A stretch of 64,000 nucleotides of DNA from Sipunculus nudus (Eukaryota; Annelida; Sipuncula; Golfingiida; Sipunculidae): positions 44,111,058 to 44,175,057 of the forward strand of contig CM049310.1 in the NCBI GenBank assembly GCA_026874595.1, in the 5' to 3' direction. The position numbers and the translations under genes were made by a program. The notes under the pieces were generated by a model that was not told the DNA's origin, did not search any database, and saw only the letters and a list, made by a program, of their open reading frames with translations. Positions 1 to 64,000 of this stretch are shown here, piece by piece (positions within the stretch are counted from its first letter, which is position 1; each line of letters starts with the position of its first letter).

Positions 1-1138
1 CCACATACCGTGCCCGGTAAACACAGCTTAATAACCTAATCTGTGATACCGTAGTTATTGAACAAACTCCAATCCTTAGCTAGGCGAAAACCGTACCGGC
101 CTTTTACTGGTCTACGCCCCATTAGCAACAGTTACGCTATGCTCATTATTTATGCTCAAATGTCCGCCAGGTTTGGCCACCAGGCGGTGCTGTCTCTGTG
201 GAATTCCCTCCTGCGTTATATTTAACCATCCCCTGGTGGAATACACAGGATGCAATCGTCACCTTTCAGGACAGTCTCTATAATATCTAGCTGGTGTGGC
301 CTGAGGTCAGTTAATTATCCCCCATGTATGCAAATTTTCTCTCTTGCAGCGCCGCACGAGCTCCGCATGGGCGCAGCCATCTTTGTTAACACGCTGAGCC
401 AATCAGATTTTGTTTTTCCAAGAGTTCGCTTTTCTAGATGTTGGCTGTCTACCAAACCTGTAGATTCCTACCATTTCTCACAGCGTGTGACTCGAAGGTC
501 CCGGGAGGTAACACGCCGTGTTCAGAATCAGAGCGCAGTACTGGCCATACTAATGGTAAGACTTCTGTGAACCCGGCTTAAGACTAAATATGAATGAGCT
601 GTGCTCTCTAGTAGTATTGATTCAGCCGACCGTCATGGCCCATGGGCTACTAGTTCCAGTTTTGGACAGTGCTGGTCAATTAATTGTTAATCTGTAGCCA
701 ATCAAAAAAGTTCTATGCAAATATTTAGGCGAGAGCCTCAAAAGAAGACTACTCAGTTTACCCGGAGTGTAGAATCATAGGTAAAAAACAAAGACAATGT
801 TTTTCTCTCTCTTTCCCCCTTTTGTCCGTGTTAGTGCTTGAAGGCAATTACGGCTGATCTTTAGAAGTTGATCTTGGCTAAGAATTATAGTAATTAGTTT
901 CAAATTTGTGTCTCACATTTCTTTTTTTACCTTGGCCTACCTTTCAATGTCGTAAACCAGGAGAGGTTCCTTGCTATCGTTGAGTAATTCCAGAGTTCTA
1001 GTTATTCAAGTTTAGGTTGCAGTTTAAACATTTGTCACCACACTATATAATAAGACATATAAAATGTCTTTTTTTTTCAAAGTCTTCAGTTGAACTGGTT
1101 GAACCTTTTATTTTATATTTTTACACAGTAAATGCAAG
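1..1138. other. Leading intergenic stretch, no gene supported
   Basis: I see no recognisable gene here. An open frame of 106 codons at 250-570 has no familiar motif, no clear splice context and ordinary composition, so it is not called. The stretch is otherwise unremarkable AT-rich DNA with short homopolymer runs. Confidence 0.5.
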
Positions 1139-1382
1139 GGTGGCTCGTATGGGACACACAGAAAATTATTTTTAACTCATGGCCACGCGATAGTATCACA
1201 TGGCTACGCGATAAGTATCTCGTTCCCTTGCGATAGTATCTCATGGCCACGCGACAATTATCTCGTTCATACGCGATATTATCTCGTGGCCACGCGATGA
1301 TTATCTCGTTTCAACGCGATACTAAATATATATATATATATACTATAAATATAGATATTCTGTGTGTCCTATACGAGACACC
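1139..1382. mobile_element. Small TIR element (MITE) with a satellite core
   Basis: The ends are inverted repeats of about 25 bp: 1139-1163 against the reverse complement of 1358-1382, sharing GGTG.CTCGTAT.GGACAC and the following ACAGAA with two mismatches. Between them lies a tandem array (about 1175-1322) of seven units of 21-22 bp. One unit type carries TGGCCACGCGAT, the other CGTT followed by ACGCGAT, and they mostly alternate. An AT run then precedes the right end. There is no coding capacity, so the element is non-autonomous. Similar sequence (GTAAATGC and GTAAAATGC) flanks both ends and may be a decayed target duplication. The TIRs are clear; the superfamily is not known. Confidence 0.75.
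1175..1322. repeat. Tandem repeat, ~21-bp units, 7 copies
   Basis: Degenerate 21-22-bp units, each holding a CGCGAT or GCGAT core followed by a short AT stretch and ATC. Two variants, one with TGGCCACGCGAT and one with CGTTnnnACGCGAT, occur in the order A A B A B A B. This suggests that a dimer of about 43 bp was the unit amplified later. Confidence 0.8.
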
Positions 1383-3612
1383 GTAAAATGCCTTTACCTT
1401 CGATTTTGAACTTTTGTTGAGATAAAAAGGGTATTACATGTATTTTGATTACAAAGTTAGATAGAATAATGCAATTTCTCCGTGACTCGGTGCTTCACTT
1501 AGAGTACAGATGTGAATGTGACTGTTAATTTAACTTGCTAAGACGAACCCGGCAGCGCCTATTACACAAATGCTCATGCCACGAAGATCATCGTTCTGTG
1601 GGAGTTCTGTTGTGAACCGAGCTGTTGATTAGTGAAGGTCTCATTTTCTCCCACCAGAGGTCGTTACGGTTTCCATTCGCTTCAGTTATGCGAACTGGTA
1701 TATATCAAACATTTTTGCTGATTGGATGGTCCTGTGTATATATATAATTGATTGGGTGTCTTTATATTTTAAGACAGAATCTTGAGGTTTCATCCTATAC
1801 TTCAGGGTTTCTTTTTATTCTGTTTCATAATTTGTTGATTGTTATCTATAATTATGAAATGTTCACAGTTCATTTCAATATGTGAGAGCGCAAGAAGAAT
1901 CTGAACACGCCGGAGAGCCAGAATAAAATGTTTTATTTCATTCTGTTTGTATTCGTCGAATTTCCGGGAGTTCCTTCATGAAATGACAAAGACTAATAAT
2001 CGATCAATTAGCTATCAATGTGTTTTAGAGTTTTTATGGTTCTATCATCCGATTAACGTCTGCCAAAAGTCACTGTCTGTGCATGAAATCGATGTGCCTC
2101 AACCCGTCACTTCAGTGAACATGCTCTGACAAAATAAATCGTTCCATCAGAAACTGAATTGTATTAGTAAAATTCTTTTGTGTTGTTATCCTCCTAGATA
2201 TCTGACGGGGAGTCTATCAAAGTAAGTTTAATCATTTATTTTTTTCTTTTTCTTTAATTCTACGAAAACCGAAGACCATTTCTTGATGAAACAGATATAA
2301 CGGAAACGAAAATTGTGACAGAAGAGAAAGGTCTTAATAAATAATTCAGAGATAATTTCTTTGATAAAAAAACCTAATAATAACCAAGGTAATAAGCTTT
2401 AACTAATTAAATAACGTATATTCATACTTTCGGTGAATTCAATGCTTTTAACAAAAAAAATAATAGTGTCATGAAGAGACAATGACAACTAAAAGCAATG
2501 CCGCTAGTATTTCAAACCTGGATGATTGCAGATTTGACAGTTTGACGTGTTCGCGTACACGATGTTATGGCCTAACCAAATATTCCTAGAAAGGGTGCAA
2601 TTGTAGACATCAGATTTTACAAGAGTATTGATCATGTGACTAATGCATGGTTTTGAGCTTTAGCTGGCGACACCTATAAGTTGACAAAGTTATTGTGAGC
2701 CGATATGCATTCAATCTCTTTCACCAAGATTACTCATAAATTATTATCACGATGGCTTTCATGTAATAGTACAAAATTATTTAAAGAAGGGTAAAATAAT
2801 TGAGCATAAATCAAGTACCTAAAACTTAAATTCTTCATGTTGTTGTTAATTTTCATCTCAGAATATGTTCATTTCATATTAAACGTTCAAATTAAGGGCT
2901 TGCTTTATTTTAAATTAATTCCGAGATCATAAATGAGAATTTCAATGGCAGTCCTTTGGAGGAATACACTATAACAGCTGGGCTCACACATAAACACACA
3001 CTCATTTGGACACATTGTAACAAAGTTTCACAAGGATGGACGGGTATATAATTAAACTTACATCAAATCATATCAGAAGTTCCATGGAATATTAAAATTG
3101 CTCTGGGTAGAACATACACTGAAGTACAGACATCATGGTTTAAAGATTGGAAAGGAAGACGGATATATTAACAATAAAAAACTACATACGTCTGTTTATT
3201 ATTTATTTATTACATTTCACAAATTAAATCCGTTGTGGATGCGTATCCCGTATATGACAAGAATATATATCAACTCTTTGGCCATGTGATTCAAAATACC
3301 TGGCACAATACACAATTAAATTATTTACATGACAATAAAGTTATATTAAAGCCAAAAAAAATGTTTATTATCAATAACCATATTGGTAATATGATGGATC
3401 TTGACTGTTTGGTTACCACAATTATGCTTCATTAAAATATCATTCATGAATTTTATTCTAATTATAGTGTGTAACCTGTCCTTACGACTGACGGTTTACA
3501 AAATGTACACGTGAGAATCGGATAATAATATACGACCCAAAACGTGGAAATAGAATCCGTATCATTACATTTGTATGGCCGCTGTACTACCTCATTGTAA
3601 TTTGCGGGTCTA
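1383..3612. other. Intergenic, no gene supported
   Basis: AT-rich sequence with short open frames (1947-2129, 3098-3435) that lack motifs, codon bias or splice support. I see no RNA gene and no mobile element with definable ends. Confidence 0.45.
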
Positions 3613-3617
3613 GTATA

Positions 3618-3682
<65 letters not shown>
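3613..3682. repeat. (TA)n microsatellite
   Basis: A nearly pure TA run of about 70 bp. It directly abuts the left end of the TIR element that starts at 3683. Confidence 0.95.
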
Positions 3683-3686
<4 letters not shown>

Positions 3687-4652
3687 GAACCTGTGTAAAA
3701 AGACCATGTTTAGGATTGATATAAAGTGGTCTTGATTTACAGTTGGTCTTATCAAGGAGTTTACAGCGAGCAGTAAATCACTGGAATAACATTGACCGGA
3801 ATTATGAATGCGCAAATGGTTTGTTTTGTCAAGAATTATGCGCAACATATATATCTAGAAAGGTCCCAGGTTGATGAATCACTTGATCAATTTAAGGATA
3901 GATGCGGTCACTCTACATCAACTTCTGCCGTGATTCATGACGGACGACTGGTCAGTGTAAACCTTACTTTCCCTGAATAACTTCGGAATTATAAAAAATT
4001 CCATCAGTTTCAACACTTCTGACTTATATTAATAATTAGCCATGTATTATAGTATTCCGTCGATTAAAAAAAAATGTTGACGCTTATGATCGGATGACTT
4101 TCATTTTGATTGATAACAGTGAGCCATCGCCCCCTCTGTCACTGACGCCGTTGTTCTCTTATTATCGCCCATATTTACCGCAGCCAAGCTATAGCTAAGG
4201 CGTCATTAGCAACAATAGCTTCACACACGATTCCCACAAATATGAAAATATGGTGTTCAAACTTATGATTGTTTAAAATTTTATATTAAATACTACCAGA
4301 GATAAAATTTGGGAGAAACTTACTAATCCTTGTTACAATATTTATAAAAAAATACCGGTACTATAACGTGCTGTTCCAAAGTCACGCCGAAGGGGGGTCT
4401 CTCGCGCTGTATCAATTAGCACCGGGCTTATCAGCGGCATCTCTTTGTGCCTTGGAGCAGCGAGTTTTATGACCCCTGTCAGCAACATCCAACACGGCCA
4501 GACTCTCACTTGATACTCCATCCCTGTAAACTCCTTGGTTTTATTAAACAGGTCAATCAAAACTAATATTAATGCTTCCGGTTCATGTAATAATGGTCTT
4601 TATATAGGCATGTGGTCTTATTAGTTAGGTGGTCTTTCAGACAGATTCTACT
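3683..4652. mobile_element. ~970-bp TIR element with subterminal GGTCTT repeats
   Basis: The left end (3683-3705) starts AGTTGAACCTGTGTAAAAAG. The reverse complement of the right end (4631-4652) starts AGTAGAATCTGTCTGAAAG, and both end in GACC: an imperfect TIR of 22-23 bp. GGTCTT or its complement AAGACC recurs several times just inside each end (3700-3752 and 4592-4637), as subterminal transposase-binding repeats often do. Two short open frames inside (3792-3980 +, 4342-4560 -) have no recognised domain. The left side is inserted beside a TA microsatellite, so any TA target duplication cannot be told from flanking sequence. It is likely a non-autonomous DNA transposon. Confidence 0.6.
4540..4545 (-). 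terminator. Candidate poly(A) signal AATAAA for the membrane-protein gene
   Basis: AATAAA on the minus strand, about 145 bases after the stop codon of the orphan gene at 4691-5527 and inside the 3683-4652 TIR element. AATAAA is common by chance in AT-rich DNA, so its use is only inferred. Confidence 0.3.
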
Positions 4653-4690
4653 GAATGTGTATATATATAATTTCATTTCCTACTGGGTTT

Positions 4691-5527
4691 TCATTGCAAA
4701 GGCCAATCAACTCGCCCAATGATATCATACAGAGCACCCTGGCCTTTGTACCTACAACGAAGTAGTTCCCCGATCAGTCCATCATTTTTGGCGGTTTGCC
4801 AGATACTTGAAAGGTAGGTTCCACGCTTGTATCCTTCAAACAGGAAATACGTCCTTTTACTATTAGATATTTTCTTTAAGACGTCCATATTTCGCCAGAC
4901 GCCCTCGTCCGTCATTTGTGATATGATAACGAGGTCACACGCTACGGAAAGATTGTCCATCCCTGCCTTGGAGACCGGATGTATGGGCACACGCACGCGC
5001 CTCGACAACTTCCCATGAAGAACGGTGTACGCAACACCTTTGGTGTCCATTTCAGAATTTCCTAATAAATAAATGGCAGATTTCTTATTTGACACAAACC
5101 AAACATATAAGTCAGAAAAAGGCTGCACGCTTGTTATGCAAATTTTTTCCACTCCCGGTAGTCTTGCCGCGAGCATGCGCATAAGTTCGCGCTCCTTTTC
5201 TCTGGCCGACACTAAAGCCTGTTGGTCAATTGTGCGCATGCGCACATAGTGTGAAAGCTCATTTGTGTACTCCTGGTGCAGTTTCTGGCCATCTCCAGTT
5301 TCCAACATTTCTTCACAAGTTTCGATACCTCTGAATTCTAGGAGAGTTTTCTCACGTAAAGGAGCCATTGTTGCCTTGATTACCTCTTCCTCTGAAACAC
5401 GTGACGTGTACGTGGGAGGACTGCTTGACGTGATCAGATAGGCTCCAAGCACAATGGCAATGAGGACGCCCACGGACGTCAAGCGCCCTCTCACGGAGCC
5501 CCGCAGAACCTGCCACTCGAGGGTCAT
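4691..5527 (-). CDS. Uncharacterised type II single-pass membrane protein, 278 aa
   Basis: I do not recognise the family. From the chosen Met (codon 5527-5525) the product is 278 residues and begins MTLEWQVLRG. A short basic N-terminus (R9, R13, R15) is followed by one hydrophobic helix at residues 16-35, then serines and prolines and a mixed globular domain of about 240 residues. That layout fits a type II membrane protein with its C-terminal domain in the lumen or outside the cell. CDLVIIS at 197-203 looks like a Rossmann-type beta strand, but no cofactor motif is visible, so no enzyme is claimed. The frame stays open upstream to 5656. A strong acceptor (tttatttccag, first exon base 5557) sits 30 bases before this Met in phase 0, which suggests a 5' UTR intron or a further coding exon at higher coordinates. 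The length, uniform composition and lack of repeats argue for a real gene. Confidence 0.65.
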   Translation of the reverse strand: MTLEWQVLRGSVRGRLTSVGVLIAIVLGAYLITSSSPPTYTSRVSEEEVIKATMAPLREKTLLEFRGIETCEEMLETGDGQKLHQEYTNELSHYVRMRTIDQQALVSAREKERELMRMLAARLPGVEKICITSVQPFSDLYVWFVSNKKSAIYLLGNSEMDTKGVAYTVLHGKLSRRVRVPIHPVSKAGMDNLSVACDLVIISQMTDEGVWRNMDVLKKISNSKRTYFLFEGYKRGTYLSSIWQTAKNDGLIGELLRCRYKGQGALYDIIGRVDWPLQ

Positions 5528-5557
5528 GAGTGTTTTGTCCTTCCCACTGCAGTATAT

Positions 5558-5575
5558 CTGGAAATAAAATGCATA
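5558..5575 (-). promoter_or_regulatory. Splice acceptor of the orphan gene's last exon
   Basis: On the minus strand the sequence reads gcattttatttccag and then the exon base at 5557. The tract is pyrimidine-rich with a possible CTAAG branch site about 40 bases upstream. It implies that the gene has at least one 5' exon at higher coordinates, which I could not identify. Confidence 0.5.
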
Positions 5576-5772
5576 TATAAACATAGTAAAGAACTTAGCA
5601 ATTTGAGTGTCAAAATAGATCGGGCCCTCGCTTGTGGTGCAAACATGATGTGACATCTATCGGTACACTAATAAACTACTTTTAGCAAACTATTAGTTAT
5701 CTCGAAATAATTGCACTCCATCAACCATAACCTCCGTGCATGACAATAAACGATATCATTTTGCCTTGCAAT

Positions 5773-5797
5773 GGGGGGGGGGGGGGGGGGGGGGGGG
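5773..5797 (+). repeat. Poly(G) run of 25
   Basis: Uninterrupted guanines upstream of the orphan minus-strand gene. The exact length is the kind of thing sequencing gets wrong. Confidence 0.9.
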
Positions 5798-7105
5798 CTT
5801 TTGTCTTTTTGCCGCTAAAAATTCTAGTTCCACCAACGCTTTGACAGCTTCCTGTTGTCAACGATAGTTTATTGTTCTATCCTTGTTGGGCTCCTTTTGA
5901 TTTTGATAATAATTTGAAAATACATGTAAACATTCATTTAACGTCATGTAAACAAAATATCATATCGAGATCGAATTGAAGTAACAGTTAGTGAAAACAA
6001 GCATCTTCGACGGGCGCTTGGTGGTTAACGGATATAGTGTGTCGTGTTTTCAAGGAGGAATTCACACAGGATGCAAACTGAAACGTTCATTATAAAGCAA
6101 GAAAAAACAGCAAGCATCATAATACTCGAAAGGGGTCTCTCGTGTAGCATTATTTATACTCCAGTCTGACGTAATACGTAGTTTAAACAAAATTTGACAC
6201 ACCGCCAAGGCAGGTTAACATAGCTCGCGCTCACGTGGTACTATCACGAAACGTCAGAATGGTCACGACGCCGTGATCATTTATAGACGAGGACAAATAT
6301 AGCACTGCATGAAGCATGTTTATAAATACAACACTACAGGAGGGGAACACAGCACAATAATATATAGATGACCACTACACGAATACAAATATAGCTGCCA
6401 CAGCATATACATATAAATATGTTTAAGCTTGCTGAATATGAAACAAAACTTTTCCATTAAATCAACTGAAACACACACACACACACACACCTTAAACATG
6501 TGTCATCTCAAAGCAATGCCACATATTCAAAGAGATAAGCTTATAAACAGACTTAAAAGGAAGACAGATATTCTAACTAAACTTATCATTTATTTATGAA
6601 ACGGGGCTATTTTAATCACAGACTGCAGTGACCATTCAATAATTTACAAAGGCTGATTAACCGGGAAGGTCTTGGCCAAACCACAAGCTCAAAAGCTGAC
6701 CTTGAGCTGTAAAACAGTGAAAATCTGCATTCTGTATAATTAAGTCCACTTACAGTGTTATGGTACATAAATTCCTGTGTCGCAAAATATGACATATCCA
6801 TTACATGTTCACACTTTAAGAGTAATATCCTACATGTGTAACGATGTGAAACTGATAAAATACTTTACGGTTCAAAGGTCAGGTTTTCTGTCTGACTCTC
6901 TTAGAAAGCCTAACACAGCCTTGGCGTTCCATTATATGTATAATAAGTTGGAAATGGCAATTCTGCAAGTAAATTGCCAAATATATACATGGTTCGGGAA
7001 ATCAAACTTCTAAATATTTCACCTTTAGTTTGTTATTAACATTTAAATTTAATATTTTTCAGTTGAATATATACGCACATAATGTAAAATTATAAAATAT
7101 TGGAA

Positions 7106-7107
<2 letters not shown>

Positions 7108-7181
<74 letters not shown>
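7108..7181. repeat. (TA)n microsatellite
   Basis: A pure TA run of about 73 bp. Confidence 0.95.
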
Positions 7182-7917
7182 CTTAATATTCCGTGATAAT
7201 GACTTATTTCATACAGCATTGAATAGATGAAAGGTTGACGTCCCTTTACCATGAAACTCTCTCAACAGATGTATTCTTGCCCGAACTCTGTTTCTGGAGT
7301 ACTTTCTTAATTGTCGGACCCCCGCGCCTTAATCGAACCCTTACAGATATATGTCTCCAAGTTTCTCGTGGTTGCTATTTTGCCAACGCACTAAATCTTG
7401 AATGTCACAGATCGAATGTTTTAAATTATATCACTGACTCTTTGGAAAGACCATTTATATGGTTTGCACAACGATTTTCTATAGTACATTCAAATATAAA
7501 ACTTCGTGTGTAAACAAAGCTTGTCATCCCTTTATATAAAGATTTTTATCTTTCTTTTTATATCAGCAGAGAGAGTCGATGTTCTGATAAAATCGGACTT
7601 GTATGCCATAGTCTGTGGACTTTTTTAAAATTTCTTCATATATTTACATATTTTTATGTAGTTAGATTTTTTAAATTTTTTTCTCCTTGTATATTTTCCG
7701 AATTGTCTGTATTTATGTTATTCCTTTTGATTAAACATAACTAAAATACTGTTAGTGAGAGTTTAGCTTTACGATAAGAAGGTATTGCAATAGGATAGAT
7801 GGTCTGTCAGTTTTTCCATGTGTTTATGGAAATATGTAGGTTAATTAATCCTCTAGGTGTGCAGCAATTTATTTTTGGTACAATATATATGTGCACATAA
7901 ATTATTTATATTAATAA

Positions 7918-7947
7918 TTTATATATATATATATATGCACATGAAAA

Positions 7948-8000
<53 letters not shown>
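7918..8000. repeat. Interrupted (TA)n microsatellite
   Basis: Two TA blocks separated by a short ATGCACATGAAA-type interruption and a TGTGTG step. Confidence 0.9.
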
Positions 8001-8003
<3 letters not shown>

Positions 8004-8530
8004 CTCGCACACACATGCATAAATGCACGTATTCTTAGTATACTCTTACCTATACAGTATAGCAACCATGAGTCATTATCGCCCCATTCACAAAGTTTCC
8101 CACAACCGATAGTCTATATCAGGATTCTTTTATCTGAATATAACAAGTGTACGCCGGACAAGTGCATGAATCTGTATGCTTTGACTGGCCACGAAAGGAC
8201 ACACAGTGTGTTCTCGGTGACATGGTGTCTTTTACTGTGTCTAGTCAGATGTAACTTCATGTATGCATGGATAGCTGTCATCATAACTCATACACATAGA
8301 ATAACTAGAGCAAGTAATTAGGTGATGACCCTGATGTGTCCCATCTGTACTTGTTATTTTACTGTATAACGGTTTCTGACATAACGGAACATAGAAAGGG
8401 AAAATAATGAATATAAATAATTCAGAAAAGAATATATATATATATATATTTATTTATTTATTTAAACAGTTATCAGAAGTCCTATATGGTCTACAGGACA
8501 GATATAGCTCTACTGTGCACACAAACAGAC

Positions 8531-8575
8531 ATCTCTCTATCTCTCTTTCTCTCTCTCTCTCTCTCTCTCAATGAG

Positions 8576-8659
<84 letters not shown>

Positions 8660-8660
8660 A
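8531..8660. repeat. (TC)n followed by (GA)n, inverted pair
   Basis: A polypyrimidine block (TC-rich, 8531-8569) is followed after about 13 bases by a longer polypurine block (GA-rich, 8583-8660). The two can pair as an inverted repeat of about 38 bp or form triplex DNA. Open frames on both strands through this stretch are low-complexity artefacts. Confidence 0.9.
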
Positions 8661-9329
8661 TCCTTGCACTTTGTGACAAACAAGTTCACTGACATAATGT
8701 TAATTTCATTACCAATGTATCTTTCACTCAACAGACGATGCCTGCAATGCATCATGGGAAGGATCGGCCGTGTGACACCAGTTCTCCCTAACTCCAGACT
8801 TTCATGGGAACAGAGTTCACAATGTTCTTTGTACCACAACGATTTTAACGAGATTTGGGTCCTTTACGTTCATGGGTGCACATTTTATGTCTCCATAAGA
8901 CATAAATCCAAAAGAAAATATGTACTTGTTGCAACAATATGGCAGTAAAACAGTCTGCCGCCTCCCCGCATGCAATGGGAAACTCATAAAAATGACGTAA
9001 AACAGAATGGAGTCACTTTTGGAACAATCTAAATTCTTCTAAACGAAAATTCCTTTTGCAGCATTTTTATCTGAGAATTTGGCTTATAAATAAGAAGTGA
9101 AACTCAGTAATTAAGTTTCTCTATAGATATAATTCATCAAATAATGAACCAGTGTACAACTGGGAAAAAATGTCTTTAATACACTTGTCACGTATTTTTT
9201 TTTAATATCAAAGTACGTCGTTAAATGTAGACGAGGTTGTGCCATAAAATGAGTATTGCTGTAGGGCAGACACACACACACAAACAGAGAGAAAACACAG
9301 GCATATTTGATATAGAGAAAGGTAGACAC

Positions 9330-9500
9330 CGGGCCTGGGTGACACCAGGATACAAAATAAAAAATGATAGAAAGCGAGTGCTACCGCCCTGTCAAGTAGT
9401 CCCAAACCGAAACGGAAACTCTGCAGATGTACATACTTAGATTAAGAATTACATAAGTCAGCATTAAAAAATGGAGGCGGTTACCTCCACAAAAAAAATT
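9330..9500 (+). mobile_element. SINE body fragment, same family as 40838-41240
   Basis: It shares ordered blocks with the SINE in UCHL5 intron 8: ACCAGGATA, CTGCCCTGTCA-like sequence, an AAACCG..A.GGAA block, CTGCAGAT, and finally GCATTAAAAAATGGA followed by GCGGTTACCTCC. An A-rich tail follows. The tRNA-like head is missing, so this copy is 5' truncated. Confidence 0.65.
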
Positions 9501-10039
9501 TAAAAGAATTTAATTTTAAAAAAATATAGAGAGAAAGGGAAATATACATGATGGGGTGTTTGTTTTGAACAAGAGCTGAATTCTAACCATACAGCGTTCC
9601 TCCTCGCCAGTGAATCCGACTCTTTTTTATTAAAAAAAAAACCGAGTGCAAAGTAATTAGTCTTCTGAAAGCCTTCAATGGAAGAAAACTCAGTTTTTTT
9701 TCTAACATAGTGTTAATTACTAATTGGTTTTCTCAACGCTTTAAATGAAATCCTCAGCGTTTTTCTTCACGAACTGATTGAACAATTTGGAGTGTGCCAA
9801 TTATGTAATCTTCAACACTAAAATAAAAGAAGTTTGCCATTTCTCTATAGACAAAGGATATCTCACGAATATATAATGAGAGAGAGAGAGAGATGGAGAG
9901 ACGGGCGCTAAATGTACATGATATTGCGGCTTAAGACACCATAATTACTAATGATATACGGTAATGGTGATATAAGGCCATCCGCCCAGACAGATAACAC
10001 ATCACGGGTTATGGATAATCACAAAATTATATCGCATGG

Positions 10040-10290
10040 TAACATTAACAATATGTTTTATGTTTAGGCCTGAAATTAAATATATTGTCAAAAAGATTAT
10101 CTGAATCTCACAATGGAAAAAGATACAGACAGACTATTAAAACTTAACGCCAGTCGCTTATTACGTATGTTTTACGGTCATACCTAAGATTAAATATATT
10201 GTCAAATAAGATGATTATTAATTCACGTGGCTGTCAATGGAGTTTGCTTCTTCACAATAGAAAATAACTTAACGCCAGTCGCTTACTACA
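10040..10290. repeat. Two-copy tandem repeat, period ~125 bp
   Basis: ATTAAATATATTGTCAAA and TTAACGCCAGTCGCTTA each occur twice in the same order, the second block at 10144 and 10269. The copies have diverged in between. Confidence 0.7.
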
Positions 10291-13200
10291 TAATTGGATA
10301 CGCGCAACGGAATTTTATTATTTTTCTACACAATTATCAGTAACAACATCCTCCCAACTTGGATACTATAATATGAATACACTCCAGGTAGAGTATTCTG
10401 CATGTAGTCAGGAAAGAACCCGTCAGTCTAAAGGTCACGATGCATATCATTACATGTATAGAGCTACATGTACAAAGTAGTATTTGGAGAGTTGACTAAA
10501 TATCACCTGAAAGTCCATGCATGTACGAGGTTCGATACGTCATGATACATATCGTAACAAGCAAATGACGAGTTATCTCCGTGGGCATCAACATTTTCAG
10601 CCTTCATTGCTCTGCCTCTGTTACCAAATTATTTATCAATTATACACTGATACATATCATTTGTATTCCGATGGAAAAGTTTGCACTGGTAGAGGTTTGT
10701 TTGATTGTTTCGAACAATTATAAATACTGTGTATGATAAACGCAAACATTAGACGAAAATCATAAAATGTTTAAATTGGGGGTCACGTACATGGCTGAAT
10801 GTGTAATTATAGAGGTCAACTGAATTGAGTATTACGACTACATCTCTTGTGTCCTTCGGGTTTGGGTCAAGATGTCTACATATGTTAAATAAAATTCCTA
10901 CTGTTATTAATAATATAGCAGCTTTTGTATATCATGCTTTTAAAAGAAGAAAAGATATAAGTCAATATTAAGGTATTTAAAATGGTTCTTATTTAATATT
11001 GATATAAACTCTAATAAACATATTTTGGAAAAGCATTTATCATTTGTAAAAATCTGAACACTTAAATGTTAATTGCATACAAACATATCTGTATATGAAT
11101 TGTATACTACAGAAATGACCTCTTTGTGATAAATTACATTTGTTGATATTATTGAACGCAAGTACTTAAAATTTATTTGTTAAAATGTGTTATTTATATT
11201 TATCATTCATTGATATTGTATTATGCATGCACTAATGGAAAAATGGGTCTGGGGCCTTATATTTTCTGAATAAAATATTTATTCATTCATTCACGATGTA
11301 TCCCATGATGCTTTGGGGAAACCATTTGCTGATCTCTTCCATGCAGTCACTGTAACACATTTCCACCAAAGGATAAAAAAAAAACGAACCTCTACCAAAT
11401 ACTGATTGTTTGACAGCCTACAGGCACTCGTTTCCAGCACTGAAATTGTTAAGAAACTGTCAGCACACCAAGTTTGAGCATAAATTAGTATAGCACACAT
11501 ATTACTATTAAATATCGCTCATTCTCGGAGCGTTGACAGTTTCTAAGCATTCTGAGTGCCTGAAACGAGTAAATGTCGAAAACGAGTACTTGCCTTAACG
11601 GTTAAACTTCAAAATCATACTTCTAACGATCCAAGGAAAAGCCTTTTGTTCACATTACACATATGCACACATGCAAACTATTACTGATTCCATGATGTCT
11701 TTACCACGAACTATCTATGATCATTTAATCTGCCTTGAAACAATTCTTGTTCAATGGATAACATAACCCTCTTCACTACTACCCTCTTTCCTGCGCCACT
11801 GGTGCATTCTTAATACTCACAATTCCTACCCACAGCGTCATACTCCTGTATACGATTCTGCAGAGTATATCGTTGTAATTGTTATTATATGGTGTACATG
11901 TAATATTATATTATATTATATCGTATTGTAATATATTTTATTATATATATTGTACCATGGCATGATTATATGTAATTACATACATATATTAGTTATAAGC
12001 CTTGCAAAGTGGTTATTCAGGTCCGTCTGTTGGTGTGTCTCGCTTGTCTGTGTGCTGTATAGTTTGTATCTTCCGATTTACGCCCCATATGCGGTATGCA
12101 TTATGACTTCTTTGTATAATATGCCTATAAGCCAGGTTTTGTGAACTCCCCTATCAAGTTGTATCTATCGCCTCGGGGAAACAAACCCAGCCGGCAGGAT
12201 TGTGTGGCTGCGTGTTTTACCTGTCATTGTGAACAGTTACCTCTTAAGATATTTATCCACAAAATAACCATTTTGAAATGACAGGTGATTTAGCTTTCCA
12301 CTGACGCCATAACATCGTTATCTTCGTTATCATCGCTGTATCTTCTAGCAGAATAATTAAACCCCACAATGCATCATTCTGCCGACAGAGACCTTTAGGG
12401 TAACCTTAAACATCCCTGTTACAATAAGAAAACCACCTGACCAGCTTCCATGATGTATTGGCGATAACATTACAGCAGATAGGTAACAGAACTATTAAAA
12501 TGCCTTTTTGACACTTGGAAATTCAGGCTTATGGTAAAAATGTTGTTTCAAGAAAAAGATCTCTCTCTCTCTCTCTCTCTGGTTACGTTGGTAAAAAGCG
12601 ACATGCCTGTAAAACCCAATGTGTATAAATATAGGTATATGTGTGTGTGTTTGCCAATGACACCTTTGAGCTCTGGAAGATTAAGACAATTTCACCTGAA
12701 AACCACTTGTTATAGACAGGTTCTTCACTTAACCTTAACCTGGCATGTCTCATATAATTATAAATGTTTTATCTATATGTGTTTATATGCGAAACTCATA
12801 ACGGTATGGCAACATTGATTATTGCAGTCATTTGTTTTACTTACCGAGCGCCGCTTTGCACATAGCAAATTTGGTTATCACTTTAATTATCACAGTGCAG
12901 GCTAGTAAGATTGTTTATGAATTCATCTCTTCTGAACCTTATAATGTCTCGTCCAAAGAAACAGCTGACGTTCACTTGTTAAGAGGATCGGGTTTTTCCT
13001 TCGTGTGCCTTGTGTGCGCGCGAGGAATCCAGAAATGCTCTTGCATAAAGGAAGCCAAGATAGGTACGATCTCACGTCAAGAAAACCAACATAGGTACCC
13101 TCTCACTAGCCGAAGGATGCAAATAATTACAACCAGTCACACAGTTGAGTAGTAATGTCCTTTTACAACAAACCCACGTGGTTAACGCCAAGCGGAGCCC

Positions 13201-13842
13201 CAAAAGACATAAAGCGAATGATGGTAAATAAAACACGAGTCAGTTTATGCATCCGCAGGGAAGGTACTTGGAGACAGCTAGCATCCCTCTGCCTGCTCAG
13301 GTGGAACTAGTTTATGTACTGACTAGCCACACCTCGTATTTGCCTATGGACCTTGTCCTGACCATAGGCTGAACTGCAGTGCGTGAATAAGTCTCATCTT
13401 GAGTGAACTCCCTTTGCAGTCAATCCTCCGGTGTTGATATAGGTTTTTGATTTTGTGACTGTGGATAAATGTCAACTTTCCTGGTTGGTTTTATATTAGC
13501 CGCCTCCACAGTGACGGTCGGCTGATCACGTTATAGGCCTTCAGAGTTTTCACGCGAGAGTTCATGCGGTCACCTACCTACCGCCGTTACCAATGTCAAA
13601 ATTACTAAATATAGGTCACGTGGTCCAAGTAACAAACACACACACGGACACATCATCTTATCATCTATATTTACATATCTGTTTATTGGCAAATATTTAT
13701 TTAGGATAACATGTTCATATATAGCCTGATATTGTATCTTATATATAGACTCCTTTATATAAAATATATATATAATACCCGTGTCGCTGGATTTAATACC
13801 AAGTGTGTACAACTAGTGAACAAATTTACGACTTTTATAATA

Positions 13843-13855
13843 CCCCCCCCCCCCC
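13843..13855 (+). repeat. Poly(C) run of 13
   Basis: Thirteen cytosines after an AT-rich stretch. Confidence 0.9.
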
Positions 13856-16280
13856 GAGTATTTGACCTTTGACTCTGAGAGCTGCATAGGGGATTATTAC
13901 TTTTAATAATTTAGGCTGGTATAATCTAAAGCTAAAATATTGACACCCGTTTATGCAGTCTCAATCTAGCAACTGACCAATATTTTTCTCATAAGTCGAC
14001 ATCACAAAAATACCTGGCCGGCACTGTACATTTCTGGGGAAACGCAAGAAATTCATGTTTACAAACAAAAGAGAACAGCGTCTCTCAGTTTTGCCTTCTG
14101 CATGACGCGCATGCGCAACGCTTCGCCAAATTTTGCTTAAAGGATTTCTCCAATTGTCAGTTTTCATTTTTTTTTCACTTCTTAAATATGAATATTTTTT
14201 TATAAATGCAGAACAACCCTGTCAGTATATTTGTTAACAAAGCTTTTTTTCATAAGTTATGTTAATCACTTGAATTGGAAAATACCTGAAGTAAATGCAT
14301 TCGGGAGTTGTAAAATATCAGTATATATCACATATAAAATATCATAAATATCAACAACAAGGCATTTCCTTTATGTTGTATGTACATTTAAATGTAAATT
14401 ATAAATATCAAAACAATCAAAATAAATATTCAAAATTTCAAAATGACAGATGATCGATCTGGTTGTAACATGCAGAGATGTCAGGTAGCATAGAGGCAAA
14501 GATCACACAATAATATAAGAAAAAAAATCACTTAGTCATGTATGGAGATGCATGACGTGATGTCAGACCAGGTACACCAACAATCTGTGATATACTGCAT
14601 AAGATGTTGGCGACTCTCAGCAAAGACCGACCACGCGAGTGACAGATCATCACTTGACATGACATGGTTAATAAAGGCCTTATGTTTGTGTATACCCTGG
14701 CCGGATGGGGAAAGGAACGTTATAATTATTTAACTATTGACTGTAATGAGGATATATTGATATCTATCTTAACAGGAAATAGACTTATATATCGGCAATA
14801 ACCACGTGCAAGCTGGCGATGCACATATATGCATATAAGCCCAGACGGCCTACATGTAGGCCATGTGAATACCAGGCTTTTAATATATACCAGTGTAACT
14901 GATGTGTGTGCATGTGTGCTTCAGCTCCAGTATAAATAAAACTTGATAATGCCACAAACCCAAATAATATATAAACCAGAACTTGTTTCTCTTTACGTTT
15001 TTTCTTTTACAATAATAAAGTTCCGTTGAAGTGACACATATACCGTAACGATGTATTAGTCAGATAAATTACTAGTTTCTTGAGGCCTGCACTTTGACCT
15101 CAATTACGTGAGGCGCCAAATTAAATGAAGTCCCATCATTCCACATACATCTTAATAAACAACGTTAATGATGATATTTTTCTTTTACAATGGATACAAG
15201 GTGTCTCACCTGGCTACATAATGATTTTTTGTCCCATTTTCCGAACAGGTGAGGAGGACGGCCTCTTTTCCAGCCCATGTGTTAACATATATGTGCTACC
15301 ATTCGGTCAGCCATGCAGGACATTAATGAAAGGGGTCGAATCACAAAGAAAACGCGTCGAATTTGATGCCGCGTGTCACTGATTTCACACACTTCACAAC
15401 TATACAACAATTCGTGAAGGATGATTAAATTATCATAAAAACTTTTATTGCACTGTAATATTCTCCTTTGACGACCATGTATTTAGTGTATTTTGCCAAA
15501 TCGGTACAACTGAACATTAAAAGGGACCCATGTACGGGACAATTACCCGTACAAAGATCCATTTTCTGGCCAAATTGCTTGCTTGTGTATATGATGTAAA
15601 ATATTATGCCTATCAAAGAAACATCAGAGTGTTCGGTATTGCGGCCAAGAGAGATGGAACTTTTTGCACCTTTAATAACTACTGAATGGCCGGCTGTCTG
15701 GTAATTCTTTTATATTTAATGAGAGAAAAATCAGCGCAATTTTAGATGGTATATTTAGTGATTTTATTTTTGCAGTAAGCATTTATTTCTGTACAAAGAT
15801 ATTTTTTTAAATACATTTAGAATTATATATATACATTTATTGCATCAGCGATATTCATCTGTCAAACGGTATAACTGCAACAAATGACTCCGAAACATAT
15901 ATTACGAATACCGTATTCTGTATATTCACGCTATCTCTAATAACCACGCGGCTTCTATTACTCTTACTACTCCATGTACTACTATTACTTTACTGTAAAA
16001 AAGAATGTTAGTATACCCTCACCTTGTCCTTCTACAAAAGCCCAACCCAATTTTCTGTGGATGTAAAAAGCATGTTCCTGTATTTTAATTTTAATATAAA
16101 TTTGGTTTTAAATAGAATAATAAACTGAATTAATTGAATGTATTATTATTTTTATTTATTATATATTTATATTTGAACATTCTCTTACAGTCCATGTGAA
16201 CATTTCGGCTAAGTTCATTAATGTTTTACTTCAAGAAAGTTCATGATCAGTACAACATAAAATATGTATGTACATGTTAA

Positions 16281-16281
16281 C

Positions 16282-16340
<59 letters not shown>
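16281..16340. repeat. (TA)n then (CA)n microsatellite
   Basis: TA repeats with one interruption pass directly into a short CA run. Confidence 0.9.
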
Positions 16341-16911
16341 TTTAATCCTGTGCTTCACACAAAGATCAATAGAGCATGCTTTAAATAAACAAATTCCTTT
16401 TAAGCACAGTGTCAAATGAAGAAAGTATAGGTTTGCATTATTCTGAAACACAGAAATATTGAATAGATGTTTCGAATACAATTCCGATCACATTAAATAC
16501 AAGCAGTTCCTGTTTAAGGCAACATAAACCTAGTATACTTTCACACAATCTAAAGTTGGTTGAGACTCAGCAATGACGGAGATTTGTCCGTTATATAAAA
16601 GGTTATATAAATTATAACATCAGTATGCATCAGAATCACTTACTAGTTAGTCTCAGTTGACATTATAAATTTCACCATTATGGTGAACTGGCCAAGAACT
16701 GCTACAATATTTACTTACAAAGCCTAGAATATCAGCCCGCAGACAGGCCCAGCTTAATCTAATTGGTTAATACCTATCACCTCAATGATAAACTAGAATA
16801 CGGGTAGTCGACAAGCGACTACGTGTATCCGCCTAAATCTGAGTGGAACGGGTGAAGTGAGGCATGGATTGAGTGGCAAGGGGAAATAGAGTGAAGTGTT
16901 GCATATTAGCA

Positions 16912-17330
16912 TGGATGTCTGCAGCTAAATGGCAGACAAACAGACGGGAGCTGTGCAAAAATGGCGCCACCAGTTTTGAAGATGATAAAGAGCTATGTGA
17001 GATCTATACACATGCAAAATTTTGGCCCAATCGGTCAAACGGTTCCCGAGATATGAGCTTGGATGTCTGCAGTGTAAACGTGAATGTAGGTGGCGCCACC
17101 TGTCATAAAATCAGAAAAGCTATCCAGGATGTATATGCATAGGTGAATTAGTCAAATCACTGCAGAGATATGAGTGATTTTAACCCAAGGCAGACGAACA
17201 GACGGACACTGTGCAAACATGGTTGCAGGTGGCGCCACCATTTTTTGTGTATGTTATAAAGCTCTCCAAGGGCTACATTTGTGCAAAAAAAATTTTCCTG
17301 ATCCGTCAAACGGTTCCCGAGATATGTGGG
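16912..17330 (+). repeat. Three degenerate tandem modules with GGTGGCGCCACC
   Basis: Modules begin near 16912, 17060 and 17168. Shared blocks are TGGATGTCTGCAG (modules 1 and 2); a GCAGACnAACAGACGG block followed by ACTGTGCAAA-like sequence (1 and 3); GGCGCCACC (all three, as the full palindrome GGTGGCGCCACC at 17089-17100 and 17228-17239); and TCAAACGGTTCCCGAGATAT (1 and 3, with TCAAATCACTGCAGAGATAT in 2). Frames read through the modules but differ between them, so I treat this as a repeat rather than a gene. Confidence 0.65.
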
Positions 17331-17496
17331 TTTATGTGTGGAAACAGACGCACAAACGGACGCAGAGCGCAGAGGAAAGGTCAGAGGTCAAAACAAAATC
17401 GGGGCGCAGCAGTTCACATGTGACCCGAACATAATCTAATCCCGGGTTTCGTAAAATTCCGCCCAGCGGTTACGGAGGAGTTCTCCGGACACCTAC

Positions 17497-17517
17497 GCGG
17501 CGGCGGCGGCGGCGGCG
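17497..17517. repeat. (GCG)n trinucleotide run
   Basis: Seven GCG triplets in an otherwise AT-rich window, next to the three-module repeat and the hairpin at 17534. Confidence 0.9.
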
Positions 17518-17533
17518 TGCAGCTGAAAACATA

Positions 17534-17563
17534 GTATCCGCAAAACTCTGTTTTGGCGGATAC
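17534..17563. repeat. Strong short hairpin GTATCCGCAAAAC / GTTTTGGCGGATAC
   Basis: A 13-bp arm (17534-17546), a three-base TCT loop and the complementary arm (17550-17563) with a single extra G. The outer GTATCCGC is also present at 16825-16832, just upstream of the triplicated module, so the two sites may be ends of one element. Confidence 0.75.
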
Positions 17564-17937
17564 AATCAGCCTTGTTTTCATTGCACTCGATCATGTTAGC
17601 ATCTAGCATGAACAAATAACACTACAACTTGAGCCCTTGCTGTACACAGGCGGCAAACAAGTGCCATACACAAAAGAATTGTTCTGATTGTTTATGCCTG
17701 AAACAGGATTTTAGTTAAGTTATATTTATGGGGTATTACAATATTCACTGCCTTTGGAACCACACACACAATCCCATACTACCAGATTTCTCCAGATGAT
17801 TAGATGGAGATGCTTAGCCAATTAAGAAGCTGTTTTTGTCACAATGGATTACATCTTTTTTTTTCAGTGGCTCTACGTTTAAATTTATTTATTTAAAATC
17901 TTCTATACGAAGGGCCCCTGTGAGCTAGATTCTGGCG

Positions 17938-17968
17938 GGCAGGCAGGCAGGCAGGCAGGCAGGCAGGC
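17938..17968. repeat. (GGCA)n tetranucleotide run
   Basis: About seven and a half perfect GGCA units. Confidence 0.9.
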
Positions 17969-18048
17969 TTGAGTTTGCATGCTAGGTGTCAGAAAGCGAA
18001 CTGACATAGGCTAAAGTAGTTAACGTCTACCGATAATTAATTAATTAA

Positions 18049-18348
18049 CTAGCAATTACCCGTGCTACGCACGGTTTTGGACGAGCATTTACTTCTGATG
18101 TCAAATAGTCTGTCATAGTTTTATGTCTTGGGTGTACAATGTTACTGTCTCTTTGAATCCGACATTTGGTATAAGTGTTCTGTCTCTGAAGTAACCTTGT
18201 GTCGGAGTCTGAATGACCTGAACGAATACGTTCTTGTCCGAACGGTGGAATGTCTTCGGACAAACCCGGAGCATATGTATGTCAAAAATCAGTGTCAGAG
18301 GAGACATTTAAATTCACACAAATCGCGTTACGCTATTAATATACAGAT
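18049..18348. mobile_element. Dispersed repeat with CCGTGCTACGCACGG head, copy 1
   Basis: It begins CTAGCAATTACCCGTGCTAC, whose CCGTGC and GCACGG can pair as a hairpin. It ends in GTTACGCTATTAATATACAG. The right half (TCTTCGGACAAACCC, GAGCATATGTATGTC, TCAGAGGAGA) recurs at 20095-20212. There is no coding capacity and the superfamily is uncertain. Confidence 0.6.
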
Positions 18349-18767
18349 CCATTATATGCATGGTGTTATGCATAAAAATCTACTTGAAGCCGACAGGTTG
18401 GCCGGAGAATTTTCGAAAAATTTGATATGTTAAATAAAATCATTTTTATATGAAAATATATATTATGCTGAACATCGCCATTTAAAATTGCCTTCCGCGC
18501 CTGTGAATCCGCCAGTAAAGGAACCTGTTATTTTGCATGGTAGTACAGTACAGCGCTGAGACGTGATCTCGATAATTGCATTCCGGTTATAACGCACAAA
18601 AACTGAGCACTAACATGGTCGGGTAATCCCGCTGCGCAAAAGTTCGTGGTAGCATTGTATTATGTGGTACATTTAATGGCTGTATATATTTTTAAATATC
18701 ACGCACTCCTTTCTGTTTGAAAGCTGAGCCAATGTTTTCCAGTGAGACAGTCACTGCGTTCAGGCAG

Positions 18768-19746
18768 TGTGTTAAACCCGGATCCCACTCCGGATCCCGG
18801 AACCCAAGAAAAGTTTGTAATTCTTAAACTCTCATGGTAATTTGTCCAGATATTTTAGCATAATCGTATCTAAAGACATATTTTATATTATGTTTGGTTA
18901 AAACATAAAAAAATAGTCTGTTTTGCAACAAAATTTGATAAAAAAAACTTACGGACCCTGGGGCACAGACCTCACGGATTACACGGACCCCTTTTTCTCG
19001 TTGTTTTACCATTTCTTTAGTACATACATGTATTTGACATCACGTTTAGCCATGACACATTTGTGATTTATTATTGTGTTAGTATCTGTATTTTTACATT
19101 TCTGTCTTAGTTTTTATTCATAATTTTATATTTTCTATTTATTTCATTTGTGTAGCGTTTTAAAAAGTATTATAATTTAAAACATTTACAAAATCATCAT
19201 TTTGGAACCTGTAGTTGCTTGAAATGCAAGTAATCAACAATTCCTTTCGGTATTTATATTATTGCCAACTTTAAAATTGCATGGTTCTTATGAACGGAGC
19301 ACGAAACCTGATGTTATGTGGAAGTGCTCTGATATATCAGTCTCAGGTCCGCTCAACTGTTAGTGCACTTCAAATTAAATCTCCCCCACTGTGTCCGCAC
19401 TAATATATTTTCATTTAAAATAACAAGTATTATATTTACTTTTTAGTGTGTGACATGAATGCTATTTTTGTCCTCTTTTAGTCATAAATAAAAATATGAG
19501 CGGTGGTTACTGGGGTCCGTCAAAATTGAACAGTCGGCAAATTCAAGTAAATGAGGTCCGTCTTCATCGAAATATTTTTTGTAATTATAAATCTTTCAGT
19601 GAATCGGTCATTTACAAATGTGCAACATTTAGGGACTTTGCTCTGTCCTTACATCAACAATAGTGGTGTTTTTATCGGTATAAATAATGGAAAATGAGGA
19701 AATAGGTTTATGGGGTCCGGGGACCGTGGGGTTCGGGTTTTACGCA
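18768..19746. mobile_element. ~980-bp TIR element
   Basis: The left end reads TGTGTTAAACCCGGATCCCA. The reverse complement of the right end reads TGCGTAAAACCCGAACCCCA, identical at 16 of 20 positions. The interior is AT-rich and non-coding, with further GGGGTCCG-type motifs near the right end. No clean target duplication could be read. Confidence 0.5.
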
Positions 19747-20094
19747 CTACCCTGCATTCACTACCGCTCGGAAAATTTTTATTTTTTTAAAGATCCCCCT
19801 TTTGAGCATTTTCCTCACGCAAGATCTCCTTGTGCACAATAGACCTTTTCGCTGCGCGGAGGTTGCCTTTTGAGAAGGGATCACCAATGGGGATTATTTC
19901 GGGCCGGTCACCGCAAATTTAAGAAAAGCCCAGATAGGGCCCCCAGAGAAAAACTCTGTCCCGCCATCAAACACTCTGTGGCCATTGTGTTACCAGGCCC
20001 GAAGACAAAAAGAAAAGAGGCGCCCACGGGGGAGCAAATATTAAAATTATTAATTATGCAGATAATACGCAAATATTGCAAATAAAAGGGGGTG

Positions 20095-20212
20095 GAATCT
20101 CTTCGGACAAACCCAGAGCATATGTATGTCGAAAATCACGACAATCCGTACGGCGGTATCAGAGGAGATACGGAAAATCACAAAAAATCGCATTACGCTA
20201 TTAATATATAGA
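20095..20212. mobile_element. Dispersed repeat, copy 2 (3' half only)
   Basis: It shares CTTCGGACAAACCC, GAGCATATGTATGTC, TCAGAGGAGATA and the end sequence TTACGCTATTAATATA with the copy at 18049-18348, in the same orientation. The hairpin head is absent. Confidence 0.6.
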
Positions 20213-21184
20213 TTAATTAAGTATCCATCAAGTGTCCTACTCAAGATTCTCAGCGTCGGTCGATTATGCATAGGAGCCTGGCCATAGGCAGTGCACACAC
20301 AAAAATAACACCCCAAAATAACTTGATAAATAATGGGGTAATTGTTCCCAAGAACCTCGGAAACCACATTTAGTCAGTGGCAACAACAGTTATCTTGGGT
20401 TACATTTCGGGCCAACAACAGGTACTTTCCAAGTCAAATGTAAATAATCTAATGTTATCACGTGAAACGAAGATTTAGACAAACTTTTTCCACGACCAAA
20501 TAAGTAGTCGTAACATGACACGCATTACGTAATACAAGAAGCCTTAAGGAATATATGATAATCAATGTTATATCATATATCATTGTCATTCGAACTATAT
20601 ACATAAAACAAATCAGTGTTGATGCCGTGTGAACAATCATTCCACCAGAGAACTTTGGAATACTTTGATCACGAAAACTAATGATTTCGATGCATCATTT
20701 GCTTTTCCAAAAGAATAAAAGTCTGAATCCTCGGCCTATAGGTGCCATGACATCATTTGAATTGATAGATAACTTTCATAAAGAGCCTATGATATATTTA
20801 CTTGTTTGTCTTATTTATGGATAATGAATGCTACAGAGCCTTACAGGACAAAAGTGTATACCGGAAAACCTAGTTTGTTATAAGCATAAACTGACACTCA
20901 CGTACTTAATAGTAGTTTGGGTGAAAATAACTACTCGTTTTGCGTAGATAAACTTTAAAATATAAATTGACCAGAAGCCGTGTATAAACTTTCCTATCAG
21001 GACAAAATATGTAGGTTCAGACAATCTCCCTAACTATAGATCGTTCCATACCAAAAATACATGCAGTCCCTGCATATTTGGAATTATAATGCATATTCTA
21101 CAAGCCGGACCCATTTGTACAAGGGAAATACCCATGATGGTCCAAAGATAGGACAATTAAGAGAAACAGATCCATATATATACT
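20213..21184. other. Intergenic, nothing recognised
   Basis: AT-rich unique-looking sequence with only short open frames and no readable repeat ends. Confidence 0.4.
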
Positions 21185-21713
21185 TTAAAGCTGCCTATTC
21201 GTCCAACTTTTGAAAAAGATTTGTTACGAAGACAAATTGCTCAGGGGAAAACATCGGGTCGATCCCGGATTCTAACCTATGTTGGTGGCGTACATGTCCG
21301 GCGTTCCAACCGCTTCGCTAGAAAAGCAAGCTCCTCTAGGGAGACAGTTCGGTCGGCTTTTATGTCACCCCGTAACACTTATAACGCCTCTGTGAAGGAC
21401 TTGTTTATCAACAACGTGTTTGTAAACACAACAACGTTCGCAAATGAAAAAAAATGTAACCTAAGGCATATATGCGGAGGAAGAGAGGTCACTTGTTGCA
21501 AAACGCCATTTGCAAGGCTCTGAATTATCTGATTTGACGCCAGATGCCCTTGTTTAATGTGTTTTGATTATTTTGCATATTATAAACACGTTCATGAAAA
21601 CAAAACAAGCAGCCTGTGTGCGGGGATATCCACGATTTCTGGTCCATCTTTATAAAAGCTCTAAGGGATTACCTTTAGTTATAAAGGTCAGATATCGGAA
21701 AAGGCCCTTTTAA
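21185..21713 (+). mobile_element. TTAA-ended family, copy A (interrupted by a SINE)
   Basis: The left end is TTAAAGCTGCCTATTC and the right end is GGCCCTTTTAA, fitting the family TIR (TTAAAGGnnCCTATTC and complement). Internal blocks shared with copies B, C and D include GTGAAGGA, TATCAACAA, TTGCAAAACGCC, GCCAGATGCCCTTG, TATTATAAACACGTT and CAAAACAAGCAGCC. A GTTACG SINE (21223-21376) sits inside and replaces about 85 bp that is present in copy C. The family is non-coding. Confidence 0.65.
21223..21376 (-). mobile_element. tRNA-derived SINE with GTTACG/CGTAAC ends, copy 1
   Basis: 154 bp. On the minus strand it starts GTTACGGGGTGACATAAAAG and ends TTCGTAAC. A tRNA-like box A (TAGCGAAGCGGTTGG) and a degraded box B region (GGTTAGAATCCGGGATC) lie within. 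Copies 2 and 3 at 52424 and 52699 have the same length and ends. The element is probably transcribed by RNA polymerase III. The symmetric GTTACG ends are unusual for a SINE. Confidence 0.7.
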
Positions 21714-22442
21714 AACTCAGAAGAGGTCATATTCAGTATAGGTTACATACGGAATGTAATTATAATTTATCTGTATTATATTGAAGACCATTACACAATA
21801 CGATAGGCCTAAACATTATCTGCGACCGTCTTTGCCTGTTTAGAACGCAGTGAAACTTGCAACGTGAATCTCATGTTGCAAAACACAGCTTGACCACTCA
21901 TTCATATAAAAAAGAGGAGTGGGAGCAATAAATACACACAAATATGTATGGTACATCGAGTATATGGAAGAGAAATTAACCACAGGTCTTTTTGTAAACT
22001 ACATTTTACGAGTGTTTGGTTAAAATATATTAATTTACCAGGAATATATAAACTATATCATCTAATAATCAGTTCTAGCAAATATGTAAAATATATTTCA
22101 TAATATTTAACGAAAACTAAAAGCCAATTTATTCGGAAAACTGTGATCTTACCATAGAATCGGGAGACCTGCCTTGAAGCTGCTATCAGTTCGCGTTATG
22201 TTACCTTTACTGATTTTATAGACCAGCCCGGACTTAACCGGTTTATTTATTGTTTGCTTGTGACGGTTTACGATATTTATATTAACTTCTTATACCTTGC
22301 GCACTATTTGCTTCATTGCCAGTTTATTACAGACAAATTATAAGCCTTTACTTTTGGAACCATAAGTTAGAGGGGATATAGAAAGCTAAACGCAGCATAC
22401 ATAGCGTTAATGCATTACAGGCAAATACATCCTATCCCTTCA

Positions 22443-22457
22443 TTAAAGGAACCTATT
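22443..22457 (+). repeat. Solo end of the TTAA family
   Basis: TTAAAGGAACCTATTC-type TIR without a recognisable body next to it. It may be a remnant or a chance match. Confidence 0.35.
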
Positions 22458-22699
22458 CACATTAAAGTTTTGTTTAATTTACATGCAGTATAGTGTTTCC
22501 TCCTTAAAATATTATGGTCCCTGCCGACATTTTGTTTTAAGCCTTTTGCTTACTCCTACACACAATTGGAAATAAATTTATACCGGGCGCGATCTGTGGC
22601 GCAAAACATAAACATAGCGCGCATAGCACCACCTGGTAGCCATATAGTGCAACTTCACAAATCACAGCATTTTTAAAGCTTCCGAGCGGTGTTTCTTCT

Positions 22700-23000
22700 T
22701 TAAAGCTGTCCATCCACATAAAGAATTTATGTGATTTCTGGCTTCTGCTGTGTAAATATTTAGGATCTAAGGGATCCGTGTTTTGAAACGTTCTTATAGT
22801 CCCTCCGTGAAGGATGTATGAATTTGTATATCAACAAAGTGTAAGTAACCCACCAATGTTGACAAACAGGTGGGCCCCACATATTATAAACACGTTGATA
22901 TAAACAAAACAAGCAGCCTTTTATGCGCTGATATTCACGTTTTTTTTTTTTTTTTTGGCCTATTTTTAGAAAAGCTCCAAGTGATTACCTTGTCGTTAAG
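22700..23000 (+). mobile_element. TTAA-ended family, copy B (3' truncated)
   Basis: It starts at TTAAAGCTGTCC and shares TTATGTGATTTCTGGCTTC, CGTGAAGGATGTATG, TATCAACAA, TATTATAAACACGTTGATA and ACAAAACAAGCAGCC with the other copies, ending in the AAAGCTCCAAGTGATTACCT block. The middle is deleted and the right TIR is missing. Confidence 0.65.
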
Positions 23001-23529
23001 TGCAATATTTTTATTACAAACAGGCACACAGTGGCTGTGTCCACTCACACAGAACCATAACAACGCATATAAAACAGATGAACTGGAGAGTTAGTGCCGG
23101 GATGGTTCAACATGGAAACTTTGATATTCAGCAAGTATGAACTGATAAAGCGTGAGATGATACACATACTATCGCAAGTGTTCATGTATCTTTAAGAGGA
23201 GCAATTTTTACGTGACAATATTTTGTCATCTTATAATGTATTTTGCATTAATAACAAAATGTAATTGATACATTAGTGGTATAGCTTGTATATATGTAAT
23301 AAACACATATTTCTTAGTAATACTATATATAGATAGACACACACAATGATAAGAACACATTTAGTGGTAAAACGTTGCGCCATCGATAACTTCCTTGGCA
23401 GGAGTGGAAGAATGCGTGGCTAGGATAAAAAGTGACCAATGTGGCATGATATTTATGTGCAAATTAGACCTCATTCAGTCTTTTTGGAGCAAACGAACAC
23501 CCGAATTAGATTTCATACATGCAGGCAAT
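23001..23529. other. Intergenic, nothing recognised
   Basis: No gene seen. A frame of 69 codons at 23395-23604 runs into the TIR element at 23532 and is not supported. Confidence 0.4.
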
Positions 23530-23531
23530 TA

Positions 23532-23960
23532 CTGGGGATTCAGAATTGTTGGATGGGGTTTTATTTTCGTGGAATTCATGGGTAGTTTTTATCTACGAAA
23601 TTAAAACTCCGCGATTATTAAGAAAAATCTATCAAGATATATCCACAAATTTTCACCCACGAAACGTTTCAGATAAGTAAGCCTATACTTAAGTCGTTGT
23701 ACCGTTTTGCCTTCCGTTTGCACCGGGTTTGTGTGAAACTGACATTAAATTTAATATGGGTCAAGTAATAGTGAAAGTTTCAAAGCATTTCCTATGTTAA
23801 AAAAATAATGATCTTTGGGTTATTTCTATTTCTATTCTGTCAATTTCGATACAAGGCATAATTAAAACCATTAACCCACGAAAGTTTTCACCCCATGCAC
23901 GAATAGCGTTTCATATCAAAACCACGAAATTTCAAACCACGATATTTTCTGAATCCACAG
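23532..23960. mobile_element. 429-bp TIR element flanked by TA
   Basis: The left end after TA reads CTGGGGATTCAGAA. The reverse complement of the right end reads CTGTGGATTCAGAA, followed on both sides by TTTCGTGG-type motifs repeated through the element (CGTGGAATT, CCACGAAA). TA at 23530-23531 and 23961-23962 fits a TA target duplication as made by Tc1/mariner-type transposases. It is non-coding. Confidence 0.65.
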
Positions 23961-23962
23961 TA

Positions 23963-24690
23963 TGTTAAGATATGCGTAGAAGTGCATTCAGCTATTGTGG
24001 TGTTACAGGAAATATTACGCTATTTTGGAATGATACGATGAGGACGCAATTAAGGTGTATTACAAGTTAAGGTGTATTAGACAGGCACAGGGAACATTGT
24101 GTCTGCAATATGATTGTAGAAATTTTGTTGTTAATTAATGCGAAATTGTCGTTCTCCTCTCCATTTTAAGTTTACTATGCACTCTCACCGAAATAAGAAT
24201 GGTTTGGTCGTAAAGGCAGCAGATTTATTTTTCACACGGCGACATAACATATATGATCTGTATATGCACCATTTGTTGTCCAATGTAAAGGTTAATTAGT
24301 AAAAGCAAGTATAAAACCAACTACAGATCATGATTCTATCCCTTAAACAAGAACACTTAAACTGTGACAAGTCTGATAATATGCAAAACCTTTAAACTGT
24401 TTTCTCCATGCGTAATATATCCAGACTTGGTTGTCAGTATTTTAGGTCACCAAAAATGAATGGCATTACTAACATGAGAACCGTTTGAAAGGGGCTTTGG
24501 CCTATGGCCGTAAAAATATTATTGATTTATATACATCGCCCTCAGTTTAGAATATCTCGCTCTCTTGTTCAAGTTTGGGATTCACAATTTGATATTAAAG
24601 CAAGTATTTTAAACATAGAAGGAAATATTTTACTCCTGGAGTATGATAACACCTGAGGAGTTCTTTGCCCCCTATCCCTGTAAATGAAAA
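23963..24690. other. Intergenic, nothing recognised
   Basis: AT-rich sequence without gene signals or readable repeat ends. Confidence 0.4.
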
Positions 24691-24691
24691 G

Positions 24692-24692
<1 letters not shown>

Positions 24693-24776
<84 letters not shown>
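24693..24776. repeat. (TA)n-(TG)n compound microsatellite
   Basis: TA repeats of about 46 bp run into TG repeats of about 37 bp. The TG tract is cut by a GGATCC-type MITE and resumes on its other side (ATGTGTGTG at 24901). Confidence 0.95.
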
Positions 24777-24777
<1 letters not shown>

Positions 24778-24900
24778 AGAAGCGGACTCGGGGGAGGGGG
24801 GTGCCCCCTTTCCATCCGAAGCAAACTTTTTTAATGTTTTTTTAGTTTTTAGTCCTCCTGGGTTGGACCCCCCTTTTTCTATATCCTGGATCCGCCCCTG
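24777..24900. mobile_element. GGATCC-type MITE, copy 1 (124 bp)
   Basis: It starts CAGAAGCGGACTCGGGGGAG and ends GGATCCGCCCCTG, matching the ends of the copies at 33522 and 61067. The interior carries the same CCCCCTTT and TTGGACCCCCCTTTT blocks as copy 2. It lies inside a TG microsatellite, so a target duplication cannot be separated from the flank. Confidence 0.75.
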
Positions 24901-25005
24901 ATGTGTGTGCGTGTTCATGAAATACATTAATGCATAATTTTCACTATCCGCAGGTTTTGTTGGACTATACACTTAAGGTGACTTAATACAAAGGCACGCA
25001 CACCA

Positions 25006-25007
<2 letters not shown>

Positions 25008-25064
<57 letters not shown>
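25008..25064. repeat. (TA)n microsatellite
   Basis: A pure TA run of about 56 bp. Confidence 0.95.
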
Positions 25065-25067
<3 letters not shown>

Positions 25068-25522
25068 AATGTGCATTCCATTTTCGGTGTTATTATATCA
25101 TATAATCACTAGGAAACCAGGCCCGGTAATTACTAAGTATACAGTCCGGAAAGGAACTATTGAATTAATAGCTGTGCTTTTTTCAAATGCAAGGTATATT
25201 TATAATTGGACGTTAGGATAACGCTACCTCTCTTTAATTATCTTCTGTTCTTATTGTCACGGAAGGTGCACGGGGTTTTATTATTTTAAACTGTAACTGC
25301 ACAGTAGTAAAACTAAGTATAAGATATTATAGGTAATGTGACGGACAATAGATTCCTGCATAAACTGTTGATAATAGGGCGCTTTGGTTGTAATACATAT
25401 ATTATAAAATAAAATCATTCTCGCACACATGCACACACATAAAAACACACGCACACACACAGAAATAGCAGGAGAAACAATGCAGTATACTGCTTTATCG
25501 ACCAGCCCTTCACTTTTTTCAC

Positions 25523-25991
25523 TTCAAGGGGCCCACTCCATATCTGACCTTAATAAACTAAAGTTAATCCCTCGGAGCTTTTACAAAAATAGTCCAGAAA
25601 ACGTGGATATCACAGCACACAGGCTGATTGTTTGTTTTTATCAGCGTGTTTATAATATGTTGGGGCCCGCCAAAATAATCAAATCAAATTCAACAAGGGC
25701 ATCTGGCAGCAAGTCAGATAAGCCAGAGCTATGCAAATTGCGTTTTGCAACTAGTGACCTTTCCACCTCCGCCTATATGTAACCTACCACCTTAGGTTAC
25801 ATGTTTTTCCCTTTGTCAACGTTGCTTTGTTTACAAACATGTTGTTGATAAACCAGTCCATACATCCTTCACGAAGGCCTTATAAGAACTTTCCAAAACC
25901 AAAAATATCCATACATCATTAATATATACACAGAGGAAGCCAGAAATCACATCAATTCTTTTTCAAAAGGTAGGTGAATGGGCACCTTTAT
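25523..25991 (-). mobile_element. TTAA-ended family, copy C (most complete)
   Basis: In minus orientation it runs from an AAAGGTGCCCATTC-type head to a GGGCCCCTTGAAG tail, about 470 bp. It shares the full order of internal blocks with copies A, B and D, and shows the segment replaced by the SINE in copy A. The terminal TTAA is mutated on both sides. An apparent frame of 117 codons at 25429-25782 overlaps it and is not a gene. Confidence 0.65.
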
Positions 25992-28572
25992 AGGGTTTTT
26001 TTGCAAGAATATATACAGTAAGCACATCTCTCTCTCATGATTCAGAATAAAGGTGGTTATATAAGATGGATTTTACGTTATTACAGGGCTTTCTTTTCTT
26101 TGATAAATTCTGACAATAGAATAAATTTCTGTTCGCTGATAAAAAATCGCCATTCTTTCCAGACGCTAATTAGATCTTGAACTTAGCACCTTGTCTGCAT
26201 TATTCAATGCAAATTTGCAGTGTGCACAAATAAAGGTATGCACAATAATTATGAAAAGAAAGAAACAGCGTGACAGGTATACATGGTAATAACACTTTCG
26301 TCAAAGATGGCTGCAGTCACTAATTACCTCCGCCGACGCAGGTGGCTGGGGTTCACGAGTTCAGCGTATTTTGTGTGTGACTGCATTTACGTTTTTTCTT
26401 TCCTTTTACACGCATTATCTACGAAACTTTTCAATGAATTTCAATAAAAAAAAAATGGAAGATTGAGCCATAGGTATTAAAACATTGATCGCAGTTTTGG
26501 ACAGGGCTGGATGCAGATACAGGCTATATATATGGGGAAGGTTTACCTCCCTGCGAGTGCTTGTAATCTAATTCACATATAATAAGATGCTATCAAAATA
26601 ATTTCTGAAATAACAACACGTGATAACATTAATGTTCTTACAGTCTTTTAATGAAAAAGTCTAGACTGTGATAACGATGACAAGACGATCCCGTTCATAT
26701 AATTCCTAGAGTGCCCTAATAAACACGATATTATATATTCACAGAATCGACTCTGTCGTTAAAGTCAGTCAGGCCTGACGTTCTGTGACAAAACGCACCA
26801 TTACGGAAGTTGGAATAAGGTGTTTATATGTGCTGTCACCTGAATACAGGAAACTATATGTTCTGCTCAGTGCGGTTTTAATGGACTATCAACGGATTTA
26901 TCTATCTTATGGTATATTATAATTATTATACGCGATGTTAACCAGGAGTTATACACAAAATACGGAGGACTTTAATATATATTGTGATTCATCGCACTTA
27001 AAACGCCTAATCCTTTATAATTCTTACTAATAAGAGTGCAATAATTATACATACATGTATGTCTAAAACGATTACAGGAAACATTAATATATGTCATAAA
27101 ATGACTTGATGTTGCCAAGACCACTCTCATTGAGTAAATTTAGGTAATGTTTATAGATATAAATGCTCACCTACAAAGAAATTCGTCTTCTATAAATCGG
27201 ACAGCGTTTTTTAATTATACTTAATTTGATGCGTATGCAGTAAAATCATTTTATACATGCAGTGTCCTAGGTACCGTGTTTGCATGTCCTGTTTCATCGA
27301 TCATTGTTTAAGAATATTTTTAACAAATTTTAAATATCCGACCTAAATATTAAGTAGATATGCAAATGTTCTCCGGATGCTGTGTAAAGTAATATGATGT
27401 GAAGCAAAACATTTATATTCTGTCGATGGACCGTGTATGCTATCTTTCCGGTACAGGTGGACAGTATACATTCATCCACAGATGACAATATTTACGTCAA
27501 TTTGTATACAAAGGTTTGTTGCGTATGATCAGTTTGCATTGTCTGAGTTCATCTGCGGATGACTTTTGCTCATTTGCTTGGGAGCATATAAATGATGGAA
27601 ATGTACACACGATCTAGCGTCAGCTCAAAGCAAAATGCTTGTGATGGTTTATTCTTTAATGTAATGAGGTGACGGGGCCGTGTGAAGGTTATCCGCCAGA
27701 GAGAGAAAGACAGAGAAATGGAGGTACACAGAGAGACACCTGGTGGAGAACACTTGAACTATTTTGTCATGTACAATGGAACACATTAAGATCGTATTTT
27801 ATTGTACTTTTTCTCATGGGTTTTAAAATAAAAAAAAATAATGACCCTTTTCGTTAGAATGCAGTCAAACATCAATTACATCAAATAATAAAATGGTATT
27901 AATTAAATTATAATAGTCTTTTAATTTTAAAGCTGCCCTTGAAATGATTGAATGATTGTTATTATATTTATTTGAACATGCAGTCTTCAAGCTATACTAC
28001 CTTACATTTTAATGATATCTTTGCTCAAAGCGAAAGTCCAGTGCTCTCGTATATTCAACCTATTTTGAGTAAACATACTCTGTTGATTTTGTCCTTTGTT
28101 TCCCTCAAATTAGTTTAACTTAAATGGAGACATTAACATAGTTTTGAGGCAAGTTTTTGCCCTTTAATGGAATTCCAGTATATGGAAATATTGAAAAATA
28201 AATATATTTCTAATAAACCTTGATAAAATTCGCACTTGCTATCATAAACATTATATGCTAAAGCTGACAAGTAAGTTATATTATGTAGAACTATTCAAAA
28301 GGTTTCGTTTTAATTTTTATCTTAGCTGACTGAAGGCCATCTGAGCTATAGCTATAGCTGTCTTTTAACGAGGCACAAAGTGATGGAGGACTCGAGTCCG
28401 AAATAAAGTGAACTTTTTTAGGGATTCGGACATGGAGATAATGACTTAAAAATCAGACCGAATCCATTTGGAGTCCAGTAGAATGAAAGCCCTGTCATAT
28501 ATTATAATTACATTTATATGCATGTGCGAACTACAAACAGATATAACAAAACGACTGTATATATATCATTGA
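25992..28572. other. Intergenic, no gene supported
   Basis: AT-rich, only short open frames. A TTTTAAAGCTGCCCTT sequence near 27925 resembles the TTAA-family head but has no body beside it. Confidence 0.4.
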
Positions 28573-28811
28573 AAGGTAACTAATTGCAAAATGCCCTTTG
28601 CAAAGCTCTGGATCGTCTTGCTTGCCGCCAGATGTTCTTGCTTTATACGTTTGAATTATTTTGACGGATACCCCAATGTTATAAGCGAGTGGATATGAAC
28701 AAAAAGGGCAGACTGTATGCGGTAGCAGTTGGGTTCCTGATCTATTTTTTCAAAGGTTTAATGGATAATCTTCAATTAATAGATGTCAAATATTAGAATA
28801 GGTCCCTTTAA
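28573..28811 (+). mobile_element. TTAA-ended family, copy D (5' truncated)
   Basis: It begins in the middle of the family at TTGCAAAATGCCCTTTGCAA, continues through CGCCAGATG, TTATAAGCGAGTGGATATGA and GTCAAATATTAGAATAGG, and ends CCCTTTAA. Confidence 0.6.
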
Positions 28812-29360
28812 GACTATAAAAATGTAATGTTTGAACAAAATCGGATTCTCTTCGGGAATGTCATTTAAGAATTGTTAATTACTCTACACCGGGATGCGAG
28901 TAAAATTTCAAAAAGAAGTTCAACTACATCTTAAGTGGTGCACAATTAATTGCCATGAAATTTACTACGCATATATTGACCTTGACAATATGTGTCAGTT
29001 TCTTAGCACTGGATCCATGGATTGCTCTTAAACTTGATATGCCTATTGGTCGAGGGTAGTAATTGCAGATGGAATTAAAAAGGACAGGTCGTGCGGCGAT
29101 TTTTCAGTTGTCACCCGATCACTTTACTTGTATTACGAGGGTTAGATACAAGAACATGGCTACATTTTCTACAATCAGACCATTTTGAGTACCAAGTCAT
29201 GACACGGCACTTGTTTTCAAACAAATGAGCCTTAAACTGAAATCAGCTACACTCTAAGAAAAAAGGGTTACATGTAGAACCCTAAGGGTTCTTTAGAGTG
29301 GATTCAGTGGGGAACCCTTAAAGGTTCCTGGTGGAACCCTTTGGTCAGGGTTCTTCATAG

Positions 29361-29560
29361 AACCCTCTCTTAGGGTTCTTCATGGAACCCCCAAGGGTTC
29401 CATATATAACCCTAACAATGGGTGCTTCTTAGAACCCAACTGAAAGGTTCGTCATGGTTCTTCTTAGAACCCTCTCTTATGGTCCATCATTGAACCCCCA
29501 AGGGTTCTATGTATAACCCTAACAATGGATGTTTCTTGTAACCCTACTGACAGGATCTTT
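29361..29560. repeat. Two-copy tandem repeat, period 107 bp, in the left subterminal region
   Basis: AACCCTCTCTTA occurs at 29361 and 29468, followed each time by GAACCCCCAAGGGTTC, ATATATAACCC or its variant ATGTATAACCC, and AACAATGG. The units are themselves palindromic (GGGTTC...GAACCC). Confidence 0.75.
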
Positions 29561-30671
29561 CTGGAATTACGAAATATTCTTTAGGATATGGGTTCTCTTT
29601 ACCTAAACCAATCGGATCTTATGCATTTGGGGTATTACTTTAAGTTGTGATGTGATGATGATATTGAGATAAAGCAGCTGTATGGTGGAGAAGCACAGTT
29701 GGGCAGTTCATGCAAAATACTTGGAGAAATATTTCTTAGGATCAACTTCATTTCATTGCTTAAATGTAAAAGGCTGTTCTTGTGCTGTGTTTGTTGCGGT
29801 TAAAATATGCTTTGATTGTTAATTGAAAAAAAACCAAACGTGCTCCATGTTAAAGCATTTTAATTTGCATATCATAAACAACTGTAAAAAATTATATAAA
29901 CATAACCATGCGGCATGGATTGATGATGTTGCATATCTTAAAATCGCAAAGGACTCTTTCAAACAGTACAGGATAATGTCCATTTTTCATATTCGGCCTC
30001 TCGGTCAGTCCTAAGGTAACATATATTGAAGCTGATGTCCATACAGTAAGAGTTGCAGTAATATAATCCACGACACATGCAACGGATCCATTGCATGTAA
30101 TTTACAAGACCGGATTACATCATTTAGACACCTATAAATATGCTCATCACTTTCATGGCCTGGGTAACGACAATAATTAAACTTGTATCTTCATTACCAT
30201 TTACTGATCTTTCTAACAGTATTGATTTTATGGTAATATTCAAGAGGTGTGATGAGCAATATTTCAATAAAATGATCCCTAAAACGGTCGATTTGAGGGC
30301 TTGATTTCAACTACTCCACACCGAGCATATCACACAGCCCCACCAGTTTAATATTTTTCTTTTGTCGCCTTTGACCTTTATTTACAATCCTAGGGCCCCA
30401 CAGACCCTTACGACAGTTGGCCTTCGTGTTTTGGGTGGATCTGACAGGTTCAACACCTGCGCATGGAGAAATTCCTACGTGTTTGTCGGTCCCTTAAGAT
30501 AAACTGTACTAAACATAAAGTACAACCCTATGATACAACATAAGGTAGTTGTCGCGTCCATAGTTTGATCCTCGATCCACCATACAGCAACTTACCCGTA
30601 CCCTTAGAGTCTTCCTTTTTCAGCAAATTTTCACTTTTCAAGAGGGACTGGTAAAGCAAATTCAAAATGGC

Positions 30672-30768
30672 CGTTGTGGATGTCTCCGTAAAGTGGGGGG
30701 TCAGGGTCGCAAAATTTGGTTTGAACCCCTAAAAATGTTGTTTTGGCCAAAAATGGGATCCGTCACTG
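30672..30768. mobile_element. GGATCC-type MITE, degenerate copy
   Basis: It shows the family order in weak form: GTGGATG, GGGGGGTC, CGCAAAATTT, TTGAACCCCTAAAAATG and a GGATCCGTCACTG end. It is older or more mutated than the copies at 24777, 33522 and 61067. Confidence 0.45.
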
Positions 30769-30772
30769 AATA

Positions 30773-30775
<3 letters not shown>

Positions 30776-30840
<65 letters not shown>
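30776..30840. repeat. (TA)n microsatellite
   Basis: A pure TA run of about 64 bp, within the 29250-31273 element and just right of the degenerate MITE. Confidence 0.95.
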
Positions 30841-30843
<3 letters not shown>

Positions 30844-31275
30844 ATACAAATATGTATATATGCTATTATAATTTAATATTATATCATATTATATGTTTCT
30901 ATATATTTCTATTAGTTTTATTATTTATAAATATAATATAACATAAGGTAAGATAAAACAAAATGAAACTATAATACCAATTTATAAAAGATAATATGAG
31001 ATAAGATGAGATAAGATAAGATAATGACATTATTTATTACACAAAGTCAGTGAATACAGATTCTAAGTGCAACTGGGGACAGTGACTCACACACGTTATG
31101 GTACTGTAGGGTTCTATCAGGCACTCCTCTCTTTTGGCAAAACACACGAAGAACCTCAAGTGGGCTATCTGGAACCCATGGATATAAAAAACGGTTCTAA
31201 GTTGAACCATGGTTCCAGCTGGAACCATACAGGTTCTGCATGGAACCCCCAAGAACCTTTTTTTCTAAGAGTGTA

Positions 31276-32086
31276 TGTACGTTTACCCTAGCTATAGTTT
31301 CGTCCAATGTTTGCAGTGGATGCATCCGAAACAAGTGTCAGTCATTTATTACAGTGACACGATTTACCAACCCGATTTTCCAGTTAGACCCAGAACAAAG
31401 CCAACCCCTAACTAATACCTATAAATGTCCGTTTCTCTAGATCCAGGCAGTGACCAACCAATAGCATGCAATGTATGCCACAATTAATATATGGTGTAGA
31501 ATCATTTTAATTGAAAACAAATAATACATTTGTGACCAAGATTACCTTCAAACTTTAGTGGATTATTTATCCCTCGACTGTCCAGTTACCTAATAATACC
31601 TATCCTTTGGGCCTGGAAAATTGAGGGGTAAAGCGCTAGGCGACCGGTCGACCCTGGTTCTGTGAGGCTGGATTGTAGTGGCCCTTCCAAGATCGGTCGT
31701 TTTCTGGGTCCTCCGGTTTCTTCCACCCATACAGACCACCAAATGGCATGATCCGATCCATGAAGAATGCCTTATATTAGTTACTTTAACCATAGTTGTA
31801 CATTCCATGTTAAATAAATAAAAACATTGTATAATTAATATAATTTGTGTCTACATAAGTCCAATTCCCACTCTGCGCATATATGAAAATTTATAAAAAA
31901 ATATTGCGAAAATTATTAAAACAAGGTCCCACATAAGCCGCCTTCACAGACAGACGTCCTAATGAGCTTTTGTAAAATATGCATCAGCCGATCTGCACCT
32001 TAGATCCTTATTGCATGGTAGCTCTCCGATATCCGGCTTGCGACGTCCAGGGTTTACATAATCAACATATAATAAAATCTGCGGCG
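31276..32086. other. Upstream region of UCHL5
   Basis: Gene-free sequence between the 2-kb TIR element and UCHL5. No TATA box is placed suitably. A GC-richer block at 31600-31745 looks like part of a dispersed repeat but was not resolved. Confidence 0.4.
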
Positions 32087-32087
32087 G

Positions 32088-32102
32088 CCACTAGATGTCG
32101 CT
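32088..32102 (+). promoter_or_regulatory. CTCF-like motif next to the UCHL5 start
   Basis: CCACTAGATGTCGCT fits the published CTCF core CCASYAGRKGGCRSY at all but one position (T for the second G of GG). It ends 24 bases before the UCHL5 ATG, probably in the 5' UTR or core promoter. One motif match is weak evidence by itself. Confidence 0.35.
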
Positions 32103-32126
32103 CTAAACTGTCAATTCACTGCCAAG

Positions 32127-43944
<11,818 letters not shown>

Positions 43945-44454
43945 TCTGAAGGCTCTGTGTTCTCAAGATAATTAAGATTCTTAATCTTCCTAATTTATAA
44001 GCACTCCATGACTTCAGTTGTCAAGACCAAGAACATAAGGCAGGTGAAGTGGTGGAAAGATGATGGGGTTTTCAGAATGTTCTCGAAAATCCCATTGAGT
44101 CCTGTTCCTGTGCTTCAGTGACTGAGAAAAGAAAGAAGTGATGGAATGGAGTAAATGATTTTAAATTATCTTTCAGGGGATTCCAGTATGGAATTCAAAC
44201 TGGCATACCAGCATTTAAATAAAAAATTCAAACAGGAGGACATGTACACTAAAATATTAGGAATAATACATGTCATGAGAACAAGTTTTGCTTGTATTTA
44301 AAAATGACAGTTAACTGGAATGTGGAAATAATGTTAATGGTGCAAATGGTTAGACAAAATACTTACTTGATGTGCTGTGAATCATTGGTTCTCCCATATG
44401 ATTATTTAAACACACTCCTTTCATTATTATTGTTTTGTGTTAATCACTTTTAAG

Positions 44455-44460
44455 AATAAA
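44455..44460 (+). terminator. Likely UCHL5 poly(A) signal AATAAA
   Basis: The first well-placed AATAAA after the UCHL5 stop, giving a 3' UTR of about 520-540 bases. Another lies at 44703-44708. The choice between them cannot be made from sequence. Confidence 0.5.
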
Positions 44461-45076
44461 CTTTACTCCCTCTTCCCAACATCATTTTCATCCTGATGGG
44501 GTTTCATCTGAGGTTGCATTGTAACAAACTAATGAGATTGATAGACTCAACTTGATATTAAAACATTCTGATAAAGTCACTTATGGACTGCCATTTGATC
44601 TAACATTAAAGAATTGTCTTTCAGTGGCACCTTGTTATTTTGTTTTCTATATACACAGTTTCAGATGACTCCTATTTCCTAGTGTTTGCTAGCACAAAAT
44701 TTAATAAAATAATGGGTTCCCACTAATGAAGTGTTCAATTTTTTGTGAAACCCTCCATGACCCTCATTGACACGTTCAGATTTATAAATGGTCTCACTGT
44801 CAAAAAGTGCTCAGCAGTGAGCATAGCCCTTGAAGGTGAAAATAATTCAGTGTGTCACCAAAAATGTGGATGACCATAAACATGCTTAGAAGTTAGAATG
44901 ATGGGTGTGTTCACTGGATGGTAAAATTAATTTGCAATTGATTGATTTACCGATGAATATAAATGGCTGAATATTCCCAGTTGTTGATAGTACTATATCC
45001 TGCATGATATATATGATATAAAAATACATTACTTATATGTCTATATGATTTATCTCTTCGACTGTATAATGTTGAG

Positions 45077-45504
45077 GGAAAGGTCTAGTATATCCTAGAC
45101 CCAGCAGCAACTTTCAGACATTGAAAGGTTGTGCTCACGATATCCATAGCCCTTTGGACAAGTGGATAAGTGTAATTGTGCAGCCCTGGTTAATATACCC
45201 AAAAATCGTAATTATTGGTAAAGTTATATTTAGTTAGATTCAGTAGACCGGCAATAAAGAGAACTTTCAAATGAGTGGTCACTCACAGGGGTAAATATGG
45301 TAATGTGAGATATGTAAAGTAAATCTTAATAGTTAATTAGCAAATAAAAATCAAATTAAATTACTTTTCCCCATGGGATTTTGTAGGGCTTTGGATATCT
45401 TAGTCTCCATAACCTGAGTAAAAATAACAGTTGGTTTCTTCTCTGTTGCAATTTGTTCCGGGTTCATCCGCTTGTTGTTACGGGACCAAAGTTTAGTGTC
45501 GCGT
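45077..45504 (+). repeat. Block X, copy 1
   Basis: About 430 bp, from GGAAAGGTCTAGTATATCCT to TTTAGTGTCGCG, repeated at 46039-46468 with roughly 90% identity by eye. With block Y it forms a unit of about 960 bp. Confidence 0.85.
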
Positions 45505-45622
45505 AAAATGGCTTTTCCAGTAAACCTGATGTTGCACTCGCTTGTGTCCGCACCATATTTCAATGATTATTCAATAAAATGTTTCCTGAGTTAATCATAA
45601 TTATGTCTTAAATGGATTTTGC

Positions 45623-46033
45623 ATATAGCTCAAGGAACCTGGTATTAGTATCAGGTGAAGCGTATATACCTATAGAGAGTCTAAGTTTCGAAAAATATCC
45701 TGAGTGTAGCATTTGCTCGCGAGGGGACACCTGGATCATGTTTTGGACGTGTGGAAACATATGCTATTTAATAGACTGAACAGTACAAAGATCAGATAAA
45801 CCGTGTATCTAACTACATAAAGCCGGCACATAGCAAGCTTTGCTTTGCTGAGGCAACAATGAAAATCAATTTGTTTGTATACCCCCCATTTTGTAAAACT
45901 ACAACCAAACATGTAAGGGACCAGAAACCCAGGCGAAGCAAACTCTCCTTCGCTTTTTTATAGACTAGGGTGCTAAACGCTCTCTATTATACCTTTTTCT
46001 TAAATAGCCCCATTTACATTTCTGCCATGGCCT
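45623..46033 (+). repeat. Block Y, copy 1
   Basis: About 410 bp from TATAGCTCAAGGAACCTGG to CTGCCATGGCCT, repeated at 48607-49020. Shared blocks include TACAAAGATCAGATAAAC, TTTGCTGAGGCAACAATGAA and GGCGAAGCAAACTCTCCTTC. Confidence 0.85.
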
Positions 46034-46038
46034 AATTA

Positions 46039-46468
46039 GGAAAGGTCAAGTATATCCTAGACCCAACAGCAACTTTCAAACAACAAAAGGTTGTGCTCAC
46101 GATATCTATAACCCCTAGGACAAGTGGATAAGTGTAATTGTGCAGCCCTGGTTAATATACCCAAAAATCGTTATTATTGGTAAAATTATATTTAGTTAGA
46201 TTCAATAGACCGCCAATAAAGAGAACTTTCAAATGTGTGGTCACTCAAAGGGGTAAACATGGCAATGTGAGATTTGTAAAGTAAATCTTAATAGTTAATT
46301 AACCAATTAAAATCAAACTAAATTACTCACTCATGGGATTTTGTGGGGCTTTGGATATCTTTGTCTCCATAACCTCCTGAGTAAAAATTACAGTTGGTTT
46401 CTTCTCTGTTGCAATTTGTTCCAGGTTTAACCGCTTGTTGTTACTAGACCAAAGTTCAGTGTCGCGTT
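46039..46468 (+). repeat. Block X, copy 2
   Basis: It starts immediately after block Y copy 1, so X and Y were once tandemly duplicated. Sequence identity with copy 1 stops at GTGTCGCG, where a ~2.1-kb insertion begins. Confidence 0.85.
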
Positions 46469-46991
46469 GGCGGTGACAAAATGCAGGCGTAAAAAACTAT
46501 TATTTTAAATAAAATTTAAACACATAGATAATAGTTATACTGATAACTTAAGCTTTGCTCCTTGGTCGTCTCGGGTGCGACCTGGTTTTGGTTGTCGTAA
46601 AATCTCCTGGGATTCCTGGTGGTTAATCAGTATTGTTTCGCAGATGAAAAAGGTTGCAACTACTTAAATATTCTGAAACGCCAGCCTTTTCTTTGTAGGC
46701 ATGGCCAAATAACCTGATATTTTTAGCTTTACAGGTTTAATTAATTAATATATTTTTTTAATATACACCAGATGTGTTTATATTTGCAGTTATTCTAAAT
46801 CCAAGTTATCAAATGTCAGTTTTTATACTAGCCATGACAAAATGACACTCAGGCCTTCTAAAATAAACTGATATCCTCTTTAGTTAATCAAAAAACGACC
46901 TTTTGGGTGGCAGGCTGCTGCTAATTTTATACGGGCGTCTACACGGGTCGTCGGATGGTTGGGGCAGCGCCCGTATACGTCCGTTATCGTT

Positions 46992-48245
46992 CAGTGTCGC
47001 CGCGTTAACTTACCAGAGGTTTGATGGGTTTTCCCGAAACTCACCAATATATACTCTCTCCCGAGTATGATTCTGGGCAAAATGCATGCTGATTTAATGA
47101 GGTCATACGCTCTTTACACAGCGCTTTAACTATAGGACTACTGCCTATATGGTAAGCGCTGTTTGTTATGACCTCGTATCCTGAATTGCTACACCAGAGG
47201 GGAGCACTGTATTTTTGTCCAATCAGATGAGACCTTGTGCTGGAAGACACGGCCAAGCGAGGAATACACGGAGCCTATCATGTTCATTTCGTTTTGAGTG
47301 ACAGCTCATCGTCCCGGTAACCGTCTGGACAGGCCACAGACTCGGAGAGAATTGCCGCAGACGTGGTTTGCTTAGGGCTATGTGCACATAGGATGCCCGG
47401 CCGGCGAGCTGTAATTCAAACGAAACGTAACAACAAAGGCTGTGTGCACACCTCGCTGGCTGGTTTCAGTTCTGCAGACAACAGATACATGTCAACACTA
47501 ACACAGTCATACTGTCAGTATCGAATCGGTCGATGATGCGAGAATGCAGAAGGAACAATTAAAATTCGGCCGTAAGCTGTCGTCAAACGGCGCATGAAGC
47601 GCAGCTATGGGCGGAGCCAGGATGCCTGTCGAGTTTTTGTTGGCATCTGGTTGGCTGCTTGTCACATCATACGCACGTGTTTTCAGCGGACAACGAACCG
47701 CCATCTGGTGTCTAAATATATCATAAACGGTCAAAGCTGGCAGCGTGAAAATCAGTTGCTTCTTTAAAAGCGTAAGATTTCCGCTGCCTCGGGAGCGTAA
47801 TGAGGTCAGAGGTCACCAGGATTCTTTGTTGTGTCGCCTCGATAACTTACCAGGAAAGTAGTGGATTGTGATTAAACGCAACAGAAATATATTAACCAAT
47901 ATAAAAATATTGCCAAACTCCGATTTTTGGAGGTCAGAGGTCATCAGATATTGGTGGTGCAGTGATGACTTACCAAGATGACTTACCAAATTTCTAAAGG
48001 ATTTTCATGAAACTCGCATTAAATAATTTTCTCAACTTAATTAAAAGAAAAAAAAATATTCGGCAAAATTTACGTATGCCTAATGAGGTCAGATGTCACC
48101 AGACTTCCTTTTGGTTGATGTGATGACCATGAATTTGATATCGGTGTCGATGGCATTCAATATAAAGCTTTAACAATTAAAGTAGGTCCACTGTTTTCAA
48201 TTTTCTGCAAAGTCTGTGCAAAATGTAATCAGGTCATAAGACATA
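46992..48245 (+). repeat. Degenerate ~130-155-bp tandem array with AGGTCA direct repeats
   Basis: At least three units alternate a GTGTCGCC..GATAACTTACCA block with a TAATGAGGTCAGAGGTCACC block. Perfect AGGTCA repeats with a one-base spacer occur at 47803-47815 and 47931-47943, and an imperfect one at 48086-48098. The 694-bp element at 47106-47799 is inserted exactly in the first AGGTCA block. Confidence 0.6.
47106..47799. mobile_element. 694-bp TACGCTC element, copy 1, with a 9-bp target duplication
   Basis: The element starts TACGCTC and ends GAGCGTA. ATGAGGTCA flanks it perfectly on both sides (47097-47105 and 47800-47808). The TIR is short and discontinuous: TACGCTC, six unmatched bases, CAGCG. 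Just inside the left end, CAGCGCTT..TATAGG..CCTATA..AAGCGCTG forms a long hairpin. There is no convincing coding frame. A copy with ~90% identity by eye lies at 50297-50995. Nine-base target duplications are typical of Mutator-like transposases, so this is probably a non-autonomous MULE or an undescribed relative. Confidence 0.85.
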
Positions 48246-48606
48246 CGGCGAGCGTATTATGCCCTCTTACGGTGCTCTTTGTGTGCTATTTCATGTAATT
48301 TGACCATTTCACCTTTTCCTTTAAGTATGAAATATTTGATCTCCTGATGCAAATGTCCATTAAGCCTATGTACTCCCAAAATGTTGCTGCAATATTTTAT
48401 TAACTGTACACTTTAGATGAACATTTGCCATGTTATAAGGTGTATCAAAAATGTTAAGGTAAACCAGACTCCTGTAGTGTCCAGTCAAATAGAATATTAA
48501 TGCAAGTAGTTTTAAAATATTTAACTCAAAATTTGACAATCGGTATAATATCCGGATCAGGCTTTTCAGGTAAACGTGATCTGGCTTTCGCTCGTGTCCG
48601 CTCGTG

Positions 48607-49020
48607 TATAGCTCAAGGAAACTGGTATTAGTAACAAGTGAAGCGTAGCCTTTATACCTATAGACAGAGTCTTAGTTTCCAAAAATTGCTTGTTAGGTGA
48701 CACTTTGAGCATGTTATGGACGTGTGAAAACATATGTTATTTAAGAGTCTAAACAGTACAAAGATCAGATAAACGTGTACCTCACTACGTATAGCCGATA
48801 CACAGCAAAAATTACTTTGCTGAGGCAACAATGAAAATAAAAACTGAAAATCAATTTGTTTTGGATACCCCTACTCTTGTTAAACTGCAACCAAATAGGT
48901 AAGGGACCAGAAACCTGGGCGAAGCAAACTCTCCTTCGCTTCCTAATAGACTCAGGTGCTAAACGCTCTCTGTTATACCTTTTTCTAAAATCGCCCCATG
49001 TACACTTCTGCCATGGCCTT
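48607..49020 (+). repeat. Block Y, copy 2
   Basis: The second copy of block Y, preceded by about 45 bases (GGCTTTTCAGGTAAACGTGA onward) that match the X-Y junction of unit 1. This shows that it belongs to the interrupted second unit. Confidence 0.85.
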
Positions 49021-50287
49021 ATTAATCCTAGAAGTCAGATGGAACCTCGCGAGATTAAATAAAGCAAACTCTTTATTCTTTGTTGATTTTATCATTTAGG
49101 AATTTTGTTTTGGCATGGATAACCTTTTCATAACAATTAACGTGGCAGTATCACGCCCATTTACAAAACATGGAAGTTCATGATAGACTGAGGCTTTAAG
49201 TTATTGCTTTGTTTCATGATTCACAGTTCTTTGTTTGTCTGTTTGTTATGTTTTAATAGCTATCTCTTACAGCTGCCACATAATATTTTTCCAAATTATT
49301 TAAAAGATGGATCTTACTGTAATCTCACAAAATATACTTTTAAAAATTGGAAAACAGCATGTACAATTTGTTTTCCCAATTTTTCCCACCTGTTTTCACA
49401 ATGCGGTAGGTACCTTGGGATTTTATTATAAATATTTGCACGTACCCGTCCGTGATTATCTTGTAGCTTTGAACGTGTATATTTGCTCATTCAGTTTCAC
49501 CATTATTCTCCATTTACACCTTTCGTATCCTTCAAAGCTGTTAATGTAATTTGCCTAATTTCCGTAATGTTCCTCAGATTTCTTGAAATAAGAGACACTG
49601 TCTGTACATGACTGGTCATCAAGCCTCCTTGTTTATGATATTTTCGCATAGTATGAAAATTTAATATTGTGTTCCGAGTGCTGGTGAGATCTAAAATTGA
49701 ATACCATCCTTCAAACGTATACAGACAGTCAGAAGACCGATACATTATTAAACAGTTTGCACTGTAAATCACCCAGTTTAATTTAACATAGCCGTCGCTG
49801 ACAAATTATGGGAATCTCTGTCAGAATTTGGGATTTTGATTTAGAAAAGACGAGGAACTAATCTTCCGTTTTCCTGTCCGTCCATTCGACAGGCGAAACA
49901 TAACATGCCACCAGGTATAAGGGAAACCTAAGCTCAATTAATTTCTTTATTCACCATGTTAACCAGCGTAACACGGGTTTAAGAACCTCGAAAATTAAGC
50001 CCTTGTCCGTGAAAATACCGACATTTTACTCTTTAATGGAGAGCATAAAACAATTTTTATTTGTGCAGTTCTAAAGTACTAACTGAAAACAATAATGAAA
50101 AAAAAAATCATGTAATGTTTATTAATAACATTTTCAACCATGCGTGTTTGACCCTCGATAGATTTCGTTATTCTTTGTAAAATACACAAATATCTTAATA
50201 TCAGGCAGCATTTACATTTCATAAATTTGTTGGTATTTGCATTTTAATGCACTTGACCTTGATCTATACATGATTTTTTACTTACAT
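49021..50287. other. Intergenic, no gene supported
   Basis: Short frames at 49204-49772 have no motifs. No repeat ends could be read here. Confidence 0.4.
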
Positions 50288-50296
50288 TTTCTGAGT

Positions 50297-50995
50297 TACG
50301 CTCTTTACACAGCGCTTTACCTATAGGGCTACTTCCTATATCGTAAGGCGCTGTTTGTTATGACCTCGTATCCTGAATTGCAACACCAGAGGGGAGCACT
50401 GTATTTTTGTCCAATCAGATGAGACCTTGTGCTGGAAGCCAAAGCCAAGCGAGGAATACACGGAGCCAATCATATTCATTTCTTTTTGAGTGACAGCTCA
50501 TCCCCCAGCGTAACCGTCTGAACAGGCCACAGGCTCAGAGAGAATTGCCTCTGACGTGGTTTGCTTAGGGCCTTGGGCACATAGGATGCTCGGCCGGTGA
50601 GCTGTAATTCAAACGAAACGTAACAACAAAGGCTGCGTGCACACCTCGCTGGCTGGTTTCAGTTCTGCAGACAACAGATACATGGCTACGCTAACACAGT
50701 CATAATGTCATAATCGAATCGGTCGATGATGCGAGAATGCAGAGGGAGCAATTTAAATTTGACCGGAAACTAATCAAGCGGCGCTTGAAGCGCGGCAATG
50801 GGCGGAGCCAGGATGCCTGTCGAATGTTTGTTTATTGGCATCTGATTGGCTGCTTGTCACATCGTACCCACGTTTATTTCAGTGGACAACAAACCGCCAT
50901 CTGGTGTCTAAATATATCATAAACGGTCAGAGCTGGCAGCGTGAAAATCAGTTGCTTCTTTAGAAGCGCAAGATTTCCGCTGCCTCGGGAGCGTA
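50297..50995. mobile_element. 699-bp TACGCTC element, copy 2, with a 9-bp target duplication
   Basis: Same ends and order as copy 1, flanked by perfect TTTCTGAGT on both sides (50288-50296 and 50996-51004). The subterminal hairpin is kept and is somewhat longer, since TTTAC faces GTAAG here. The different target sequence shows an independent insertion rather than a segmental duplication. An open frame of 61 codons at 50737-50922 is not shared with copy 1 and is not called. Confidence 0.85.
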
Positions 50996-51004
50996 TTTCT
51001 GAGT

Positions 51005-52423
51005 TAGCAGGCAAGAAATTCATGCAAACGGTCAACTTGACTGAATGACTTAACGGGTTGCCATTGATGTTTGTGTGCTTGTTGGACATAACTGCTGTAT
51101 GAGGCAGTTTCACATTCTTTACGCATCTTTGCTTGTATAAAATCAAGTTTGTCGGTCACCGATCAAAACCGGTGTCCGTGCACATGGGAGTTTAAGCTGT
51201 CTGCTTTTGGTAACATTTACATTCAGATTAAAGTTGTGATTTTGAGATTTACAGAATACTAATTACCACCAGTGTTGTGGTAAATGCTGGTAATTTGGCG
51301 TGAAGTGGAATAACCTCTGCATGGTGGAGAGATGTGGTCAAAGAAAAGAAGAAGGTTGAATTCATATAAATATTCATAAAGGTCAAAAAGCCGATGTTGA
51401 GCTCTGGTCGATGTTGCACCATGTATCTAGGTGTTATATGGAGACAGAATTTCACATAAAATAATATCTCCGGTGCCTTCTCTGGAAAAAATAATCAGCT
51501 TTTGTGCTGTTTTCCTTTAGTCAAAGACCAACATAAGCCAAGTATTTGGTTGCCGGTTAGATCAGTAAAGACCTGCTGTATTCGAGCCAAAATGTTATGG
51601 AAATATTAAACATCCTGGTAATGTATTCCTGGTTTTCTAATAAGACTTATGTGGGTGTGTTTCAGAACTAATTAAGGGTAAAGTTAAACAAAGACCAAAC
51701 TTTTTCTTTTATTACACCAGCCGGATGTATACGGGTTTCTCTTGTATTTTGATCGGACTACACGTTGGCTGCAGGTGTTAAATTAGTCAAATTGATATAT
51801 TTCTGCTGTATCGCAAGGATCAACAAATGATACCGGACACAGAGGCAGAATCAAAATCTTTATACTAAATGTCACGACTGCTGAAGAAATACCGATGTAG
51901 CGATTTCAAAATACCCCGCATCAGATTACTATAGTATGTTTATTTAAAAACAGAATTATTTGAAATATAGGAGAAATCAGTCTACAATTGACAGCTGCTG
52001 ATTGGATGATGTCATGTTAACCAACTAAAACAAAGATAAAGGCATAATAATTTACGATTTAGCTTAACCCGTAAGCAGTCGGGGGTGTGATCTGAAATCA
52101 GTTAACACCCGTGCTTAATTTAAAATCAACTTTTAAAATCATTTCAGACTATTGGGGGTAACATGAAATGGGGATTAGCATGCATGCAATCTTTACACTC
52201 CCGATGGGATTCCATGGACAGGTAAAACATGTTTGTTTTGTGCTGCTCCGAATAAAAACGTTATCTTGTATGAAATAAATAATAGAAAGTGCATGTGAAC
52301 TGTTTTGAATGCTAGACTATTATAATGGACATGAACACCTACATGCTTCCATTACATTGCGCCCGTCATTTTGTAACTGATTTCACAAATAGGTGTCAGG
52401 CATTTTAGTGCCTGGAATTTCGT
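51005..52423. other. Intergenic, nothing recognised
   Basis: No gene motif and no readable repeat ends. Confidence 0.4.
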
Positions 52424-52577
52424 GTTAAGAAGACAAATTGTTCAGGGGAAAATACTGGGCCGATCCGGGATTCGAACCAATGTTGGTGGCGTACATGTAC
52501 GGCGTTCCAACCGCATCGCTAGAAAAGCATGCTTCACTAGCGAGACAGTTCGGTCCGCTTTTATGTCACCCCGTAAC
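52424..52577 (-). mobile_element. GTTACG SINE, copy 2
   Basis: 154 bp, the same length as copy 1. The minus strand carries box A (TAGCGATGCGGTTGG) and box B (GGTTCGAATCCCGGATC). The outer end has GTTAAG in place of GTTACG. Confidence 0.75.
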
Positions 52578-52698
52578 TCATCCCCTCTTTAGAGCGTTCT
52601 TCTACCAGAACAAGACTAATTATCCCAGGAGTGACACTTTGGTGAGCTTATTCCCTGGGCCACAAGGTTTACCGTCATCCCGGACGAGCCCCCATTTT
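52578..52698. other. Spacer between two GTTACG SINE copies
   Basis: About 120 bp with no match elsewhere in the window. It may be a linker of a dimeric element or simple flanking DNA. An apparent 119-codon frame at 52438-52797 only exists by reading across both SINE copies. Confidence 0.45.
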
Positions 52699-52854
52699 GT
52701 TACGAAGACAAATTGTTCAGGGGAAAACATTGGGCCGATCTGGGATTCGGACCCACGTGGGTGGCGAACAAGTCCGGCGTACCAACCACTTCGCTAGAAA
52801 AGCAAGCCTTTTTTAAACGAGACTGTTTGGTCCGCTTTTATGTCACCCCGTAAC
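52699..52854 (-). mobile_element. GTTACG SINE, copy 3
   Basis: 156 bp with intact GTTACG and CGTAAC ends. Box A (TAGCGAAGTGGTTGG) is intact; box B is slightly altered (GGTCCGAATCCCAGATC). It has the same orientation as copy 2. Confidence 0.75.
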
Positions 52855-53805
52855 AATCGCTTAATATCAGAGGATTTAAGAGACTCTGTCCTAAACGCGC
52901 CAAGCCAATCCTAACCATTGGGATCATAGAGCACTCGAACTTATGTCAATTTTTTTTACGTTACTATATATGCTTCTGGAAAGAAGAAACACCGGTTTGA
53001 AGCTTGAAAATTTTTATTTTTTTTTTAAGTTGTGCGGTTCGTCTTCCAGGTAGTGTTTGTGAGTGTGTTTTGCGGAACTGATTGCGTCCGGTTCAAGTTT
53101 ATGTTCACGTATGTACAGGACTAAGCAAATGGTTTAAAAGCAAAATATTGGCAGATACCAAAATATTTTAAGGTGGAAATGCTATACGTCATGTATATTT
53201 AAGATAACTGATATGTGAACAGGCTCCTTTAGAATAGGCCCCTTTAATGTGTTCAATGTGTTACGTTTTAAATTTATATGTCTAGGTGACAGGACGTGAC
53301 GCATGCGAGCCCAACCTTAGATTTGTTAGGTTGTTGCTAATGTTTTAGATGAATTTACAAGCCCAACCAATCAGCGTCCATCAGAACACGTGATCAATGA
53401 CATCATTACCACTGTCGGTCGGCCGTGAAAATATAAAAGATAATTAATTCTAACACAAAATATCGCATTTTCTTAACATTTTACAGAGTATGAAGACATG
53501 TCCATAATGGTTCCAGTTACGATATTTGTATACCTGTTCTTTGTTCGGCGTCCTTAAAACGTGTATTTGTAATCACTTTCTGAAATGATTATACTGTATT
53601 GATAAAAGAGAAACACTTCAGTCTAACTATGGATATGATATCTAATTTTTTTTTTAAGTTGTAGCAAAATTAAGTCATAAACAAAATACAAAACTTATGG
53701 ATTAACAGGATTTGCTGAGGAAAACACGGTATTATTATAAATTTGAATGATTTTTATTTATAGGACCGAAATTCAAATGCAGTTTGTAAATGCTACTGAT
53801 GTTTT

Positions 53806-53853
<48 letters not shown>

Positions 53854-56029
53854 AAGTTAAAGTTATGATTATAAAAAAAAAATCCATAAGACTACGCCCA
53901 CGATGCATTAAAAATGCGTTTGACAAGTTATATGCACATAAAGATATAAAACTTAATATAACTTTATTATCACAAAATAAGGGACTTTCTGTGTTATATC
54001 TTTTTTTATTAAAACCCTCAAAATTGAAGGAGTTTTGGAATGTTTTTACCTAGACCACATTTCAGCACTTTGAAGATTTTGAGTATGTCCTCTAATTGAT
54101 ACAAAATCAGTTTTCTTTTTTTTATATATATATCACGCACATCTAACGTGTTGTCTTCGACGATCCAACTTACACGCGAAAAAGGTAACACATCCGGGCG
54201 ACTTTACACGACATTTGTAAAATTGTAAATATTATAAGGTACACTAGCTGGCATATATTTCACGTAAACTAAGCTTTTTCAATGAAACTTTACTCCAATC
54301 AGGTCAAATAGCATTTGAGCATTTATAGCATTTCGTTTTAGCATTTAATTCCACGAAGTCTAAAGTAAAATTACAGTGTGTGGGCGGCAGTGGCTAATAT
54401 TCAGAATTTGTTAAAAAAGTTCGAGTGACACATTTCGATTTTTGATGCTGGTTGTATCGTCATCACATATTTGCGGTTAATGCCCATAAAAATAAAGTGT
54501 TCTTTCAAACTTTGAGGGTAGATAGATCTGGATTTAATCAATGACTCAGATAAAATGTTATGGTACACGATAAAAGCGTATCATTCCTGATGTACGTAGA
54601 CATTTAAACTGTCTGGGCCACTTCTTCCAGTTGGTCTCAGATGCATGCGACCTTTTTCTGACTGTCGTAAAAGTAAGCCGAGACCACTGATGGTTATTCG
54701 GATTTATATGTGTCGCAAAAATAAAAGTGATTTTGCAACACCAGCCTCGAATGCTTTGGGCAAGGTCAAGCAACCACAAGTAAAACCACATACCGGAAAG
54801 ACAGTATTTATACTGCTTGCTTGTTGTGTCATGCAGCAAATCTGCCCACAACAGTTACTGGCAACTACAAAACAAATATCTATAAACACTTTTATATTGT
54901 ATCTCGGTAAGTGTAGGCGCGCCTTCGCATCATTATCTCAGGTGATCACTAACTCAATATATTGGACTAAGTGTGAATGTTATTCTTTCATGTTTGCATG
55001 AAAAATAATTCTTATATATAATTAGTGCATGTTCCTTAATAATTATTGTCATGAATTTAGTAAGATGATCATGCTGTGCAGCCCTTATTATAGTATTAGT
55101 ATATAAAATTATTGCAGGTAGTTAAGATAATATTTGTTATGAATGTAGTTAAATGATCGTGTTGTGAACTTCGGTACTCGAGGATATAAGAATTCCTATA
55201 ATTCATTTAGTATTAAGCATATTGGCTTTATATTTAAAACATAGCCAGATTATAGTAAGTTAATTTTATTCCGGGAGTGATTTTGTTATAAGGGGTTTTT
55301 TATGTGCAGCTTAAGTTAAGTTGTAAATGGTGAAATAACGTCTATATTAAGTAATGGTTTTATACTATTTTCTACATTTTAATTCATTGGGTTTTATTTT
55401 TATATTTTATATTTAATTTAATTTTTTAAGTAGTTTTTGTATAATGTTTTATTTATTTAAATAGGATACATAAATTAGGTTTAAACCTACTTTGTAATGT
55501 ATACCCATATGACGCTTGGAATTAAAGATTTTATCTGATTGTTTTAGACAACAACAGGTTTACAAGGTTTCCACAACCCTCTGCATATATGATGGTCTAT
55601 TTAATAGGGGGAATGAGAGTCATGGGTTATTTTATATGTGCAGAATGCCTAAATATTAAAACAAATTGGGTAACAGGAAAAGACAGCATGTTATTGCTGA
55701 GAAAAACTGATCGAATTTTTTTGTTAAGATAGTCTCAAGAAACTGTATTACAGAGTTGCTCCATTTATTTAATCTTCGTTAAAAAACTTCAGTCTGTATT
55801 TTGTTCCATATAAATGAACTCTGCTGCAAACACTTAATTGTGGCCACAGACAAACAATAGAAAGTTGCCCCAACAAATATTAACAAAATTGAAAGTATAA
55901 TTAATATTTGGAATATTAAGTTTAAAGGTGTACCTTTGTGTACAGAAGGAAGGAATACCATTTTAGGGTAGGAAGCCATACCTTCATACTCTAACAGTTA
56001 GTGCAGGAAGGGGCGTTGTTCGGACAGTA
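52855..56029. other. Intergenic, no gene supported
   Basis: Contains a TTAA-family solo end (53231-53247, GAATAGGCCCCTTTAA) and a TA microsatellite. Overlapping opposite-strand frames at 54558-55001 have no motif. Confidence 0.4.
53808..53849. repeat. (TA)n microsatellite
   Basis: A TA run of about 40 bp. Confidence 0.95.
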
Positions 56030-57596
56030 CCGTATTTCCTTGAATAGACCCCCGGGCGTTTATTTTTTTCAAACCCTGCTTTACCCCGGCGTCTAAACAA
56101 GGCCGGCTTCTATTTAAGGCCGGCGTTTATAAAAAAATTTACATAATCAGGCTCATCAGACACACTAAAAAAATTGAACACGCCGAAACAATAAACGCGC
56201 CGGTCACTACTGAGGGACAAAAGTGAAAACATCGCCGGTACACGGATTGTGTTTACGAAATATCCTTAGATGCCATAGGGCTACGGTACACGCGCAATCT
56301 CCCCAATCACGCACCATAATAAGAATTAACGGGGAGTCACAGCGAGAGATTGCAGTTGTTCACACAAGAATCTGTCCGCCCGGGCCTCTCGAAACCATGT
56401 ACCCAGGTGTTTCATGTGGCTGTTCCATCTATTTTACACCGCATGTTGTTGGTAACATTGTTTCCCTCTTAACACGGGTGGCTCTTCCATGAACTGTTCT
56501 CCGCGTACAACTGGTAACATCGGTTACATCCAAATACGGGGGATTGGTACTTAAAAAGACACAGCGTAAATCATTTTCATGACACTTTACTCCCGTCAAA
56601 TATTCAACTGATTCAGCTCAACACAGCAAATTCAAGCGTTTCTGACCTGGTTTAAACTGAACACGGGTGGCTCTTCCCTTAACTGTGTACCGTGGACAAC
56701 GGGTATTATTTGTTCCATCGAAAAACATGGGGCTGGTACGTATGACGGCACTTCGTAATTCGTTTTCATGACACTTTCCGTCCGACTTTTAACCGATTCA
56801 GCTTGACACAGCGCATTGAAGCGTTTTCGACCTGGTATATACCTGTATGTGACATTTACTGCCCGGAATATTTCTGAACATATTGTTTTGAACAAGAGTA
56901 AATACTATTTTCAACTTTAAAGTTTATCTTAGGAGCGTGGTTTTGGTAACAGTGGGGACGCACTTAAAAGCACTTAACAATGAACGTATTGAACGTAATT
57001 TGGCTCGACAGTAGCTACAAATTGTACCGATTGACACCATTGTTTGGTGTCTTCATGCTACACATGAAATATGTGGCAAAACGTACTTGAACAGTTCTGT
57101 TCAACTATCCGTGAGGTATACTTTTACTGTACCAAGTTAAACTGCTTGTATCAGGCGGTTTTATTTTTATCTAGCTTGACAGCAGTAATAGTGTTAGCAT
57201 CCCACTGCTGTCGTGTTTGTGTAGCGTTTATTAGGATCGGTGATCGGCTTTAATAATAAAGGACGAATCGAGAATATTTGGTGTCCCTCATGCAGAGAAA
57301 CAGGCATTCACGTAAGATAAAATAAAATTACAGAAGCATTAAATATATTATCAATAAAACACAAACCGAAATTAATACAACAATCTATGGTCAATTTGCC
57401 CGGTAAATGCACCAGTTATAGGGAAGAGATAAGACTTCTGGCAGCAAACATGGAAACTACTCTGACACCAGGCCTGTGACAACAGGCCGGTGCCTATTTA
57501 AGGCCGGCTTTTATTTTTCTGGGACACCGTTTCATCCCGGCGACTAAACAAGGCAGGCGACTGTTTAAGGCCCGGCGTCTGATCAAGGAAATACGG
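56030..57596. mobile_element. 1.57-kb TIR element flanked by TA
   Basis: The left end CCGTATTTCCTTGAATAGAC and the reverse complement of the right end, CCGTATTTCCTTGATCAGAC, match except for two bases and continue into GCC-rich sequence on both sides (TIR about 28 bp). TA lies directly outside both ends (56028-56029 and 57597-57598). Both subterminal regions repeat GGCCGGCnTnTATTTAAGG-like blocks. The interior has a two-copy tandem repeat but no recognisable transposase, so it is non-autonomous. Confidence 0.75.
56470..56835. repeat. Two-copy tandem repeat, period ~183 bp, inside the 1.57-kb element
   Basis: AACACGGGTGGCTCTTCC, TTTTCATGACACTTT, GATTCAGCT..ACACAGC and GACCTGGT each occur twice in the same order. 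Confidence 0.75.
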
Positions 57597-58946
57597 TAAG
57601 TGTATTGGGACGTGAACGTGTATTTTCCTGCACTAACTGTTCGGGATGGAAGGGCTGTTATTTGAAATTCCTATCCGCCAGTTTTCAAACTTTCCGAGCA
57701 ATCGCCCTGACTTTTTTAAAGAAAGGTAAAAGAGACAGGTTATGTGTGCCTTTTAACTTCGACATCGTCAGGAATCGGATATGGCTGCCAGGCAGCTATC
57801 CTAGAATTATCTTCATGATCGTTAAGTCCCGAACCATTTAAACCGTGGCACGGAAAGTTAATCTTAAGATTGATCTATATAAAATAATGTGCTGTATCCA
57901 TTTGCTTTGTCAGAAATACGGAATATCGGAATCGTCAGAGATAGCCGCCAGATCATGGAAATTGGGCATGATGAGACACTATGTTAGAAACTGTATGTAT
58001 GGTCATTTCTACTTGTAATTACGATGCTTGAGCACGCTTTAACACGCTACCCACACACACACACGCAAATACACACACAGTTTCTTTTCCTCTGGTATGA
58101 TTTGTCGCACGACATGAAATTAATCAATCAGTTTAATTTAGTAATGCTGGTTTTTGTCTAACCGCAAGTCCTTTTGCCGTGTTGAGTTTCCCTTTCTCGT
58201 GTCATCTCTGTGGAAGCCAGAGATTCACTTTATAAATTACTTTTCTTTTGAAGTTTTATCTCAGAATTCTTGCAATAACAAAACAAGACCCATATTCCAT
58301 AATAAAGATGACATGATTCGCCTTCAAAATTCAGTTCACCATTGCTACCTGGAAAGATATATGTAATTAACTGAGAAAATAGAGTATTCCGTTGCTGTTT
58401 AATCCACGACATTTTATTAGAATAAGGGTAATAATTGTATTTTATTAGGCAAAAGCAGATCACTGTAACTGCAGTCCCCAAACGCCCCGCACCACATGTA
58501 GGACAGTGGAAAGGAACTATGCAATCTGATTCCAAACTGTACCCGTTTTTATCGCTAATCACTATGGTTAAGTGACCAAGCTGTCCAACTTTTCATGTGT
58601 TATGCATGAGATTTTCTTATCAATAAACAGGTTTCAGTTAAGAAATTGGATCAAAGTGTTTTTGGAATCATTACAATAATAAAATATAAATAAAAAAGAA
58701 GCTCTCAACCGAAGGTTTAGGAAGCCGCCAAATTTGATGATGAAGTGTTTAAATTGTCTTGATGTAATATCTTAATAATCAAATATATAATAAAAAACAG
58801 ATCACTTATTTATTTTAAATTTATCGCCTTCGTACCGTCTGGTTAAACCAAAAGTGACTTAAATCATCTTCTTGGAAATTAAGCCTCTCAGATAGGAAAA
58901 GGAGATGTATATAGGGGTTGATGGGTTTATTTATTTATTTTTTTTT

Positions 58947-58960
58947 GGGGGGGGGGGGGG
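58947..58960 (+). repeat. Poly(G) run of 14
   Basis: It follows a T-rich run. Confidence 0.9.
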
Positions 58961-59277
58961 TCGTTAAAATCCAAATAGTGCAAAACGTCGACTTAGATAT
59001 TTTTTTTTCTTTTTCTCTTCATCTGAACGTATTCTTGCTGTACCTACAATAAACCTGATTTTCCAGAAAAAGTCGAATAAGAGACAAGAAAAATAGCCGG
59101 AGGAGGCGATTTACACCTTGTATTTACCAAGACCCCAAGCGCCCCTAGTGGACTGATCGTTGTCCATTCGGACTAAAGTTGTCAATCAGAACCAAAGCTT
59201 TACTTTTAGACCAAAAAGTAAACTTTTGCATCAATTTGAAATTAAAATAGTTATTTTATTATTATCGGCCCTGCCCT

Positions 59278-59296
59278 CCCCCCCCCCCCCCCCCCC
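59278..59296 (+). repeat. Poly(C) run of 19
   Basis: It is followed by a short CA repeat. Confidence 0.9.
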
Positions 59297-61066
59297 GCAC
59301 ACACACACTCACACTATACGATTTCCATTAATGCACTGACGTAAATTCTGAATCAGTTTACGTTTTATTTACAAAACATGAATTTACCTTAACTATTCTG
59401 CATTTCAGAAATCCATTTGATCACAAAGCACCAACAGAAAAACACCAAATCATGTCCCGAGAACTAGTCCATGTAGTTTATATCCAGTACAACTGCTCAC
59501 AGGTATTTAAAAATAAGCCAAAGACAGTGTCATGTTACATTTCGTGAATATTCACTGTAACCGAAAAAAAAACCACATACATCCTTCATCTTGAAAACAA
59601 GCGTACATTCAGTGCTATAGTACAGAGGACCGTTAACCTACATTTTCTGAATTAATATATCAAATATCTTAAGATGATGAACATTAACTCACCCACGTTT
59701 TCTCTGGCAATCTTTTTCCTCTTGAATGTCAGAAACGCCTTGGTTAAGAGAAATTGAAAAGTAGGATTATTGATTTTGTCTGTTATGACATTACACGTCA
59801 ACCTTTCAGCTAATGACAATTTGCAATTAATGGTGTATTTTTTAAATTTAGAACATATTTTTGGTGATGTTAACGCATCCATTATTGATGCTGGTTGAAC
59901 TATGTACTATGAACATCTGCAGAATTCCATTCCGGTTCCTTCGGAGTTCGTGACAGGGCGAACAACTGATTATCCTATGTTATTGTAAATATATTAAAAG
60001 AACGCTTTCAGCCTCAAAAGAAAGTAGTTTGTCAGAAAAATACCATGGAAATGTAATGTTCCGGGGATGATTATAAGAAGGAGATGGTGCATGGAGTTTC
60101 TAGGTGTTTTTTTTTACAATTTGTATGACGTTGAGGTAAGCGGACAAAACTGATTAAACAAGAAGAAATCCTGTTACACTTTGATTGATAAATAATTACA
60201 AATATCTTTCTCTCTAATTGCAAACTTATTTTATTTACTAAAATAATCAAGAATGGTCGTTGGTTCAAATATTATGTGGACTTTGACACTCATTCATTTC
60301 TTATAATTTTCTTACAAGAATAGAATTGTTATAGTATGAAATATAATAGATATAAAGGACCATTTAGATTTATGTTATTTACGTCTTTAAATTTCCAAAT
60401 CAAATCATCAATTCAATCGATTTAGTAAAAAAAATTAGGTAAATTAGAGAGAATAATTTTAAGGGGAAACTGCCACTTGTCTTATTCAGCTTGATTTTAA
60501 ATTTAGATAAAAAAAAAGACCAGAATAGAAGTTGTTAAAACATATTTGTAAGGTTGGAAACCCAGGTAGGTCCTGTAAATCCCTGTGTATATCCAAACGT
60601 TTACTAGCAAAATAATGTCTGTAAGTGATGCGAGGGTTATAAGCCCTCTTCATTAGCAATTAATTTGCCTCCTGATATAAAAACCCAAAAAGCCAATGGA
60701 CTGCAAAACGGAAAGTTTGGGCCGTTTCAACGAAGTTTAGCTTTAACGATGTTCAAAGCCATTGGTTTAAATTTAATCGTAACATATCGCCAATCAAATT
60801 CCGAATAAAAACAGCTCAATCTCTGAAGGATTCAAAGTGCAGTTATTGTATTGAGTGGTATGTAACCCAGCCATCATTTAAAAGTCGTGTAAATGAACCA
60901 TAATAATAAGGAAGATGTTCTTGGCTTTTAACCGATAATCACAGAGCACATTTCTGACAGAACGTCTTTCTTCCTTGTTTCTGCATTTTATTCCCTTTTA
61001 TAAATACAGTTCACTAATTATCTTTCGCATAAATGGCTGAGACCGCAGAGCGAAGTGTAGTTTGTT

Positions 61067-61236
61067 TAGGGGCGGATCCAGGATTTTGGAAAGGGGAGAG
61101 TCCAATCAAGGAAGATGAATAAGACAGGTCCTCTTATCGGAAAAGGGAGACTAGTTTAAACCCCTGAAAAAAAAGATTTTGCGGCTAAAAAGAAGGGGGT
61201 TCGGACCCCCTGGACCCCCCTCTGGATCCGCCACTG
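61067..61236. mobile_element. GGATCC-type MITE, copy 3 (170 bp) with a 5-bp target duplication
   Basis: It runs from TAGGGGCGGATCCAGG to CTGGATCCGCCACTG. TTGTT flanks it on both sides (61062-61066 and 61237-61241). Interior blocks match copies 1 and 2 in inverted order. Confidence 0.8.
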
Positions 61237-61554
61237 TTGTTTGAGATTTCAAATGCATTTTGCTTTTGACCGATTTTAATCTAGGCAGCGCTGTTCATTT
61301 ATTATTTTACATGTTTTAGATAAACTGATTTGAATAGCGTGATATTAGCACATGCAAAGTGACAAGCAATCGTTTAATAATAGAACTGAACTCCTCTTAC
61401 CCATTTTCTTCGACAGAGGGATTCTTGGTTAATCTGAGAAAGCTGCGTCAGGTGAATAATTTCAGGATGAAGCCGCCTACGGCGACAAAAATTATATCGT
61501 TAGTAATGTGATATGTATAGATATATCTTCCCTGAGTCTTGCAAACGAGCGCGA

Positions 61555-61660
61555 GAGATGTATGAATACACAGAAAAAGTCGGTTCACTCCGTGTGGGGA
61601 TCGAACCTATGACCTTGCGATTGACGGTCGTTTGCTCTTCCACTGAGCTAATGGTCTGAT
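61555..61660 (-). mobile_element. Degenerate tRNA-Asp-like sequence (SINE head or pseudogene)
   Basis: The minus strand reads TTAGCTCAGTGGAAGAGC (box A and D arm), then a loop with GTC in the anticodon position, then GGTTCGATCCCC (box B). The anticodon stem and T stem have mismatches, position 33 is C instead of T, and the acceptor ends do not pair. It is therefore not a working tRNA gene; it is a pseudogene or the head of a SINE. Confidence 0.6.
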
Positions 61661-61689
61661 CGCCAAACCCTCTGTCTATTAGCACAATT

Positions 61690-64000
61690 TTGTAGGAACC
61701 AGCGAAGTGACATCACAGTAGTGACGTCAGAGTCACATGCAGCAGGAAGAACTGATTAGCTTTTATGGTGTGAAGCATATACTAGTATAATGTAGAGGGA
61801 TGTATGATTATTCATGTTGATTCATTGAGCTAGAATATAAATGATTTTCACGTGAAAACATGTGATTAACTGACTGTGGATAATGATTGACAGAGAGGAC
61901 ATTCATGTTTTATTGAGAATATACAATAACCTTTCGGCTCTCAATGAGGGTCATATATGTTTTTGTCACGTGTTAAGAACAGCTTTTTTGTCCGAGGGAT
62001 CGTTATTCGGTCACATCGCGTCCCTTAACCGATATCTGAGGGTCTGTAAACAAGTCTTCGGAAATTTGAAACTTTAAACCATAATTTTAACCGTTTATCT
62101 CAAAATAAATTCTTCCATATTGTTACAGTCTAAATGAATATAAAGAATTAGTTGTCACCCCTACTTCATGAAAAACGATCGAGGTTCTATTTTCTCCATT
62201 GGTCAGTAGTAGAACTATTTAAAGAGGGTGCTAGGGAAGGCAGGATTCAGTTGCATTGCTTACTGCATTTACCACAATATTATTTATCCGAACAATATCC
62301 TTGAACCCGAGATGCTCGGGTAGTCGGGGTCGTTTACTGTACTGGACTTGTCATGTACGATTGATCCAGAACTGCACGCAATTATTAAGGCTCCGCCAGT
62401 ATTTTTCATATAACTTCCTTGGTTTGTTATCTTGTTTGTTAGTCTGTTAACAACTAAACGTGTTGAGTGGAAATTATTGAAACGTTGTGGAGTGTTAGTG
62501 TAATAACCAAGGAACAGTCAATAAATTGTGGAGGTAATCTGAATCACTTTGTAGATATCAGAAAGTAAGGATCAAATACCATTGTGAAACAGGGCAATTC
62601 CTTTGTCTCGGGTAGGGGCCGCCCGATCATTGGAGCGTTTGTTCTACCACTCACTAAAACAACCCGTTTTACTTAAGCTTGACACAGTGTGCAGAACAGG
62701 GAAAGTCCAATCAGAAGATTCTGGCGGAGGATTGTAGGCTCCGAATAAACAATATAATTTTAATTAAATTTTAAGAACAGTTCTTTAACAATTAGGTGAC
62801 ACTTTGCATCGAATGAGGGTCAAGTAAACCATTTGGTAAGATTAGGTAATCATTATTTATATTAGGCTCGATATGTACGGGTCTAAGATTCCTAAGTCGT
62901 AACTTGTAGCTCAGACATTAGAGGGTAGATTTGAAGTTCTATTGAGCTTTCATTCGTATACCACAGGTGAAATGGAACCTGCGAACTTTAAATCTGAAGT
63001 CCATCATCTTAACAGCAAGCTACCCTCTTCTCCTTATATATTTACATACTAATATAAAGTTTAATGAGTGAAGAACTGTCTCTACTTATTACTTACTTCT
63101 CGGTCAAACAGTTCCATTAAAGTTAAATATTTCAGTGATTTGCAGGGTTTAAATTTATATTATTGGAATATGTAGTGTGACATGATATGATACCAAAGGA
63201 TCTTAAGAGCGGAACAAGTCGACCAATAGTTCCTACGCATGGCCACATACTTAATCGAGAATCATATGAAATAATTACAATTCAAAAGCTATATTAACTA
63301 CAATTGTTTTGAAGGATCCCTTTCTTGATATTATGGAACTTATGTATTATTATATATGTTATTTATTATTAAATATTTAGTTTATTGATAGCAATGTCTT
63401 TTATCACTGGAATGGTGATCAAGGACACATTATGTTATCATACCCGATATACCTTAAACATACAGCAAGCAATGACACAATCTAAATAAAAAATATTCCT
63501 AGAAATCTTAAGGCCATTGGATGATTATATCTAGTGAATGTTGGTCCATGCAAGGCATATGGAAGAAATTACTTTATTTTTCAACAGTCAAAAGATAAAA
63601 AAACCTGATCTACTCTTCCTAAGATTAACTTGTTGATCGTATGTGAAGCCTGCAAAAATAAAGGATATATAGCAGGTTAATGAATTCAGCGTTTATTGAA
63701 ATTTGTGAAGAAAATATACATAGATGGCAGTGAAAGGTGAAGCGTATGGTTAATGGGCGATCCAGATTTTCGTGTGTACCACATTTTTTTACACATTAAA
63801 TAAATGAAATCTATATGTATATTCAATCTTTTAATCAATAATATATACATAAAAGAATATCTGACATGGTACAGTGTTGACAGTTGATGAATGATAATTT
63901 ATGCCAAATGCACGGGGCATCGCACTGACACTTCACGTCACACGGATTTGAAAGCAGAAGGATCTCTAAGCTCGTATTCTCTCGTCAGTCACGTGAACAA
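61690..64000. other. Trailing intergenic stretch, no gene supported
   Basis: AT-rich sequence with short frames only (61883-62077, 62256-62450). I see no splice-supported exon, RNA gene or readable mobile element. Confidence 0.4.

Follow-up and report, generated by a model that had tools for sequence, protein, structure and literature searches.

Evidence for a high-copy, MITE-type family of non-autonomous DNA transposons with 7-bp inverted ends and 9-bp target duplications

The window analyzed here, a 64-kb stretch of DNA in a 1.43-Gb assembly (G000:C5:44111058-44175057), holds two similar stretches bounded by the same short inverted ends, which raises the question of what they are and which enzyme moved them. 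We consider that both belong, with a probability of about 0.93, to a MITE-type family of non-autonomous DNA transposons present in many copies in a large genome, most likely that of an animal.

Alignment of the re-cut copies gave 91.0% identity across 701 columns, breaking off at TACGCTC on one side and at GAGCGTA on the other. Perfect 9-bp duplications flank each copy and differ in sequence between the two (ATGAGGTCA versus TTTCTGAGT; Table 1). The alignment agrees with the initial annotation, which had placed two copies here, each with its own perfect 9-bp duplication, and had estimated about 90% identity ending exactly at these motifs. The discontinuous terminal inverted repeat (TIR) was present as described: TACGCTC is followed by six unrelated bases and then by CAGCG at positions 14–18.

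Table 1. Positions of the two copies and associated features in the window.
Feature	Position	Strand	Basis
MITE copy 1, 694 bp, ends TACGCTC...GAGCGTA	47106..47799	+	re-cut and aligned
Target duplication ATGAGGTCA, left of copy 1	47097..47105	.	
Target duplication ATGAGGTCA, right of copy 1	47800..47808	.	
5' subterminal hairpin, copy 1 (consensus 13-57)	47118..47162	+	structure predicted on consensus
3' subterminal hairpin, copy 1 (consensus ~639-688)	47739..47788	+	structure predicted on consensus
MITE copy 2, 699 bp, ends TACGCTC...GAGCGTA	50297..50995	+	re-cut and aligned
Target duplication TTTCTGAGT, left of copy 2	50288..50296	.	
Target duplication TTTCTGAGT, right of copy 2	50996..51004	.	
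5' subterminal hairpin, copy 2	50309..50354	+	predicted, placed by consensus position
3' subterminal hairpin, copy 2	50935..50984	+	predicted, placed by consensus position

BLASTN found no third family copy within the 64-kb window, the remaining matches being 18 bases or shorter. The sole stop-to-stop frame of at least 100 aa overlapping the copies (101 aa) extends beyond the 3' end of copy 1, and none of the seven frames of 54–101 aa overlapping the two copies matched Pfam at E ≤ 0.01. There was no Rfam match within the window at gathering thresholds, and no tRNA was detected by ARAGORN in the 699-bp consensus. A stretch at 48081–48110, similar in 26 of 30 bases, is a possible paralogous empty site for copy 1; this weak suggestion draws almost wholly on the right flank.

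The search of the genome with copy 1 (694 bp) as the query yielded 2962 first-look candidate places, of which the best 40 were scored. A full-length copy was present at each of these 40, with 44 matches in all: 40 spanned query positions 1–694 or 2–694, and the other four were partial pieces adjoining full copies at three places with nested insertions. Our first sample (n = 41) consisted of the full copies from the scored places plus copy 2 of the window; as a set of top-scoring places, it is biased toward young and clustered copies. Members diverged by 1.9–5.5% from their own 699-bp consensus. Duplications of 9 bp were perfect in 28 copies, had one mismatch in five and two mismatches in two; an 8-bp duplication was found in 2/41 and none in 4/41. 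The initial annotation had named copies running past the ends, or lacking 9-bp duplications, as evidence against the element; in this check, partly run, 40 of 44 matches were full length and 35 of 41 copies had the duplication with at most two mismatches. Two copies (L010, L035) have an identical duplication and, for this reason, probably arose through the copying of one locus. Genome-wide, the 23-base 5' end occurred exactly 2517 times, compared with 0 occurrences of the reversed control.

A second sample was drawn from the first 100 listed exact 5' ends: 60 pieces, all from one contig and taken in position order with three skipped, held 62 of these ends. A candidate 3' end lay inside the fetched piece for 23 of the 62; among the other 39, 36 were in 291-bp pieces, too short to judge. 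The 23 paired ends comprised 14 with perfect 9-bp duplications, four with one or two mismatches, two with 8-bp duplications, and three with none. In two of these last three (L082 and L088), the 3' end taken probably belongs to another element. When ends were cross-paired as controls, 3 of 506 combinations matched; by inspection, two of them trace to L097, a duplicated locus, and the third to L088, in which one 3' end is common to two rows. A chance origin of the duplications is excluded.

Several length classes were present in the second sample. Beside members of 651–702 bp, three elements of 460–470 bp (L081, L092, L096) join consensus positions 1–264 to 503–699. Seven elements of 83–98 bp (L085, L097 twice, L103, L107, L110, L118) retain 45–52 bp of the 5' end and 39–54 bp of the 3' end with differing junctions; four have perfect 9-bp duplications (two of these from one duplicated locus), one has a duplication with one mismatch, one with two mismatches, and one has an 8-bp duplication. 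A 917-bp form (L140, locus coordinates 47–963; L127 is the same element) contains about 240 bp of additional interior and has a duplication with one mismatch. With a nested insertion set aside, family lengths span 83 to 927 bp. A 592-bp element (L090) with 29 + 40 end bases in common with the family had no duplication, and another locus (L132) resembles consensus positions 1–111 only.

With respect to the features by which MITEs are recognized, the inverted ends are constant across many dispersed copies, and so is the length of the target duplication (9 bp, with up to two mismatches, in 35/41 and 18/23 copies of the two samples); the family members are short (83–927 bp), with no transposase gene of their own evident from Pfam in the seven frames. 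That a non-autonomous element inserted twice, independently, is supported by the differing duplications, the 2517 exact 5' ends and the frames free of Pfam matches; the same three observations lead us to propose that a transposase presumably acts in trans. Since the 83–98-bp elements are nearly ends alone and bear 9-bp or 8-bp duplications, they support the view that the ends suffice for mobility.

The subterminal hairpin noticed earlier is present, and beside both ends. At the 5' end, the predicted stem lies at consensus positions 13–57 (ACAGCGCTT...AAGCGCTGT around TATAGG...CCTATA), and at the 3' end, at positions ~639–688 (GGCAGCGTGAAAATC...GATTTCCGCTGCC); each end's fold was more stable than all 500 mononucleotide shuffles. 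Most stem pairs are near-invariant across 63 distinct 5' ends; because they hardly vary between copies, covariation is silent for or against a function of the hairpins. The 83–98-bp elements lack the greater part of consensus 49–57, which forms the inner arm of the outer 5' stem, and eight inner-stem bases are absent from the 5' hairpin of the family member at L099, so these parts, at least, may be dispensable.

The mobile unit is marked out by its 7-bp TIR (TACGCTC/GAGCGTA), by CAGCG as a further inverted block, and by a predicted hairpin beside either end. We propose that a transposase encoded elsewhere would recognize the last 40–50 bp at each end, excise the element, and insert it where the two target strands have been cut with a 9-bp stagger, the repair of which would create the target duplication. 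The hairpins could serve as transposase binding sites or shape the end.

Preference at the target was analyzed at 34 sites of the first sample that had at most two mismatches in the duplication, with one of the duplicated pair omitted. On the left, the third base outside the duplication was a pyrimidine in 30/34, and its counterpart on the right was a purine in 26/34, a symmetric pattern. In the second sample, the third base to the left was a pyrimidine in 45/60 (p = 1.3e-4); the two positions separating it from the duplication had pyrimidines in 29/60 and 36/60. The third base of the duplication itself was T in 35/60 sites of the second sample, versus 10/34 of the first. The data favor targets of the form Y-NN-[9 bp]-NN-R; the samples disagree on T at position 3, prominent in the second and not in the first, and the target rule is therefore provisional.

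Some targets lie within the family itself. Three of 41 copies (L012, L015, L016) were nested in other family members, a proportion to be read with the possibility that the search favors places holding several copies. All three are inside consensus positions 629–655. In L016, the target is GGTCAAAGC (consensus 629–637), and both the nested and the host copy have perfect 9-bp duplications; L015 apparently sits at this very site, inserted the other way round, and the target in L012 is GAAAATCAG (consensus 647–655). This clustering is suggestive only.

The enzyme was sought through domain profiles. With 150 of 252 candidates scored, the profile of the MULE domain (PF10551) gave at least 131 genomic matches. 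We read 30 of these loci (1.5 kb on each side; about 9 kb for three of them) and failed to find the two family ends paired with a duplication, one mismatch per end being allowed; 3 of the 30 each had a single exact TACGCTC or GAGCGTA. A MULE family encoding a 607-aa protein was rejected as the partner: two of its copies are alike over 8.6 kb, and the family ends were absent from the 9 kb read. The YqaJ profile gave at least 130 matches (150 of 171 candidates scored), three of which were examined (L099, L142, L143). The longer copy with the same ends and a transposase gene that the initial annotation had suggested looking for did not appear among the 30 MULE and three YqaJ loci. Its proposal of a Mutator-like transposase acting in trans fared unevenly: action in trans is the reading we infer as well, while the Mutator assignment is neither shown nor excluded by the 30 MULE loci without family ends.

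A candidate autonomous parent was found at one 5' end (L080, extended as L099), which begins a 3267-bp element with both family ends and a YqaJ domain (E = 8.6e-12). It is flanked by GTCCAGGAT on both sides, with two extra bases at the 3' side; SAP and SWIM motifs were read by eye, and Pfam supported neither. If this element were the parent, its nuclease-like protein would be the mobility enzyme, which the ends, the flanks and the coding capacity might suggest. However, its interior (element positions 340–2679) is a separate dispersed repeat (487 candidates, best 40 scored): it measures 2336 bp, has its own ends (AGGGC.../...GCCCT), and lies between 4-bp duplications ATTA. Without this interior, a 927-bp element is left, colinear with the 917-bp L140 over its whole length at 76% identity. 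The coding gene thus belongs to a different transposon, one that inserted into a family member of 927 bp, and a parental role of L099 is highly improbable. A deletion series from 3267 through 917 to 699 bp is ruled out by the same nesting. At another YqaJ locus (L142), a frame of 566 aa is intact and matches both YqaJ and Viral_alk_exo; it is 61–64% identical to pieces of L141 and L099. At the third (L143), a YqaJ frame is accompanied by an opposite-strand frame with DDE_Tnp_4 (E = 5.7e-50), a build like that of ISL2EU. The ISL2EU (PHIS) group was compared on account of the YqaJ gene in L099 and differs from our family in its AT duplication and usual GG ends, according to the literature; the L099 gene sits in the nested insertion, outside the family proper. 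A 10-kb region at a 5' end sharing 44 bp (L098) was also rejected as a parent, having neither an exact GAGCGTA nor a frame of at least 120 aa; a near match to the 3' end with a duplication was likewise absent from the 10 kb.

Which known transposase might then be responsible? Duplication length does not name the superfamily, since MULE, AcademH, Merlin and hATm transposases can all give 9 bp. Mutator is the single likeliest source, at below even odds; the family would then be a short-TIR or nearly non-TIR derivative moved by a MULE transposase. MULEs and their MITE derivatives resemble it in having 9-bp duplications and non-autonomous derivatives of many lengths, and at least 131 MULE-domain matches are present in the same genome. 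One survey gives duplications of 8–11 bp, a range that includes our 9 bp, and TIRs of 14–500 bp, non-TIR MULEs also existing; TIR-less MULEs with 9-bp duplications are recorded there (Curupira; PMC6446971). The active animal MULE Muta1 is described as having many internally rearranged derivatives (PMC5225508). A second survey gives TIRs of 13–1193 bp with G/C-rich first bases. Where TIRs are present, these two surveys thus set a minimum of 13–14 bp, whereas the TIR here has 7 bp and starts with TAC. For Muta1, no target preference is reported (PMC5225508), unlike the preference outside the duplication seen in our family, and the 30 MULE loci, from at least 131 matches, had none of its ends.

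An AcademH transposase, from the Academ lineage with a helicase, is a somewhat unlikely candidate for the mover. Its duplications are reported as 9 or 10 bp (PMC10045372), in agreement with the 9 bp observed, and the original AcademH paper, by its title, places the group in animals and fungi. Also an unlikely mover is a transposase of hAT-like (hATm) or Merlin type, or some other known enzyme that produces 8–9-bp duplications. According to PMC6004678, hATm elements have conserved TAGGGTG/CACCCTA termini, which start with TA as ours do but differ from TACGCTC, and 8- or 9-bp duplications; their TIRs sometimes reach hundreds of bases. For Merlin, duplications of 8–9 bp are reported (PMC4482050). 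A few family copies do have 8-bp duplications, but 9 bp is strongly dominant.

We treat the elements in the window, on the preferred MITE reading, as a putative new family of a known kind, Repbase and Dfam not being part of this comparison; the literature gave no paper for TACGCTC together with 'target site duplication'. An element combining these ends with a transposase gene did not turn up among the loci examined, and the family may be an orphan. It is doubtful that the family is moved by an undescribed transposase lineage, one that would recognize 40–50-bp hairpin-bearing ends with a 7-bp TIR, cut at Y-NN-N9-NN-R with a 9-bp stagger, and reinsert the element at a hot spot within the family's 3' end.

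Represented by at least 2500 exact 5' ends, the family has added insertions of 0.08–0.9 kb to a large genome. How the ends are recognized can be tested, given their sharp definition, the 83–98-bp members and the target preference, and the partner, once found, would add either a well-populated short-TIR branch to a lineage with 9-bp duplications or a new lineage. A match to a viral contig in IMG/VR (L009) consisted of one exact 18-mer; its frames appeared phage-like by eye, and the match was taken as chance.

An intact YqaJ frame was encoded at L142, one of the loci recovered by the YqaJ genome search, and the same search returned four places with equal score and equal frame length, which suggests recent copies. 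No other frame of at least 150 aa was present in the 7 kb read, and L142 is possibly a mobile element without a recognised transposase. A second locus from this search, L143, carried a YqaJ frame on one strand and a 438-aa frame matching HTH_Tnp_4 and DDE_Tnp_4 on the other; this arrangement is ISL2EU-like.

The element inserted in the 927-bp family member of L099 contained a decayed YqaJ-domain gene and was flanked by a 4-bp duplication, ATTA. Its body recurred at scattered genomic places, with 487 candidates of which 40 were scored; one internal gap was common to many of these scored copies, and several of them lay close to contig ends (C3:1522, C4:15275, C15:30458).

Regarding the MULE domain (PF10551), a 607-aa frame was found in both L075 and L076 and accounted for about 44 rows among the matches listed. 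Between two copies, the surrounding repeat showed 97% identity across 8.6 kb, and the roughly 9 kb read did not reveal where it ends.

At L097 (G000:C1:33621720-33622900), the 83-bp family element with its duplication was present twice at a spacing of 320 bp. The surroundings of both elements were similar; the second therefore probably arose by copying together with its flanks. In the window, further repeats lay beside the two MITE copies, in regions 45077–46467 and 48686–49024.

Coordinates of YqaJ-bearing features and window repeats (G000, genome assembly)
Feature	Location	Positions	Details
Intact frame, L142	G000:C17:16818500-16825500	2230-3927	566 aa; YqaJ, Viral_alk_exo
YqaJ frame, L143	G000:C12:46979700-46986700		471 aa; also weak PHD-like match
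2336-bp element, L099	G000:C1:3842150-3852050	about 427-2762	reverse strand; ends AGGGC.../...GCCCT
Repeat pair	window	45077-45365 vs 46039-46327	92%
Repeat pieces	window	parts of 45713-46038 vs 48686-49024	82-87%
Tandem array	window	36656-37175	41-bp unit, 13 copies
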